52,446 bases of DNA from Limisphaerales bacterium (GTDB lineage Bacteria > Verrucomicrobiota > Verrucomicrobiia > Limisphaerales > UBA11358): the NCBI GenBank assembly GCA_003134375.1, contig PLAY01000106.1, forward strand, positions 1 through 52,446, written 5' to 3'. How positions within the stretch are numbered: position 1 is the stretch's first letter; each line of letters starts with the position of its first letter. Shown here one piece after another: positions 1 through 52,446 of this stretch. Under the pieces are notes generated by a model. That model was not told where the DNA came from. It made no database searches and was given only the letters and a program-made list of their open reading frames with translations. A program made the translations under genes and the position numbers.

Positions 1-1
1 A

Positions 2-19
2 TTGAATGCAAAATAGTAT
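2..19 (+). repeat. Left terminal inverted repeat of the window (18 bp)
   Basis: TTGAATGCAAAATAGTAT here is the exact reverse complement of the last 18 bases of the window. It contains the ATG of the first gene. It may be a true element end, or a contig end made at a repeat present in both orientations. Confidence 0.85.
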
Positions 20-917
20 CAAAAGGGTGCTTGTCATAACGCTTGCTTCTCTTTGTGGGTTTGTCGTTCTTCAATTCTTTGACCCAAAGCTGCAACCTCA
101 TGGCGAACCCGTAGCTGGTTACGCAGCGATAATTGCCGGCGGGTGCTTTTTGCCATGGCTTTTCGGAGTGCTTATTGCGAAGTGCGGTCGGGGTTGGGGT
201 AGCACCGTGGGCGGACTGATCGCAGTGGTGGTTATAGACGGCTTGGTGCTGGTTGGCACCGTAAGTGACAGTTGGGTTCAGGAGAAACCAACGAAGCAGC
301 AACTACCCGCCGATGTGACCCAAGCTGCGGCAGAATTCGAGGGCATGTTAACCAATGCGCTTTCTCGGTCAGGACTTACACCCACCCAAGTCTCGACGGC
401 CATGGCTGCGGTTGCTGCGGTTTACGCCCCAATTACTGAGGGTTTTCAAGACACACGGGAACTGGAAAAGATAATGACGACCCAAGCGTTTACTCGTCCC
501 GTCAATTGGAAGACACGCAATGACCTCGCGGCTAACAGGGCCGTCTGCGAAAAATACAAGCAGGCATGTGCTAGGCTGATAGCAAGAACAAGTCGCTTAA
601 AAGCTGACACGATTGAGGAATTACGGAGGCGCGGATTTGACCTGGCGGAAGCATCCAGGACGGCAGACATCTTCTTCTCTGACAGGGGCACAGAGGGCAG
701 CCATGAGTTGGTCCAAATCGACATCAAGTTGACCGACATCAGTATTGCTCAGTTTGATTTGTTGAGCAGTCATTTTGGAGAGTGGACCATCAAGAATGGC
801 AGTCCAGAGTTTTCCGACTCGCAGTTAAGCAAACAGTGGAGCGAAACCCTCAATGAGTCGTCGCGACTTAAAGAGGCACAGGAGGCACTGGCGCATAAAC
901 TGATTTCCAACCAGTGA
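6..917 (+). CDS. Hypothetical membrane protein, 303 aa
   Basis: I do not recognise the family. The N-terminus holds about three hydrophobic segments (roughly residues 8-25, 38-60 and 66-88). A polar, mainly helical domain of about 200 residues follows and should face one side of the membrane. It contains a Lys/Arg-rich stretch (about residues 170-215) and ends in a charged helix. The ATG lies inside the left terminal repeat, so the true start could be upstream and off the window. The gene has no same-strand partner, and the next intact gene points toward it. Its base composition is more balanced than that of the GC-rich genes that follow, which fits accessory DNA. Confidence 0.6.
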   Translation: MQNSIKRVLVITLASLCGFVVLQFFDPKLQPHGEPVAGYAAIIAGGCFLPWLFGVLIAKCGRGWGSTVGGLIAVVVIDGLVLVGTVSDSWVQEKPTKQQLPADVTQAAAEFEGMLTNALSRSGLTPTQVSTAMAAVAAVYAPITEGFQDTRELEKIMTTQAFTRPVNWKTRNDLAANRAVCEKYKQACARLIARTSRLKADTIEELRRRGFDLAEASRTADIFFSDRGTEGSHELVQIDIKLTDISIAQFDLLSSHFGEWTIKNGSPEFSDSQLSKQWSETLNESSRLKEAQEALAHKLISNQ

Positions 918-941
918 AGAGGCTGGTCAACAAACTAATTC

Positions 942-1019
942 ATGAGTACCTCCTACCAAATTGTCGTTTGCGCCGGGATTGTGCCGTATCCATTGCAGAC
1001 GCTTGAACCCGGAAAATGA
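942..1019 (+). pseudogene. Fossil of an etfB 5' end (25 codons)
   Basis: The 25-codon frame starts MSTSYQIVVCAGIVP and continues YPLQTLEP before a stop. It matches the N-terminus of the EtfB encoded at 21823 (MSIAYQIIVC...PDPLQTLEP) at 17 of the first 23 residues. The similarity then stops abruptly. No flavin or AMP-binding part of ETF follows. It is read as the head of a lost second ETF beta gene. The DNA up to 1156 shows no further gene. Confidence 0.7.
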
Positions 1020-1156
1020 TTTTGAACCGCTAATCGGCGCTGATGGCAAAAGGCTTGCAGCAAAAACGTCCGGACAGAAAACTTCCGGTTTTCTTCCACC
1101 CAAAGTTCGTGGGATCAGCGGTGATGAGCGAAGATTAGCGGTTTCAACTTCGCAAT

Positions 1157-1531
1157 TCAGATTGAACCCGGCGCGTCGCCGGTCGGCACGGGCGGCTTCG
1201 GCTTCGTCACCGGCTGGTTGATGCGGTGCACCTTCAGTTCGGCGTAGATGGATTGCGCAAGGCCGGACTTGGCGAAACCGATCGCCTTGGCGCCTTTGAT
1301 TCCAAAAAATTTCTCCAGGTCCGCTGCCGCGTAATGCTGCACCACCGGGTAATATTTGAAATCCAACAGGATTTCCGCACGGACACTTTCCGCGATATCA
1401 TCGGTGATCAGCACAAAATGCAACTTGCCCTTGTTGTGACGCAACTTTTCCCGGCCAATGAGCAGGATCCCTGCCCGCAAAACAAACGGAAACAACCGCT
1501 CCACCGGTCTGGCTGGAGGTGGGTTGCTCAT
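1157..1531 (-). CDS. L7Ae/L30e-like small RNA-binding protein
   Basis: The central 100 residues resemble the L7Ae/L30e/YlxQ fold. They show a hydrophobic strand ending in an LLIGREKLRH element, a VLITDDIAES segment matching the usual acidic turn after the second strand, and a later FGIKGAKAIGFAKSGLAQSI stretch like the G-K-S/A helix of that family. Such proteins bind kink-turn RNA or sit near ribosomal genes. Here the only neighbour is the DEAD-box helicase, 88 bp upstream on the same strand, so an RNA-related co-transcribed pair is plausible. The ATG at 1531 is preferred over a TTG nine bases upstream. The Pro-rich tail is poorly conserved in type. The family call is from pattern only. Confidence 0.55.
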   Translation of the reverse strand: MSNPPPARPVERLFPFVLRAGILLIGREKLRHNKGKLHFVLITDDIAESVRAEILLDFKYYPVVQHYAAADLEKFFGIKGAKAIGFAKSGLAQSIYAELKVHRINQPVTKPKPPVPTGDAPGSI

Positions 1532-1619
1532 TGCGGGCAATTTGGGTTGCGCGGCAGCGCAGCCCTGCCGGTATTTGGCGGGGTGGAGTTGCTGCTCCGC
1601 CCATTCTTTTTTATCCCGC

Positions 1620-3707
1620 TCACGCAGCCTTGACCTTTACCTTGTTCCCCTTGATGCGGGTGCGGTTGAGCTTGGCGAGGATGGCGTTGGCGTGATCGGT
1701 GGCCACGTCCACAAACAGATGCCGCTCGCGGATGTCCACGTTGCCAACGACCTTGCCCGGCAGGCCGGTCTCGCCGGCGATGGCGTTGACGATATCAATT
1801 GGGACCACACCCATTTTTTCACCGAGATTCATGTGCAGGCGCGTGAAGTCGCCAGCCGGCGGGCGGACAGCTTTTTCTTCAGAATGCTCGCGGCGTTTCC
1901 ATGGCAGGGCGGATTTGCCCGGCGGCTTGGATCCAACCGGCTTGCGTGGTTCGGGCTTCACGGAAGCCAGAATTTCTTCGTCGGAAAAGGTCTTTTCAAC
2001 TTCCGGGTTCACAGCCGCGTCGGTGGTCGGGCGCGTCACTTCCGCCGTCGCGCCGCTATGGCGAGACAAGCCGTACGCGCCGCCGGTAGGTGTGGGAACG
2101 ATAGGGCGTCGCGGAGCTTCGACTTTTGAAGGACGTGCCGGGCCGGACCCGCCTTCGCTTCCATCCTTCGCATGGCTTCGGAGGACGGGCGGAAGCTTCG
2201 GCGCGGCAAGGCCCGGCGCTCCGGTGGCGGGCTGTTTTTCAGGACTCGGCGATTTGGTGATCGGCGCAGCAACACGCGGCGGGCGGATCTCGTGGCGGTC
2301 GGCAAAACGTTGCGGGCGCTCGAAGCGTTCACGGCTTTCGTGGCGTGGGGCGCGGCGGTCATCCGGACGTTCGGGACGGTCGTAGTCCCCGGCGCGCGGC
2401 GGGTGCGCGGGCGCGGCTTCGCCACTTTGCAATTGGGCGAGGCACGCGGACGCAATGTCGGTGGAGGTGAACCCTTCTTCCAGCAACCGTTCGATCAACT
2501 GGTCCTGCCGCTTGAACTCGCCGCTCTTCAGCAGCGCGCGGAGTTTGTCGATGAACACGTTCTCCCGCGCTTCCTTGACTTCAGCCTCGGTGGGGACCCG
2601 GGCGCGATGGATTCGCGCGTTGGAGTAGCGCTCGATGTTGCGGATTTGAAACAGTTCGCGCCCGGAAACAAAGGAGATCGCCTGTCCGCTGCGGCCCACG
2701 CGCCCGGTGCGCCCAATGCGATGCACATAATCCTCCACGTCGTAAGGCAGATCATAGTTGAAGACCACTTGCACGTCGTCCACGTCAATGCCGCGCGCGG
2801 CGATGTCGGTGGCCACGAGAAATTCCAGTCCGGACTTGCGAAACTTGTTCATCACGCGGTCGCGCATGTTTTGTGTCATGTCGCCGTGGAGACGGTCGGC
2901 CATGTAGCCCTGCGCCTCGAGATGGTCCACAAGATCGTCCACCATGCGCTTGGTGTTGCAGAAAATGATGCCGAGCTTGAAGTCGTGGATGTCGATGAGC
3001 CGCGTGAGCAATTCGATTTTGTAGCGGCGGTCCACCTCGTAATAAACCTGCTCCACCGTCGGCACGGTGAGCGCCTTTTGCTCGATATGCACCTGTTGCG
3101 GGTCGCGCGAGTACTTCTCGATCAACTGCTGGATGGGTCGCGGGATGGTGGCGGAGAAAAAGACCGTCTGCCGTTCCTTGGGCGTGGCTTGCAGGATCAA
3201 CTCGATGTCGTCGCGGAAACCCATGTTGAGCATCACGTCCACCTCGTCGAGGACGACCAGCTTCACGCTGTTGAGCCGGAGCGTGCCGCGCCGCATGTGA
3301 TCCATGATTCGGCCGGGGGTGCCGATGACGATTTGCGCGCCCTGCTGGAGGCCGTGAAACTGGCGCTCGTAGGACTGCCCGCCGTAGATCGGCAGCGCAT
3401 GGATGCCGCGCTTGAAGAACGCGAGCTTATGCACCTCCTCGGAAACCTGCACGGCCAGCTCGCGTGTCGGACACAGGATGAGCACCTGCACCGCGCGCAA
3501 TTGCGGGTCGGTCTTTTCGATGGCGGGAATGGCGAACGCGGCGGTCTTGCCCGAGCCGGTCTGCGACTGGCCTACGACGTCGCGTCCGGCCATCAGGAGG
3601 GGGATGGCCGCGGCCTGGATCGGCGCGGGCTTTTCGAAGCCGAGCTTGTCAACGGCCTTGAGCAATGCTTCGGACAGGCCGAGTTCGGAAAATAGTTTAG
3701 GTGTCAT
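1620..3707 (-). CDS. deaD: DEAD-box ATP-dependent RNA helicase, DeaD/CsdA type
   Basis: Unwinds or remodels RNA duplexes with ATP in the cytoplasm, typically in ribosome assembly and cold adaptation. All core motifs are visible in order: the Q motif (PAPIQAAAIP), Walker A SQTGSGKTAAF, PTRELAVQV, GTPGR, motif II LDEVD, SAT, and then ATDIAARGIDVDD and HRIGRTGR. A disordered Pro/Arg-rich linker of about 180 residues joins the core to a C-terminal DbpA-type RNA-binding domain (about the last 75 residues, FTRLHMNLGEKMG...). Motif II reads DEVD rather than DEAD, a tolerated variant. I chose the ATG at 3707 (MTPKLFSELG) because it matches the usual family start. An in-frame ATG at 3743 adds 12 atypical residues. 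Long frames on the opposite strand are antisense shadows. Confidence 0.93.
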   Translation of the reverse strand: MTPKLFSELGLSEALLKAVDKLGFEKPAPIQAAAIPLLMAGRDVVGQSQTGSGKTAAFAIPAIEKTDPQLRAVQVLILCPTRELAVQVSEEVHKLAFFKRGIHALPIYGGQSYERQFHGLQQGAQIVIGTPGRIMDHMRRGTLRLNSVKLVVLDEVDVMLNMGFRDDIELILQATPKERQTVFFSATIPRPIQQLIEKYSRDPQQVHIEQKALTVPTVEQVYYEVDRRYKIELLTRLIDIHDFKLGIIFCNTKRMVDDLVDHLEAQGYMADRLHGDMTQNMRDRVMNKFRKSGLEFLVATDIAARGIDVDDVQVVFNYDLPYDVEDYVHRIGRTGRVGRSGQAISFVSGRELFQIRNIERYSNARIHRARVPTEAEVKEARENVFIDKLRALLKSGEFKRQDQLIERLLEEGFTSTDIASACLAQLQSGEAAPAHPPRAGDYDRPERPDDRRAPRHESRERFERPQRFADRHEIRPPRVAAPITKSPSPEKQPATGAPGLAAPKLPPVLRSHAKDGSEGGSGPARPSKVEAPRRPIVPTPTGGAYGLSRHSGATAEVTRPTTDAAVNPEVEKTFSDEEILASVKPEPRKPVGSKPPGKSALPWKRREHSEEKAVRPPAGDFTRLHMNLGEKMGVVPIDIVNAIAGETGLPGKVVGNVDIRERHLFVDVATDHANAILAKLNRTRIKGNKVKVKAA

Positions 3708-3762
3708 GCAATATGTTCGCGACTGGCCCATTATAACAGACATTTGCCGCCGGAACGAGCGC

Positions 3763-3900
3763 TTATTCTAGCCCGTGCTTCCGCAGGCAATCGCTTTCCT
3801 CGAGCATCTCCAGAGTCAGGCAGTTGAGTTTCTCCGGCCGGTTCAACTCCAGCATTCGGCTCAACGCGCCCGCGTCGCCGAAGACATCCAACCGACACGG
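3763..3900 (-). pseudogene. Short open frame, possible gene tail
   Basis: A 45-codon open frame without ATG reads LDVFGDAGALSRMLELNRP and then KLNCLTLEMLEESD before its stop. The amphipathic, Leu-rich composition looks like real protein, perhaps the C-terminal end of a lost gene. A TTG could start a peptide of about 41 residues. I do not recognise the family. Confidence 0.3.
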
Positions 3901-3912
3901 TTAATCACTTGA

Positions 3913-4005
3913 CGTGCCGGCACCGGCGGCCTCCACTCGGCGGAAAATTGACATTCGAGAGCTGAATTTCAGTTGAGCTTCGGACGCGTTTGGCACAAGG
4001 TTGTG
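3913..4005 (+). repeat. Dispersed repeat, copy a (ETF-QO-tail type)
   Basis: Contains the frame RAGTGGLHSAEN followed by stop, then the shared downstream module (CATTCGAGAGCTGAATTTC... to TTTGGCACAAGG). Copies of this repeat lie at 5284, 8200, 11134, 12470 and 13401, all in the same orientation. Confidence 0.8.
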
Positions 4006-4007
4006 TC

Positions 4008-4633
4008 ATGAAACGAACGTTATCCATTTTCGCTGCCGCATTCATCGCCGTCAGCCTTTTGGCGCAATCCATTGACCTGCCCGCACCGCAAAAAACCGGC
4101 GGTATGCCCCTGATGGATGCGCTGGCCAAGCGGTCCACGGCCAGAGCCTTTGATTCCAAAGACCTTTCGCCCCGGCAGCTCTCCGGCCTTCTCTGGGCGG
4201 CTTTCGGCATCAATCGCCCCGATGGCAAACGTACCGCCCCTCCGCCATGAATTTTCAGGAGACCGACATCTATGTGCTGCTCAAGCAGGGCGCGTATGTT
4301 TATTCCGCCAAATTCAACAAGCTTGATCTGATTGTTGCCGAAGACATACGGGCGCTGGGCGGAACCCAGGCTTTCGTAAAGGATGCGCCCGTGACTTTGA
4401 TTTACGTCGCCGATCTCTCCAAAATGGGCAAAGGAAGCGATGATAATAAAAAGAACACCGCCAATATTGATGTCGGTTATATCTCGCAAAACGTCTATCT
4501 CTTCTGTGCCTCTGAAGGCCTGGTCACCGGGGCGAGAGGTTCGGTGGATCGCGCGACTCTTGGTCCAAGACTTAAACTGCGTCCGGATCAGACAATCATT
4601 CTGGCGCAATCCGTGGGCTATCCCAAGCCTTGA
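4008..4633 (+). pseudogene. SagB-type nitroreductase-like protein, frameshifted
   Basis: An FMN-dependent nitroreductase-fold protein of the SagB/ThcOx-like type, probably secreted. The start is MKRTLSIFAAAFIAVSLLA, a clear signal peptide. Frame 1 carries MDALAKRSTARAFDSKDLSP...LLWAAFGINRPDGKRTAP and then meets a stop. The continuation MNFQETDIYVLLKQGAYVY... to GYPKP is in the next frame. The family normally reads R-T-A-P-S-A-M-N here. A single missing C in the C-run near 4240 explains the shift, and the coding sense is otherwise intact to the end. It could therefore be a recent pseudogene or a sequencing error. Repeat copy a abuts the start. Confidence 0.8.
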
Positions 4634-4668
4634 GCTTCGTCTGACCGATTACACTGCGCGGCGAATTG

Positions 4669-5268
4669 ATGAAAATTTCCATCATCCTCGCTCATCCAGA
4701 TTCCGGAAGCTTCAACCACGCCATTGTCGGCGCGGCGGCGGAAACACTGCACCGGAACGGCCATCAAGTCATTCTTCACGATCTTTGTCAGGAAAAATTC
4801 CCTCCGCTGCTGTCCACTGCGGAACTCCAGAAGAACGCGAAGCTTGATCCGGTTGTGGCCCGTCACTGCAAGGAAATCGCCAATGCGGACGGCATCATCC
4901 TCGTGCATCCGAACTGGTGGGGCATGCCGCCGGCGATTTTGAAGGGCTGGATTGACCGCGTGCTGCGGCCCGAAGTGGCATATCGTTTTGTCGAAGGTGA
5001 CCAGGGCGAAGGCATGCCGGCGGGTTTGCTCAAGGCAAAGGCAGCGATCATTTTCAACACCGCCAACACGCCGGATGACCGCGAGCGCAAAATTTTCGGC
5101 GATCCGCTGGAAACGCTCTGGAAAAATTGCGTGTTCGACTTGTGCGGCGTGAAAAACGTCCATCGCCGTACCTTCGCAGTGGTTGTCACCAGCGCCCCGC
5201 AACAGCGCGCGGCATGGCTGGCTCAGGTGCGCGAGACGGTGGAACAACACTTCCCCAGGCGTGGATGA
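4669..5268 (+). CDS. NAD(P)H dehydrogenase (quinone)/flavodoxin-fold family protein
   Basis: A flavodoxin_2-fold FMN/FAD protein of the KefF/MdaB type, expected to transfer two electrons from NAD(P)H to quinones. Visible landmarks are the first strand ISIILAHPDSGSFNHAI with its flavin phosphate loop, the ADGIILVHPNWWGMPPAILKGWIDRV segment (HPxWW binds the flavin ring and is typical), and GMPAGLLKAKAAIIFNTANTP near the dimer interface. Its 200 residues match the family. The start is the ATG at 4669, directly after an in-frame TTG. It lies 35 bp after the frameshifted nitroreductase on the same strand, so the two may have formed a redox pair. Substrate is unknown. Confidence 0.85.
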   Translation: MKISIILAHPDSGSFNHAIVGAAAETLHRNGHQVILHDLCQEKFPPLLSTAELQKNAKLDPVVARHCKEIANADGIILVHPNWWGMPPAILKGWIDRVLRPEVAYRFVEGDQGEGMPAGLLKAKAAIIFNTANTPDDRERKIFGDPLETLWKNCVFDLCGVKNVHRRTFAVVVTSAPQQRAAWLAQVRETVEQHFPRRG

Positions 5269-5283
5269 CACAACCCTCACCCA

Positions 5284-5351
5284 CTTTCGAGAACTGAATT
5301 TCAATTGCGCCACAAATGTGGTTGTTCGTGATGGCGATGGGAAAACAGAAA
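5284..5351 (+). repeat. Dispersed repeat, copy f (downstream module only)
   Basis: Carries TTCGAGAACTGAATTTC and the later GTTCGTGATGGCGATGGGAAA module shared with copies d and e, but not the RAGTGGLHSAEN part. It lies between two plus-strand genes and supplies a false upstream start for the GH3 gene. Confidence 0.7.
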
Positions 5352-5402
5352 ATGCATATTGGTGAGGCCGAAACCTTTTCAAACCATGGGCACCAAAACC
5401 AG

Positions 5403-7964
5403 ATGATCAAAATTCATTCCCGCAACTTCCAGCTCTGGCGCATCGTCACCGGATGGCTCCTGTTCAACGCCGTCCTGACGCTGCGGGTTGCTGTCGCTGA
5501 AGATCTTTCCGGCGCAAAATATATGGATCCCTCGCTGCCGGTTGAAACCCGCATTGACGATCTCCTGCCGCGGCTGACGCTGGCGGAAAAGATCACGATG
5601 CTCAGCGGCGACAAAACGGGTTTTAACGCCAGCGGCGTTGAACGGCTCGGCATCCCGCCCATCCGCACGACCGACGGTCCGGTTGGGGTTCGCGCCGGCG
5701 CGGCCACGGCGTGGCCCGCTTCCGTCAACATGGCGGCTTCGTGGGACACCAATCTGATTTACCATTACGGCATTGCGCTCGCCGAGGAAGCCAAGGCCAA
5801 GGGCAAAAACTGCATTCTTGGCCCGTGCGTGGGCATTCATCGCTTTCCGCTCAACGGAAGAAATTTTGAGAGTTTCGGGGAAGACCCGTTTCTCTCCGCG
5901 CGCATGGCGGCAAACTATATCCAGGGGGTCCAGAGCCGGAACGTCATCGCCACCGTCAAGCATTTCGCCTGCAACGACCAGGAATGGCAGCGCAACCGCG
6001 CCGATTCGGTGGTGGACGAGCGGACGTTGCGCGAAATCCATCTACCCGCTTTTGAAGCGGCCGTAACCGAAGGCAAGGTCCGCGCCGTCATGTCCGCCTA
6101 CAACCTCGTCAACGGCCAGCATTGCAGCGAAAACAAACATCTGCTCACCGACATTTTGAAAGGTGACTGGGGCTTCCAAGGCATCGTCATGTCCGACTGG
6201 GTGTCGGTTCACAGCGCCGTGGCGGCGGCGAACAACGGCCTCGACCTCGAAATGCCAAAACCCATCTGGTTCGGTGAAAAACTCCTTGAAGCTGTCCAGT
6301 CCGGCCAGGTGTCGGAGCAGACCATTGACGACAAAATCCGCCGGCTGCTCCGCGTGCGATTCGAGACCGGCCTGTTTGAGAATCCTTCGCCGAAGCCCGA
6401 CGAGAGCGTGGTGCGCAGCGCCGCCCATCGTGACCTCGCGCTGGAGATGGCTCAAAAAAGCATGGTGCTCCTGAAAAACGACGGCCTGCCCCCCCTGTCC
6501 CCGGACCAGTTGAAAACCATCGCATTCATCGGGCCGGCGGCCAATATTGCCCGCACCGGCGGCGGCGGCAGTTCGGGCATCCGGCCGTGGGAACAAGTCA
6601 GTCCGGTGGCGGGGATGAAAAAGCTCCTCGGCGACCGTGTGAAAATTCAGTTCGCCGAGGGCGTGAACATTGATCCCGTGAAGGCTATAACGGTGGCTTC
6701 GGAATTTCTCCTGACGCCCGACGGCACGAATCACGGTTTGCTCGGCGAGTATTTTGGCAATCCCGATTTCAAGGGCAAACCGCTCTTTACCCGCGTTGAC
6801 CCAAAAATTGATTTTGAATGGACGAACAATATCAGCCCCGATCCGCGACTCGAGCTGACCGATTATTCCATTCGCTGGACGGGCAAACTTGTGCCGCCGC
6901 TGACGCAGAAATATTATCTCTCCATCACCAGCGACGATGGTTCGCGGCTGTATCTAAATGGCAAAAAGGTCGTGGACAACTGGGGGGATCATGGCATGTC
7001 GCAGAAATCCTGCGCATTAAATCTCGAAGCCGGCAAGGCCTACGACGTTCGCATTGAGTTTTACCAGGGCGGCGGCGATGCCGGCATGCGCTTCGGCTGG
7101 CGCGATCCCAGGGATCACACGCCCGATCCGACCATCGCCGAGGCCGTGGCGACGGCGCGTGGTGCGGATGCGGTGGTTCTCTGCGTGGGAAACACCTCGG
7201 ACACTGAAGGCGAAGGCAACGACGTGGCGGATTTCAACATGACTGGGAAACAGGACGAACTGGTCCGGGCCATCCTCCAGGCGAATTCCAACACCATCGT
7301 CGTCGTCTGGGGCGGTGTGCCGGTGCTGATGAAACCCTGGCTGCCGAAGGCGAAAGCGGTCGTGGCCGCGCTTTATCCCGGACAGGAAGGCGGGACGGCA
7401 CTGGCGCAGATTCTCACCGGCGAAATCAATCCGTCCGGCAAGCTGCCATTTTCCTATATTCAGAAGCGCAGCGAGGCGCCGGAATTCGCCGGCTACAAGG
7501 ATCCCGGCCTGAAGGTGAATTATTCCGAGGGCGTTTTTGTCGGCTACCGTTACTACGACCGGAACAAAATCGAACCGCTGTTTCCATTCGGCTACGGGCT
7601 TTCCTACACCACGTTCAAGTATGACAATCTGCAGATCAGGAAAACCGGCCCGGCGGCGTGCGAGGTGGTGTTCGACGTGAAAAACACCGGCCCGGTCGCC
7701 GGCGCGGAAACCGCCCAGCTCTACGTTGGACCGCGGCATCCACCCGTGCCGCGCCCGTTGCGTGAGCTAAAGGGTTTCGCCAAAATCCAGCTTGCCTCCG
7801 GCGAGACCAAAACCGTCGCCCTCCCGCTCGGCGAACGCGCCTTTGAATTTTTTGATCCCAAGAAGAATCAATGGACTCTTGCTCCGGGAACGTTCGATGT
7901 ATTCATCGGCGCCTCCTCCCGCGATCTGCGTTTGTCGCAGGCCGTGAAAATTCAAGCTGAATAA
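5403..7964 (+). CDS. Secreted GH3 beta-glucosidase with PA14 insert
   Basis: Hydrolyses beta-glucosides or related oligosaccharides outside the cytoplasm. The start at 5403 (MIKIHSRNFQ) gives a signal peptide ending near AVAEDL. The frame upstream of it is repeat DNA. The GH3 TIM barrel runs to about residue 330, with DGPVGVR, KHFACNDQE and the nucleophile Asp in GIVMSDWVSVHS (about residue 265). The second domain is split by a PA14 carbohydrate-binding insert (about residues 445-585, HGLLGEYFGNP to MRFGWRDP). The acid/base region TSDTEGEGND follows it. A fibronectin III-like domain closes the protein. The layout is that of KmBglI-type enzymes, where PA14 shapes the substrate pocket. Exact specificity cannot be read from sequence. 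Confidence 0.93.
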   Translation: MIKIHSRNFQLWRIVTGWLLFNAVLTLRVAVAEDLSGAKYMDPSLPVETRIDDLLPRLTLAEKITMLSGDKTGFNASGVERLGIPPIRTTDGPVGVRAGAATAWPASVNMAASWDTNLIYHYGIALAEEAKAKGKNCILGPCVGIHRFPLNGRNFESFGEDPFLSARMAANYIQGVQSRNVIATVKHFACNDQEWQRNRADSVVDERTLREIHLPAFEAAVTEGKVRAVMSAYNLVNGQHCSENKHLLTDILKGDWGFQGIVMSDWVSVHSAVAAANNGLDLEMPKPIWFGEKLLEAVQSGQVSEQTIDDKIRRLLRVRFETGLFENPSPKPDESVVRSAAHRDLALEMAQKSMVLLKNDGLPPLSPDQLKTIAFIGPAANIARTGGGGSSGIRPWEQVSPVAGMKKLLGDRVKIQFAEGVNIDPVKAITVASEFLLTPDGTNHGLLGEYFGNPDFKGKPLFTRVDPKIDFEWTNNISPDPRLELTDYSIRWTGKLVPPLTQKYYLSITSDDGSRLYLNGKKVVDNWGDHGMSQKSCALNLEAGKAYDVRIEFYQGGGDAGMRFGWRDPRDHTPDPTIAEAVATARGADAVVLCVGNTSDTEGEGNDVADFNMTGKQDELVRAILQANSNTIVVVWGGVPVLMKPWLPKAKAVVAALYPGQEGGTALAQILTGEINPSGKLPFSYIQKRSEAPEFAGYKDPGLKVNYSEGVFVGYRYYDRNKIEPLFPFGYGLSYTTFKYDNLQIRKTGPAACEVVFDVKNTGPVAGAETAQLYVGPRHPPVPRPLRELKGFAKIQLASGETKTVALPLGERAFEFFDPKKNQWTLAPGTFDVFIGASSRDLRLSQAVKIQAE

Positions 7965-8018
7965 CGGTGTTCAAAATCTTTGCGCTGCGATACATCAGAA
8001 TCACGTGCGGCGAGAAGA

Positions 8019-8157
8019 TTGTGGAGTGCGGTGGCAGCTTGCCGAGGCGAAGCGCAGCGAAGACTGGAGCGCAGCGGCGACACCGCTTTCCGTACGACCG
8101 GTTGCGTCCAAAAGCGGCGTGGCTCCCGCTCTGCGGGATTCCCGCCACAGTCCAAAA
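8019..8157. repeat. Long imperfect hairpin repeat, copy 1
   Basis: The left half (GTGGAGTGCGGTGG...AGCGCAGCGGCGACACCGC) is roughly the reverse complement of the right half (AAAGCGGCGTGGCTCCCGC...CCGCCACAGTCC). A second copy is at 10988. It lies between the convergent GH3 and PEP-utilising genes, where it could also act as a transcript end. The rest of 7965-8261 is spacer plus repeat copy b. Confidence 0.8.
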
Positions 8158-8199
8158 TTGTTAGCACCTTCAAGTGAAAGTTTTCTGCATCTTTTCGCC

Positions 8200-8241
8200 T
8201 TCCGCGCCGGCACCGGCGGCCTGCATCCGGCGGAGAATTGA
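8200..8241 (+). repeat. Dispersed repeat, copy b
   Basis: Encodes FRAGTGGLHPAEN and a stop, and ends at the module border (CGGAGAATTGAA). It sits about 40 bp after hairpin copy 1, the same order as in the copy at 11134. Confidence 0.75.
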
Positions 8242-8261
8242 ACAACAACCGCGCTTGACCG

Positions 8262-10967
8262 TCACATTGTTTGCGGGATTTCCGCAGTGTGGTCTTCAGC
8301 CAGACGCTTGAGGACGCTCACGCGGCCGCGGTTTCCATCCACCTGCACGAGGTCGCCCGTGCGAATGATCCGCGTGGCCGAAAGCACGTTGGTCACCGCC
8401 GGCAGACCGTATTCACGCGCGACGATGCTGCCGTGCGAGAGAATCCCGCCTTGTTCCACGACCAGGCCGGCGGCGGTAATGAAATACGGCGACCACGCCG
8501 GATCGGTGAACGGAGCGATGAGAATTTCGCCGGCAAGAACCTGCTCGTAGTCATCCGCGCGCAAAATCACGCGGGCGGGTCCGGTGACGATGCCGGGAGA
8601 GACCGGAATGCCGGTCAAAAATTTCGCGTCCGCGTTCGCCACCGGCCAAGCTGGCGCGTTTGGATCGAATCTTCCGTTCACGATCCGCGGCGGGTTGAGC
8701 TTCAGGTTCTTTTCATATTCACGCCGGCGCGATTCGATGCGCTCGCGCCAATCGAACGAAGCGCCGCCCGTCGTGACCGGTTCAAGCTCGGAAACTTCCA
8801 GGAAAAAAATGTCGTCGCGGCAGGACAAGCCGCCCTGCTCATGGAGCCGCTGGCCGAGGACCAGGAGAACGCGGCGCGTGAAGGCGAACTGCCGGACGAC
8901 CTGGCTCTTCAACTTTTCGCGATAGACGGTCAGTTCCTGCGCGCGGCGCAGCGAGTGCGAGAATATCCAGCGTTTGATTGGATTCTTCAGCCGCGCGCGG
9001 CATTGGACGGTCAAGCGTTCCCGCTCTTCCGCCAGCCGCCGCTGATTTTCCAGCGGATCGGACTGGCCCATTGATCGAAGATAGCCGCGCACCAGCCCCA
9101 GAATGTAATCGGGCGTTTCAGACCAACGAGCGTTGAACAACTCCAGTTCGCCTCGACAGTGGTGTCCATGCTCGGTCATGAAGGCATCCCAGGCAGTCAG
9201 GAATTTCCGGCCGTGTTCGGTGAGACGAAGTCTGCTGCGGACCTCCGGCCAGCTTTTTTCGGAAGACACCGCGGCTTCCGTGTCACCGTCGGCATGAGCC
9301 AGGACCGCCAATCGCCAGAGAGCCAGGCCGGCTTCCGCGTCTGGCATGCCGCCCAACGCGGCGAACAACCGGCCGCCGAGCGTCAGGTCGGACTCGCCCA
9401 ACCAATCACGGCAGGCTTTCTTGAATACCGGCAGCACCGCCATCTGCGCCGCAAAGTAGAGCAAATCCCAGTCTTTGAATGCTTCCCGAAATAACCGGAT
9501 GCAAAAATGCGTCAGCTCCGGCGCGGACATGGCCCCGAGGTCCAGGCGGACGAGTTCGTCCGTTCGATTCTTAAGGCGGGCCATCGAGGCATCACCACGG
9601 CGGGGTAAATGAGTGATCAGATCGAAGAGAATGCGCGGCCAGGAGAGGATGTATTTCGGCCAGCGGAAACCCAGGTCGGGGAGATCTTCCAGCGAAAGGG
9701 TCAGTGGGGCCTGGCGGTATGCCTCCACCAGATCGCCTCCCAGCGCCCGGGCAAGATCGGGGAGTCCCTTGTGCAGGAAGGAAAACGGTCTGACCGCAGC
9801 CAAACTCGTGTTGGCGTTGGAATAGAGTCTTCCGGCAACGAGACCCGCTAGCGGAGCGCGCGTGACATCAGCGCCCACCAGGCGAAAGATGGAACCGACC
9901 ACACCAAGCAAGGATTGCATTATGGACCACGTAATCGGCGTCATCACGTCCGGCACCACTTCGCCGATGTTGACATTGGTCCAGATTTGTCGGTCCTCCC
10001 ATGTTTTGACCGGAGCTTTGGTTGTAATCGGACGGGACTGCAACAGAAACACCCCGCCGTCCCGCTGGGCCCACTCGATATCCTGCGGCGAACCAAAGAG
10101 GTGCTCGGTCTGGCGGGCGAGATTGCACAGGTTTTCGAGAGTTGCAGACGAAAGCACCTCATTTTCAGGCGAAGCCAGAACGCGCCCCGTTCGCTTTTCA
10201 ACCACCACCCGCCCGGGCTGAATTGTCCCTTGCACCAATCCTTCGCCCAGGCCGCTCACGTACTCCACGACGAACCGGTCCGTTGCTCCCGTCAGCGGAT
10301 CGGCGGTGAACACTACCCCGGCATGGCTGGCCTCCACCATTTCCTGCACCAACACCGCCATCCTGACCTTCTCCGCCGGCACCCGCTGCCTCGCCAGATA
10401 AACGAGCGCCCGCTCTGAGAAAAGCGACAGCCAGCACGTCTTGATGGCTGCCAGCAACGCGTCCGCCCCGCGCACATTCAGAATGGATTCAAACTGACCG
10501 GCAAAAGACATCCCGGCGGCGTCCTCGACGGTCGCGCTGGAGCGCACGGCCAAGCTCTGCTCTCCACCCGCTTCCCGCCACGCGGACAGCACCGCATCCT
10601 TCACCGTCTCCGGCACGTGAACCTCCGCAAGACATGAACGGATTTCCCGGCTAAGTTCCGCGATCCGCCCAATCTCATCGCCGGAACATTGCGCCAGCAA
10701 ATGGGATAGTTCCGTCCGCCTCGGACACGAAGCCAGAAAGAGATCGAACGCCGTCGTCGTGACACAAAAGCCGCTTGGCACCGGCAGACCCGCCGTGATC
10801 AATTTGCCCAGATTAAACACCTTGCCGCCCACCAGCGAGCGGCGGTTGTCGCCGGCTTCTGCCAGGCGAAGCACGAGCAAAACGGATTTGTCCGTTGCCG
10901 CCCGCGCCACGATGTTCCGCCCGGAATTGGTTGAAGACATCATTCTCATAGACAGTTTCAGCGGCAT
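8262..10967 (-). CDS. PEP-synthase/rifampin-phosphotransferase-like dikinase
   Basis: A dikinase-type enzyme with an N-terminal ATP-grasp domain (SLVGGKVFNLGKLITAGLPV, then AVRSSATVEDAAGMSFAGQ) and a C-terminal swivelling phosphohistidine domain (GGILSHGSIVAREYGLPAVT, with the reactive His in SHGS). The roughly 450 residues between them have no PEP/pyruvate TIM barrel, and nothing follows the His domain. True PpsA or PPDK would carry that barrel. The order ATP domain, unknown acceptor domain, His domain is that of rifampin phosphotransferase, so the middle part probably binds a small-molecule acceptor. Conferring drug resistance is only one possibility. Of several nearby Met codons, the first gives a short basic lead. 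It stands alone between repeats and is convergent with GH3. Confidence 0.85.
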   Translation of the reverse strand: MPLKLSMRMMSSTNSGRNIVARAATDKSVLLVLRLAEAGDNRRSLVGGKVFNLGKLITAGLPVPSGFCVTTTAFDLFLASCPRRTELSHLLAQCSGDEIGRIAELSREIRSCLAEVHVPETVKDAVLSAWREAGGEQSLAVRSSATVEDAAGMSFAGQFESILNVRGADALLAAIKTCWLSLFSERALVYLARQRVPAEKVRMAVLVQEMVEASHAGVVFTADPLTGATDRFVVEYVSGLGEGLVQGTIQPGRVVVEKRTGRVLASPENEVLSSATLENLCNLARQTEHLFGSPQDIEWAQRDGGVFLLQSRPITTKAPVKTWEDRQIWTNVNIGEVVPDVMTPITWSIMQSLLGVVGSIFRLVGADVTRAPLAGLVAGRLYSNANTSLAAVRPFSFLHKGLPDLARALGGDLVEAYRQAPLTLSLEDLPDLGFRWPKYILSWPRILFDLITHLPRRGDASMARLKNRTDELVRLDLGAMSAPELTHFCIRLFREAFKDWDLLYFAAQMAVLPVFKKACRDWLGESDLTLGGRLFAALGGMPDAEAGLALWRLAVLAHADGDTEAAVSSEKSWPEVRSRLRLTEHGRKFLTAWDAFMTEHGHHCRGELELFNARWSETPDYILGLVRGYLRSMGQSDPLENQRRLAEERERLTVQCRARLKNPIKRWIFSHSLRRAQELTVYREKLKSQVVRQFAFTRRVLLVLGQRLHEQGGLSCRDDIFFLEVSELEPVTTGGASFDWRERIESRRREYEKNLKLNPPRIVNGRFDPNAPAWPVANADAKFLTGIPVSPGIVTGPARVILRADDYEQVLAGEILIAPFTDPAWSPYFITAAGLVVEQGGILSHGSIVAREYGLPAVTNVLSATRIIRTGDLVQVDGNRGRVSVLKRLAEDHTAEIPQTM

Positions 10968-10987
10968 TTCCTCACGTGTGCGCGTTG

Positions 10988-11088
10988 TTTTGGACTGCGG
11001 GGGCAGAGCGCAGCGGCGACACCGCTTTCGGACGCTGCCCCACGGTGAAAAAGCGGCGTGGCGCTTCGCTTCCTGCCGTAGTCCAAAA
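10988..11088. repeat. Long imperfect hairpin repeat, copy 2
   Basis: The left arm TTTTGGACTGCGG...AGCGCAGCGGCGACACCGC pairs with the right arm AAAGCGGCGTGGCGCTTCGC...CCGTAGTCCAAAA. The arms are about 40 nt and the loop about 20 nt. The predicted stem is long, with few mismatches. Repeat copy c follows after a 45-bp spacer. Confidence 0.85.
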
Positions 11089-11133
11089 ATTGGTTGCTCC
11101 TTTGCGCCCTTGCGTCTTTGAGTTGAAAGTCTT

Positions 11134-11189
11134 TTGCGCCGGCACCGGCGGCCTGCACTCGGCGGAGAATTGACATTCGAGAACTGAAA
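11134..11189 (+). repeat. Dispersed repeat, copy c
   Basis: Carries FCAGTGGLHSAEN plus stop, then ACATTCGAGAACTGAAATCC, where the match ends. It lies between two minus-strand genes. With the hairpin it fills most of 10968-11237, and no gene is seen there. Confidence 0.8.
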
Positions 11190-11237
11190 TCCAAACGGCA
11201 GGGCGCAAATTCTTGTCCCCGCTTTGTTCGGAACCCG

Positions 11238-12368
11238 CTATCGCTTCCGCATCAGCACTTTGATTAGTCCGGTGTCGGGGGCCAGCGAAACTTTCCTGTC
11301 GAAATCGAAGGTGAGAATTCCGAAGTCACCTTTGTACTCCCAATTGCACCACCCGATGTTGTTCTCTTCAAATACCGACACGATGTCCTCGTAATACTTC
11401 AGCCGGTCGGCCCGCTCGACGTGAGGCAGGCAGCCGAACTCGCCGCAATAAAGCGGCAGCTTGAGTTCTTTGGCCTTTTGCAGGGCCGGAAGCAAGAGTT
11501 CCGCGAGTTTTTGTTTGTTGAACACCTGCCGGGCTTCCGCCAACTGGAACTGGAGTTCCGCGTTGTTCGGGTCCAGCCCTTTCGGGAAATCCGCCTCGGC
11601 CACGACCCGGCCGGGATAATGCACGGGTCCCTTGAAGTCTTTGAACGCCATCCAGTCGGCCAGATGGTGCGTGAAAAACAGCGGGGAGTACGTATGCAGG
11701 CTCAAAATGAGGTTGGGATCGTTCGGGGGAATTTTCAGGAACGGAGAATTCTCGGGCGTCTGCCATCGGTTTGGCCCGATGATTAGAACCCGCGTGGGTT
11801 CGAGTTGGCGGATCGCTTTCACCGCCTTCGCGATCAGCCGGTTCCAATCTTCCGGATCCGGGGCCACGGGCTCGTTCATCAACTCGTAGGCAACCTTGTT
11901 CGCCGGGTACTTTTTCAAGCGGCCGGAAATTTCGACCCACAACTTGATGAAATTGTCCTGTGCGGCGGGGTCTGTCCACAACGTGATCTTGCCACCCTCG
12001 TTCTCCGCGTTGAAATGGTGGGCTTTCAAAACATGGAGATCCACCACCGCCCGCAGGTTGTGCTTCGCGCACCAATCGAGGCAACGGGTCAGATAGGCGA
12101 ACGATTCCCCGGAGGGTTTCCCGTCCGGCAACCACATTTCGGGTTCATCAATGGGGATGCGCACATGGTCGTAGCCGACGCTGGCAATGAACTCAATGTC
12201 TTTCTCAGTGATGAAGGAATCCTTGGGCGACCAACCGAAGTTCTGGGAAAGCCAGTGACTGAGATTGACCCCTCGCTTCAGTTCAAAGCCCGAAGGCGTG
12301 GTGGCCTTTGACTGGCCACGGGTCTCGGTTGTGGTCGGGGCACCGGATAACGCAGCAATGAGCGACAT
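11238..12368 (-). CDS. GH5 family glycanase (cellulase-like)
   Basis: A GH5-type (beta/alpha)8 endoglycanase or exoglucanase. Landmarks are GVNLSHWLSQNFGW at strand 1, DHVRIPIDEPEMW, the catalytic acid Glu in YELMNEPVAPDP (about residue 165) and the nucleophile Glu in PLYCGEFGCLPH (about residue 309). The WCNWEYKGDFGIL aromatic strand closes the active site. I chose the ATG at 12368. A frame start at 12467 adds 33 residues with no coding appearance. The N-terminus (MSLIAALSGAP) is only weakly hydrophobic, so secretion is uncertain. The enzyme could work with the GH3 glucosidase in breaking down cellulose- or mannan-like glycans, but the two are not in one operon. Confidence 0.9.
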   Translation of the reverse strand: MSLIAALSGAPTTTETRGQSKATTPSGFELKRGVNLSHWLSQNFGWSPKDSFITEKDIEFIASVGYDHVRIPIDEPEMWLPDGKPSGESFAYLTRCLDWCAKHNLRAVVDLHVLKAHHFNAENEGGKITLWTDPAAQDNFIKLWVEISGRLKKYPANKVAYELMNEPVAPDPEDWNRLIAKAVKAIRQLEPTRVLIIGPNRWQTPENSPFLKIPPNDPNLILSLHTYSPLFFTHHLADWMAFKDFKGPVHYPGRVVAEADFPKGLDPNNAELQFQLAEARQVFNKQKLAELLLPALQKAKELKLPLYCGEFGCLPHVERADRLKYYEDIVSVFEENNIGWCNWEYKGDFGILTFDFDRKVSLAPDTGLIKVLMRKR

Positions 12369-12469
12369 GGTATGAAGGATAAATTGTTGGTTCGGATTTG
12401 TGCAGCGATGACAATAGCCATTCACGCATCCGCCCGCAAGCTGCCCGTAATAGCACCTCCCCACCAATC

Positions 12470-12600
12470 GCCTTCCGCGCTGGCACGGCGGCCTGCACTC
12501 GGCGGAGAACGGACATTCGAGAGCTGAATTTCAGTTGAGCCATAAATCCGTTTGGCGCAGGATGCGGCTGTTCGTGGTGGCGATGGGAAAAATAGAAAAT
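12470..12600 (+). repeat. Dispersed repeat, copy d (longest)
   Basis: Holds both modules. The first is CTTCCGCGCTGGCACGGCGG, where a lost base breaks the AGTGGLHSAEN frame. The second is the ATTCGAGAGCTGAATTTC to GGCGATGGGAAA module. Positions 12525-12586 are identical over 62 bp to 13419-13480. It occupies most of 12369-12687, which shows no gene. Confidence 0.85.
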
Positions 12601-12687
12601 TGCAATTGGTTGGGACTGACGCCTTTTTTCCTGTAATTGTCTCCGCGGCATCCGTCTGGAATCAGGGATGCAAAAATTAGGACCCAT

Positions 12688-13038
12688 ATGAAACAGATCA
12701 ACAAAGAAGAAATGTTCGGAAACCTGAAAAACTTCCTGAAATCGAAAGGCATCGAGGTGCAGGAGGGCGCCTACGCTCAACGGATACGTCAGGGATGCGA
12801 ACTGCTGACGGACTCGATCAACGTGAGCCAGCGCACTTTGAAAAGCGCGAAATCCGCGATGGACCAGGGGCTGGACCAGCTCCGGCAGACGATTCACGAG
12901 CAGACCGCGCCGAAATCTCCGGCGGCGGAAGGCGCCCCGCAAAAAAAGCGGCCGGTGAATGCAACCGGCACGGCCGGTCAATCGTCCGCGGCCCAACGCA
13001 AATCCGGCCAGCCCGGGCGGCGCGCCCGCAAAGGTTGA
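12688..13038 (+). CDS. Small hypothetical protein with basic disordered tail
   Basis: A 116-residue protein of unknown function. The first 80 residues are helical and charged (MKQINKEEMFGNLKNFLKSK, then ELLTDSINVSQRTLKSAKSAMDQGLDQLRQ), suggesting a coiled coil or helical hairpin. The last 40 are Pro/Ala/Lys/Arg-rich and end GQPGRRARKG, a likely nucleic-acid-binding or disordered tail. The ATG at 12688 is preferred over the frame start at 12637 because the upstream codons look non-coding. No catalytic motif is visible. It stands alone, between repeat copy d and the ETF-QO tail remnant on the same strand. Confidence 0.6.
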   Translation: MKQINKEEMFGNLKNFLKSKGIEVQEGAYAQRIRQGCELLTDSINVSQRTLKSAKSAMDQGLDQLRQTIHEQTAPKSPAAEGAPQKKRPVNATGTAGQSSAAQRKSGQPGRRARKG

Positions 13039-13230
13039 GTCCCGCGCGTTTTTTATTCCCCCAATATTTGCTCCGGCCAGGCCATCGCGCCCGATGATGG
13101 TGGCGTGCCGGTGTTCGACCGTGAGAAATGCGTCCACTGTGGCGCGTGCATCTGGAACTGCGCGCAGCCGTTGCCGGATAATCCCGAACGCACCAACATC
13201 GCCTTCCACGCCGACGCCGGCGGGCTGCGC
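13039..13230 (+). pseudogene. ETF-quinone oxidoreductase C-terminal remnant
   Basis: An open frame without start reads VPVFDREKCVHCGACIWNCA and then PERTNIAFHADAGGL. The C-x2-C-x2-C-x3-C ferredoxin motif and the NIxF(R/H)AG-GGL end are those of the 4Fe-4S tail of ETF-quinone oxidoreductases, which pass electrons from ETF to the quinone pool. The rest of the roughly 550-residue enzyme is missing upstream. Downstream, the expected HSAEN end is cut off by a palindromic element at 13231. It is a dead fragment. Intact etfBA lies at 21.8 kb without an ETF-QO gene beside it. Confidence 0.8.
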
Positions 13231-13342
13231 GTAGCTGCGACGCCCTCGTCGCCGGGCTGGCGAAAACCCAACCCTCTGACGCGGTGAAAGAACGCGACGA
13301 AGGCGTCGCTTCCACCCTGTGGCGACGGGGCGTCGTCGCTAC
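13231..13342. mobile_element. MITE-like palindromic element with GTAGC...GCTAC ends (M1)
   Basis: Begins GTAGCTGCGACGCC and ends with the near-complement GGCGTCGTCGCTAC, 112 bp in all. It interrupts the ETF-QO tail exactly after AGGL. It codes for no protein. Related ends occur at 21600 and 30561. No clear target duplication is seen. Confidence 0.7.
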
Positions 13343-13400
13343 TTTCACAGCACCTCAACTGCATGGTTGCGGCGGAAGGCGGGTGCTGATGAGCGGCGCT

Positions 13401-13500
13401 CAATTCACATTCGGGAGATGAATTTCAGTTGAGCCATAAATCCGTTTGGCGCAGGATGCGGCTGTTCGTGGTGGCGATGGAAATACTGAACATGGCAAAT
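13401..13500 (+). repeat. Dispersed repeat, copy e
   Basis: The downstream module (ATTCGGGAGATGAATTTC onward) shares 62 identical bases with copy d. It lies about 60 bp after the MITE that broke the ETF-QO tail. This places the module at the position expected for the 3' flank of that gene. Confidence 0.85.
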
Positions 13501-13659
13501 CTTTTGGGCTGACACCTTCTCGGGCGGTTGATAACATATCATATAGGATATACAATGAACCTGTCGCTTGGTTGTGTCCGGTTGGAAAACGGACGGATTC
13601 CGTTCCTGGACGGTTTGGAAGAGCTTCCGGCGAAGGATCAGGCAAAGAAAGGCTGACAT

Positions 13660-13815
13660 CCGCCCTCGCCCCGGCCCTCTCCCCCAGGAGAGGGAGAATT
13701 GTTCGCCGTCTCATTGAAAAACCTGCGACAGGATTGGCCGGACGCTCATCCGCAAAACCAGAGACAACCGAAAGCTATTTCCTCTCCTGGGGGAGAGGAT
13801 AAAAGGTGAGGGCGG
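13660..13815. repeat. REP-like palindromic element (CCCTCTCCCCCAGGAGAGG type)
   Basis: CCGCCCTCGCCCCGGCCCTC with CTCTCCCCCAGGAGAGGG on the left is mirrored by TCTCCTGGGGGAGAGG and AGGTGAGGGCGG on the right. This kind of intergenic palindrome is common in GC-rich genomes. A related one lies at 22686. There is no gene between 13343 and 13869. Confidence 0.75.
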
Positions 13816-13869
13816 ACGTAAACATTCATTCCGCTGAAATCGTCCGGGCCAAACGAATGCGAGATTACT

Positions 13870-14202
13870 ATGAAAACTGCGAACCGCCGCCGCACGCCGG
13901 CATCGAATAACCGGGCGCACGCCGATCTGGACGACAGCCTGAAGCGCAAGCTGCAAAACCCGGAATTCCGGGCCGCCTACGACGCCGAGGACAAGCGCAT
14001 CGAACTGGTGCTCCAGATCATTAAGCTGCGGCAGCGGCGCGGCATGACGCAGTCGGACCTGGCCAAAGCCATTGGCACGCGGCAGGCCAACGTCAGCCGC
14101 CTCGAACGTTTCGATGCCAACCTGACGCTGGGGACACTGGAAAAAGTGGCCCAGGCCTTGGGCGCGAACCTGCAGATTGACCTGGTGCCGGAAGCGGCAT
14201 GA
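13870..14202 (+). CDS. XRE/HigA-like HTH regulator, orphan
   Basis: A 110-residue DNA-binding protein. Residues 45-105 form a classic five-helix HTH: LRQRRGMTQSDLAKAIGTRQ, then NVSRLERFDANLTLGTLEKVAQALG. The length and the N-terminal charged helix resemble HigA-type antitoxins, which repress their own operon and bind a RelE/HigB toxin. No toxin gene is visible upstream (repeats) or downstream (palindromic element), so it is either a lone regulator or a survivor of a lost toxin-antitoxin pair. The ATG is the only reasonable start. Confidence 0.8.
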   Translation: MKTANRRRTPASNNRAHADLDDSLKRKLQNPEFRAAYDAEDKRIELVLQIIKLRQRRGMTQSDLAKAIGTRQANVSRLERFDANLTLGTLEKVAQALGANLQIDLVPEAA

Positions 14203-14276
14203 ACCGGCTGGAATTCAACGCAACTCCGCTGGCGCGCGAGCAGGGGGCGCAAAGAAGCCAAGACGCAAAGATTTTC

Positions 14277-14410
14277 CCGGAGCGCGGCTGTGTCCCGCCG
14301 GGCGGGACCAGCCGCAGCAGCTTCTCAAAACCAGCCTGCTGAAATATGCCTGATGCCGCAGAGCCTTTCAATGTGCTGCGGCTGGTGCTTTGCACACAGC
14401 CGCGCTCCGG
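14277..14410. repeat. Palindromic intergenic element (GAGCGCGGCTGTG type)
   Basis: The left end CCGGAGCGCGGCTGTGT...CCAGCCGCAGCA is mirrored by TGCTGCGGCTGGTGC...ACACAGCCGCGCTCCGG, about 134 bp in all. Short frames inside and up to 14706 do not look like protein, so 14203-14706 holds no convincing gene. Confidence 0.75.
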
Positions 14411-14706
14411 CGGCAGCCGGGCGGAATCCATGGATGAGTTACAGCATTTGCCGAACGGCATTGCTGCGTTCGAGGCTCTCGGAAACGCAGTTAACGTCAC
14501 TGTTGTTGAAAGGATTCTCGGCAATCTTTTGAAACTCTTATCCGCACGCCGGGTTAAGTCCGTACGTGACGAGCAGATGCTGGCAGCAGCGTAAAATGTT
14601 CCGCCTCCGCTGCTTTTTTGGTAACGCGCTCTGTGAGCGACGGTAAAATCAAAATGGCGACGGTTGTAGGCCGCCGCCACTGGGGGAAATCAAACTGTAA
14701 ACGGGA

Positions 14707-17073
14707 TTACCCCATCTCCACCACAACCTCATTCTCCGATTTCATTTTGGAGACGGGAACGACGTTGCCTTCTATCGGCTGGCCGTTGAGCGTGATTTGT
14801 TTGACGCCTTTCTGGACGCCGGCGCGGTTCACCACCTTGATGTTCAGTGTTTTGTTCCGGAACCGGCGCGTGGCGGTGAATCCTTTCCACGCGGCGGGGA
14901 TGCACGGGTCTATGCGCAGGCCGTCGTGGTCGGGCTGGATGCCCAGGATGTATTGGGTCGCGGCGTAGTACGCCCACGTCGCGGCGCCGGTGAGCCAGGG
15001 GACGCGCGAGGCGCCGTAGCGAGGACTAAAAACGCTGTGGGTGTATTGCGAATAAACGTACGGCTCGCTGCCGCGGATCTCGGCCGTTTCGTTGAACGAC
15101 GCCGGCATGGAGCTGCGGAAGTATTTGAACGCCCGGTCGCCGTGGCCGAGCATCGCTTCCGCCATCACCACCCAGCCCTGCGTGTGATTGAAGATGCCGC
15201 TGTTTTCCTTGACGCCCTTGTTGAACACAATCGAGCGGATTTCCGCGCACGGCATGTTCTCGTACGGCGGCGCGCACAGCATCAGGCCGTAATCGGTGGC
15301 GAGCTTTTCATTCACCGATTCCATCGCCTGCTGGGCGCGCTTGGCATCGGCGTGGCCGCTGATGACGCCCCAAGATTGCGTGTTGAGATAAATCTGTCCG
15401 TGCTTGTTTTCCTTGGAACCGATTTTCTCGCCGGTCTGCTTGTAGGCGCGGACGTACCATTTGCCGTCCCAGCCGGATTTGTCGAGCTTGCGGTCAATGA
15501 TGGCGAGTTCCTTTTTCGCCCATTTGACTTCGGCGGGCTTTTTGAACATCTCGCAAATTTCGATATAGACCGTCAGGCCGTAACGCACTTGCAGGGCCAC
15601 GAACACCGAGGTGCCCTTGGTGCCCAGCCGCAGGCAATCGTTCCAGTCGGCGAACAGGCCGCTGGGCAGGCCGTGCTGGCCCGTGCGTTTGAGATTGAAT
15701 TCTATCGCCCGGCGCAGATGGCCGAGCATAGTCGCCTTGCCTTTGTCGGCGTAGGGCAGGACCTTGTTGTAGAAGCCGGTGTCGCCCGTTTCCTTGACGT
15801 AGGCGGGAATGGCGTTGAACAGCCACAGGCAGTCGTCGGAACGGTATTCGTCTTCCGGGGGCATCTTTTCCCTGCCCGGCTTGTGCGTGAAGGCCATGAC
15901 GATGGGCATCGCGCCGCCGCTGGAGCCTTGCCCGGTGATCATCAGTTCGAGCCGTTGCTTCGCCTCAGCCGGGATGACGTGCATGACGCCCATGAAATCC
16001 TGGACGGTGTCGCGATAACCCAGCCCGTCGCGTTCGCCGCTGTAGATGAGGCTGGCCATTCTCGACCAGGCGAAGGTCATGAGGCAATTGAACGGGCTCC
16101 ACATGTTCATCATGCTGTTGAACTGCGGGTCCGGCGTGACGACGCTCAATCCCTCGATGCGCTTGTGCCAGTATTGACGGAGCTTTTCAAACTCGGCTTT
16201 GACCGTGGCGATGTCGCCGAATTGTTTCACAGTGCGTTTGCCCTCGACCGCCGCCTTGCCGACGCCCATCAGCACGACCAGTTCCCTCGACTCGCCCGGT
16301 TCAAGGGCGATGTCAATCTGGATGGTGCCGCAGCCGTCGTCGCCAAAGGCTTTTGAGCCGGTGCATCGGCCTTTTTCAACCACCATGGGATTGGCATAGC
16401 TGCGATACGGAGTGATGAACACGTCGCGGTCGGTGTCGAAGCCGGCGATGTCGCCGCCCAGGAACGCCAGAAACGAGCGGTTGTTCTGGTCGCTGATGAG
16501 GACGGAGCTGCCGTAGTCAATGATGCCGTCCACGAAATCCATCTTCACGATGCCGTGCGAGTATTGCAGGTTGAGGAAGTCGTTGAAGACATGCCCGGAG
16601 TTCGGGTATTCGACGAAGGTAAACAGGCTCAGTTTTCGTTTGACCGCGTCGCGGTTCGTGACCTTCAGCAGCCAGCACTCGAAACGTTTGCCGAGCGGAA
16701 CGAAATAGGTGGTTTCCGTTTCAATCTTGGAATACTGGGAATTGATGATGGTGTAGGCGGTGCCGTGGCGGCAGGTGGTTTTATACTTATCCAACGGTTT
16801 GCCGACGGGCTGCCAGGCATTGGACCAATAATCGCCGGATTTCTTGTCGCGGAGGTAAATATACCGGCCCGGCTGGTCGGTCGGAACATCGTCGAACCGC
16901 AGCCGCATGAGGCGTCCCTGCGCCGCCGACATGTGGAAGCTGTAGCCGCCGCCGTTGTTGGTGATGATGGCGCCGTATTCCTTGGAGCCGAGATAATTGG
17001 CCCAGGACCGCGGCGTATCGGGCCGCTCGATTACATATTCCTTCGCTTGATCGTCAAAACATCCGAATCGCAT
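14707..17073 (-). CDS. GH94 disaccharide phosphorylase (cellobiose/chitobiose phosphorylase-like)
   Basis: Cleaves a beta-linked disaccharide with phosphate, giving a sugar 1-phosphate and a free sugar, in the cytoplasm. At 788 residues it spans the whole family. The start MRFGCFDDQAKEYVIERPDT and NYLGSKEYGAIITNNGGGYS match cellobiose and diacetylchitobiose phosphorylases. The GLGYRDTVQD phosphate/substrate loop and the general acid Asp in LFADWNDCLRLG (about residue 475) are present. GVKENSGIFNHTQGW and the NYILG-like YILGIQPDHDGLRIDP tail are also typical. The acceptor specificity (glucose, GlcNAc, an aldonic acid or mannose-derived) is not clear. It is the last gene of a four-gene minus-strand locus with two sugar symporters and a GH130 phosphorylase, 32 bp after the transporter gene. 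Confidence 0.9.
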   Translation of the reverse strand: MRFGCFDDQAKEYVIERPDTPRSWANYLGSKEYGAIITNNGGGYSFHMSAAQGRLMRLRFDDVPTDQPGRYIYLRDKKSGDYWSNAWQPVGKPLDKYKTTCRHGTAYTIINSQYSKIETETTYFVPLGKRFECWLLKVTNRDAVKRKLSLFTFVEYPNSGHVFNDFLNLQYSHGIVKMDFVDGIIDYGSSVLISDQNNRSFLAFLGGDIAGFDTDRDVFITPYRSYANPMVVEKGRCTGSKAFGDDGCGTIQIDIALEPGESRELVVLMGVGKAAVEGKRTVKQFGDIATVKAEFEKLRQYWHKRIEGLSVVTPDPQFNSMMNMWSPFNCLMTFAWSRMASLIYSGERDGLGYRDTVQDFMGVMHVIPAEAKQRLELMITGQGSSGGAMPIVMAFTHKPGREKMPPEDEYRSDDCLWLFNAIPAYVKETGDTGFYNKVLPYADKGKATMLGHLRRAIEFNLKRTGQHGLPSGLFADWNDCLRLGTKGTSVFVALQVRYGLTVYIEICEMFKKPAEVKWAKKELAIIDRKLDKSGWDGKWYVRAYKQTGEKIGSKENKHGQIYLNTQSWGVISGHADAKRAQQAMESVNEKLATDYGLMLCAPPYENMPCAEIRSIVFNKGVKENSGIFNHTQGWVVMAEAMLGHGDRAFKYFRSSMPASFNETAEIRGSEPYVYSQYTHSVFSPRYGASRVPWLTGAATWAYYAATQYILGIQPDHDGLRIDPCIPAAWKGFTATRRFRNKTLNIKVVNRAGVQKGVKQITLNGQPIEGNVVPVSKMKSENEVVVEMG

Positions 17074-17105
17074 AACTTTGTTTCTTCAGTTTTTGGTTGT
17101 GATGG

Positions 17106-18563
17106 TTAAACCTGGCCCCGGCGCGCTTCGAGTTTCAGCCGGATTTCCTCGCATATTTTCTTCGTCAACGGCACCTGTAAAATAAAGACTATTACCAGGA
17201 TCATCCCGACAATGGGGATGCCGGCGAACATGATGCGAACCCAATAAATCGTTGCCGGCGCTCCCGACTGGAGAGCCGCATTGCCGCCAATCGTGCTGAT
17301 TATGACCCCGGCCAAAAAACCTCCCAACGAATTACCCAGCTTGAGAATATACGTTCCGCAGGAAGTAAAAGAGCCCTCACGCCGTTTTCCGGTATGAAGC
17401 TCGTCGTAATCAATGACGTCGGCACAGATTGAACCATACAGCATCCAAAGACCCGAGGCGGTAAGCCCCATCATTCCGGAGGCTACGGTTTGCAGCCACT
17501 GGATATGGGGGTTGTAAAGATACCAGGAGCCGGCGTAAGCGATCATGCCGATAAAGGCGGTTGTAATCAGCGCATTGCGTTTGCCAAAATAATACGCGAC
17601 CCGGTTGAGGACCGGAGCTCCGATAAGACCGCCGAACATGAACGCCAGGCCCATCCAGAAATTCCAGTCGTTGCCCAGCGCGGTATTCCCGGCGCAGACA
17701 TAATAGACCGTCGCGTAATAGCCCAGGGTGCCCAACATGCTTGTGCCCAGGTTAAAAGAAGCACCCACACACAACATAAACAGAAACGGCCGGCAGGTGA
17801 GGGTTTCGTAAAAGGCGCTTTTCAGCGAGATGTGCTCCTGGCTCTTTACCACGATTTTTTCGTAATAGCGTTCCTTGACCCGCAAGAAGATGATGATGGC
17901 GAAGATGGCCATCACGACGCCCAGAATGCAGGTATAGACTTGCATTCCCAGAAGGACATTCTGTTTGCCGGTGCTGGGAACTACGAACCACGCCAGGTTG
18001 GTAAATCGCAGCGCGTAAAAATTGGCCACCTCGAAGACCTTTTGCATCGCGCTTCGGTAAGTCATAATCGAGGTGCGTTCCTCGTAATCGGGAGACAGCT
18101 CGTTGGCCAGGCTGTTAAAGGGCACGGTGAAGGCACTGAAGAGCGGAATGTAAATCATCGAGGACACGATCATGTACCAAAAAACAGCCGACAATCCGAG
18201 GAAGGTCTTGTCCGACCAGGAAGGCGAAACCAAAAACAATATCGGAAGCCCCAGGCCGCATAAAATGCCGGCGATTAAAATGAAGGGGCGTCGGCGACCG
18301 TATTTGGTCCGGACGTTGTCCGATATCCAGCCCACAAACGGGTCGGAAAACGCGTCATAAAAACGGATCAAGGTTAACGCCAGACCCACCAGAACCGGGG
18401 AAGCGCCCAGATAGATGCTGAACACCGCAAAAGCAACACTGGGGTACAGCCAAAGCCCCCACATGTCCAAGGCGGTTCCGAGGCCATAGGCCATTTTGGT
18501 AGGAACTGGCACGCGATCCCGGACGATCTGGCCGGCACTATTTGCAGTGGTTTCCTGTGTCAT
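17106..18563 (-). CDS. GPH-family sugar:cation symporter
   Basis: An inner-membrane transporter of the glycoside-pentoside-hexuronide (MelB-like, MFS_2) family, 485 residues with about 12 hydrophobic segments. The family signature in the second and third helices is present: RFYDAFSDPFVGWISDNVRTKYGRRRPFILIAGI, with the YDAxxDPxxG cation-site Asp residues. The middle loop (LRVKERYYEKIVVKSQEH) separates the two six-helix halves. A later CADVIDYDELHTGKRREG motif is also typical. It probably brings in the oligosaccharide used by GH130 or GH94. It lies 46 bp after the GH130 gene and 32 bp before GH94, which suggests co-transcription. Confidence 0.92.
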   Translation of the reverse strand: MTQETTANSAGQIVRDRVPVPTKMAYGLGTALDMWGLWLYPSVAFAVFSIYLGASPVLVGLALTLIRFYDAFSDPFVGWISDNVRTKYGRRRPFILIAGILCGLGLPILFLVSPSWSDKTFLGLSAVFWYMIVSSMIYIPLFSAFTVPFNSLANELSPDYEERTSIMTYRSAMQKVFEVANFYALRFTNLAWFVVPSTGKQNVLLGMQVYTCILGVVMAIFAIIIFLRVKERYYEKIVVKSQEHISLKSAFYETLTCRPFLFMLCVGASFNLGTSMLGTLGYYATVYYVCAGNTALGNDWNFWMGLAFMFGGLIGAPVLNRVAYYFGKRNALITTAFIGMIAYAGSWYLYNPHIQWLQTVASGMMGLTASGLWMLYGSICADVIDYDELHTGKRREGSFTSCGTYILKLGNSLGGFLAGVIISTIGGNAALQSGAPATIYWVRIMFAGIPIVGMILVIVFILQVPLTKKICEEIRLKLEARRGQV

Positions 18564-18609
18564 CTGCGATCCTTTTTTTGGGAACGAGTTGTTGGTTTAT
18601 TGGCTGCGG

Positions 18610-19599
18610 TCAAACTTCCGAGTTTTTCTTGATGTAATTGATCAACTTATCCACCTGCGTGAAGGCGATGGCGGTGCAGGTGTCGGCGGCGCCGTAATAA
18701 ATCGCGATCCGGCCCGTGTCGGCGTCGTAGAGGTTCGCGCAGGGGAACGCCACGTTCGGCACGAAGCCGGTGGTCTCATACGGCTTCTCCGGCGTGAGCA
18801 GATAAGCGCGGGTCCGGTACAACACCTTCCAGGGTTTGTTGATGTCCAAGATCGCCGCGCCAAAGCTATAGACGAAGCCGTTGCACGTCCCGGAAACTCC
18901 ATGATAGAACAGCAGCCAGCCTTCCGTGGTCTCGATGGGAATCGGGCCCGCGCCGATTTTTGTGCCCTGCCACCAGCCGCTCCCGCCCTTGCCCATGACG
19001 TATTTGTGATTGCCCCAATAAATCAGGTCGGGGCTTTCGCTCATGTAAATGTCGCCGAAAGGCGTGTGGGCACTGTCGCTGGGCCGGCTCAACAGCAGGT
19101 ACTTGCCGTTGATTTTGCGCGGGAACAGAACGCCGTTCCGGTTGAAGGGCATCAGCGGGTTCGGCATGCGGATGAACGTCTTGAAATCCGTGGTCCGGCC
19201 CAGGCCGATGGATGCCCCGTGCATGTCGTCGCACCAGACGATGTAGCAGGTGCCGTCAATCCGGACGAATCTTGGGTCGTAACCGTAGCTGATCGGATTG
19301 GGTTTCCCCTTCTCGTCAACCCAGTTGATCGGGTCGGGTCCGATTTTCCATTGGAGGCCGTCCTTGCTCCTGCCGAAAAACAGCGTCGCCCGCCCGTTTT
19401 TCTGGTCGGCGCGGAAGACGCCGACGAATTCATTTTTATGCGGCAGGACCGCGCTGTTATAAATGCGCGCCGCCTTGGGGATCGGGTTCCAGCTTAAGAT
19501 GGGATTGCCGCTGTATCGCCACAGCACGTCGCCGCAATCTTCGGGTTTGTCTTCCCATGGGATGTTGGGCAGTGATTCGCCGATAATGGTCTTCTTCAT
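18610..19599 (-). CDS. GH130 beta-mannoside phosphorylase
   Basis: Phosphorolysis of beta-1,4-mannosides to mannose 1-phosphate. The five-bladed propeller enzyme is complete at 329 residues. The start (GESLPNIPWEDKPEDCGDVL), PILSWNPIPKAARIYNSAV, SYGYDPRFV (with the proton-relay Asp) and FNRNGVLFPRKINGKY strongly resemble GH130 subfamily 2. This group includes mannosyl-GlcNAc phosphorylases for N-glycan cores and mannooligosaccharide phosphorylases. The phosphate-binding SRPSD and HGVSGTCNGFVYSFGAA segments are intact. With two GPH symporters and a GH94 phosphorylase it forms an energy-saving phosphorolytic route. No endo-mannanase is in the locus, although the GH5 gene at 11.2 kb might supply oligosaccharides. 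Confidence 0.92.
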   Translation of the reverse strand: MKKTIIGESLPNIPWEDKPEDCGDVLWRYSGNPILSWNPIPKAARIYNSAVLPHKNEFVGVFRADQKNGRATLFFGRSKDGLQWKIGPDPINWVDEKGKPNPISYGYDPRFVRIDGTCYIVWCDDMHGASIGLGRTTDFKTFIRMPNPLMPFNRNGVLFPRKINGKYLLLSRPSDSAHTPFGDIYMSESPDLIYWGNHKYVMGKGGSGWWQGTKIGAGPIPIETTEGWLLFYHGVSGTCNGFVYSFGAAILDINKPWKVLYRTRAYLLTPEKPYETTGFVPNVAFPCANLYDADTGRIAIYYGAADTCTAIAFTQVDKLINYIKKNSEV

Positions 19600-19723
19600 C
19601 GCTTCGTCTTGTTTGTTGTTAAATGGAAAACGACATGATTTTACCGCAGAGCATGCCGGGAGCGCAGGAAAAAAACAAAGTCATATGCTGCGATTTTGGG
19701 AGCATCTCAATTGTTGTGCGCCT

Positions 19724-19873
19724 CTCATTAACACCCGGCTTCAGCCGGGTGAACCCAGCGATCACGGGGAATAAACCCGTTTCAACGGGTTATCCCTGCG
19801 TGTGGAAGCCGTTGAAACGGCTTCCCGATGGTTTGCGAACGTCATCACCGGGCTGAAGCCCGGTGCTAATGAG
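19724..19873. repeat. Palindromic intergenic element (CCCGGCTTCAGCCGGG type)
   Basis: The outer ends CTCATTA and TAATGAG are perfect complements. Inside are ACACCCGGCTTCAGCCGGGTG and its near-mirror CACCGGGCTGAAGCCCGGTG, plus an inner pair AACCCGTTTCAACGGGTT and GAAGCCGTTGAAACGGCTTC. It lies between the first transporter gene and GH130 and could attenuate the transcript. There is no gene in 19600-19944. Confidence 0.8.
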
Positions 19874-19944
19874 AATATTCCGCCCTTTGTTCATAATTTG
19901 AGATGCACCCGGCCCTCTTCGGTCATTGCGTAGAATTGCATCTG

Positions 19945-21441
19945 CTACGCCGTTGCGGCGCCGGCTTCGCTCGCCTTCCGTCGTTCGTCCAGCTCCGCCT
20001 TGATTTTCGCCATGGTCCCTTCATCCAGTTTGTAGAAGAAAATAAGAATGATTAGCGCAATCACTCCCACGGCAACTGGGATTACGCTCATCATCTCTTT
20101 CAGACCAGTTAGAACGTTTATGTTTTGAACCACATTGGCCACAAATCCTGTCTTATCCAGGATAAAGGCCGCGATCATGCTTCCGAAAGCCCAACCGAGT
20201 TTGTTCGACATGATGGAAGCTGAAAACACCAGCCCGGTGGCCCGGCGGCCAGTCTTCCATTCCGAATAGTCGGCCGTATCCGCATACATAATCCATAACA
20301 AGGCGGAAATGGGACCTCCCGCCAGCGAGCCGATGGCCTGAAAAACGAAAATCAGCAGCAAGTTTTCCGGTTTGAAGAAATAGAATGAGCCGGTGCAAAC
20401 GAGCGCGGTGATGAAAAGAATAATCGCCGCTTTCTTTCTCCCCAAGAATCTCGCGAAAAAAGGAACTAGAGCCACTCCAATTAAAGACAATACCTGCCCA
20501 ACGGTGTTGAAAGCGGATGCCAAAACTTCAAAACCGAATTTGTGGGTTTCTTCAAACAGGGCAATCTCCTTTCCCCCGAAAAGACCTATCAGCGGGTTGA
20601 TAATACCTAAAAAGAAATTAAAAAAAGTCGCCAACCACGGACTTGCCTGCTCCCCGACGTAATACTTGAAATAGTGGGTGGTCACGTTCATACGGATGCA
20701 GACGAAAAGGATGAAAAGAATCGTCACGACGAACAGCGATATCCAGGGGATGTTCTGGATTATGTCCTCCAAGTCCCTTCCTACGTTGGTTTTTTCCTTG
20801 GCGATGGGCTGAACGCGCTCGTGCGTTGAAAGGAAAGTGACCAGAAGGAAAACAACCGCCGCCACGGCGTAAATCATCATTGTCATGTGCCAGCCTTTTG
20901 CATCGTTGCCCTCCCCGAAATACTTCGCCAGCGGCAGGGCCGTTGCGGAAACGATGATTCCGGCTGTAAACGCGCCTATAAATTTGGACGTTGCAGCATC
21001 GGCTCTTTCAACGGGGTCCCCGCTGATGACGCCCAGCAAGGCGGTATAGGGAATGTTCACCGTTGAATACAGGAACATGAAAGAGATAAACGTGACATAG
21101 GCATAAATCAGTTTTCCCGTGTCAGCAAAACTCGGCGTCGAGAACGCGAGAACCGCGGAAACCGCCAGCGGAACGGCGCCCCATAATATGTAGGGCCTGA
21201 ATTTGCCCCACCGGCTTTTGGTGCGGTCGGCCGTCATTCCGATGACCACGTCAAAAATGGCGTCCGATATCCTGGAAACGAAGAACATCCAGCCGGCGGC
21301 CTTTGCCGTCAGGCCGAATACATCCGTGTAAAAGAAAAGCAGATATACCATTATCGTCTGCCAGAACAAGACAGACGCCAAATCACCGAACCCGTAGCCG
21401 ATTTTCTCTCTTAACGGGAGTTTCTGGATTTCGTTGCTCAT
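19945..21441 (-). CDS. GPH-family sugar:cation symporter
   Basis: A second MelB-like transporter of 498 residues and about 12 membrane helices. The signature DVFGLTAKAAGWMFFVSRISDAIFDVVIGMTADRTKSRWGKFRPYI is at the usual place, with the paired Asp residues of the cation site. The ADTADYSEWKTGRRATGL motif near residue 370 is typical of the family. The C-terminus is a charged helix (EGTMAKIKAELDERRKAS). It is only distantly like the symporter at 17106, so the two probably take different substrates. As first gene of the minus-strand locus it would be the gene nearest the promoter. A palindromic element separates it from GH130. Confidence 0.92.
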   Translation of the reverse strand: MSNEIQKLPLREKIGYGFGDLASVLFWQTIMVYLLFFYTDVFGLTAKAAGWMFFVSRISDAIFDVVIGMTADRTKSRWGKFRPYILWGAVPLAVSAVLAFSTPSFADTGKLIYAYVTFISFMFLYSTVNIPYTALLGVISGDPVERADAATSKFIGAFTAGIIVSATALPLAKYFGEGNDAKGWHMTMMIYAVAAVVFLLVTFLSTHERVQPIAKEKTNVGRDLEDIIQNIPWISLFVVTILFILFVCIRMNVTTHYFKYYVGEQASPWLATFFNFFLGIINPLIGLFGGKEIALFEETHKFGFEVLASAFNTVGQVLSLIGVALVPFFARFLGRKKAAIILFITALVCTGSFYFFKPENLLLIFVFQAIGSLAGGPISALLWIMYADTADYSEWKTGRRATGLVFSASIMSNKLGWAFGSMIAAFILDKTGFVANVVQNINVLTGLKEMMSVIPVAVGVIALIILIFFYKLDEGTMAKIKAELDERRKASEAGAATA

Positions 21442-21599
21442 CGGTTTCTCGCTGGTTATGTGGGTTTATTCGTTGACGCCCGGATTTTTGGGATGACGGG
21501 TTTTTGCGTTTTGATGTTACGCGGCCAAGTGGGAATTGGTTCTGCCCGTTCGCATGGCACCAGTGTATCCGGGCACCCGGCCCGGTCGAGCGAAAAATC

Positions 21600-21729
21600 G
21601 TAGCGCAGACTGGTCCCGCAGTGCGGGACCGTGTCGCGGATTGGTAATCCGCAGACACCGCCAGTTTTAAACGCTTGCCGACTGCCAGTCGGTCCCGCAT
21701 GGCGGGAGCAGGTTGCCAACCTGCGCTAC
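21600..21729. mobile_element. MITE-like palindromic element with GTAGCGCAG...CTGCGCTAC ends (M2)
   Basis: The 9-bp ends are perfect complements. Inside are two perfect hairpins, GGTCCCGC-AGT-GCGGGACC and GCGGATT-GGT-AATCCGC, and a third diverged one. No protein is encoded. It lies between the divergent transporter and etfB genes. The remainder of 21442-21822 shows nothing else clear. Confidence 0.75.
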
Positions 21730-21822
21730 ATGGTCCATGAAAAGCCTCGCCTCACAAAACGTGCCTGGCCGCTTAGAATCCTGTTGGCTGTTCGCGTTCT
21801 CTCCGCTTTAATGCCGCCTCGC

Positions 21823-22632
21823 ATGAGCATTGCATACCAGATTATTGTCTGCGGCAGCATCGTTCCGGACCCGCTCCAGACCCTGGAGCCGGTCACCGGC
21901 CCGGCCGGACCCGCATTAAAAAATGAAATGATGCTGCCCGCCATCCTCGACCCGTGGGCCAGCCACGCGCTTTACGAGGCGGCCAACCTGACAAAAAATG
22001 CGCCCGGTTCCAAAGTCTGGCTCGTCAGCCTCGGCCCCAAGGCCAAACTCCAGCAGGTGATGATGACCGTCGCGCAAAAAGTGCCGTTCGAACTCGTCGC
22101 GCTCGACGGCCCGGCCAGCGGGTTCACCGAGGCCGCCGAAGTCGCCGCCGCCCTCGCCGATGCCATCTCGGCCATCCCCGGTCTCGACAAATCGAAGCTG
22201 CTCGTGTTCGGCGGCTGGGAATCCGCGTCGCGCGGCGCGGGCGCCACGATGCAGATGGTCGGCGAACGGCTCGGCATCACCGACCAGTTCCAGGGCGTGG
22301 ATGAATTGAAAATCGCCGCCGACGGGTCGCTGGAAATTCTGGAGCGCATCGAGGGCGGCAAACATCAGGTTTCGAAGTGCGCCGGCGCGCCCGCCCTGCT
22401 CGGCTGGGCCACCGGCAATCTGCCGGAACCCAAAAACAATCCGCAGGTGGGCATGGTGAACATGCGCACCGTGATGCCCGCGTTGCAAAAGGCCAAGCCG
22501 GTGAAACTGGCCGGCGAAGGATTGAGCTTCGCGAGCGTGTCGCTCCCGAAACAATTGCGCGAAACCAAAATCGTGAAGGACAAATCGGCCGACGAAATAG
22601 CGAACGAAATCGTCGAGTGGATCAAGAAATGA
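21823..22632 (+). CDS. etfB: Electron transfer flavoprotein, beta subunit
   Basis: With EtfA it forms the soluble ETF heterodimer that collects electrons from dehydrogenases and passes them to a quinone oxidoreductase. The start MSIAYQIIVCGSIVPDPLQT follows the ETF-beta pattern (strand 1, then IVPDP). The AMP/nucleotide-binding stretch is visible in GPASGFTEAAEVAAALADAI and the LVFGGWESASRGAGATMQMV segment. NPQVGMVNMRTVMPALQKAKPV is the usual recognition-loop end. The length of 269 residues is normal. I chose the ATG at 21823 because it aligns with the family and with the etfB fossil at 942. The upstream frame is palindrome DNA. etfA follows after 269 bp of repeats. Confidence 0.92.
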   Translation: MSIAYQIIVCGSIVPDPLQTLEPVTGPAGPALKNEMMLPAILDPWASHALYEAANLTKNAPGSKVWLVSLGPKAKLQQVMMTVAQKVPFELVALDGPASGFTEAAEVAAALADAISAIPGLDKSKLLVFGGWESASRGAGATMQMVGERLGITDQFQGVDELKIAADGSLEILERIEGGKHQVSKCAGAPALLGWATGNLPEPKNNPQVGMVNMRTVMPALQKAKPVKLAGEGLSFASVSLPKQLRETKIVKDKSADEIANEIVEWIKK

Positions 22633-22901
22633 TTGCCGCAAAAAGGCGCAAAAGGCGCAAAAAGCATGAAAACGCAGAAATATTTCTCCCTCTCCGCCAA
22701 CGGAGTTGGGGGAGAGGGCCGGGGTGAGGTGGCGCATTTAAATTCAAATCCCCTCGCCCCGACCCTCTCCCCGCTCAGGCGGGGCGAGGGAGTTGATGGA
22801 ATTGTCAAGTTGCGTTCAGCAAGCTCTCGGTCAGAAAATTCGTGCTCTCAGACGCCATTTAATTTTGCGCCTTTTGTGCCTTTTTGCGGCTAAATAAAAT
22901 T
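22633..22901. repeat. Repeat-filled etfB-etfA spacer
   Basis: GCAAAAAGGCGCAAAAGGCGC after etfB is mirrored by TTTTGCGCCTTTTGTGCC before etfA. Between them (22686-22792) CCCTCTCCGCC...GGGGGAGAGGGCCGGGG is mirrored by CCTCGCCCCGACCCTCTCCC. The spacer would fold into nested stems and may set the EtfB:EtfA ratio. No gene is seen. Confidence 0.7.
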
Positions 22902-23942
22902 ATGGAAACAATTCTTCTCCTCGCCCACACCGAAGCCGATGGCTCGCTCGCCAAATCCGCCCGCGAAGCGTTGCACGCGGCCCGCACCCTGAACAAATCG
23001 CTCGCCGGCTCCAGCCTTGTCGTGGGCCTCGTCGGCGAAAACGTCCAGGCGGCCGCGGATTCCATCGCCGCCTGCCCGGCCACGAAATATTTCGGCGTGG
23101 CCGGCAAGGATTTTGCCCAGTCGCGCTACGCGTCCGATGCGGCGGCGGCGGAAGCCATTTGCAAATCGGCCCAGGCCACGATTGTCGTCGCTCCGGCGAC
23201 GTCGCGCTGGGCGCGCGTGCTGCCCGGCGTCGCGCAACGCCTCGGCGGACGCGCCGACACCCATGTGACGGGTGTGGCCGATGCGGGCGGCAAGCCGGCC
23301 ATCAGCCGTTGGTATTACCGCCAGCGCATGGAAGCCACGCTCACCCGCGCGCAACGGCCCTGGTTTATTCTCGTTGACCCCGGCAGCCAGACCGCGTGCG
23401 AATGCGGCGCCGGCACGGCCAAGGTTGAAACGGTGACCGTGAACCTGCCGGAATCCGCCAAGCGTACCACGGTGGTTGGCATTCGCGAGCCGAAGGCGGA
23501 CGCCCAGACCATCCGGCCCGACGCGGAACTGCTCTTCGTCACCGGCGCGGGTTGGACGAAGAAACAAGCCGACGGCCAGACGCACGTGCCGGAGGCGGAA
23601 AAATTGATCCGCGGTTTTCTCCAGGTCAGCCGCGCATCGTTGGGCAGCAGCAAATCGCTGGTGGACCTTGGCGGCGAAGGCCAGGCCGTGTTGTCGTTCC
23701 TGTCGCACCTGAACCAGATTGGCCAGACCGGCTCGACGCCGCGGCATCCGAAAGGCTTGAGCACCTGCTGTCACGGCGAGGAACCGCACACCGTCGGCTG
23801 GCGATTCATCAACGAGCGCCGCGCCATCAGTCTGGACCCGAACTGCGGCTGGGCGCGCGGCAAGGCGGACGTGCTCTACGTGGCCGACGCCTTTGCTGTG
23901 ATGAGAAAAGTGAACGAATTGCTGGCGGCGAAGAAAAGCTGA
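22902..23942 (+). CDS. etfA: Electron transfer flavoprotein, alpha subunit (divergent)
   Basis: Binds the redox FAD of ETF. The N-terminal half is ETF-alpha-like: METILLLAHTEADGSLAKSA and SAQATIVVAPATSRWARVLPG. The FAD-domain entry VSRASLGSSKSLVDLG and NQIGQTGSTPRHPKGL keep the V(G/S)xSRxxVD and QIGQTG motifs. The usual LYIAVGISGAIQH FAD loop is replaced by STCCHGEEPHTVGWRFINER, and NCGWARGKADVLYVADAF stands where K-D-x-A-PIF is normal. The length (346) is slightly above average. It is therefore a divergent but complete subunit. The ATG at 22902 is chosen over an in-frame codon 18 bp earlier. No ETF-QO gene follows. Confidence 0.88.
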   Translation: METILLLAHTEADGSLAKSAREALHAARTLNKSLAGSSLVVGLVGENVQAAADSIAACPATKYFGVAGKDFAQSRYASDAAAAEAICKSAQATIVVAPATSRWARVLPGVAQRLGGRADTHVTGVADAGGKPAISRWYYRQRMEATLTRAQRPWFILVDPGSQTACECGAGTAKVETVTVNLPESAKRTTVVGIREPKADAQTIRPDAELLFVTGAGWTKKQADGQTHVPEAEKLIRGFLQVSRASLGSSKSLVDLGGEGQAVLSFLSHLNQIGQTGSTPRHPKGLSTCCHGEEPHTVGWRFINERRAISLDPNCGWARGKADVLYVADAFAVMRKVNELLAAKKS

Positions 23943-24057
23943 CTCATTCTCGAGCGCGACCTCGACACCTCCTAATTGTGGTCGTTTTTTAAAGACCGCA
24001 ATCAATTGGGCTTTTTTATTTATTACTAAGTTGCTACTAAAATAAATTAAATTAGTA

Positions 24058-24090
24058 TTGACAAACTACTAATTTAAACTAAATTAGTAG
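24058..24090 (+). promoter_or_regulatory. fic promoter with overlapping palindromic operator
   Basis: A -35 TTGACA (24058-24063) is followed after 16 bp by a TAAATT -10 (24080-24085). A perfect inverted repeat overlaps it: CTACTAATTTA (24066-24076), centre AAC, TAAATTAGTAG (24080-24090). Extra ATTAGTA half-sites lie at 24051 and 24094. The arrangement suggests repression, possibly by the winged-helix end of Fic itself. Confidence 0.65.
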
Positions 24091-24112
24091 CAAATTAGTA
24101 AATAATATTTTT

Positions 24113-25450
24113 ATGAAAATGGTTCCAAAGCCGCCAGCGGATGCGATTGTTTGGAAAGACACTGCAAAGTTGATGAAATTAATCGACTTGGCTAAAAACC
24201 CGATTCTTAGCCGGCACTATGTCCATTGGGATAAATTGAAACATTACAAGGTGGATGGGTTTACCACAGAAGAATTATGGTCTGCTGCAAAACTTCAACG
24301 AATGGGGACTTTGAAACCAATTTCTTTGCGAGACACCAAAGGGATGCCGTTCCAATTTAGCGTACCCGAGTTGGTTTCTGAACTTCTTCATGAAATTGAT
24401 ATGGGCGCTGGCGCAACAATTGGCGTCCCTGAGCCTATTACAAATCCCCAAACCAAAAAACAATATCTGATTAGGTCGCTTATGGAAGAGGCGATCACTT
24501 CCAGTCAATTAGAAGGGGCCGCAACAACTCGTGAGGTGGCCAAAGAAATGATCCGGTCTGGTCGCAAGCCGCGAGATGTAGGCGAACAGATGATTTTTAA
24601 CAATTATTTGACCATGCAGCGAATAGCCAAATTGAAAGGCGAGCTGCTTTCTCCCGAAATGGTTTTCGACATCCACAAGGTGGCAACAGAAAAAACACTT
24701 TCTGACCCAACAGCTGCGGGGAGGTTTCGCCGGGAGGACGAAGAAAGAGTCGTTGGAGATGATTTCGGTGAAGTTTTTCATAATCCTCCTCCATCAGGCC
24801 AATTGGAAAACCGGCTTAAAGAAATGTGTGATTTTGCAAATGGAAAAACCCCCGGCTTTTTTGTGCATCCGGTGGTGCGCGCTATCATTCTTCATTTTTG
24901 GCTAGTATACGATCACCCCTTCGTTGATGGAAATGGGAGGACGGCTAGGGCGATTTTTTATTGGTCAATGCTCCACAACAAATATTGGCTTTTTGAGTTT
25001 ATTTCCATTTCAGCAATTATTAGAAAAGCACCAGTAAAATATGGCCGTTCGTTCCTGTATTCGGAAACGGATGATAATGATTTAACTTATTTTATAGTCG
25101 CTCAGACTAAAGTCATAAAAAAAGCAATCGAAGAATTGCATGATTATATCAACCGAAAGTCTTTGGAGATGCAGGAGTTGGAATCTCAAATTCGGGCGCT
25201 TGATCTGTTTAATCATCGGCAAGTGGAACTGATCCGGCACGCCTTGAAATATCCATATGAACATTACACCATCGAGGGCCACAGGGAAAGTCACAACATA
25301 GTTTACCAAACTGCTCGAACCGATTTGCTTGACCTTGAGAAAAGAGGCGTGCTTGAAAAGGTCATGCTTGGAAAGAAAATGACATTTAGCACTCCCAAAG
25401 ATTTGGTGAGCAAACTTCGTAATATTGGAAAAGAATTCTTTAAAAAATAA
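24113..25450 (+). CDS. Fic-domain protein (class II, with C-terminal winged helix)
   Basis: Transfers AMP or another nucleotide phosphate to a target protein. The catalytic loop HPFVDGNGRTAR is complete (about residues 267-278), with His as base, Asp/Asn for metal and anion binding, and Arg. An inhibitory helix SSQLEGA (about residue 129) precedes the Fic domain. This makes it a class II, self-inhibited enzyme. The last 90 residues form a winged-helix-like module (HYTIEGHRESHNIVYQTART, then DLLDLEKRGVLEKVMLGKKM), so it may bind its own promoter. The gene is distinctly AT-rich compared with etfA and lysA beside it, a sign of transfer. No antitoxin gene is adjacent. Confidence 0.93.
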   Translation: MKMVPKPPADAIVWKDTAKLMKLIDLAKNPILSRHYVHWDKLKHYKVDGFTTEELWSAAKLQRMGTLKPISLRDTKGMPFQFSVPELVSELLHEIDMGAGATIGVPEPITNPQTKKQYLIRSLMEEAITSSQLEGAATTREVAKEMIRSGRKPRDVGEQMIFNNYLTMQRIAKLKGELLSPEMVFDIHKVATEKTLSDPTAAGRFRREDEERVVGDDFGEVFHNPPPSGQLENRLKEMCDFANGKTPGFFVHPVVRAIILHFWLVYDHPFVDGNGRTARAIFYWSMLHNKYWLFEFISISAIIRKAPVKYGRSFLYSETDDNDLTYFIVAQTKVIKKAIEELHDYINRKSLEMQELESQIRALDLFNHRQVELIRHALKYPYEHYTIEGHRESHNIVYQTARTDLLDLEKRGVLEKVMLGKKMTFSTPKDLVSKLRNIGKEFFKK

Positions 25451-25653
25451 ATAAAACGAGGCCCCGCCAGTGCTTCTAATACCGGCAGGGCGCAAGCAAA
25501 GGCCTAGAGATTGATGAAGCCAATGCCGAGGAAAGCGATGTTCGCCACCTGCGACGAGGCGTCGCAGCCACCCCAGTAATTCTTCGCGTCTTTGCGTTAA
25601 AGAATTTGAAGGCAGATACCCAGGGCGTTGCCCCGGGCCTGGCAAAGCAACGT

Positions 25654-26934
25654 TCACTTCGCACGCCCTTTCAAAAATGCCGGCATCACCTCATTCTGCA
25701 GGATCTGGTCCAACGTCTGGCGTTTTCGGATGAGCTCGACCGAGCCGTTCCCGGAGATCATTACTTCCGCAGCTTCCGGAAAGGAATTATAGTTCTTGGC
25801 TGCCATGCTCGAGCAATAGGCTCCTGCGCCGCCGAGCACAGCCAGGTCGCCAATCCGTGTTTCCGGGAGCAGGCGCGGTTGCAGGCCTTCCGGGCTTCCC
25901 GGCGCGGGTGTGAGCACGTCACCACTTTCGCAGCAGTGTCCAACGACGACATATTTTACGCGGCTGCGTCCTCTTGTCGCGCCACGCACGACTTCGATGG
26001 GATGTTGTGCCCCGTACATGCTGGGCCGGAGAATCTCGGTCATCCCGGTGTCCACCTTGAGAAACTTATAACCGCGACGCCCCGTATCCACGACATCGAT
26101 GACCGTCGCGATCAGGGCACAGGAATTGGCCACCAGATACGTGCCTGGCTCCACTTCAAGATGCAGCCTTCGCCCATGTTTTGCTTCGAAGGATCGAAAC
26201 ACCTTCATAATGGGAAGGCCGATCTTCTGCAAGTCGGTCGTTTCGTCGCCCTTCACTCTGCCGATTTTATATCCGCCACCCAGATTCAGCACGGTCACGT
26301 CACGCAGGCGCGAGCAGGTGTCCAATGACATCAACGCCACGTGTTGCCAAACCTTCGGGTCGCTCCCCGATCCAATGTGCGTGTGCAGACGAGTGAACTT
26401 GAGGCCGTACTTCCGTCCGACTGCCAGCGCCTCGTCCAGGTGTTCATGCCAGATGCCGAAACTGGCCGAAGGCCCGCCGACGTTTGTCCGGTTGTTGTGC
26501 CCCGAACCCAGACCGGGATTGACCCGAAGCGACAGTTGACGGCCGGGAAACAGCGTCCCAAATGTGTGGATTTGTGCAATCGAGCAGGCATTGAACAGGA
26601 CGCCCCTGGTCACCAGTTCCTTCAAATTGTCCGGCACCTGTTGCGCCGTGAGTTGAATTCTTTCAGGGGGAACACCGGCGCGGAGCGCGCGCTCGATCTC
26701 ATAACCGCTGCTGGCATCAATATGCAGACCGGCATCGGCCAACACCTTGATCACCGCGCTTGTTGGACAAGCTTTCGCCGCATAACGGGCCGTCAGGCCG
26801 AAAGCATTGGGAAAGCCAAGTACCAGGCGGGCCTGATGCTCCAACGTCCTCTGATCATATACGAAAACCGGTGTCCCAAACTCCCGATGGAGGGAACGGG
26901 TTTTATCTTCAGTAAGAAACGGGACCGACTTCAT
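25654..26934 (-). CDS. lysA: Diaminopimelate decarboxylase
   Basis: Removes CO2 from meso-diaminopimelate to make lysine, using PLP. The fold-type III barrel shows the PLP lysine in ARYAAKACPTSAV, FGIWHEHLDEAL, the HTHIGSGSD motif, LNLGGGYKIG (phosphate loop) and LEVEPGTYLVANSC. CCESGDVLT supplies the Cys/Asp pair at the dimer active site, and MYGAQHP is also typical. I chose the ATG at 26934 since AAGAGAGCAGGT stands before it as a ribosome site. The ATG at 26991 adds 19 weak residues. A related carboxynorspermidine or ornithine-type decarboxylase cannot be fully excluded. The gene stands alone, divergent from the DUF1549 gene. Confidence 0.88.
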   Translation of the reverse strand: MKSVPFLTEDKTRSLHREFGTPVFVYDQRTLEHQARLVLGFPNAFGLTARYAAKACPTSAVIKVLADAGLHIDASSGYEIERALRAGVPPERIQLTAQQVPDNLKELVTRGVLFNACSIAQIHTFGTLFPGRQLSLRVNPGLGSGHNNRTNVGGPSASFGIWHEHLDEALAVGRKYGLKFTRLHTHIGSGSDPKVWQHVALMSLDTCSRLRDVTVLNLGGGYKIGRVKGDETTDLQKIGLPIMKVFRSFEAKHGRRLHLEVEPGTYLVANSCALIATVIDVVDTGRRGYKFLKVDTGMTEILRPSMYGAQHPIEVVRGATRGRSRVKYVVVGHCCESGDVLTPAPGSPEGLQPRLLPETRIGDLAVLGGAGAYCSSMAAKNYNSFPEAAEVMISGNGSVELIRKRQTLDQILQNEVMPAFLKGRAK

Positions 26935-27295
26935 ACCTGCTCTCTTTTGTGTGATGCTCTTTCTTTCCTTCACGTCCGTTTGCAAGGCCAACAGTATTAT
27001 TCGGATAAATTCACTTTGTCATTTGATGTTTTTTGCCGGGAAAAGCCAAAGTCCGAATGCCATGTCCCTTCCCGCGCCACCCTGACTTCGCGGGCATGAT
27101 GCGCCCCCGCCATGACCAGTCAACCCCCTTTTGGTTTGTCCGCGACCGGGCTGACGGCATGAATTTTCAACGCAGAGACGCAGAGTGACGCAGAGATTCG
27201 CAAAGGATTTCTTCTCTGCGCTCTTCGGCGGCCTTTGCGCTCTCTGCGTTAAAGAACTTTTCCCGCCCCCAAAGAATCCGGCTCGCTGAAGACAT

Positions 27296-27329
27296 GCAAA
27301 ACTTTGCTTCAGGTGAAGCAAAGTTTTGC
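27296..27329. repeat. Perfect 34-bp palindrome
   Basis: Arms GCAAAACTTTGCTTCA and TGAAGCAAAGTTTTGC are 16-bp perfect complements around a GG centre. It lies between the divergent lysA and DUF1549 genes, so it is not an obvious terminator. It may bind a dimeric regulator or form a cruciform. The same gap also holds a CGCAGAGACGCAGAG-type repeat near 27165-27260. Confidence 0.8.
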
Positions 27330-27352
27330 CATCAAGAAACCTTGGGGGAATT

Positions 27353-27423
27353 GGAGCGCCGGTCTCCGACCCGGCGTGTTTCTGGAAAAGTCAACATCGC
27401 GCCGGACCGGAGATCGGCGCTCC
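27353..27423. repeat. Palindromic element GGAGCGCCGGTCTCC...GGCGCTCC
   Basis: The 24-bp ends GGAGCGCCGGTCTCCGACCC(GGCG) and (CGCC)GGACCGGAGATCGGCGCTCC are near-perfect complements. It is non-coding. Together with the 34-bp palindrome it fills the 667-bp lysA/DUF1549 spacer, where no gene is seen. Confidence 0.75.
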
Positions 27424-27601
27424 GATAGCCGTGTCAGCAGTCACACGGCCGGACTTTTTTCGGGATTCGTCTTTCGGGCTTCGGTATGCGAAGTTGTGTT
27501 GCCCGTAACCAGCCGGTCAAGATGTCCGTCCAATCCCTTGGTTGTGATTTCGGTCGCGGCAACGCAAGGGAGGCAACGGATTCGCAACTCCGCCTGACGC
27601 C

Positions 27602-29167
27602 ATGAGAGCATCAGTAATACTAGCGCTTGTCCTGACGGCTGCCCTGATGGGAGCGGTCATCGCCCGGGCACAGACCAATCCATTTGAGAGTCCGGCCAAG
27701 CCGGCGCCGGAAAGCGAAATTGACCGGCTCGTTTTCAACCGGCTGAAACAACTGGACATCCAGCCGGCCAATCTCTGTTCCGACGCGGTGTTTGTCCGGC
27801 GCGCCCACCTGGACGTGATTGGCACCCAGCCGGCCGCGCGCGAAGCCAGCAGCTTCATCCTGAGCCGCGACCCGGACAAACGCGCCAAGCTCATTGACCA
27901 GCTTCTGGCGCGCGATGAATTTGCGGATTATTGGGCGATGAAGTGGAGCGACCTGCTGCGGGTGAAGGCGGAGTTTCCCATTGATTTGTGGCCCAACGCC
28001 GCGCAGGCCTATTACCACTGGATCCGGAGCGCCATCGCGGCGAACCAGCCCTACGACCAGTTTGTGCGCGACCTGCTCACGGCCAGCGGCAGCAATTTTG
28101 AGGTCGGCCAGGCCAACTTTTATCGCGCCATGCAAAACCGCGACCCCAAAGGCACCGCGCAAGCGGTGGCGCTGACGTTCATGGGCGAACGCGCCGACAA
28201 ATGGCCCAAGGAAAAACTGGCGGGCATGGCGGCGTTTTTCTCGCAGGTCAGCATCAAGACCACGGCGGAATGGAAGGAGGAAATCGTGTACTGGAATCCC
28301 GCCTCGACGAATGCGCAGACCACGGCGACGTTTCCCGATGGCACCACGGTCAAGCTTTCATCCGACCGCGACCCGCGCGAGGTGTTTGCCGGCTGGCTGA
28401 TGGACCCGAAGAATCCGTGGTTCGCGCGCAACATTGTGAACCGCGCCTGGTTCTGGCTGCTGGGACGCGGCATCATCCAGGAACCGGACGACATCCGGCC
28501 TGACAATCCGCCGGTCAATCCCGAATTGCTGGCGTATCTGGAAAAGGAATTCGTCGCGTCGCATTACGATTTGAAACACCTCTACCGGCTGATCTTGAAT
28601 TCGCAGACCTACCAATTGTCTTCCATTCCCCGGAGCACCAACCCGGAGGCCGCGGCCAATTTCGCCTTCTATCCGGTGCGCCAGCTTGATGCGGAGGTGT
28701 TGTCGGATGCCTTGTGCGAGATCACCGGCACGACGGAGAAATATTCCAGCTCGATACCGGAGCCGTTCACGTTCATTCCGGAAAAGGAGCGCTCGATTGC
28801 GCTGCCGGACGGAAGCATCACCAGTTCATTCCTGGAAATGTTCGGCCGTCCGCCGCGCGACACCGGCCTGGAATCGGAGCGCAACAATCTTCCCACCGCC
28901 AACCAGCGGCTGCATCTGTTGAATTCGAGCCACATCCAGCGCAAGATCGAGCAAAGCGAGAAGTTCAAGTACCTGCTCAAGACCCGGGACAATCCGCGCG
29001 ATGTGGTCACGGGATTTTACCTGGCGATTCTTTCGCGTTTTCCGACGGAGAAGGAACTCCAGGTTGCGGCGGGGCATTTCCCGACCGATGGTGCGGACAC
29101 CCGGGCGGCGGCGTTGGACGTCGCGTGGGCCTTGATCAACAGCGCGGAATTTCTTTACCGGCACTAA
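27602..29167 (+). CDS. Secreted DUF1549/DUF1553 protein
   Basis: A periplasmic or surface protein of a family expanded in Verrucomicrobia and Planctomycetes, function unproven. A signal peptide is clear (MRASVILALVLTAALMGAVI, cut near ARAQ). The DUF1549 part covers about residues 35-240 (IDRLVFNRLKQLDIQPANLC, FVRRAHLDVIGTQP, DEFADYWAMKWSDLLRVK). DUF1553 follows (DPKNPWFARNIVNRAWFWLLGRG, FYPVRQLDAEVLSDALCEIT). No CxxCH heme motif is present, unlike many relatives with a fused cytochrome domain. It is followed after 20 bp by the DUF1501 gene, its constant partner, and then by a PPC-like protein, forming one operon. Confidence 0.9.
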   Translation: MRASVILALVLTAALMGAVIARAQTNPFESPAKPAPESEIDRLVFNRLKQLDIQPANLCSDAVFVRRAHLDVIGTQPAAREASSFILSRDPDKRAKLIDQLLARDEFADYWAMKWSDLLRVKAEFPIDLWPNAAQAYYHWIRSAIAANQPYDQFVRDLLTASGSNFEVGQANFYRAMQNRDPKGTAQAVALTFMGERADKWPKEKLAGMAAFFSQVSIKTTAEWKEEIVYWNPASTNAQTTATFPDGTTVKLSSDRDPREVFAGWLMDPKNPWFARNIVNRAWFWLLGRGIIQEPDDIRPDNPPVNPELLAYLEKEFVASHYDLKHLYRLILNSQTYQLSSIPRSTNPEAAANFAFYPVRQLDAEVLSDALCEITGTTEKYSSSIPEPFTFIPEKERSIALPDGSITSSFLEMFGRPPRDTGLESERNNLPTANQRLHLLNSSHIQRKIEQSEKFKYLLKTRDNPRDVVTGFYLAILSRFPTEKELQVAAGHFPTDGADTRAAALDVAWALINSAEFLYRH

Positions 29168-29187
29168 CAGCGGCAAAGAGTGAAGAT

Positions 29188-30525
29188 ATGAAAACGAAAC
29201 ACAATTTGGCCGGCATCTCCCGGCGGGATGCAATGCGCCGCGGACTGCTGGGCGCGGCGGGATTGTGGCTGGCCAGCGGGTTGGATTTCCCAGCCTTTGC
29301 CGCCGGGCCACCGCCGGCCAGGGCCAAAGCGGTCATCCAAATCTGGCTTTGGGGCGGCGCGTGTCACCTGGACACATTCGATCCCAAACCGGAGGCGGGG
29401 AACGATTATTGCGGGCCGTTCAAAACGCCCATCGAAACCAACGTACCCGGGATCAAAATCTGCGAATTGCTGCCTCTGCTGGCGAAACAGGCGGACAAGT
29501 ATTCCCTCATCCGCAGCATGACCCACGGCAGCAATGCCCACGAAACCGCGTCATACATGGTCCAGACCGGCCGGCCGGCCGGCGGACGGGAGTCCTTTCC
29601 ATGCATTGGCGCGGTGGTGTCGTTGTTCAAGGGTTACGACGCCGGATACCGGGGATTGATCCCGCCTTATATCGTGTTGACCGAACCGCAGGGGCGTTTT
29701 TCCGAGGCGGGTTTTCTGGGGTCGCGCTACAAACCGTTCGCCACGGGCGGCGATCCGGCCAAAACGCCATTTGCAGTGGAGGGCGTCGTCGCTCCGGGCA
29801 TTTCCGAGCAGCGGCAGAAGGACCGGCGCGAGCTGCTTCAAAAATTGAACACGCTGGAGCACGTCATGCCGGGCGACGCGCAACTGGCGGCATCCGACCA
29901 GGCCCAGCAACAGGCGTATGACTTGATTTTGGGCGACGCGGGAAAGGTTTTCGATTTGTCGCAGGAGAAGGACGAACTGCGGACCCAATACGGCAAGAAC
30001 ACGTTCGGGCAGTCCTGTCTGGCGGCACGGCGGCTGGTGGAGAAGGGCGTTCCCTACGTGACCATCAACTACAACGGCTGGGACACGCACAAACAGCATT
30101 TCCAGGAGATGCGCCGCAAGCTGCCGGAACTGGACAAGGGACTGGCGACCTTGCTCCAGGATTTGTCCGACCGCAAACTGCTCGACAGCACCATCATCTG
30201 GTGTTGCGGCGAATTTGGCCGCACGCCGAAGGTCCAGTGGGAGGAGCCATGGAACGGCGGGCGCGGACATTGGGGAAAAGTTTTTTCCGCCCTGGTGGCC
30301 GGCGGCGGATTCAAAGGCGGACACGTGGTCGGCGCGTCGGACGCGAAAGGCGAGGAGGTCAAGGAACGGCCGGTGTATCCGGCGGACCTCATCGGCAGCA
30401 TGTACGAACTGCTCGGCATTGACGGCGAAGCGAAGCTGCCGAACCCGGAGGGACTCGACCTGCGCGTCCTGCCCACGGTGGCGGACGGCGTGAAGTCCGG
30501 CGGACTGCTGAAGGAAATCATGTAG
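29188..30525 (+). CDS. DUF1501 protein with Tat-like signal
   Basis: An exported protein of the DUF1501 (sulfatase/alkaline-phosphatase-like) family. The N-terminus SRRDAMRRGLLGAAGLWLAS is a twin-arginine-type signal, so it is probably exported folded. Family landmarks are IQIWLWGGACHLDTFDPKPE, SLIRSMTHGSNAHETASYMV, VPYVTINYNGWDTHKQHF, IIWCCGEFGRTPKV and GGRGHWGKVFSALVAGGGF. These Asp, His and Gly-rich motifs match the metal-site pattern of alkaline-phosphatase-fold enzymes, but no substrate is established. The start at 29188 follows AGTGAAGAT. It is translationally close to the DUF1549/1553 gene upstream, and the two are usually found together. Confidence 0.9.
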   Translation: MKTKHNLAGISRRDAMRRGLLGAAGLWLASGLDFPAFAAGPPPARAKAVIQIWLWGGACHLDTFDPKPEAGNDYCGPFKTPIETNVPGIKICELLPLLAKQADKYSLIRSMTHGSNAHETASYMVQTGRPAGGRESFPCIGAVVSLFKGYDAGYRGLIPPYIVLTEPQGRFSEAGFLGSRYKPFATGGDPAKTPFAVEGVVAPGISEQRQKDRRELLQKLNTLEHVMPGDAQLAASDQAQQQAYDLILGDAGKVFDLSQEKDELRTQYGKNTFGQSCLAARRLVEKGVPYVTINYNGWDTHKQHFQEMRRKLPELDKGLATLLQDLSDRKLLDSTIIWCCGEFGRTPKVQWEEPWNGGRGHWGKVFSALVAGGGFKGGHVVGASDAKGEEVKERPVYPADLIGSMYELLGIDGEAKLPNPEGLDLRVLPTVADGVKSGGLLKEIM

Positions 30526-30560
30526 GCGGTGAAAATTTCATGAGCGTACGATTTAATTTT

Positions 30561-30618
30561 GTAGCGGCTTTCGGGAGAAAGCCGCAAATTCCATCGGCGG
30601 TTTGCCAACCGCCGCTAC
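30561..30618. mobile_element. Small palindromic element GTAGCGGC...GCCGCTAC (M3)
   Basis: The 8-bp perfect ends enclose two hairpins (GCGGCTTTC-GGGA-GAAAGCCGC and GGCGGTTTG-CC-AACCGCC). It sits just upstream of a signal-peptide gene. If translation started at 30540 the element would be translated. Confidence 0.75.
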
Positions 30619-30671
30619 GCTTCGCACGCGGTTGGCACAGCGCGCGGACCCAGCCAGTCATTTTTGGTTTG

Positions 30672-32873
30672 ATGATTCTTCTCGCCTTTGCGTTTGCTGC
30701 CCAGGCTCAGAACGCTTCACATCTCGGCTATGTTTATCCGGCGGGCGGAAGACAGGCCTCCACGTTCACCGTGGTGATGGGCGGGCAGTTTCCTTCCGGC
30801 ATCACCAATTTCGCCGTGGTTATGGATGGGAATTTGGCGCAGGCGAAAATCGTCGCTTACAACCGCCCGCTGAAGCCCATGGAACAGCAGGCGTTGAAGG
30901 AGGAGTTGAACAAGTTTCAGGAAAAACGGAAAGGCGGCGAGCGGCTCACCGAGACGGACTTGGCCAGGCTGGAACAAATCAAGCGCTTGCTCACGCAGTT
31001 CGGACGGCAGCCCGCCAACCCGGCCATCAGCGAATTCATGACGTTGCAACTCACCCTGGCCACCAACGTTGTGCCCGGCGACCATGAAATTCGCGTGCGG
31101 GCTTTGGGTGGATTGTCCAATCCAGTAAAGTTCTGCGTGGGGCTGCTTCCGGAAACCACCAAGCCGGATTGGAAAGCCCTGCCCAAGGATCGCGGCAGCA
31201 TGGATCCCGCGATGCCGCCGCCCACCGAAATGACCGTGACGCTGCCCGTCACCCTCAACGGCCAGATTCCGCCCGGCGGCGCGGACCGCTATCATTTTTG
31301 GGCGCGGCAGGGCCAGCAACTCGTCCTGGCCGTTGAAGCGCGGCAGCTCATCCCGTATCTGGCCGACGCCGTGCCGGGCTGGTTCGAGGCGGTGCTGACA
31401 ATTTACGATTCCAAGGGCAAAACGCTGGCGAGCGAGGAGCGTTTCCGTTTCAAGCCCGACCCGGTCATCCATTTCGAAGTGCCATCCAACGGCACCTACA
31501 CCGTTGAAATTCATGATTCGCTTTACCGCGGGCGCGAGGATTTTGTTTATCGCATGACCATCGGCGAATTGCCGTACGTCACCGGCATTTTCCCGCTGGG
31601 CGGCAGGGCGGGCGAAAAAACTTCCGTCGCGCTGACCGGCTGGAATCTGCCGGAGACATCGCTGGAGCGCGAAAATGCCGAAGCTGGAACCACTTCGCTG
31701 AATGGACAATTTTTAAACACCGTTCCGTTTGCCGTGGACGACCTGCCGGAATGTCTGGAGCAGGAGCCGAATGGTTCACCAGAAACCGCCCAAGCCGTCA
31801 CGCTGCCCATCATCGTCAACGGGCGCATTGACCATCCCGGCGCCTGGGACGTGTTCCGGTTTGAGGGCACGACCGGCGACCCGTTGGTGGCGGATGTTGA
31901 TGCGCGCCGGCTCGATTCCCCGCTGGATTCGGTGATCAAGCTGACCGATGCCGCCGGCAAACAACTGGCGTTCAATGACGATTACGAAGACAAAGGTTCA
32001 GGGTTGAACACGCACCACGCCGATTCCTATTTCAGCACGGTCCTGCCGACGAATGGCACCTATTATCTCTGGCTCGGCGACGCCCAGCAAAAGGGCGGCC
32101 CGGAATACAGCTACCGTCTGCGTCTCAGTCCGCCACAACCCGATTTCGCGCTGCGGGTTGTGCCATCCAGCCTCAACGTCCGCGCCGGCGGGAGCGTTCC
32201 GCTCACTGTTTATGCCCTGCGCAAGGACGGATTCACCAACCAGATCACCCTGGTTTTGAACGGCGCGCCGGACGGATTCAAATTGACCGGCGGCTCCATC
32301 CCGGCCGGTCAGAAGCAGGTGCAAGTCACATTGACCGCCCCGCCGACAGAACTGGCTGAACCCGTCAGCCTGAGCTTGCAAGGCAGCGCGATGATTCAAG
32401 GACAAGTGCAGGTGCGAAAGGCCGTGCCCGCCGAGGACATGATGCAGGCGTTTGCCTATCGTCATCTGGTTCCGGCCAGGGAACTGGAGGTCGCCGTGTT
32501 GAAACGCCCACCGCCGCGGGCGACGATGACCATTCTCAGTGGGAGTCCGGTGCGGATGCCGCCCGGCGGAAGTGCGCGGATTGAGGTTGGCCTGCCCGGG
32601 CCGCGAATTGCGGAGCGGGCGCAGTTTGAGTTGAGCAATCCGCCGGAAGGAATCTCCATCCAGAAAGCATCACCGGTCCGCGATGGCGTGGAGATTGTGT
32701 TGCAAACTGACGCCACCAAGGCCAAGCCCGGCCTCAAGGGAAACCTGATCATCAACGGCTACGTGCCGCGCCCGGCGGAAACCAACGCGGCCAAGCCGAA
32801 GGGAAACAACAACCAGCGGATGCCGCTGGGCGCCCTGCCCGCCATCCCCTTTGAAATCATTCCGCTCCCATGA
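30672..32873 (+). CDS. Secreted PPC-domain-like multi-domain protein
   Basis: A large exported protein, third gene of the DUF1549-DUF1501 set. I place the start at the ATG at 30672, giving the hydrophobic lead MILLAFAFAAQA. The open frame extends to 30540, but those codons are the palindromic element M3. At least two bacterial pre-peptidase C-terminal (PPC)-like beta domains are visible: LPVTLNGQIPPGGADRYHFW...GTYTVEIHDSLYRGREDFVY, and LPIIVNGRIDHPGAWDVFRF...GTYYLWLGDAQQKGGPEYSYRL. IPT/Ig-like strands precede and follow them. No catalytic motif is seen, so binding or scaffolding outside the cell is the likely role. Such proteins accompany DUF1501 partners in this phylum. Confidence 0.75.
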   Translation: MILLAFAFAAQAQNASHLGYVYPAGGRQASTFTVVMGGQFPSGITNFAVVMDGNLAQAKIVAYNRPLKPMEQQALKEELNKFQEKRKGGERLTETDLARLEQIKRLLTQFGRQPANPAISEFMTLQLTLATNVVPGDHEIRVRALGGLSNPVKFCVGLLPETTKPDWKALPKDRGSMDPAMPPPTEMTVTLPVTLNGQIPPGGADRYHFWARQGQQLVLAVEARQLIPYLADAVPGWFEAVLTIYDSKGKTLASEERFRFKPDPVIHFEVPSNGTYTVEIHDSLYRGREDFVYRMTIGELPYVTGIFPLGGRAGEKTSVALTGWNLPETSLERENAEAGTTSLNGQFLNTVPFAVDDLPECLEQEPNGSPETAQAVTLPIIVNGRIDHPGAWDVFRFEGTTGDPLVADVDARRLDSPLDSVIKLTDAAGKQLAFNDDYEDKGSGLNTHHADSYFSTVLPTNGTYYLWLGDAQQKGGPEYSYRLRLSPPQPDFALRVVPSSLNVRAGGSVPLTVYALRKDGFTNQITLVLNGAPDGFKLTGGSIPAGQKQVQVTLTAPPTELAEPVSLSLQGSAMIQGQVQVRKAVPAEDMMQAFAYRHLVPARELEVAVLKRPPPRATMTILSGSPVRMPPGGSARIEVGLPGPRIAERAQFELSNPPEGISIQKASPVRDGVEIVLQTDATKAKPGLKGNLIINGYVPRPAETNAAKPKGNNNQRMPLGALPAIPFEIIPLP

Positions 32874-32902
32874 GATCAGCCGCGGAAGCCGCAAAAATCT
32901 TG

Positions 32903-32942
32903 TTGACACACTGTTATTATCTGATATACACAGTAGTATCAG
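32903..32942 (+). promoter_or_regulatory. Promoter and operator of the GntR-ABC operon
   Basis: TTGACA at 32903-32908 and TATACA at 32925-32930 are 16 bp apart. CTGATA (32921-32926) and TATCAG (32937-32942) form a dyad with a 10-bp gap that covers the -10 and reaches the GTG start. Self-repression by the GntR protein is the natural reading. The predicted transcript would have almost no leader. Confidence 0.6.
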
Positions 32943-33343
32943 TGACGAACGAACGTAAATCCTGGTTGATCGGCCCGATCTCGCCCGCCGCCGGCGGGAC
33001 GCTTTACCAACAGATCGTTGACCGCCTGAAACGCGAGGTCAGCGAGGGCCGCCTCAAGCCCGGTGCGGCGCTGCCCTCCTTCCGCCAGCTTGCGGAGGAT
33101 TTGCTCGTCAGCGTCATCACCGTCAAGCGCGCTTACGAGGACCTGGAGCGCGAGGGCATCATCTTCCGCCGCCAGGGACTGGGCACGTTTGTAGCCGAAC
33201 AGGGCGACGACCGCAGCCGCGAGACGAAACTCGCCGCCGCGAAAGAGTTGCTCCGCGAAGGTTTTCGCGAAGCCGCCGAAGCCGGATTGAAACCCGGTGA
33301 ACTTGCCGACTTTGCCCGTGAAATCCTGAAGGAGAAAAAGTGA
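32942..33343 (+). CDS. GntR-family (YtrA-type) transcriptional regulator
   Basis: A 133-residue repressor-type protein. The winged helix is complete: GTLYQQIVDRLKREVSEGRL, PGAALPSFRQLAEDLLVSVI, then TVKRAYEDLEREGIIFRRQGLGTFVAEQ. A short helical tail of about 45 residues replaces the large effector domain of other GntR types, which defines the YtrA subfamily that controls adjacent ABC exporters. The GTG at 32942 is chosen. It lies at the end of the predicted operator, and the frame upstream is promoter DNA. The stop is one base before the ATG of the ABC ATPase, so the three genes form one operon that this protein probably represses. Confidence 0.85.
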   Translation: MTNERKSWLIGPISPAAGGTLYQQIVDRLKREVSEGRLKPGAALPSFRQLAEDLLVSVITVKRAYEDLEREGIIFRRQGLGTFVAEQGDDRSRETKLAAAKELLREGFREAAEAGLKPGELADFAREILKEKK

Positions 33344-33344
33344 T

Positions 33345-34232
33345 ATGAACAACGCCATCGAAATCCGCGGACTCGTCAAAAAATATTCCCGCTTCCAGCT
33401 CGGCCCGCTCGACCTGACCGTGCCGCGCGGCGCGATCTACGGTCTCATCGGCCCGAACGGCGCGGGCAAGACCACTGCCATTGATTTGATCTTTGGCATG
33501 GGCCGCAACGACGCCGGGCAAATCCGCGTGCTGGGCCTCGACCATCGCGCCGACGAAGTGGAGCTCAAACGCCGCGCCGCCTACGTCGGTCCGGATTTGA
33601 ATTTCCAGGTCTGGGGCCGGGTCGGCAAAGCCATCCGCTTCGTGCGCGGATTTTATCCCGGCTGGGACGACGCCTATTGCGCCGCGCTGATGAAAGCCTT
33701 CCATTTGAGCGACAGCGACAAAATCGCCACGCTGTCGTTTGGCGCGAGGACCAAGTTAAGCCTGCTGCTCGCGCTCGCGCGCCGCCCGGAAGTGCTGATC
33801 CTCGACGAGCCGACCACCGGGCTTGACGCCGTTTCCAAACAGCAGGTTTTCACCGAACTACTCAAGGCCGTGGAGAACGGCGAGCGCACCGTGCTGATTT
33901 CGTCGCACGGTTTGAGCGACATCGAGCGCTTCACCGACCACGTGGGCATGATCAAGAACGGGCAGTTGCTCCTCGAAGGCCGCACCGACGAAATCGTGGA
34001 CCGCTATCGCCTGGTGGAATTTTTCACCAACAACGGCGCGGGCCTTCAAAACCCCGCGCCCGGGGGCCTCATCATTTTGAAATGCAACGAAAACCGCTGG
34101 CACGCGCTGCTCGACCGAAACAGCGACGCGCAAAACTGGCTGCAGACGAACGGCGCGCAGCAAATTTCGCTCACGCGCCTGACGCTGGAAGAGTTGTTCG
34201 TGGCGCTGGCCAGGGAAGAGGGGGCTGAATGA
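33345..34232 (+). CDS. ABC transporter ATP-binding protein
   Basis: The ATPase of an ABC-2-type exporter, cytoplasmic and membrane-associated. Walker A is GLIGPNGAGKTTAIDLIFGM, the signature is a weak LSFGARTKLSLLLAL (LSFGA instead of LSGGQ), and Walker B is EVLILDEPTTGLD, followed by the switch His in VLISSHGLSDIERF. These match the YtrB/antibiotic-ATPase group, where the altered C-loop is common. The C-terminal 80 residues bind no obvious ligand. The ATG follows the GntR stop by one base, and the stop overlaps the permease ATG (ATGA). The substrate may be a cell-envelope-active compound or lipid, as for YtrABC-type systems, but that is inference. Confidence 0.9.
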   Translation: MNNAIEIRGLVKKYSRFQLGPLDLTVPRGAIYGLIGPNGAGKTTAIDLIFGMGRNDAGQIRVLGLDHRADEVELKRRAAYVGPDLNFQVWGRVGKAIRFVRGFYPGWDDAYCAALMKAFHLSDSDKIATLSFGARTKLSLLLALARRPEVLILDEPTTGLDAVSKQQVFTELLKAVENGERTVLISSHGLSDIERFTDHVGMIKNGQLLLEGRTDEIVDRYRLVEFFTNNGAGLQNPAPGGLIILKCNENRWHALLDRNSDAQNWLQTNGAQQISLTRLTLEELFVALAREEGAE

Positions 34233-35620
34233 AACGGCTGATGCTGGATCACTATCGCCGCTGGTGGCGGGTGCTGGCTTTGGGCGCAGCGCTTGAATTC
34301 GGGCTTGGGTTTACCATCGCCGCCGACCCGAAGTTACCTTTCGAGTTTTGGGCTTTTCTTCTAGCTCTGTGGACGGGGGCCACATTGCTTTCCTTTGATT
34401 TGAAAAACGGCGCCCTTCGCGCCTTGGCGCCTTTGCCGCTGACGAGCCGGCAAATCGGCCGCGGTTGGTGGCTGGCAACCGTTCCCATCCCGGCCATGGT
34501 GCTGGCTGCGCTGCTGTTCTCAGGCGCGGCAGCATATTGTCATATTGACCCGAGCCGGGCTTTCCCCACGGAGCGGTTGGCGCTGGCGAGCTTTTTTACC
34601 CTGGTGTGGCTGGGAATAAGTTTCACGCTCATCTTCAACGCCACGCGCGTCTTTTTTGGGAGCCCGTGGGCGTTCATCGGCAACTCTTTCATCAGCATTC
34701 TGACCGTAGCCGCGTTCTTCAGCAGCATGGCGTTCGCCACGAATGCGTCCAAAAGCCCGTTAAAATCCACCATCCTTTTGGGATTGGGTGCGATATTGAC
34801 CGCCGTGGGCTGGCTTCGCGCCGAACAGTTCGAGCTGGGCCGGGCCGGGGTTTACCTGGGCCGGGCCGGGCAAATTGACCTGGGCCGCCCCATCCGCTCT
34901 GGCCCCCACCTCACCCCACTGCAAACCAAAATCCAGCCCGGCCATCATCTTGCACCCCGCGGTTACGGCGGAATGCCTTTTCTGCTCAGCAGCACATTTG
35001 TCAGCGCTTTTTTAAACCTTGTGGCCATGGTCGCGCTGATGGCGCTGGTCTGGCTATATCAGGACCAGGCCATGTCGCGTTCCCTGAACATGGTCAAGGA
35101 ATTGGTTCCAGTGGGGAGTTTTATGTGCGGTTGGTTTATTATGTTTACCCGGTTTATGCCCCACCTGCGGCAACTGCGCTTCCTCCGGACGCTCCCGGTT
35201 TCCGCCACCCGCCTCGCCCTCGTGATGCTCGCCACCGTGCTGCTGCCGCTCATTGCGGTAGGCACGGTGGCGGCCGGCGTCGCGGGTTTGTTTTTGGGAA
35301 CCCCCGAAGCTTTCTCGGTCTTGAATAGTTTCACGCTCGTCCTCGCTCCCACCGCGTTGTGCATGTCCTTCGCCGTCTGGCGGAGCGACGAAAAGGGGGT
35401 TTACGCTTTGCTGCTCCTCGCCATGATCGGTTTTCTCCTGGGATTCATGCGTTTGCAAACGCATTATCCAGAACATCCCTTCAATCTGATCGGGCCGGTT
35501 GTGGGCATCTGTCTCCTGTTGGCATTTCTGCTCATGCGCCGGACGCTCCTGCACAGCAGCCACGCCCACCGCCTCCAGGCAAACGCTGGTGGCAACCTTC
35601 CCTGGGGTGCGGGCAGGTAA
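34229..35620 (+). CDS. ABC-2-type permease, membrane subunit
   Basis: A membrane partner of the ATPase, 463 residues with about ten to twelve hydrophobic segments, including PIPAMVLAALLFSGAAAYCH, FISILTVAAFFSSMAFA, STFVSAFLNLVAMVALMALV and a C-terminal pair ending VVGICLLLAFLLM. The two-halves layout resembles ABC-2 exporters that pair with YtrB-like ATPases. A central cytoplasmic or loop region (about residues 200-220) has a DNA-level tandem repeat giving LGRAGVYLGRAGQIDLGR, not expected in the family and possibly a strain-variable insertion. The overlap with the ATPase gene (ATGA) indicates translational coupling. Confidence 0.85.
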   Translation: MKRLMLDHYRRWWRVLALGAALEFGLGFTIAADPKLPFEFWAFLLALWTGATLLSFDLKNGALRALAPLPLTSRQIGRGWWLATVPIPAMVLAALLFSGAAAYCHIDPSRAFPTERLALASFFTLVWLGISFTLIFNATRVFFGSPWAFIGNSFISILTVAAFFSSMAFATNASKSPLKSTILLGLGAILTAVGWLRAEQFELGRAGVYLGRAGQIDLGRPIRSGPHLTPLQTKIQPGHHLAPRGYGGMPFLLSSTFVSAFLNLVAMVALMALVWLYQDQAMSRSLNMVKELVPVGSFMCGWFIMFTRFMPHLRQLRFLRTLPVSATRLALVMLATVLLPLIAVGTVAAGVAGLFLGTPEAFSVLNSFTLVLAPTALCMSFAVWRSDEKGVYALLLLAMIGFLLGFMRLQTHYPEHPFNLIGPVVGICLLLAFLLMRRTLLHSSHAHRLQANAGGNLPWGAGR

Positions 35621-35653
35621 TCTCGAACCACTTTCATTGAATGATTTTTAAAT

Positions 35654-36007
35654 ATGAAATTCTACTTCACACTTTCACAGGTTCCCGAACTGGCCGGATT
35701 GACTCGCCGGCAGCGGCGGCTGGTTTATCAATGTGCCTTGGCGGCCCTTTTTGCCGAACAGCCGTCAACCGTCTGGGTGGGAGCCCCCTGGTTGTTTGGA
35801 GGCATCCTCGGCGGGGTGCTGGCCGGATGGCTGGCGGCCGTTAGCAGCGGTTTCTCTCATTCGAAACTGCTCGTCATAACAGCCCCCGGCCTCGCCGGAG
35901 CGCTCGCGGGCATCTTTATCGGTGCGCAGATCCTCACCGCGCGATTGCGCCCGTATTTCCGGCGTGTTCTTGAAGAGCGCAGGGATGAAATTGCGAAAAT
36001 CAACTAA
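35654..36007 (+). CDS. Small membrane protein, unknown
   Basis: A 117-residue protein with two clear hydrophobic segments (WLFGGILGGVLAGWLAAV and LLVITAPGLAGALAGIFIGA). They are flanked by a basic N-terminal part (LAGLTRRQRRLVYQ) and a charged C-terminal helix (RPYFRRVLEERRDEIAKIN). It lies 33 bp after the ABC permease and could be part of that operon, perhaps as an accessory subunit. I do not recognise the family. The ATG at 35654 has no strong ribosome site. Confidence 0.7.
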   Translation: MKFYFTLSQVPELAGLTRRQRRLVYQCALAALFAEQPSTVWVGAPWLFGGILGGVLAGWLAAVSSGFSHSKLLVITAPGLAGALAGIFIGAQILTARLRPYFRRVLEERRDEIAKIN

Positions 36008-36133
36008 CGCCGCAACGCTTGCATGACGATAAACGCGCCGGGATGTCCGGAAGACTTCGGGCTGGCAACATGCTGTGGCTGGCCACGCCCAAATAAGTTT
36101 GATGTCCGGGCCCGGTTCGACCATAACTTTCGC

Positions 36134-36241
36134 ATGTTAGCTTGGGGCTGTTCCCCCGCGCTCAGTGGGATTGAAACAATTCATTTTTTCAATGTACCGC
36201 GCAATTTTTTCGACTCACGCCCGGCGATGATTTTGTCATAG
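36134..36241 (+). pseudogene. Possible fossil of a comM 5' end
   Basis: The frame MLAWGCSPALSGIETIHFF matches the start of the comM gene at 37433 ([19 protein letters not shown]) at 9 of the first 14 residues. The nucleotide blocks TGTTCC, GCGCTC and ATTGAA are shared. Similarity then ends. It may be a decayed duplicate head. The rest of 36008-36250 shows no gene. Confidence 0.4.
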
Positions 36242-36250
36242 CATGATCGC

Positions 36251-37363
36251 GTGAAAACCGTGAAGCCAAAATCTCCATCCGCCGCGCGCCGCCGGAAAAT
36301 TATTTTCTTGGGCGTTCTTGCTGTCGGCGTCTTCGTCTGGGCTGGCCTGCCAGCGCAGTTTTTTCGTCCGGTTGAACCCATCCCGGCCGGCATCGTGGAC
36401 ATGCACTGTCACATCGCCGGAATCGGTGCGGGCGGCAGCGGCTGCTTTGTTTCGCCCCGCTTGCAGCACAACTGGCGGTTTAAAATTTATCTGCACAGCT
36501 TCGGCGTTACGGAGAAGGAGCTCTCGCAGTCGGGCGACAGCCTGGTGGGCGACCGCATTTCGGAATCGCTCGCCCAAAGCAAATATGTCAGCCGGGCTGT
36601 CCTGCTCGCGCTCGATGGGGTGGTGGACGCCAAGGGGAACCTCGACACGAACCGGACGGAAGTTTACGTGCCGAACGAGTTTGTCGCGGAAACGGCGGCG
36701 CGGCACACGAACCTGCTGTTCGGCGCGTCGGTGAATCCCTATCGCCGCGACGCCCTGGCGCGGCTGGAATGGGCGAAGAAGCACGGCGCGGTACTGGTGA
36801 AATGGATTCCGCCAATCATGGACATTGACCCGGCTGACCCGAGGCTCATTCCCTTTTACAAGAAATTGGTCGAGTTGAAACTGCCGCTGTTGTCGCACAC
36901 CGGCAAGGAAAAATCTTTTTCGCGTTCCGATGAGGAATGGGGCGACCCGGAGAAATTGCGGCTGCCATTGAGCCTCGGCGTGACGGTCGTGGCTGCGCAC
37001 ATCGCGTCGTCGGAAAAATATCACGGCGAACGCGGTCCCGACCGGCTGGCGCGGCTGATGCGCGAATTTCCGAATCTTTACACGGACATTTCCGCGCTGA
37101 CGCAGATCAACCGGCCGGGCAGTTTAAAGGAAGCCTTGACCCGGCCCGAATTTTCCGGGCGGCTGGTCTATGGCACGGATTTTCCGCTGATCAACACGGC
37201 GCTGGTTTCGCCGTGGTATTCGTTTCACCTATCGCTCCGGCAGAAATTTTCCATCGGGCGGACAACAAACCCGTGGGACCGGGATGTTTTGCTGAAGCAC
37301 GACTTGGGCGTGCCGACGGACACCTTCGCGCGGTCAGGGAAAATGTTTGGCGGGACAAATTGA
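36251..37363 (+). CDS. Membrane-anchored amidohydrolase (TIM-barrel metal hydrolase)
   Basis: An amidohydrolase-2-like enzyme. A basic lead and one membrane segment (RRRKIIFLGVLAVGVFVWAG) anchor it, so the barrel is probably periplasmic. Metal ligands are visible: VDMHCHIAG at strand 1, VKWIPPIMDIDP, the LLSHTGKEKSFSRSDEEWG His, VTVVAAHIASSEK, and YGTDFPLIN with the strand-8 Asp. These match the metal-dependent hydrolases and decarboxylases of COG2159 type. The substrate is unknown. The start is a GTG at 36251, since the ATG eight bases earlier runs into a stop. It is upstream of comM on the same strand without obvious functional link. Confidence 0.8.
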   Translation: MKTVKPKSPSAARRRKIIFLGVLAVGVFVWAGLPAQFFRPVEPIPAGIVDMHCHIAGIGAGGSGCFVSPRLQHNWRFKIYLHSFGVTEKELSQSGDSLVGDRISESLAQSKYVSRAVLLALDGVVDAKGNLDTNRTEVYVPNEFVAETAARHTNLLFGASVNPYRRDALARLEWAKKHGAVLVKWIPPIMDIDPADPRLIPFYKKLVELKLPLLSHTGKEKSFSRSDEEWGDPEKLRLPLSLGVTVVAAHIASSEKYHGERGPDRLARLMREFPNLYTDISALTQINRPGSLKEALTRPEFSGRLVYGTDFPLINTALVSPWYSFHLSLRQKFSIGRTTNPWDRDVLLKHDLGVPTDTFARSGKMFGGTN

Positions 37364-37432
37364 ATTCTTAAGGATATTTCAATGTAAATTCTAACTTTGC
37401 CATCGCTTTCGATCTCTGGTTAAGCTTCACCC

Positions 37433-38487
37433 ATGCTTTCAAGGGTCTGTTCCGCTGCGCTCAATGGCATTGAAGCGTATCCCGTCGAAGTCGAAGTCAA
37501 CGCCGGTTACGGCGACACCCTCGTCGTCATCGTCGGCCTGCCGGACGCCGCGGTGAAGGAATCGCGCGATCGCGTCTCCACCGCGCTCACGAATTCCGGT
37601 TTCAAATTTCCGATGGGCCGCACGACCATCAACCTCGCGCCCGCCGACGTGAAAAAGGAGGGGCCGAGCTTTGATCTGCCCATCGCCGTCGGCATGCTGG
37701 CCGCCAGCGAACAAATCGAAACCGACCAGCTCGACAATTTCATCATCGTGGGCGAACTCGCGCTGACCGGCGCGGTGCGTCCGTGCAAAGGAGTCTTGCC
37801 CGTCGCCCTGCGCGCCCGCGCGGATGGCAAAATTGGCGTGCTCGTTCCGGCGGAAAACGCCTCTGAGGCCGCGGTCGTCGAAGGGCTGCAAGTCATTCCG
37901 GTTCAAAATTTGCGCGAGGCCGCCGGTTTTCTGGAAGGCGAAATCAAAATCGCTCCGGCCAAGGTGGACATTGCCAAAATCTTCGATCAAGCGCACGACG
38001 ACGATCTGGATTTCGCCGAGGTCAAAGGCCAGGAAAACGTGAAACGCGCCTTGGAAATCGCCGCCGCCGGCGGACACAACGCGCTGCTGATCGGCCCGCC
38101 CGGCACCGGCAAATCCATGCTGGCCAAGCGGCTGCCGACGATCCTGCCGCCACTGACTTTGGACGAAGCGTTGGAAACGACGAAGATCCACAGCATCGTC
38201 GGTCTGCTGGCACCGGGCCAGGCGCTGGTGACGCGGCGGCCGTTTCGCACGCCGCATCACACGGCGAGCGACGCCGGCCTGCTCGGCGGCAACGTCAATC
38301 CGACGCCGGGCGAAATTTCGCTGGCGCACAACGGCGTGTTGTTTCTGGACGAACTGCCGGAGTTCAAGCGCAGCGTGCTGGAGACCATGCGCCAGCCGCT
38401 GGAAGACGGACGCGTGACCATTTCCCGCGCGGCGGGCACGATGACTTTTCCGTCGCAATTCATGCTCATCGCGGTGATGAATCCGAC
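37433..38487 (+). pseudogene. comM: comM 5' part (YifB/Mg-chelatase-like AAA+ helicase), interrupted
   Basis: ComM helps branch migration during natural transformation. This part holds the N-terminal Lon-like domain ([54 protein letters not shown]), Walker [18 protein letters not shown], the [12 protein letters not shown] element and the Walker B region [14 protein letters not shown]. It ends at LIAVMNP followed by the AC of the attachment core, 352 codons in. The frame runs six more foreign codons and stops at 38509. The remaining 157 codons lie at 48712. Joined at the AC they read MNPTPDGKMPHESR..., giving 508 residues, close to the family norm of about 506. A functional ComM is not expected while the island is in place. 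Confidence 0.95.
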
Positions 38488-39758
38488 AGGTTTCGTTGCC
38501 TTTTTGTGAGTTCTTCAGAAGATGGTAGGTATGACCATGTTATATCAATTGTGTCGCCTGAAAGGGTGATCGTTTCAACGATGCTTTCGATGATTCGCCG
38601 CTTTTCCTCCTGGCTGAATTTAGGCCATTTCCGGTGCAGGCCGGTCGCTTCCGCAAGGACTTCTTCGGCGGAAATCTGGTGCATTTCGATGGCGTCAATC
38701 TCGGCTTGGAGCTTGGGCAATTCGGCTGTCAGGGCGTGTTCCTGTTCTTCAAGCGGTTTGTAAACCTTTCCGAAGCCTTCGGGCGTGATTTGGTCTTCTT
38801 GGTATAGCTGGTATGTTTTGCGCATTTCGGTGCGGACTTTTTCGATCTGCCGGTTATGCGCTAGAAGCCGGTTCTTCTTGTCGGCAAGGTTTTGATTCGC
38901 GCTCTCAAGGTGAACTCTGATTTTCTCCTGGGACACGAAGAAATCATGTAATTCGTCGTGAAAGACGCCCTCGATGTCCTCGACGGTGATTTTGTTCCGG
39001 CACTTCGGGCAGACATATTTTGGGGAGCGGGAAAAGACATACATCTTTTGACCGCAGCCGCAATGAAGCAGCCCGGCGAACAGATGGACGGGCTTCCGTC
39101 CTAGTGGCCTCTGCGCCTTTCGCGCGTCCAAAGCGTCATTGCACTCTTTCCACAATTCATTGGACACAATCGCCGTAACGGGGCTGAAAACCCATTCGGC
39201 TTCCGGTTTGGGACCGAGTTTGCCCTTGCCGTCCCGATAGGTGTGATTGGAGCGATACAGCCCCTTTGCCGTGGTGTCCTGAATCAGCCTCAAAACCGTC
39301 GTGTCGGTGAATTTGCTGCCGTTTCTGGTGCGGTAGCCCGTCTGATTGAGAATCCGCGCAACGCCTTTCATGCGCTTATTCTTGGCGAAAAGCTCATACA
39401 TGAGCTTGCGGACGGGCGATTCGATGGTATTCACAACGAGCTTGTTGTCTTTCCACTGATAGCCGAAAGGTGCGGCACCGCCCAAACTCTTGCCGAGTTT
39501 TGCCCGGATTTTAATTGAAGCCTTAACGCGGTCTGCGATTTCCTCCCGTTCCCATTGGGCCATTGCCGCAATCATGGTGTAGAAAAGGCGTCCTGCGGGC
39601 GATGAAGTGTCAATTTTCTCCTGGAGGGAGATCATGTCCACGCTGTGCTGGCGGAACAAATCGGCGAATTCCAAAAGCTCCTTGGTGTTTCTGGCAAGGC
39701 GGGCGAGCTTGGAAAAGATGAGGCCGGTGATGTGGCCGCGCTTGATGTCGGCGATCAT
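38466..39758 (-). pseudogene. Serine recombinase (integrase), N-terminally truncated
   Basis: A serine-type site-specific recombinase of the resolvase/large-serine family, the natural candidate for having inserted the island. The surviving part starts inside the catalytic domain (MIADIKRGHITGLIFSKLAR, LARNTKELLEFADLF, AAMAQWEREEIADRVKASI). It then has the recombinase domain (GKSLGGAAPFGYQWKDNK), a zinc-ribbon with four Cys (LHCGCGQKMYV, KYVCPKCRNKI) and a long coiled coil. The first roughly 70 residues with the nucleophile Ser (usually RxS near residue 10-15) are missing. Other DNA abuts near 39760. The C-terminal codons NLSDSSPR come from comM antisense. It should be catalytically dead, fixing the island. 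Confidence 0.88.
38471..38506 (+). other. attL of the comM island
   Basis: comM DNA (GCGGTGATGAATCCG) runs to the core AC at 38486-38487, then 7 bp (AGGTTTC), then the arm GTTGCCTTTTTG at 38495-38506. The arm is the inverted partner of the one at the right end (48693-48704), also 7 bp from AC. The integrase reading frame crosses this site and takes its stop from comM. Confidence 0.8.
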
Positions 39759-39763
39759 CCGCT

Positions 39764-39921
39764 TAGTTGAGGAACATAAAGGTGATGCGGATGCGATTCA
39801 GTTTATCGCTGACATGCTAGAAACTGGCGATCCAGAAAACGACGAATTTGCCATTATGTTACGGACAAATCGTCACGATCCAAACGCCTTAGCGAGAATC
39901 GTCCAGATATGTGAGAACTGA
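39764..39921 (+). pseudogene. 3' fragment of an unrecognised gene
   Basis: The frame VEEHKGDADAIQFIADMLET, then GDPENDEFAIMLRTNRHDPN to QICEN and stop, looks like genuine protein: acidic, helical and well balanced. It has no start and begins at the point where the recombinase is cut. It is probably the tail of a gene fused here by a deletion. I do not recognise the family. Confidence 0.4.
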
Positions 39922-39938
39922 GAATTGCTGAACATTCC

Positions 39939-40163
39939 TCACTTTCCCCTCATCCGAAACACCACAGCCAGCTCCATTGCATCGAAAATATCCATGCGGC
40001 TGTCTTCGCTTTCCCACGGTTTGCGTTTCGGCGGCAAACCGACCGGTGGCAACCAACTGCCCAAGGCCAAGAGTTGATTGCGAAATTTCTTGAATGCGCT
40101 GGTTAATGACAGACATGTGCTTACCATTGCGGACAAATCGGTTGCCTTGAGCAGCTTGCTCAA
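39939..40163 (-). CDS. Short hypothetical protein or gene tail
   Basis: A 74-codon frame reads ATDLSAMVSTCLSLTSAFKK and ends AMELAVVFRMRGK. The last residues resemble a second small tail in the island (YELAVVFWMSK near 44270), so the two may be remnants of related genes. The start is uncertain and no domain is recognised. It lies between the truncated recombinase and hsdM. Confidence 0.3.
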   Translation of the reverse strand: MSKLLKATDLSAMVSTCLSLTSAFKKFRNQLLALGSWLPPVGLPPKRKPWESEDSRMDIFDAMELAVVFRMRGK

Positions 40164-40234
40164 AATGCAATTTTTGTGTTAAAATTTACGCACAATAAAT
40201 AAGGTTCAGAATCTACATAAACTAAATCTCATTC

Positions 40235-41689
40235 ATGTTTGAACAAGCCTTCAAAAACATCGACGCCGTTCTCCGAAAAGAAGCCGGATGCACCACGGAA
40301 CTCGATTACACCGAACAATCCTCGTGGCTGCTGTTCCTGAAATATCTCGACGGGCTGGAACAGGATCGGGCGACGGAAGCCGAACTCGACGGGAAAAAGT
40401 ATTTCTACATCCTCGACAAGCCATATCGCTGGGAAACGTGGGCCGCGCCCAAGGGCAAAGATGGCAAGCTCGACCACAACGCCACGCTGACCGGTGACGA
40501 CCTCCGCGATTTCGTCAACGGCAAGCTCTTTCCCTACCTGCACGGTTTCAAGCAGCGGGCCACGGGGCCGGACACCATCGAATACAAGATTGGCGAAATT
40601 TTCGGCGAGATTAAGAACAAGATTCAGAGCGGTTACAATCTGCGCGAAATCATTGACCACATTGACGAACTGCGCTTTCGCTCCCAGACTGAGAAGCACG
40701 AGTTGTCGCATCTTTACGAAGCCAAAATCAAGAACATGGGCAACGCCGGGCGTAACGGCGGCGAGTATTACACCCCGCGCCCGCTCATCCGCGCCATCAT
40801 CCAGGTCGTGCGGCCAAAGATTGGCGACAAAATTTATGACGGCGCGTGCGGCTCGGCGGGCTTTTTGTGCGAATCGTTCGTTTATCTCACATCCAAAGGC
40901 AAGCTCACCACCAAAGACCTAAACACGCTCCAGACACGCATGTTTTACGGCAAGGAAAAGAAGTCACTCGCCTACGTCATCGCCATCATGAATATGATTC
41001 TGCATGGCATCGAAGCGCCGAATGTCATCCACACGAACACCCTTTCCGAAAACCTCGCTGACATTCAGGACAAGAACCGCTACGATGTGGTGCTGGCCAA
41101 TCCGCCCTTTGGCGGCAAGGAACGGCCGGAAGTGCAGCAAAATTTCCCCATTCGCACCGGCGAGACCGCGTTCCTGTTTCTCCAGCATTTCATCAAGATT
41201 CTCAAAGCCGGCGGACGCGGTGGCGTGGTCATCAAGAACACGTTTCTTTCGAACACCGACAACGCCTCCGTGAGTCTGCGCAAGCTCCTGCTGGAAAGCT
41301 GCAATCTCCACACCGTGCTTGACTGTCCCGGCGGCACGTTTCAGGGTGCGGGTGTGAAGACTGTAGTGCTATTCTTCGAGAAAGGTAGCCCTACACGCAA
41401 AATCTGGTTCTACCAGCTTGACCCTGGACGCAATCTTGGCAAGACCAACCCGCTCAACGACGACGATCTTGCCGAGTTCGTGAAGCTACAAAAGACATTT
41501 GCCGACTCGCCTAAAAGCTGGAGCTTGGACGCCAAGGACATTGACCCGGCGACGTTTGACCTCTCCATGAAAAACCCGGAAGGCGGCGAGGAAATTGTGC
41601 ATCGTAGTCCGAAGAAAATCATGGATGAAATCGCCGCGCTGGACGCCGAGAGCGCGGAAGTGCTGGGGAACATCAAGGCGCTGCTATGA
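40235..41689 (+). CDS. hsdM: Type I restriction-modification methyltransferase subunit
   Basis: The N6-adenine DNA methyltransferase subunit of a type I system. At 484 residues it is full length. It has the helical N-terminal HsdM domain (LDYTEQSSWLLFLKYLDGLE, FGEIKNKIQSGYNLREIID). The SAM motif I is KIYDGACGSAGFLCE, preceded by the GGEYYTPRPLI entry. The catalytic motif IV is VVLANPPFGG. GRGGVVIKNTFLS is the usual strand after it. The stop overlaps the hsdS start (ATGA), so the two are coupled. The cognate hsdS and hsdR are both truncated. This subunit may still methylate if the short HsdS dimerises, but that is uncertain. It is cargo of the comM island. Confidence 0.92.
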   Translation: MFEQAFKNIDAVLRKEAGCTTELDYTEQSSWLLFLKYLDGLEQDRATEAELDGKKYFYILDKPYRWETWAAPKGKDGKLDHNATLTGDDLRDFVNGKLFPYLHGFKQRATGPDTIEYKIGEIFGEIKNKIQSGYNLREIIDHIDELRFRSQTEKHELSHLYEAKIKNMGNAGRNGGEYYTPRPLIRAIIQVVRPKIGDKIYDGACGSAGFLCESFVYLTSKGKLTTKDLNTLQTRMFYGKEKKSLAYVIAIMNMILHGIEAPNVIHTNTLSENLADIQDKNRYDVVLANPPFGGKERPEVQQNFPIRTGETAFLFLQHFIKILKAGGRGGVVIKNTFLSNTDNASVSLRKLLLESCNLHTVLDCPGGTFQGAGVKTVVLFFEKGSPTRKIWFYQLDPGRNLGKTNPLNDDDLAEFVKLQKTFADSPKSWSLDAKDIDPATFDLSMKNPEGGEEIVHRSPKKIMDEIAALDAESAEVLGNIKALL

Positions 41690-42525
41690 AGAACGGGTGG
41701 CAATGGAAACCATTGGGCGAAGTCTGCCAGACAGGTTCTGGCGGCACACCCTTGAAAGACAAAAAGGAGTATTACGAGGGTGGAACAATTCCTTGGCTTA
41801 TGAGCGGGGAGGTGAGTCAAGGCGAAGTTCGGGAAGCTACCAGATTCATCACACAGAAAGGGCTGGACAACTCTGCTGCCAGAATTTTCCCAAAAGACAC
41901 CGTATTGGTTGCGATGTATGGCGCGACGGCTGGTCAGGTAGGTATATTAAGATTTGAAGCGACCACAAATCAGGCGGTTTGCGGAATCTTTCCGAACAAA
42001 CGATTTGTTCCAGAGTTTCTGTTCTATTTGTTGCTGTCAAAGAAAGAGGAGTTGGTGGCGCAAGCAACTGGCAATGCACAGCCCAACATTTCACAAATCA
42101 AAATCAAGAACACAGAAGTTCCGATTCTACCGCTCCCCGAACAGCAACGGATCGTCGGCACCCTCGACGAAGCGTTTGAAGGCATCGCCACCGCCAAAGC
42201 TAACGCCGAAAAGAACCTCCAAAACGCCCGCGCCCTTTTCAAAAGCCATCTCCAATCAGTTTTCACCCATCCCGGCGCGGAGTGGGCGGAGAAACGTCTT
42301 GAGCAGATTGGAACAACGCAGACTGGTTCGACGCCGAAGACATCCGACAGAGCAAACTATGGCGACTTCATTCCTTTCATAAAACCGGCTGACTTCAACA
42401 CAGACGGTTCGCTAGATTACGAAAATGATGGACTCAGCGAGAAAGGGTTGTCGGTAGCTCGCAACGTTGCTGCCGGGTCAGTGCTGATGGTTTGCATTGG
42501 CGCGACCATTGGCAAGTGTGGCTAG
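41686..42525 (+). pseudogene. hsdS: Type I specificity subunit, 3'-truncated
   Basis: Gives the HsdM/HsdR complex its target sequence. The first recognition domain is whole (MKNGWQWKPLGEVCQTGSGG... to NAQPNISQIKIKNTEVPILP), as is the central coiled-coil spacer (PLPEQQRIVGTLDEAFEGIA). The second recognition domain starts (WAEKRLEQIGTTQTGSTPKT) and breaks off at SVLMVCIGATIGKCG, where a complete protein would go on for about 120-150 residues. The DNA passes straight into mid-hsdR sequence, so one deletion removed both the hsdS end and the hsdR beginning. Half-size HsdS proteins can act as dimers in some systems, but here the second half-domain is broken. Confidence 0.88.
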
Positions 42526-44246
42526 CCACGCAAGCCTATAACGATTTTACCTCCTTTGCCGCGTTTGCCGACGACGCCCTCGTGCGCGTGAAGCCGGAGG
42601 ATATTCGCAAGAAAGGCAAAGTGCCAAAAAACGCCAGCGTGTTCTTCACGATTTTCCAGACGTTTATGAGCGGGCCGGAAAAGGACGGAAAGCCGTCGCC
42701 GTATTTTGGCGAGTATCCGCCGGACTTTTTCGATTTCATTGTCATTGACGAGTGCCATCGCGGTGGCGCGAACGACGAAAGCAACTGGCGCGGCATCATG
42801 GATTATTTTGCGCCTGCCGTGCAACTCGGCCTCACCGCCACGCCCAAGCGGAAGGATAACGTGGACACCTACCGCTATTTCGGCGAGCCGGTCTATGTCT
42901 ATTCGCTCAAGGAAGGCATCAACGACGGTTTCCTCACGCCGTTCCGGTTGAAACAGTATGAGACGACGATTGATTACTACCGCTACACTTCGGATGACAC
43001 CGTGGTGGAAGGCGAGATCGAGGCGGGCAAACTTTACAAGGAAGCAGACTTCAACCGGAGTATCGTGATTCAGGAGCGGGAAAAGAAGCGGGTGCAGCTC
43101 TTCATGGAGCAAATCAACCAAAACGAAAAGACACTGGTGTTCTGTGCGAACCAGGCCCACGCGCTGCTGGTGCGCGACCTCATCAACCAGATGAAGACGA
43201 GCAAAGACCCTAACTATTGCCACCGCGTCACGGCGAATGACGGCGAGATCGGCGAGCAATGGCTGCGGGAATTTCAGGACAACGAGAAAACAATTCCAAC
43301 CATCTTGACCACGTCGCAAAAACTTTCGACCGGCGTGGACGCGCGCAACATTCGCAATATCGTCCTGATGAGGCCCATCAATTCGATGATTGAGTTCAAG
43401 CAGATTATAGGGCGCGGCACGCGGCTGTTTGACGGGAAGGATTATTTCACGATTCATGATTTCGTGAAGGCGCATCTGAATTTCCAAGACCCGGAATGGG
43501 ACGGCCCGCCGCAGGAAGAAGAACCTTGCCCGAAATGCGGCGCACGTCCATGCGTCTGTGTCCTGAAGCAGCCGAAGCCTTGCGAGGTGTGTGGCCAGTC
43601 GCCGTGCGAATGTCCTTGTCCGAAATGCGGCAAACGCCCCTGCGAGTGTGAGCGGAGAAAGAAGGTAAAGGTGAAACTGGCTGATGGAAAAGAGCGCACC
43701 ATCCAGCACATGATGATGACGACATTCTGGCATCCCGACGGCACGCCAATGTCGGCACAGCAATTCATGGAAATGCTGTTCGGTAAACTGCCAGACTTTT
43801 TCCAGAGCGAAGAAGAATTGCGCAAGTTGTGGAGTGCGCCGGACACGCGGGCCAAGTTGTTACAAGGGCTGGCGGAAAAAGGTTTCGGGCACGACCAACT
43901 CGTGGAAATGCAGAAAATCATTGATGCGGAAAAGAGCGATTTATTCGACGTACTGGCGCACGTGGCCTACGCATTGCCGCCAGTGACGCGCGAAGTGCGT
44001 GCCGACCATGCGCGGGTGTATATCAATTCCCAATTCAACGCCAAGCAACAGGCATTCCTTGATTTCGTGCTGTCCCATTACGTCAGCGTCGGCGTGGAAG
44101 AACTTGATCAGGCAAAGCTCACGCCGTTGCTCCGGCTCAAATACCACGACTCCATTGCCGATGCCGTGGCCGATCTTGGCAGACCGGATGAAATCAGCAG
44201 CGTATTCGCAGGCTTCCAAAAGTATTTATACAGTAAAGTTGCTTAA
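42526..44246 (+). pseudogene. hsdR: Type I restriction subunit, 5'-truncated
   Basis: The ATP-driven translocase/nuclease subunit. What remains starts at the helicase region: FTSFAAFADDALVRVKPEDI, the DEAD-like motif II in FIVIDECHRGG, GLTATPKRKDN, and motif VI NSMIEFKQIIGRGTRLFDGK. A Cys-rich linker (CPKCGARPCVC, CEVCGQSPCECPCPKCGKRPCEC) precedes the EcoEI-type C-terminal domain, which is complete to SVFAGFQKYLYSKVA. The nuclease domain and Walker A, about the first 350-400 residues, are gone. The frame formally starts at 42492 inside hsdS. Restriction activity should be absent. Confidence 0.9.
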
Positions 44247-44268
44247 TTCTTTTGGAACAGCCCCTCTT

Positions 44269-44350
44269 TCAAGATTTACTCATCCAAAACACCACGGCCA
44301 GTTCGTAGATGCCGGCAAACAGTTCGCGAACCGGTTTGCCGTATATTGCC
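44269..44350 (-). pseudogene. Tail of an XRE-like regulator
   Basis: The frame ALAYEAIYGKPVRELFAGIY, then ELAVVFWMSKS and stop, matches the way many phage-type HTH regulators end (EAIFGKPVRELFAGLY-like). The HTH itself is missing. It joins, out of frame, the nuclease stub at 44351-44467. Confidence 0.45.
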
Positions 44351-44467
44351 TCATACGCCAGGGCGGTTGCCAAGCTGCATTTGCAGGTTGGTATCAATGA
44401 TCGCCCCGGCTTGCAGGACGGGGAAAAACAGAGCCAGCGTGCTTGCAACGAATGAGATTCGTTTCAT
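44351..44467 (-). pseudogene. Signal-peptide stub of a non-specific endonuclease-like protein
   Basis: The 38-codon frame MKRISFVASTLALFFPVLQA, then GAIIDTNLQMQLGN, has a clean signal peptide. It continues with the segment that opens secreted DNA/RNA endonuclease (NUC)-like proteins in this phylum. It stops three residues later, where an XRE tail begins in another frame. The catalytic domain is absent. This is a deletion scar. Confidence 0.5.
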
Positions 44468-44556
44468 GCCCACGGTTTAACAGAGCGCGTTAAAAACTGC
44501 GAGAAAGAACCTGTCGCCATGAGTGACGCTCCGTGTGACGATGTGCCGGGACATTC

Positions 44557-44591
44557 ACAAAAAGGCAACGACTAAAGGGTTCGTTGCCTTT
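44557..44591 (-). terminator. Intrinsic terminator of HTH cassette 1
   Basis: On the minus strand, stem AAAGGCAACGA / TCGTTGCCTTT (11 bp, 9-nt loop) is followed by TTTTTGTG. It lies just after the HTH gene at 44606. The same 12-mer CAAAAAGGCAAC (44558-44569) forms the attachment arms. Confidence 0.75.
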
Positions 44592-44605
44592 GGCAGTTTT
44601 GGGCC

Positions 44606-44890
44606 TTATTTCGGCAGTTTCTCGAACGGGTCATAGCCCATATACGCGATGATCCGGGAGTGATACGGGACGGTCGGAAACAACCTGTCGCATTCCCAAA
44701 GACTTAGAGACCTTGCGCTAACCCCCAGTATTTGAGCGGCTTTCGATTGGCGGATTCCTGCTCCGAACCGTTTCTTCTTGAGATGCTGGCCCAAGGTCGT
44801 AGGCTCCTTGGCGATTGGAAAACTCCGTGTCCAGACTGGCGCTACGTCTTTGCGGGCAACGCGTACAATGCGGTCGCAAAAAGGCAACAT
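44606..44890 (-). CDS. Small HTH protein, cassette 1
   Basis: A 94-residue XRE-like DNA-binding protein. The HTH covers about residues 33-80: TLGQHLKKKRFGAGIRQSKA, then AQILGVSARSLSLWECDRLF. It ends in IIAYMGYDPFEKLPK, a common closing motif of this small family. The N-terminal 32 residues (MLPFCDRIVRVARKDVAPVW) show no known domain. A paralogue at 48422 is identical at 84 of 94 positions. The ATG lies 7 bp inside an attachment-like core, and an in-frame stop stands close upstream. It may regulate excision, as HTH proteins of integrative elements often do, but this is inferred from position only. Confidence 0.75.
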   Translation of the reverse strand: MLPFCDRIVRVARKDVAPVWTRSFPIAKEPTTLGQHLKKKRFGAGIRQSKAAQILGVSARSLSLWECDRLFPTVPYHSRIIAYMGYDPFEKLPK

Positions 44891-44897
44891 CGCGCAC
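44877..44897 (+). other. Internal attachment-like half site
   Basis: CAAAAAGGCAAC, 7 bp (ATCGCGC) and AC repeat exactly the inner half of attR at 48693-48713. The far side (CGACTTTATTGAGG) does not match comM or the left arm. It looks like the right end of an earlier or second element integrated in tandem. Confidence 0.6.
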
Positions 44898-44947
44898 CGA
44901 CTTTATTGAGGTCAGTTGCATGAACTTGTGATTGCATACTGTTTTTA

Positions 44948-44991
44948 TTGAATCACTTGCAAAGCCTCTCAAACAGGTAACGTTTGTGGGA
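44948..44991. repeat. Island-internal duplicated segment
   Basis: TTGAATCACTTGCAAAGCCT followed by CTCAAACAGGTAACGTTTG is repeated with changes at 47908-47951 (TTGAGTCACTTGCAAATCTT...). Both lie beside small HTH genes. It supports the view that related elements were stacked here. Confidence 0.5.
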
Positions 44992-45020
44992 ATGTAAATT
45001 GCCATTTACAAATCCACGGA

Positions 45021-46949
45021 TTACTTTGCGTGATTCTTCCGCAGAACTTCATGCAGGGTTTTCAGCATGGTTTCGGCCGTGTAGGGCTTGGGAATGAAAT
45101 ACCGGACGCCGGCATCCCTGACTTTGGCCATGCCGCCGACGGAAGCCGCACCGCTGGAACCGACAATCTTGACGTCCGCATTGATGGCTTTGAGCGCGAT
45201 GATGGTGGTCGGACCATCCATGATCGGCATGACCATGTCCATGATTACCACGTCGATTTCCTGTCGGCGGTGCGCATAAAGGGCAACTGCTTCAACCCCA
45301 TTCATGGCTAGCAGAACGCGATAGCCGGTACGTTTCAACACCTTTTGCACGAGACTGAGGATAGGCTCCTCGTCATCCACCACCAGCACCAGTTCATTGT
45401 GCCCGCGCAGCAACCCGAAGTCTTCCTCCAACGCTTTCTCCGCGGCCACCGGTGTGCGATTGGCGGGAAAATAAACCTTGAAGGTGGTGCCTTTGCCCAC
45501 TTCGCTCTGGCAAAGAATGAAACCATCATGGCTGTTGACGATGGCCAGGGTCGTGGACAAGCCCAGCCCCGTGCCCTTGCCGGGGTCCTTGGTTGTGAAA
45601 AACGGATCAAAAATCTTGTCCTGGATCTCCCTGGGAATTCCCACCCCGGTGTCCACCACGCTGATGACCACATACGGGCCGGGCCGGGCCTCCAGATTCA
45701 TGGCGGCATAGGTCTCGTCCACCATCGCGTTTTCCATGTGCAGGGACAGTTTGCCGCCCTTGGGCATGGCATCGCGTGCATTGACACAGAAATTCAGCAG
45801 GACCTGGTGTAACTGGGTCGGGTTCCCAGTGATGGTCCAGAGGTCCTCCGGGTAATGTAACTCAAATTCCACCGATTTGGGGAAAGTCCCGTGAACGATC
45901 TGCCTGATTTCACGGGCGATGTGTTTGGGATCGACCAGGATGTGCATGCCCTCCGTTCCGCGCCCAAAGGTCAGCACTTGTTTAACGATGTCCGCTCCAC
46001 GCTGCACGTTGGCTTCCAAGGCTTGCAGCAGCCTCCGTCCGTCTGCATCCGTGACTTTTTCCTTCAACACCTGCACCGCGATCATGAGCGGTGTCAGCAC
46101 GTTATTGAGATCGTGCGCGATGCCGCTCGCGAGAGTCCCGATGCTCTCGATGCGCTGGGTGCGAAAATACTGGGCTTCAAATTTTTTCTTCTCCGTGATG
46201 TCGGTGCTGATTTCCAGAACAGATTTGGAGACTCCCTGGCTGTCGCGCACCAGGGTCCAGCGCGCTTCAACGAACACTTCCTTTCCGCTCTTCGTCCGGG
46301 CGGCAAATTCACCATGCCAGTAGCCGGTTTCCAAAATCGTTTTTCGAGCTTCTTCATATTTTGAGGCGTTAAACCCGTCCTTGGGCAAAAGGTCCTCCAG
46401 CTTCCGACCGACTGCCTCTTGGGCCGTCCAGCCGTAGATCCGCTCGGCGCTCCTGTTCCAATACAGGATGCGGTCTTCCATATCGCGCACAATGATGGCG
46501 TCGTAGGCCAGGTCCAGTAACCGGGCCTGTTCGCCGATTCGAACCTCGGCGTTCTTGCGTTCGGCAATTTCCGATTGCAGCTCTCCGATGGCTTTGGTCA
46601 GGTGCGCCGTCTTCTCTTTGACTTGTGATTCCAGTTCGCCCCGCAAACACTTTCCCTCCTGCTCTATCCGCAAGCGTTCTTTGAGCAGGGTCTCGATGTG
46701 GATCATGCCAGTCAGCAGCAACAGCGAAATGAACGAATACACACACTCGATTTCAACCCCCAATTGCGCGCCGTTATTGAACGACATCAAGGATTGAATC
46801 AAGTGGAGCAGCGCCAGAAGTGAAAAGGCCCAGAACAGCGACCAGCCCACACGCGCCGTTCCGAAGATCCGGTTCAGTCGCAGAGCGTAGCCAGCGACGA
46901 TGAATTGCAGCGCGCCATTTACGAAACCCATGACCTCTGTGAAGCTCAT
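45021..46949 (-). CDS. PAS-domain hybrid histidine kinase
   Basis: A membrane sensor kinase of 642 residues. Three hydrophobic segments lie in the first 85 residues (MGFVNGALQFIVAGYAL, VGWSLFWAFSLLALLHLI, VYSFISLLLLTGMIHI), followed by a coiled coil. A PAS/PAC domain spans about residues 138-260 (LDLAYDAIIVRDMEDRILYW). The HisKA box has the phospho-His in LASGIAHDLNNVLTPL. HATPase motifs are LLNFCVNARDAMPKGG, VVDTGVGIP and GKGTGLGLST. A C-terminal receiver domain (LVLVVDDEEPILSLV, Asp in VVIMDMVMPIMDG, KPYTAE) makes it a hybrid. No separate response regulator is adjacent. It is divergent from a hemerythrin gene, so oxygen or redox sensing is possible but unproven. Confidence 0.93.
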   Translation of the reverse strand: MSFTEVMGFVNGALQFIVAGYALRLNRIFGTARVGWSLFWAFSLLALLHLIQSLMSFNNGAQLGVEIECVYSFISLLLLTGMIHIETLLKERLRIEQEGKCLRGELESQVKEKTAHLTKAIGELQSEIAERKNAEVRIGEQARLLDLAYDAIIVRDMEDRILYWNRSAERIYGWTAQEAVGRKLEDLLPKDGFNASKYEEARKTILETGYWHGEFAARTKSGKEVFVEARWTLVRDSQGVSKSVLEISTDITEKKKFEAQYFRTQRIESIGTLASGIAHDLNNVLTPLMIAVQVLKEKVTDADGRRLLQALEANVQRGADIVKQVLTFGRGTEGMHILVDPKHIAREIRQIVHGTFPKSVEFELHYPEDLWTITGNPTQLHQVLLNFCVNARDAMPKGGKLSLHMENAMVDETYAAMNLEARPGPYVVISVVDTGVGIPREIQDKIFDPFFTTKDPGKGTGLGLSTTLAIVNSHDGFILCQSEVGKGTTFKVYFPANRTPVAAEKALEEDFGLLRGHNELVLVVDDEEPILSLVQKVLKRTGYRVLLAMNGVEAVALYAHRRQEIDVVIMDMVMPIMDGPTTIIALKAINADVKIVGSSGAASVGGMAKVRDAGVRYFIPKPYTAETMLKTLHEVLRKNHAK

Positions 46950-47278
46950 CCAAACTCCTCATGCATGAAAGCGGCAGTGCCGCCTTCTAAAACCTGACCA
47001 CCTCAAAAATTGAGGCACATCGTACTTTGATCTTTGCGAATAGCCCTTTATTACCCATTTGTATGACAAGTGTAATGGAGGGGCGGTATTTGTAAAGTCA
47101 GGACTGCTTCGAGCTAAAGATTTTCAGAACAATTATCGACTGATGAGAATTCAGTTATGGCGCGCTTTTAACGACTGGGCGTGCGAATTGGCGGAAAATA
47201 ACGCGTATTCAAACCGCGCTTGGTATCAGTCTTGCTATATCAAGTGATGCGACAAACTGCTGGCAAACCATTACGATT
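46950..47278. other. Divergent kinase/hemerythrin promoter region
   Basis: A 329-bp, relatively AT-rich spacer between two divergent start codons. It should hold both promoters, but no consensus pair stands out clearly. A 62-codon frame at 47059-47247 has no recognisable features and is not called as a gene. Confidence 0.4.
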
Positions 47279-47866
47279 ATGAAAACAAAACTTTACGTCG
47301 AATGGAAGGATTCGTTTAGCGTGAAAAACGCGCAAATCGATTCCCAACACAAAAAGATGTTTCGGCTACTTAACAAGTTGCACGATTTGTTGCAGAAAGG
47401 CGGAGATGTGAAGCGGCTGGGAAAGATTATCGTCGCGGTGCAACAATACGCCATACTTCATTTCAATTGCGAAGAACTGCTGATGTCGGCGTGCAACTAT
47501 CCGCAATTGAACGAGCACAAAAAGGCGCATGAGGAGTTTACCAGCCGCTTCAATCAGTTCCTGAAACGCGCGAAAACGGAAAACGAAGACATCTCGTTAG
47601 AGCTTTTCCTTTTTCTCAAGGACTGGTTGTTGGATCACATAACGACCGAGGACAAGGCGTACATCCCATTCGTAGTTGCGTGGAAGCGAGATCGTCACCC
47701 GGTGGGTCAAGCGGGAGTCAATCATCTCGCATGGTCTGGAACGATGCGGAATCCTGAACTGTCACCGAAAACTCAAAGTCGTTGGCGTCACGCCAGGCGA
47801 TGCAAGAGGCATCCGGTCGGGGGGACGTTTACGTCCCCGCGCCAACTCGTCGCCAAATACGTGTGA
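47279..47866 (+). CDS. Bacteriohemerythrin with odd C-terminal tail
   Basis: A di-iron O2-binding four-helix protein. The ligands are in place: YVEWKDSFSVKNAQIDSQHK (His and the E/Q region of helix A), YAILHFNCEELLMS (HxxxE), NEHKKAHEEF (HxxxH) and LLDHITTEDKAY (HxxxxD). The family ends near AYIPF, about residue 137. Here about 58 more residues follow (WKRDRHPVGQAGVNHLAWSG... to LVAKYV), rich in Arg and Pro and without a domain. The tail may come from a lost stop or a frameshift into spacer DNA. The gene starts 330 bp from a divergent histidine kinase. It may store, carry or sense oxygen for that kinase. Confidence 0.85.
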   Translation: MKTKLYVEWKDSFSVKNAQIDSQHKKMFRLLNKLHDLLQKGGDVKRLGKIIVAVQQYAILHFNCEELLMSACNYPQLNEHKKAHEEFTSRFNQFLKRAKTENEDISLELFLFLKDWLLDHITTEDKAYIPFVVAWKRDRHPVGQAGVNHLAWSGTMRNPELSPKTQSRWRHARRCKRHPVGGTFTSPRQLVAKYV

Positions 47867-47912
47867 GCGGGTCTTTGCGAGCGGGGGCGGGTTGCATGCT
47901 CCTTTTGTTGAG

Positions 47913-48314
47913 TCACTTGCAAATCTTCTCAAATAGGCAACGTTCTGGGGAGGTTTCAGAAATTCCGCATTTCCAACAGTATGAACGGTTGATTCGTTTT
48001 TTAGGAACCAGCACAGGTAGTGTGTAGCCAAGAAATTCCCGAATTTTCTTTGTCATCCTACGCGATGGGGAGGTGATACCGCGCTCCCAATTGCTGACCG
48101 ATGCGGAAGAAATTCCGATCTTTGCGGCAACGTCTGATTGCAGCCAGTGCAGTTCCAAACGGTGCTTCTTGATTTGCTCGCCGGGTGTCTGTGGCTGTGC
48201 CGGAATTCGCTGGTTCAATTTCCAATGCCGTGAGTATGGCCGACGCGGTCGGGAAGTCTGAACAGGACAAAGCGAGAGAAGGAGCAGTATATTTTTGATT
48301 TGGAGTGATTGCAT
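47913..48314 (-). CDS. HTH protein, middle copy
   Basis: A 133-residue XRE-like regulator. The HTH is at about residues 43-92: TPGEQIKKHRLELHWLQSDV, then AAKIGISSASVSNWERGITS and MTKKIREFLGYTLP. It is related to the cassette HTH proteins by the shared layout (leader, LG/PGE-HxKKxR, closing FLGY) but is far more divergent. The C-terminal 30 residues with several Cys (SYCWKCGISETSPERC) are unusual. They are encoded by the duplicated segment at 47908, so the end may be a fusion. The start is uncertain. Confidence 0.65.
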   Translation of the reverse strand: MQSLQIKNILLLLSLCPVQTSRPRRPYSRHWKLNQRIPAQPQTPGEQIKKHRLELHWLQSDVAAKIGISSASVSNWERGITSPSRRMTKKIREFLGYTLPVLVPKKRINRSYCWKCGISETSPERCLFEKICK

Positions 48315-48373
48315 AAACTATCATGCAATCATCACTTCGTTAGGAAGGCAGTAATTACGGGTGACCGCCTTTC

Positions 48374-48407
48374 ACAAAAAGGCAACGACTAGGGGTTCGT
48401 TGCCTTT
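48374..48407 (-). terminator. Intrinsic terminator of HTH cassette 2
   Basis: Stem AAAGGCAACGA / TCGTTGCCTTT with an 8-nt loop, then TTTTTGTG on the minus strand. It is nearly the same as the one at 44557 and carries the 12-mer CAAAAAGGCAAC at 48375-48386. Confidence 0.75.
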
Positions 48408-48421
48408 GGCTATTTCGGGCA

Positions 48422-48706
48422 TTATTTCGTCAGTTTCTCAAACGGGTCATAACCCACATACGCGATAATTTGAGCGTGATAGGGAATGGTTGGAAAAAGC
48501 CGGTCACATTCCCAAAGACTCAAGGACCTTGCGCTAATCCCCAGTATTTGAGCAGCTTCCGATTGGCGGATTCCTGCTCCAAACCGTTTCTTCTTGAGAT
48601 GTTCACCAAGGGTTGTAGGCTCCTTTGCGATTGGAAAACTCCGTGTCCAAACAGGGGCTACGTCTTTGCGAGCAACGCTTACAACGCGGTCGCAAAAAGG
48701 CAACAT
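48422..48706 (-). CDS. Small HTH protein, cassette 2, at the island's right end
   Basis: A 94-residue paralogue of the protein at 44606 (84 of 94 residues identical), with the same HTH (TLGEHLKKKRFGAGIRQSEA, AQILGISARSLSLWECDRLF). The ATG at 48706 is chosen by comparison with that copy. The frame stays open upstream through the attR core into comM antisense (HPACA). Because the site lies at the 5' end of the gene, integration cuts it away from its natural upstream DNA. In the excised circle that upstream DNA would be the recombinase 3' end, in the same frame. Promoter activity from the comM side is unknown. Confidence 0.75.
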   Translation of the reverse strand: MLPFCDRVVSVARKDVAPVWTRSFPIAKEPTTLGEHLKKKRFGAGIRQSEAAQILGISARSLSLWECDRLFPTIPYHAQIIAYVGYDPFEKLTK

Positions 48707-48727
48707 CGCGCACGCCGGATGGGAAAA
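48693..48727 (+). other. attR of the comM island
   Basis: The arm CAAAAAGGCAAC (48693-48704), 7 bp (ATCGCGC), core AC (48712-48713), then comM DNA GCCGGATGGGAAAA. It mirrors attL about the AC core. Joining the comM sides at AC restores the reading frame. Confidence 0.8.
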
Positions 48728-49185
48728 TGCCACATGAATCGAGAAGCTCGCCGCGTGAAATCCAAAATTTTCTGGGCCGGATATCCGGGCCGCTGCTCGA
48801 CCGGATTGATTTGCACGTGGAGGTGCCGCAGGTGAAATTCCGGGAGATTGCCGGGGACCGCACGGGCGAAACCTCGGCGCAAATACGCGAGCGCGTCGTG
48901 GCCGCGCGGAAACGTCAACAGTCGCGTTTTGCGCACAAGCGGAAAATCACCTGCAACGCCCTGATGGGACCGAAGGAGCTCAAGGACTTCTGCGCGCTGG
49001 ACGAGGCGACCAAAGAACTGCTCAAGAACGCGATGGCCGATTTGAATCTGAGCGCCCGGGCCTACGACCGGATATTGAAGGTGGCGCGGACGATTGCCGA
49101 CCTGGCCGGCTCGGAAAAAATCCTGAGCGACCACATTTCCGAGGCCATTCAATACCGTTCCCTCGACCGGCAGATTTGGAGTTAA
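48712..49185 (+). pseudogene. comM: comM 3' part, interrupted
   Basis: The C-terminal 157 codons of the ComM/YifB ATPase. Starting from the core they read TPDGKMPHESRSSPREIQNF, then LGRISGPLLDRIDLHVEVPQ (the sensor-arginine region R-I-S-G-P-L-L-D-R-I-D is diagnostic), and the C-terminal Mg-chelatase domain (LNLSARAYDRILKVARTIAD, SEAIQYRSLDRQIWS). The frame matches exactly that of the 5' part at 37433 when joined at the AC. Without the island this would be one intact gene. The remaining 210 bp to the next gene (49186-49395) show no clear feature except a ribosome site near its end. Confidence 0.95.
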
Positions 49186-49395
49186 CGGGAGACGCGGTCG
49201 TAACCGTTGTTTCCGGTGAAAATAATTTTCAAGCGCCCGATTTTCTGCCAGCTTGACCGCGGAACGGATTGGCCCATCGGCGTCGCCAAACATTCCAAGC
49301 CGGGGGCTGCCACGTGGCCGGTCTTTGGGTATTGACGCCGGAAACGCCAAGGAGCAAAAGTTGTCGGGGTAAATTCAACCAAAAGGAGTCGTGTT

Positions 49396-50415
49396 ATGAA
49401 AAAAATTCTATTGCCGGTTCTGTTCAGCCTGGCCGTCGCGGTTTGCCGCGCTGACGGGCCTTATCATTTCATCAAGGAAATCCCTGTCGGCGGCGACGGC
49501 GGGTGGGATTACTGCTCCGTGGATTCGGCGGCGCAACGCCTCTACGTTTCGCACGGGAGCGAAGTCGTGGTGATTGACCTCGCCAAGGACCAGGTCGTCG
49601 GCGTCATTACCAACACCCCCGGCGTTCATGGCCTGGCACCCGCGCCGGAACTCGGACGCGGCTTCGTCAGTTGCGGCCGGGAAAACAAGGCGGCCATTGT
49701 TGACCTGAAAAAGTTGCAAATCCTTTCCAAGGTGGACACCGGACAAAACCCCGACGGCCTGCTGTATGAACCGGGGCAACAGGAGGCTTACATGTTCAAC
49801 GGACGCGGCCAGTCGGCGACGGTGATTGACGCGAAGGCGGGCAAGGTGGTTGCCACCATTCCTCTCGGCGGCAAGCCTGAGTTTGCCCAAGCCGACCCGA
49901 AGGCCGGACGTGTCTATGACAATCTCGAAGACAAGAACGAAGTCGCCGTCATTGATACCAAGACGCACACCGTCGTAACGAACTGGCCAATCGCGCCGAA
50001 CGAGGAAGCTTCTGGCATGGCGATTGATTTGAAAAATCACCGGTTGTTCCTCGGCTGCGGCGGCAGCAAGACAATGGCTATGATGGACAGCACCAGCGGC
50101 AAAGTCATCACCTCGGCGCCCATCGGACAGGGCGTGGACGCCAACGCATTTGATCCGGGAACTGGGTTCGCGTTTGCCTCCTGTGGCGATGGAACCACCA
50201 CCATTGCGCACGAGGATTCCCCTGACAAACTGACAGTCGTGCAGACGCTGGAAACCCAGCGCGGCTCGCGCACGATGACGCTGGATCCCAAGACGCACAA
50301 AATCTACCTGGCTGCGGCTAAATTCGAGGCCCCGGCGGAAGGCCAGCGGCGCGGCAAGATGGTCCCGGACAGCTTCAAAATCCTGGTGTATGGGATGGAG
50401 AAAACCGTCCCATGA
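49396..50415 (+). CDS. Secreted YVTN/YncE-type beta-propeller protein
   Basis: An exported protein with a signal peptide (MKKILLPVLFSLAVAVCRA) and repeated propeller blades. Each has a DxxxxRLYVSHGSEVVVIDLA-like unit: AAIVDLKKLQILSKVDTGQN, ATVIDAKAGKVVATIPLGGK, VAVIDTKTHTVVTNWPIAPN, MAMMDSTSGKVITSAPIGQG. About six to seven blades fit 339 residues. The family includes YncE and PQQ-like lactonase-fold proteins, but no catalytic residues can be assigned here. AAAGGAG nine bases before the ATG is a good ribosome site. The stop overlaps the next ATG (ATGA), which belongs to a remnant of an RND pump. Some relatives occur in metal-efflux loci. Confidence 0.85.
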   Translation: MKKILLPVLFSLAVAVCRADGPYHFIKEIPVGGDGGWDYCSVDSAAQRLYVSHGSEVVVIDLAKDQVVGVITNTPGVHGLAPAPELGRGFVSCGRENKAAIVDLKKLQILSKVDTGQNPDGLLYEPGQQEAYMFNGRGQSATVIDAKAGKVVATIPLGGKPEFAQADPKAGRVYDNLEDKNEVAVIDTKTHTVVTNWPIAPNEEASGMAIDLKNHRLFLGCGGSKTMAMMDSTSGKVITSAPIGQGVDANAFDPGTGFAFASCGDGTTTIAHEDSPDKLTVVQTLETQRGSRTMTLDPKTHKIYLAAAKFEAPAEGQRRGKMVPDSFKILVYGMEKTVP

Positions 50416-50684
50416 AGAAACAATCGAATTGGGGGATGTTGCCGTTGGCGGTGGGCGTCGGGTCGGGCGCGGACATGCTCCGGCCCTTGGCCATCGCGGT
50501 CATCGGCGCGCTGTGCATTTCCGCGTTGCTGTCGCTCGTGGCCACGCCGGTGGTGTATTGCATCCTGCGCACGGCCAAAAAATCCACGTCCGATCAAAAA
50601 GCAATGGGGAGAATTGAATCCGGCGAAAATGAAACGCATCATGCTATCACTGACTGCGAAATCGAAAGGCCGATGAGAGTGTGA
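50412..50684 (+). pseudogene. RND efflux pump (CusA/HME or AcrB-like) C-terminal remnant
   Basis: The frame holds MLPLAVGVGSGADMLRPLAI and then AVIGALCISALLSLVATPVVYCIL, which are the last two membrane helices of RND transporters (the A-x-G-x-G-x-D-x-x-x-P-L-A-x-x-V-I-G-G/A-L motif). More than 900 upstream residues are missing. A short MKKQSNWG lead replaces them, with its ATG overlapping the stop of the propeller gene. The tail after the helix (about 35 residues, KKSTSDQKAMGRIES) looks non-native. It could still be translated as a 90-residue membrane peptide, but transport is impossible. An internal deletion joined a pump tail to the propeller gene. Confidence 0.8.
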
Positions 50685-50758
50685 CGGAGATTGCATTCGC
50701 GCTCGACCAATCCGTCCGAAGCCGTTACTTTCCCGCGCGTCTCACCACGAGGTGAATT

Positions 50759-51238
50759 ATGGATGAACTGTTAAAAATTTTGCAGGCCAACGCGATTGAG
50801 TCGCGCGAGAACATCGCCAAGATGCTGAACCTCTCTGTCGCGGAGGTGAACCGGCGCATCGCCAAATACGAAAAGAGCGGGATCATCCGCGGCTACCAGG
50901 CCATTCTGAACGAGGACCAGCTCGGGCTCGATACGGTCACGGCTGTCATCGAGGTCAAGGTGTCGCCCCAGCGCGAAGGCGGGTTCAACACCGTCGCCGC
51001 ACGCATTAGCCGTTTTCCCGAAGTGCGCTCGGCGTATCTCATGAGCGGCACCTACGACGTGCTGCTGTTCATCGAGGGCCGCAACCTGCGCGAAGTGGCT
51101 GCGTTCGTCAGCGAACGGCTCTCGCCGCTCGAAGGCGTGCTGTCCACGTCCACTCATTTTATGCTCAAAACCTATAAGCGCCTCGGCGTGCTGATGGAAT
51201 CCGGCCATGCAGAAGAAAGACTCAGTGTCGCTCCGTAA
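50759..51238 (+). CDS. Lrp/AsnC-family transcriptional regulator
   Basis: A 159-residue regulator. The N-terminal HTH is MDELLKILQANAIESRENIA, then KMLNLSVAEVNRRIAKYEKS, followed by the wing GIIRGYQAILN. The RAM/AsnC ligand domain follows (DTVTAVIEVKVSPQREGGFN, YLMSGTYDVLLFIEGRNLRE, TSTHFMLKTYKRLGV), where amino acids or related effectors bind at the octamer interface. Its end overlaps the aminotransferase gene by 32 bp in another frame. The two are therefore co-transcribed, and the regulator probably responds to an amino acid handled by that enzyme. The RBS is weak (GAGGTGA, 7 bases before the ATG). Confidence 0.9.
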   Translation: MDELLKILQANAIESRENIAKMLNLSVAEVNRRIAKYEKSGIIRGYQAILNEDQLGLDTVTAVIEVKVSPQREGGFNTVAARISRFPEVRSAYLMSGTYDVLLFIEGRNLREVAAFVSERLSPLEGVLSTSTHFMLKTYKRLGVLMESGHAEERLSVAP

Positions 51239-52388
51239 CCGCATCAACGCGACGGTGCGCGACATCCCGCGCTCGGGCATCCGCGACTTCTTCGACATCG
51301 TCAGCACGATGAAGGACGTGATCAGCCTGGGCATCGGCGAGCCGGACTTTGACACGCCCTGGCACGTGCGCGAATCCACGATGTTTGCGCTCGAACGCGG
51401 CGTGACGCATTACACCAGCAACTACGGCTATCTCGAACTCCGCCGGGCGCTCGCCAAATACGTCGGCAAAAATTTCGGCGCGGAATACAACCCGGAGGAC
51501 GAAATTCTCATCACCGTCGGCGTCAGCGAAGCGCTGGACCTCGCCTTGCGCGCGCTGGTCACGCCCGGCGACGAAGTGCTTTATCACGAACCGTGCTACG
51601 TGTCGTATCGCGCCACCATTTTGTTTGCGCACGGGGTGCCGGTGGCGGTTGAAACCAAACCCGAAAACAGCTTCCGCCTCACGCGAGCGATGCTCGAAGC
51701 GAAGGTGACGCCAAAGACGAAGGTGTTGATGCTGAATTTCCCGAACAATCCCACCGGGGCAGTCATGGGCCGGCAGGATTTGGAGGACATTGCCGCGTTT
51801 GCCCGCGAGCGCGACCTCATCGTTGTCACGGACGAAATCTACGGCGAACTGACCTACGATTCGCCGCATACGAGCATTGTGAGCCTGCCGGGAATGCGCG
51901 ACCGCACGGTTTTCCTGCACGGCTTCTCGAAGGCGTGGGCAATGACCGGTTACCGGCTCGGCTACGCCTGCGGCCCGGCGGAACTCATCGAAGCGATGAT
52001 GAAAATCCATCAATACACAATGCTCTGCGCCTCTTCGATGGGCCAGAAAGCAGCGATTGAAGCTCTGGCCCGCCCAGATACGGACGTGGGCGAAATGGTG
52101 AACGAATACCGCCGCCGCCGGAATTTCATCGCCGCGGCGTTTGCGGACATGGGCATTGAATGTCACCGTCCGCTCGGCGCCTTCTACGCGTTTCCGAGTG
52201 TGGCGAAGTTTGGCCTGAAGTCGAAGGACTTCGCGTTGAAATTGCTGCACGAGGAAAAGGTGGCGGCGGTGCCGGGCACGGCGTTCGGCGAATGCGGCGA
52301 AGGCTTTATCCGCTGCGCCTACGCGACCAGCATGGAAAATCTCAAGGAAGCGATGGTCCGGCTCAAACGGTTTATTGCAAAGCGGTAA
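51207..52388 (+). CDS. PLP-dependent class I/II aminotransferase
   Basis: Transfers amino groups between an amino acid and a 2-oxo acid in the cytoplasm. At 393 residues it is complete. Landmarks are ISLGIGEPDFDTPWHVREST, the YTSNYGYLELRRALAKY segment, VTVGVSEALDLALRAL (cofactor phosphate loop), NFPNNPTGAVM (Asn that contacts PLP), DEIYGELTYD (Asp/Tyr to the ring), and the Schiff-base Lys in LHGFSKAWAMTGYRLGY. RCAYATS holds the Arg for the substrate carboxylate. This is the AspC-like Ib group found with Lrp regulators (PatA or aromatic/aspartate type). The ATG at 51207 overlaps the regulator gene, and a later start is possible. Confidence 0.92.
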   Translation: MQKKDSVSLRNRINATVRDIPRSGIRDFFDIVSTMKDVISLGIGEPDFDTPWHVRESTMFALERGVTHYTSNYGYLELRRALAKYVGKNFGAEYNPEDEILITVGVSEALDLALRALVTPGDEVLYHEPCYVSYRATILFAHGVPVAVETKPENSFRLTRAMLEAKVTPKTKVLMLNFPNNPTGAVMGRQDLEDIAAFARERDLIVVTDEIYGELTYDSPHTSIVSLPGMRDRTVFLHGFSKAWAMTGYRLGYACGPAELIEAMMKIHQYTMLCASSMGQKAAIEALARPDTDVGEMVNEYRRRRNFIAAAFADMGIECHRPLGAFYAFPSVAKFGLKSKDFALKLLHEEKVAAVPGTAFGECGEGFIRCAYATSMENLKEAMVRLKRFIAKR

Positions 52389-52400
52389 TCTGTTGGAAGC

Positions 52401-52419
52401 GCCTTGCGACGCGCAAGGC
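52401..52419. terminator. Possible terminator hairpin after the aminotransferase
   Basis: GCCTTGCG, loop ACG and CGCAAGGC form a perfect 8-bp stem 12 bp after the stop codon. No T-run follows immediately, so termination may be weak. Confidence 0.5.
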
Positions 52420-52428
52420 ACATCTCTA

Positions 52429-52446
52429 ATACTATTTTGCATTCAA
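52429..52446 (-). repeat. Right terminal inverted repeat of the window (18 bp)
   Basis: ATACTATTTTGCATTCAA is the exact complement of positions 2-19. It reaches the last base of the window. Confidence 0.85.

Follow-up and report, generated by a model that had tools for sequence, protein, structure and literature searches.

What becomes of a recombinase gene that reads across the attachment site used by its own product? The question arose from the window, the whole 52,446-nucleotide stretch of DNA analysed here, in which comM is interrupted by an element spanning positions 38486-48713 and the recombinase at one element end faces a helix-turn-helix (HTH) gene at the other.

An element inserted in comM and its attachment sites

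The 5' half of comM (YifB), which includes the core, occupied positions 37433-38487 on the plus strand (TIGR00368 match at 3.5e-136), and its frame resumed at 48714. The 3' half (48712-49185, plus strand) was delimited by reading of the sequence and by comparison with L001. After in silico removal of the element the comM frame was open and read MNPTPDGKMPHESRSSPREIQ; a relative with a full-length comM (L172) showed MNPTPDGKMPHESRSSPREI at this position. When the genome of the window was searched with 91 bases of the joined site, the two halves were the only matches.

The core dinucleotide AC was present at 38486-38487 (attL copy) and at 48712-48713 (attR copy). As the initial annotation had predicted in proposing a symmetric attP, the left arm GTTGCCTTTTTG (38495-38506) and the right arm CAAAAAGGCAAC (48693-48704) were exact reverse complements, each 7 bp from the core AC. 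The rebuilt attP formed the dyad GGCAAC-N7-core-N7-GTTGCC. Among 200,000 junctions made at random from window sequence, one had a symmetric run of at least 12 complementary bases within 40. The same dyad with the same spacing was found in L027 and L038, two relatives in which attP is uncut; a third, L059, carried the variant TTAGCAA/TTGCTAA with 8-bp spacers. The dyad attP and a central dinucleotide common to attB correspond to the sites of a large serine integrase.

The large serine recombinase (LSR) gene lay on the minus strand at 38466-39758. It was truncated at the 5' end, and its element-coded part was followed by a comM-antisense tail ending in ..SDSSPR, the comM-derived end expected for the integrated state. 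Resolvase PF00239, whose match began at profile position 55, and Recombinase PF07508 scored above cutoff; the zinc ribbon PF13408 reached 20.7 bits, below its cutoff of 25.3. Approximately 70 N-terminal codons known from relatives were absent from the open reading frame. The catalytic serine region is missing from the window copy, since the homology of the window DNA to relatives stopped at 39761-39768 (eight matched stretches, some twice from one genome); most of the listed relatives carry VGIWIRVSTEDQ or a close variant.

The cargo consisted of a type I restriction-modification system with hsdM, hsdS and a 5'-shortened hsdR (40235-44246, plus strand), a hybrid histidine kinase (45021-46949, minus strand), both assigned by domain and family matches, and a bacteriohemerythrin (47279-47866, plus strand; NF033749, 7.3e-37). 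At the right end, frame reading placed the HTH gene at 48422-48706 on the minus strand, with an ATG 5 nt past the core; its match to Pfam HTH_31 was below cutoff. A terminator-like hairpin with arms GGCAAC/GTTGCC was located 3' of the HTH stop (48378-48407, minus strand; RNA fold -15.5 kcal/mol, z -4.1) and was not picked up in a consensus scan. An HTH protein encoded at 47913-48314 on the minus strand (HTH_3, 2.1e-12) was weakly similar (31%) to the right-end HTH. A second copy of the right end was present at 44554-44897 on the minus strand, with an HTH gene (44606-44890), hairpin, arm and core AC (44896-44897). It was an 86% repeat of 48393-48692, in register, and the likeness stopped at the core.

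The recombinase frame continues into the HTH gene across attP

When the element ends were joined at the AC, the minus-strand LSR frame ran on as ...KRQRNLCAMLPFCDRVVSVARKD... into the HTH gene and met no stop codon, confirming the continuation initially proposed. The right-end HTH would thus be the C-terminal domain of the recombinase when attP is uncut. LSR and HTH ends were also paired within genomes: of 37 such joins, from 33 genomes, 36 gave an open fusion in frame, where one third would be expected (binomial P 2e-16, the rows being related). The count is 36/37 with strict core placement in L036, and 35/37 with a looser core regex. The single out-of-frame join (L238) is accompanied by an in-frame copy in its genome; in L219 the junction was in frame with a break inside the HTH. 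With strict core finding, 42 of the 53 attL loci read over the core, one (L031) had a stop before it, and 10 were without a core. The 48 right-end loci included six with full-length comM, and L256 was left out of the joins. Five of the 42 attR loci gave no join, namely L226 (no core and no HTH) and L228, L240, L248 and L252 (no attL core). An HTH was present in the flank of 41 of the 42 split comM 3' halves, the exception being L226.

The LSR phase varied among lineages and the HTH phase compensated for it. The DNA arm GTTGCC was translated as ALPF in one set and as RVAFLP in a second, and the LSR phases matched. A quick tree of 46 rows required four phase changes, two of them forced by well-supported branches.

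A similar situation was observed at another target. Four genomes of the tRNA-Ser type were examined (G057, G032, G009 and G473); the right end was found in three, and all three LSR-HTH pairs were in frame. Both ends were on one contig in G057 only, and no right-end HTH locus was found in G009. Among six HTH loci read in this branch, three had a shared stretch. A third target (L093/L095 with L117/L129) also joined in frame, which is at most suggestive, as the ends came from different genomes and the register was set by shared RLG codons.

Natural fusions and uncut junctions

A database search for naturally occurring LSR-HTH fusions, put forward in the initial annotation as a check, was successful. 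Nine full-length fusion proteins (P0003, P0026-P0032 and P0035) were retrieved by fusion queries and are not an unbiased sample; one had the predicted junction. In genomes, six uncut junctions were seen. Three were intact fusions (L027, L038 and L059), with one full-length comM match in each genome. In L035 and L083 the HTH frame was decayed, by a stop inside the HTH and by a frameshift, respectively. A stop codon between the two frames had been named as the observation that would speak against a fusion; this case occurred in L022, where the dyad was uncut and the stop came a few codons past the junction, with no HTH in three frames of the following 480 nt.

No free circle was detected among the uncut copies: the whole contigs G459:C17 and G457:C14 were without terminal overlap. 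The contigs from G459 and G460 carried housekeeping genes, and a second, distant LSR shared the contig with every one of the three fused copies. The viral contigs searched with P0003 gave no match. In a survey of 379 sampled genomes of Patescibacteria, the phylum of G459, the clade was detected in G459 itself only, the next best match showing 33% identity; the other two fused genomes came from outside this sample.

The HTH as a recombinase domain

In 27 of 38 integrated copies (40 copies minus L219 and L237, for which the longest-frame rule took the wrong frame), the 60 nt next to the core contained no ATG in frame. GTG and TTG codons were common, and two more copies had an ATG farther upstream. 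The HTH is therefore in most cases a C-terminal domain of the recombinase which is lost on integration. It had been suggested that integration might switch between a recombinase-HTH fusion and a separate recombinase plus HTH, possibly to control direction or copy number. The first part holds, the alternation of a fusion at uncut attP with a cut recombinase being real and conserved. The separate HTH fits the copies with their own start, such as the window's close relatives, in which the HTH has an ATG at the junction, but not the 27 copies without one. HTH dN/dS values were 0.07-0.27 in 14 of 14 pairs. In a structure model the core codon (residue 513) fell within a linker (463-532) with pLDDT <50, and the HTH was folded at 541-592.

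Proposed mechanism and alternatives

We propose that the LSR gene spans its own attP and that integration cuts off the HTH domain, an architecture that is almost certain from the sequences. The uncut element encodes one protein, in which a catalytic domain, a zinc ribbon and a coiled coil are followed by a loose linker, its codons supplied by the attP dyad, and by one or two HTH domains. Integration into comM breaks the gene within the linker codons. The cut recombinase keeps its body and gains a tail from antisense comM, and the HTH is stranded at the far element end, usually without a nearby ATG. The action of the HTH would be restricted to the uncut state, most likely in the choice or use of attP, and its loss would commit the element to the integrated state; for this role we give even chances. 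Excision would require either that an uncut copy acts in trans or that the cut enzyme has some weaker activity. The explanation as a whole, with an attP-spanning gene, an HTH active in the uncut state and commitment through its loss, is probably the best one. Related elements in many bacterial groups have kept the arrangement, and it may serve as a built-in switch between free and inserted element.

A broader version appears doubtful. It would make the arrangement a control of direction without a separate factor, common to a widespread bacterial recombinase clade: the uncut gene would encode an HTH-bearing integrase, integration would convert it to a form competent for excision, and the gene would be restored when the element leaves. 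Also unlikely is a division of labour in which attP x attB is the task of the fusion and attL x attR that of the cut enzyme, again without a separate directionality factor; either state of the DNA would then encode the enzyme for leaving it. Each DNA state does encode a different C-terminus, and almost all of the integrated relatives listed have an open, full-length LSR body (L031 is one exception), but the tail of the cut enzyme is antisense host sequence of widely varying length.

The HTH might instead be the transcriptional regulator of the element, fused to the LSR in order to be made from the uncut form only. The HTH_3-type domains of seven fusions (P0026-P0032) and the presence of a further HTH stretch in many of the right ends are consistent with this, but making a repressor as part of a recombinase would be odd. 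No binding site was found for the HTH, since GGCAAC/GTTGCC, the only motif examined, showed no enrichment ahead of the LSR gene (28 occurrences against 24.5 expected, 93 loci). We consider a regulator improbable. GCAAC..GTTGC dyads were observed beyond the right end at 3 of 42 attR loci, compared with 0 of 165 control segments.

If the HTH were a recombination directionality factor (RDF), produced on its own once the element is integrated, the junction ATG and the terminator-like hairpin in the window's group would be accounted for; engineered integrase-RDF fusions favour attL x attR (PMC5737554). This reading is quite improbable, considering the 27 of 38 integrated copies without a near in-frame ATG, and a similar fusion would be expected to impede integration if the free form produced it. 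Finally, it is very improbable that the in-frame reading arose by chance or as a by-product of conserved arms and that the fusion has no role: the arms do constrain the codons near the junction and three uncut junctions are decayed (L022, L035 and L083), but 36 of 37 joins are in frame across two phases, nine database fusions exist and the arrangement recurs at the tRNA-Ser target.

Comparison with known systems

With the present arrangement, self-disrupting integrases would no longer be confined to the tyrosine enzymes of archaea but would include serine recombinases of bacteria from many phyla. It also offers a natural and testable answer to the question of how such elements might control integration and excision. 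Natural fused and cut forms of one enzyme would be useful material for studies of serine integrase direction.

A keyword search of open-licence PMC papers found no published description of the LSR-HTH arrangement. Of the predicted site-specific LSRs in a 2022 study (PMC10083194), 12.4% target what is apparently the same gene, comM; its main text never mentions HTH, helix-turn-helix, C-terminal or reading frame. XisF (NF041201), the recombinase of the fdxN element, is the nearest NCBIfam family of the window LSR; the truncated protein scored 102.5 bits, far under the family cutoff of 375, and assignment to this equivalog was rejected.

Self-disrupting recombinases were called exclusively archaeal in a review (PMC8371274). 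As described there, suicidal integrases of the SSV type have attP inside the recombinase gene, which is split by integration, as is the case here. They are archaeal tyrosine enzymes with the catalytic domain in the C-terminal piece, whereas the present enzymes are bacterial serine recombinases that keep their catalytic body; the serine recombinase domains of the window protein exclude an SSV-type identity. In engineered integrase-RDF fusions a serine integrase is likewise joined to a second protein, but these (PMC5737554) are artificial and are not cut by recombination. In the integration-dependent immunity of mycobacteriophages (PMC9262239), attP also lies in a coding gene and integration alters the C-terminus of the protein. 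There the gene encodes a repressor, a degradation tag is lost and the integrase is a tyrosine enzyme, whereas here it is the serine recombinase itself that is altered.

Element Ends and attP in the Window

The halves of comM flanked the element (38486–48713) on both sides, and removal of the element left an uninterrupted comM frame; the residues across the insertion point were identical in a full-length relative comM. As the initial annotation had predicted, the two element ends paired as a dyad when joined into attP, with an AC core and the arms GGCAAC/GTTGCC each located 7 bp from it. A symmetric complementary run of 12 bases occurred in 1 of 200,000 random junctions made from the window sequence. 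The annotation was also right in that this joining links the frame of the large serine recombinase (LSR) to the gene of the right-end HTH domain (48422–48706, minus strand).

The recombinase ORF of the window started approximately 70 codons late compared to its relatives, in which the upstream start reads VGIWIRVSTEDQ or nearly so. DNA homology ended at 39761–39768 in eight matching relative stretches, some being double fetches of one genome. The window copy probably lacks activity in cis. Inside the element (44554–44897), a further copy of the right end resembles the terminal copy as far as the same core. Right ends composed of the HTH, a hairpin and the core were repeated within the island (44554–48713) and in a relative (L164), which suggests modules added serially at one site. 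The cargo at 40235–44246 is a type I restriction-modification system, in which hsdS overlaps a 5'-shortened hsdR, as though the two had been brought together by a deletion.

Integrated Relatives and Their Targets

A scan with one genome per species found 127 LSR relatives, 80 of which were kept; a comM match was also present at 55 of these 80 loci. With strict core finding, the LSR read over a CA or GT core into antisense comM at 42 of 53 attL loci; a stop preceded the core at one (L031), and no core was obtained in the remaining 10. Of 42 split comM 3' halves, 41 had an HTH within the flank retrieved, and the HTH adjoined a comM 3' half at 9 of the 30 HTH loci examined in the genus that includes the window's genome. 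The comM of locus L006 was 91% like that of the window over 47 residues. The taxon names Formivibrio (L006), Klebsiella (L037) and Akkermansia (L061) appear doubtful for these metagenome bins. On one contig (G463:C11, loci L207–L209), HTH matches adjoined both comM halves and two recombinases faced each other between them, an arrangement that resembles the inversion of one element. On another (G464:C210, locus L030), a full-length comM lay near the split 5' half; this island may bring its own comM.

In four genomes, a member of the clade had a 3' end that continued into a tRNA-Ser gene (L014, L090, L091, L092). Three of these genomes also held an HTH end with the shared stretch TGGCGGAAGGGG, the frames joining in register each time, and none was found in the fourth (G009); only G057 had both ends on one contig. 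The right ends of this branch (L288, L289, L304) had the in-frame architecture seen at comM. Loci L093–L098 and L115–L129 possibly represent a third target, their ends being in frame when joined from different genomes.

Natural Fusions

The junction region, searched against 5.8 billion proteins, gave 25 matches. Among them was a fusion (P0003, 54% identical across 99% of the region) whose junction reads RQQNLCAMLPFCDR, in agreement with the initial annotation. A second query returned nine matches, seven fusions and two unfused sisters which continue as ATKLQGFIAATS or ATKPQGFIAATN, the comM-derived reading; the single match of a third query was a fusion. The genomic fusions L027, L038 and L059 are each one frame from stop to stop (688, 616 and 648 aa, respectively), in genomes with one full-length comM match apiece. 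The dyad spacing of L027 and L038 was that of the window, and L059 was a variant with 8-bp spacers.

Other uncut junctions were not intact. The dyad of L022 was uncut, but a stop occurred a few codons past it and no HTH was seen. The junctions of L035 and L083 were decayed, and comM appeared in their genomes (G458 and G461) as split or partial matches. A free circle of the element was looked for and none was found. The fused copies of genomes G459 and G460 sat on contigs with housekeeping genes, and another LSR was present on the contig of each of the three fused copies. In the phylum of G459 the clade was rare: among 379 genomes sampled, it occurred only in the one that supplied the query.

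Conservation of the Fused Frame

LSR and HTH ends of the same genome were joined at the core (37 pairs from 33 genomes), and 36 joins were in frame with the HTH domain; a binomial value for this count is only a guide, because the joined rows are related. The exception (L238) had an in-frame copy beside it, and in L219 the frame was broken after the join, within the HTH. After the core the LSR was in phase 1 or 2, with the HTH in the complementary phase; the protein reading of the DNA arms changed while the arms themselves stayed constant. A quick tree built from 46 recombinases had four phase changes, two being forced by well-supported branches. Such changes require a coordinated change of both ends, which argues for selection on the fused frame.

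Role of the HTH

Purifying selection acts on the HTH at the protein level (dN/dS of 0.07 to 0.27 in 14 pairs). In a structure predicted for the L038 fusion (mean pLDDT of 68), the core codon fell within an unstructured linker and the HTH was a confident separate domain. We interpret the HTH as the recombinase's C-terminal domain. By sequence comparison, the gene state was shown to track the DNA state. We infer that the HTH would serve the uncut form and that its loss would commit the element; alternatively, each DNA state may encode its own enzyme. It is less likely that the HTH is a separate directionality factor produced after integration, because an ATG is usually missing: one occurred in frame within 60 nt of the core in 11 of 38 integrated copies and was absent in 27, GTG or TTG codons being common.

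Comparison with Known Systems

Keyword searches of open-licence PMC papers listed no description of an LSR gene that extends across attP to an HTH on the far side. Insertions of other elements into comM are described in Acinetobacter (PMC11472951), and synthetic integrase-RDF fusions exist (PMC5737554). Mycobacteriophages are known to have attP within a repressor gene (PMC9262239), and self-disrupting integrases are described as exclusively archaeal (PMC8371274).
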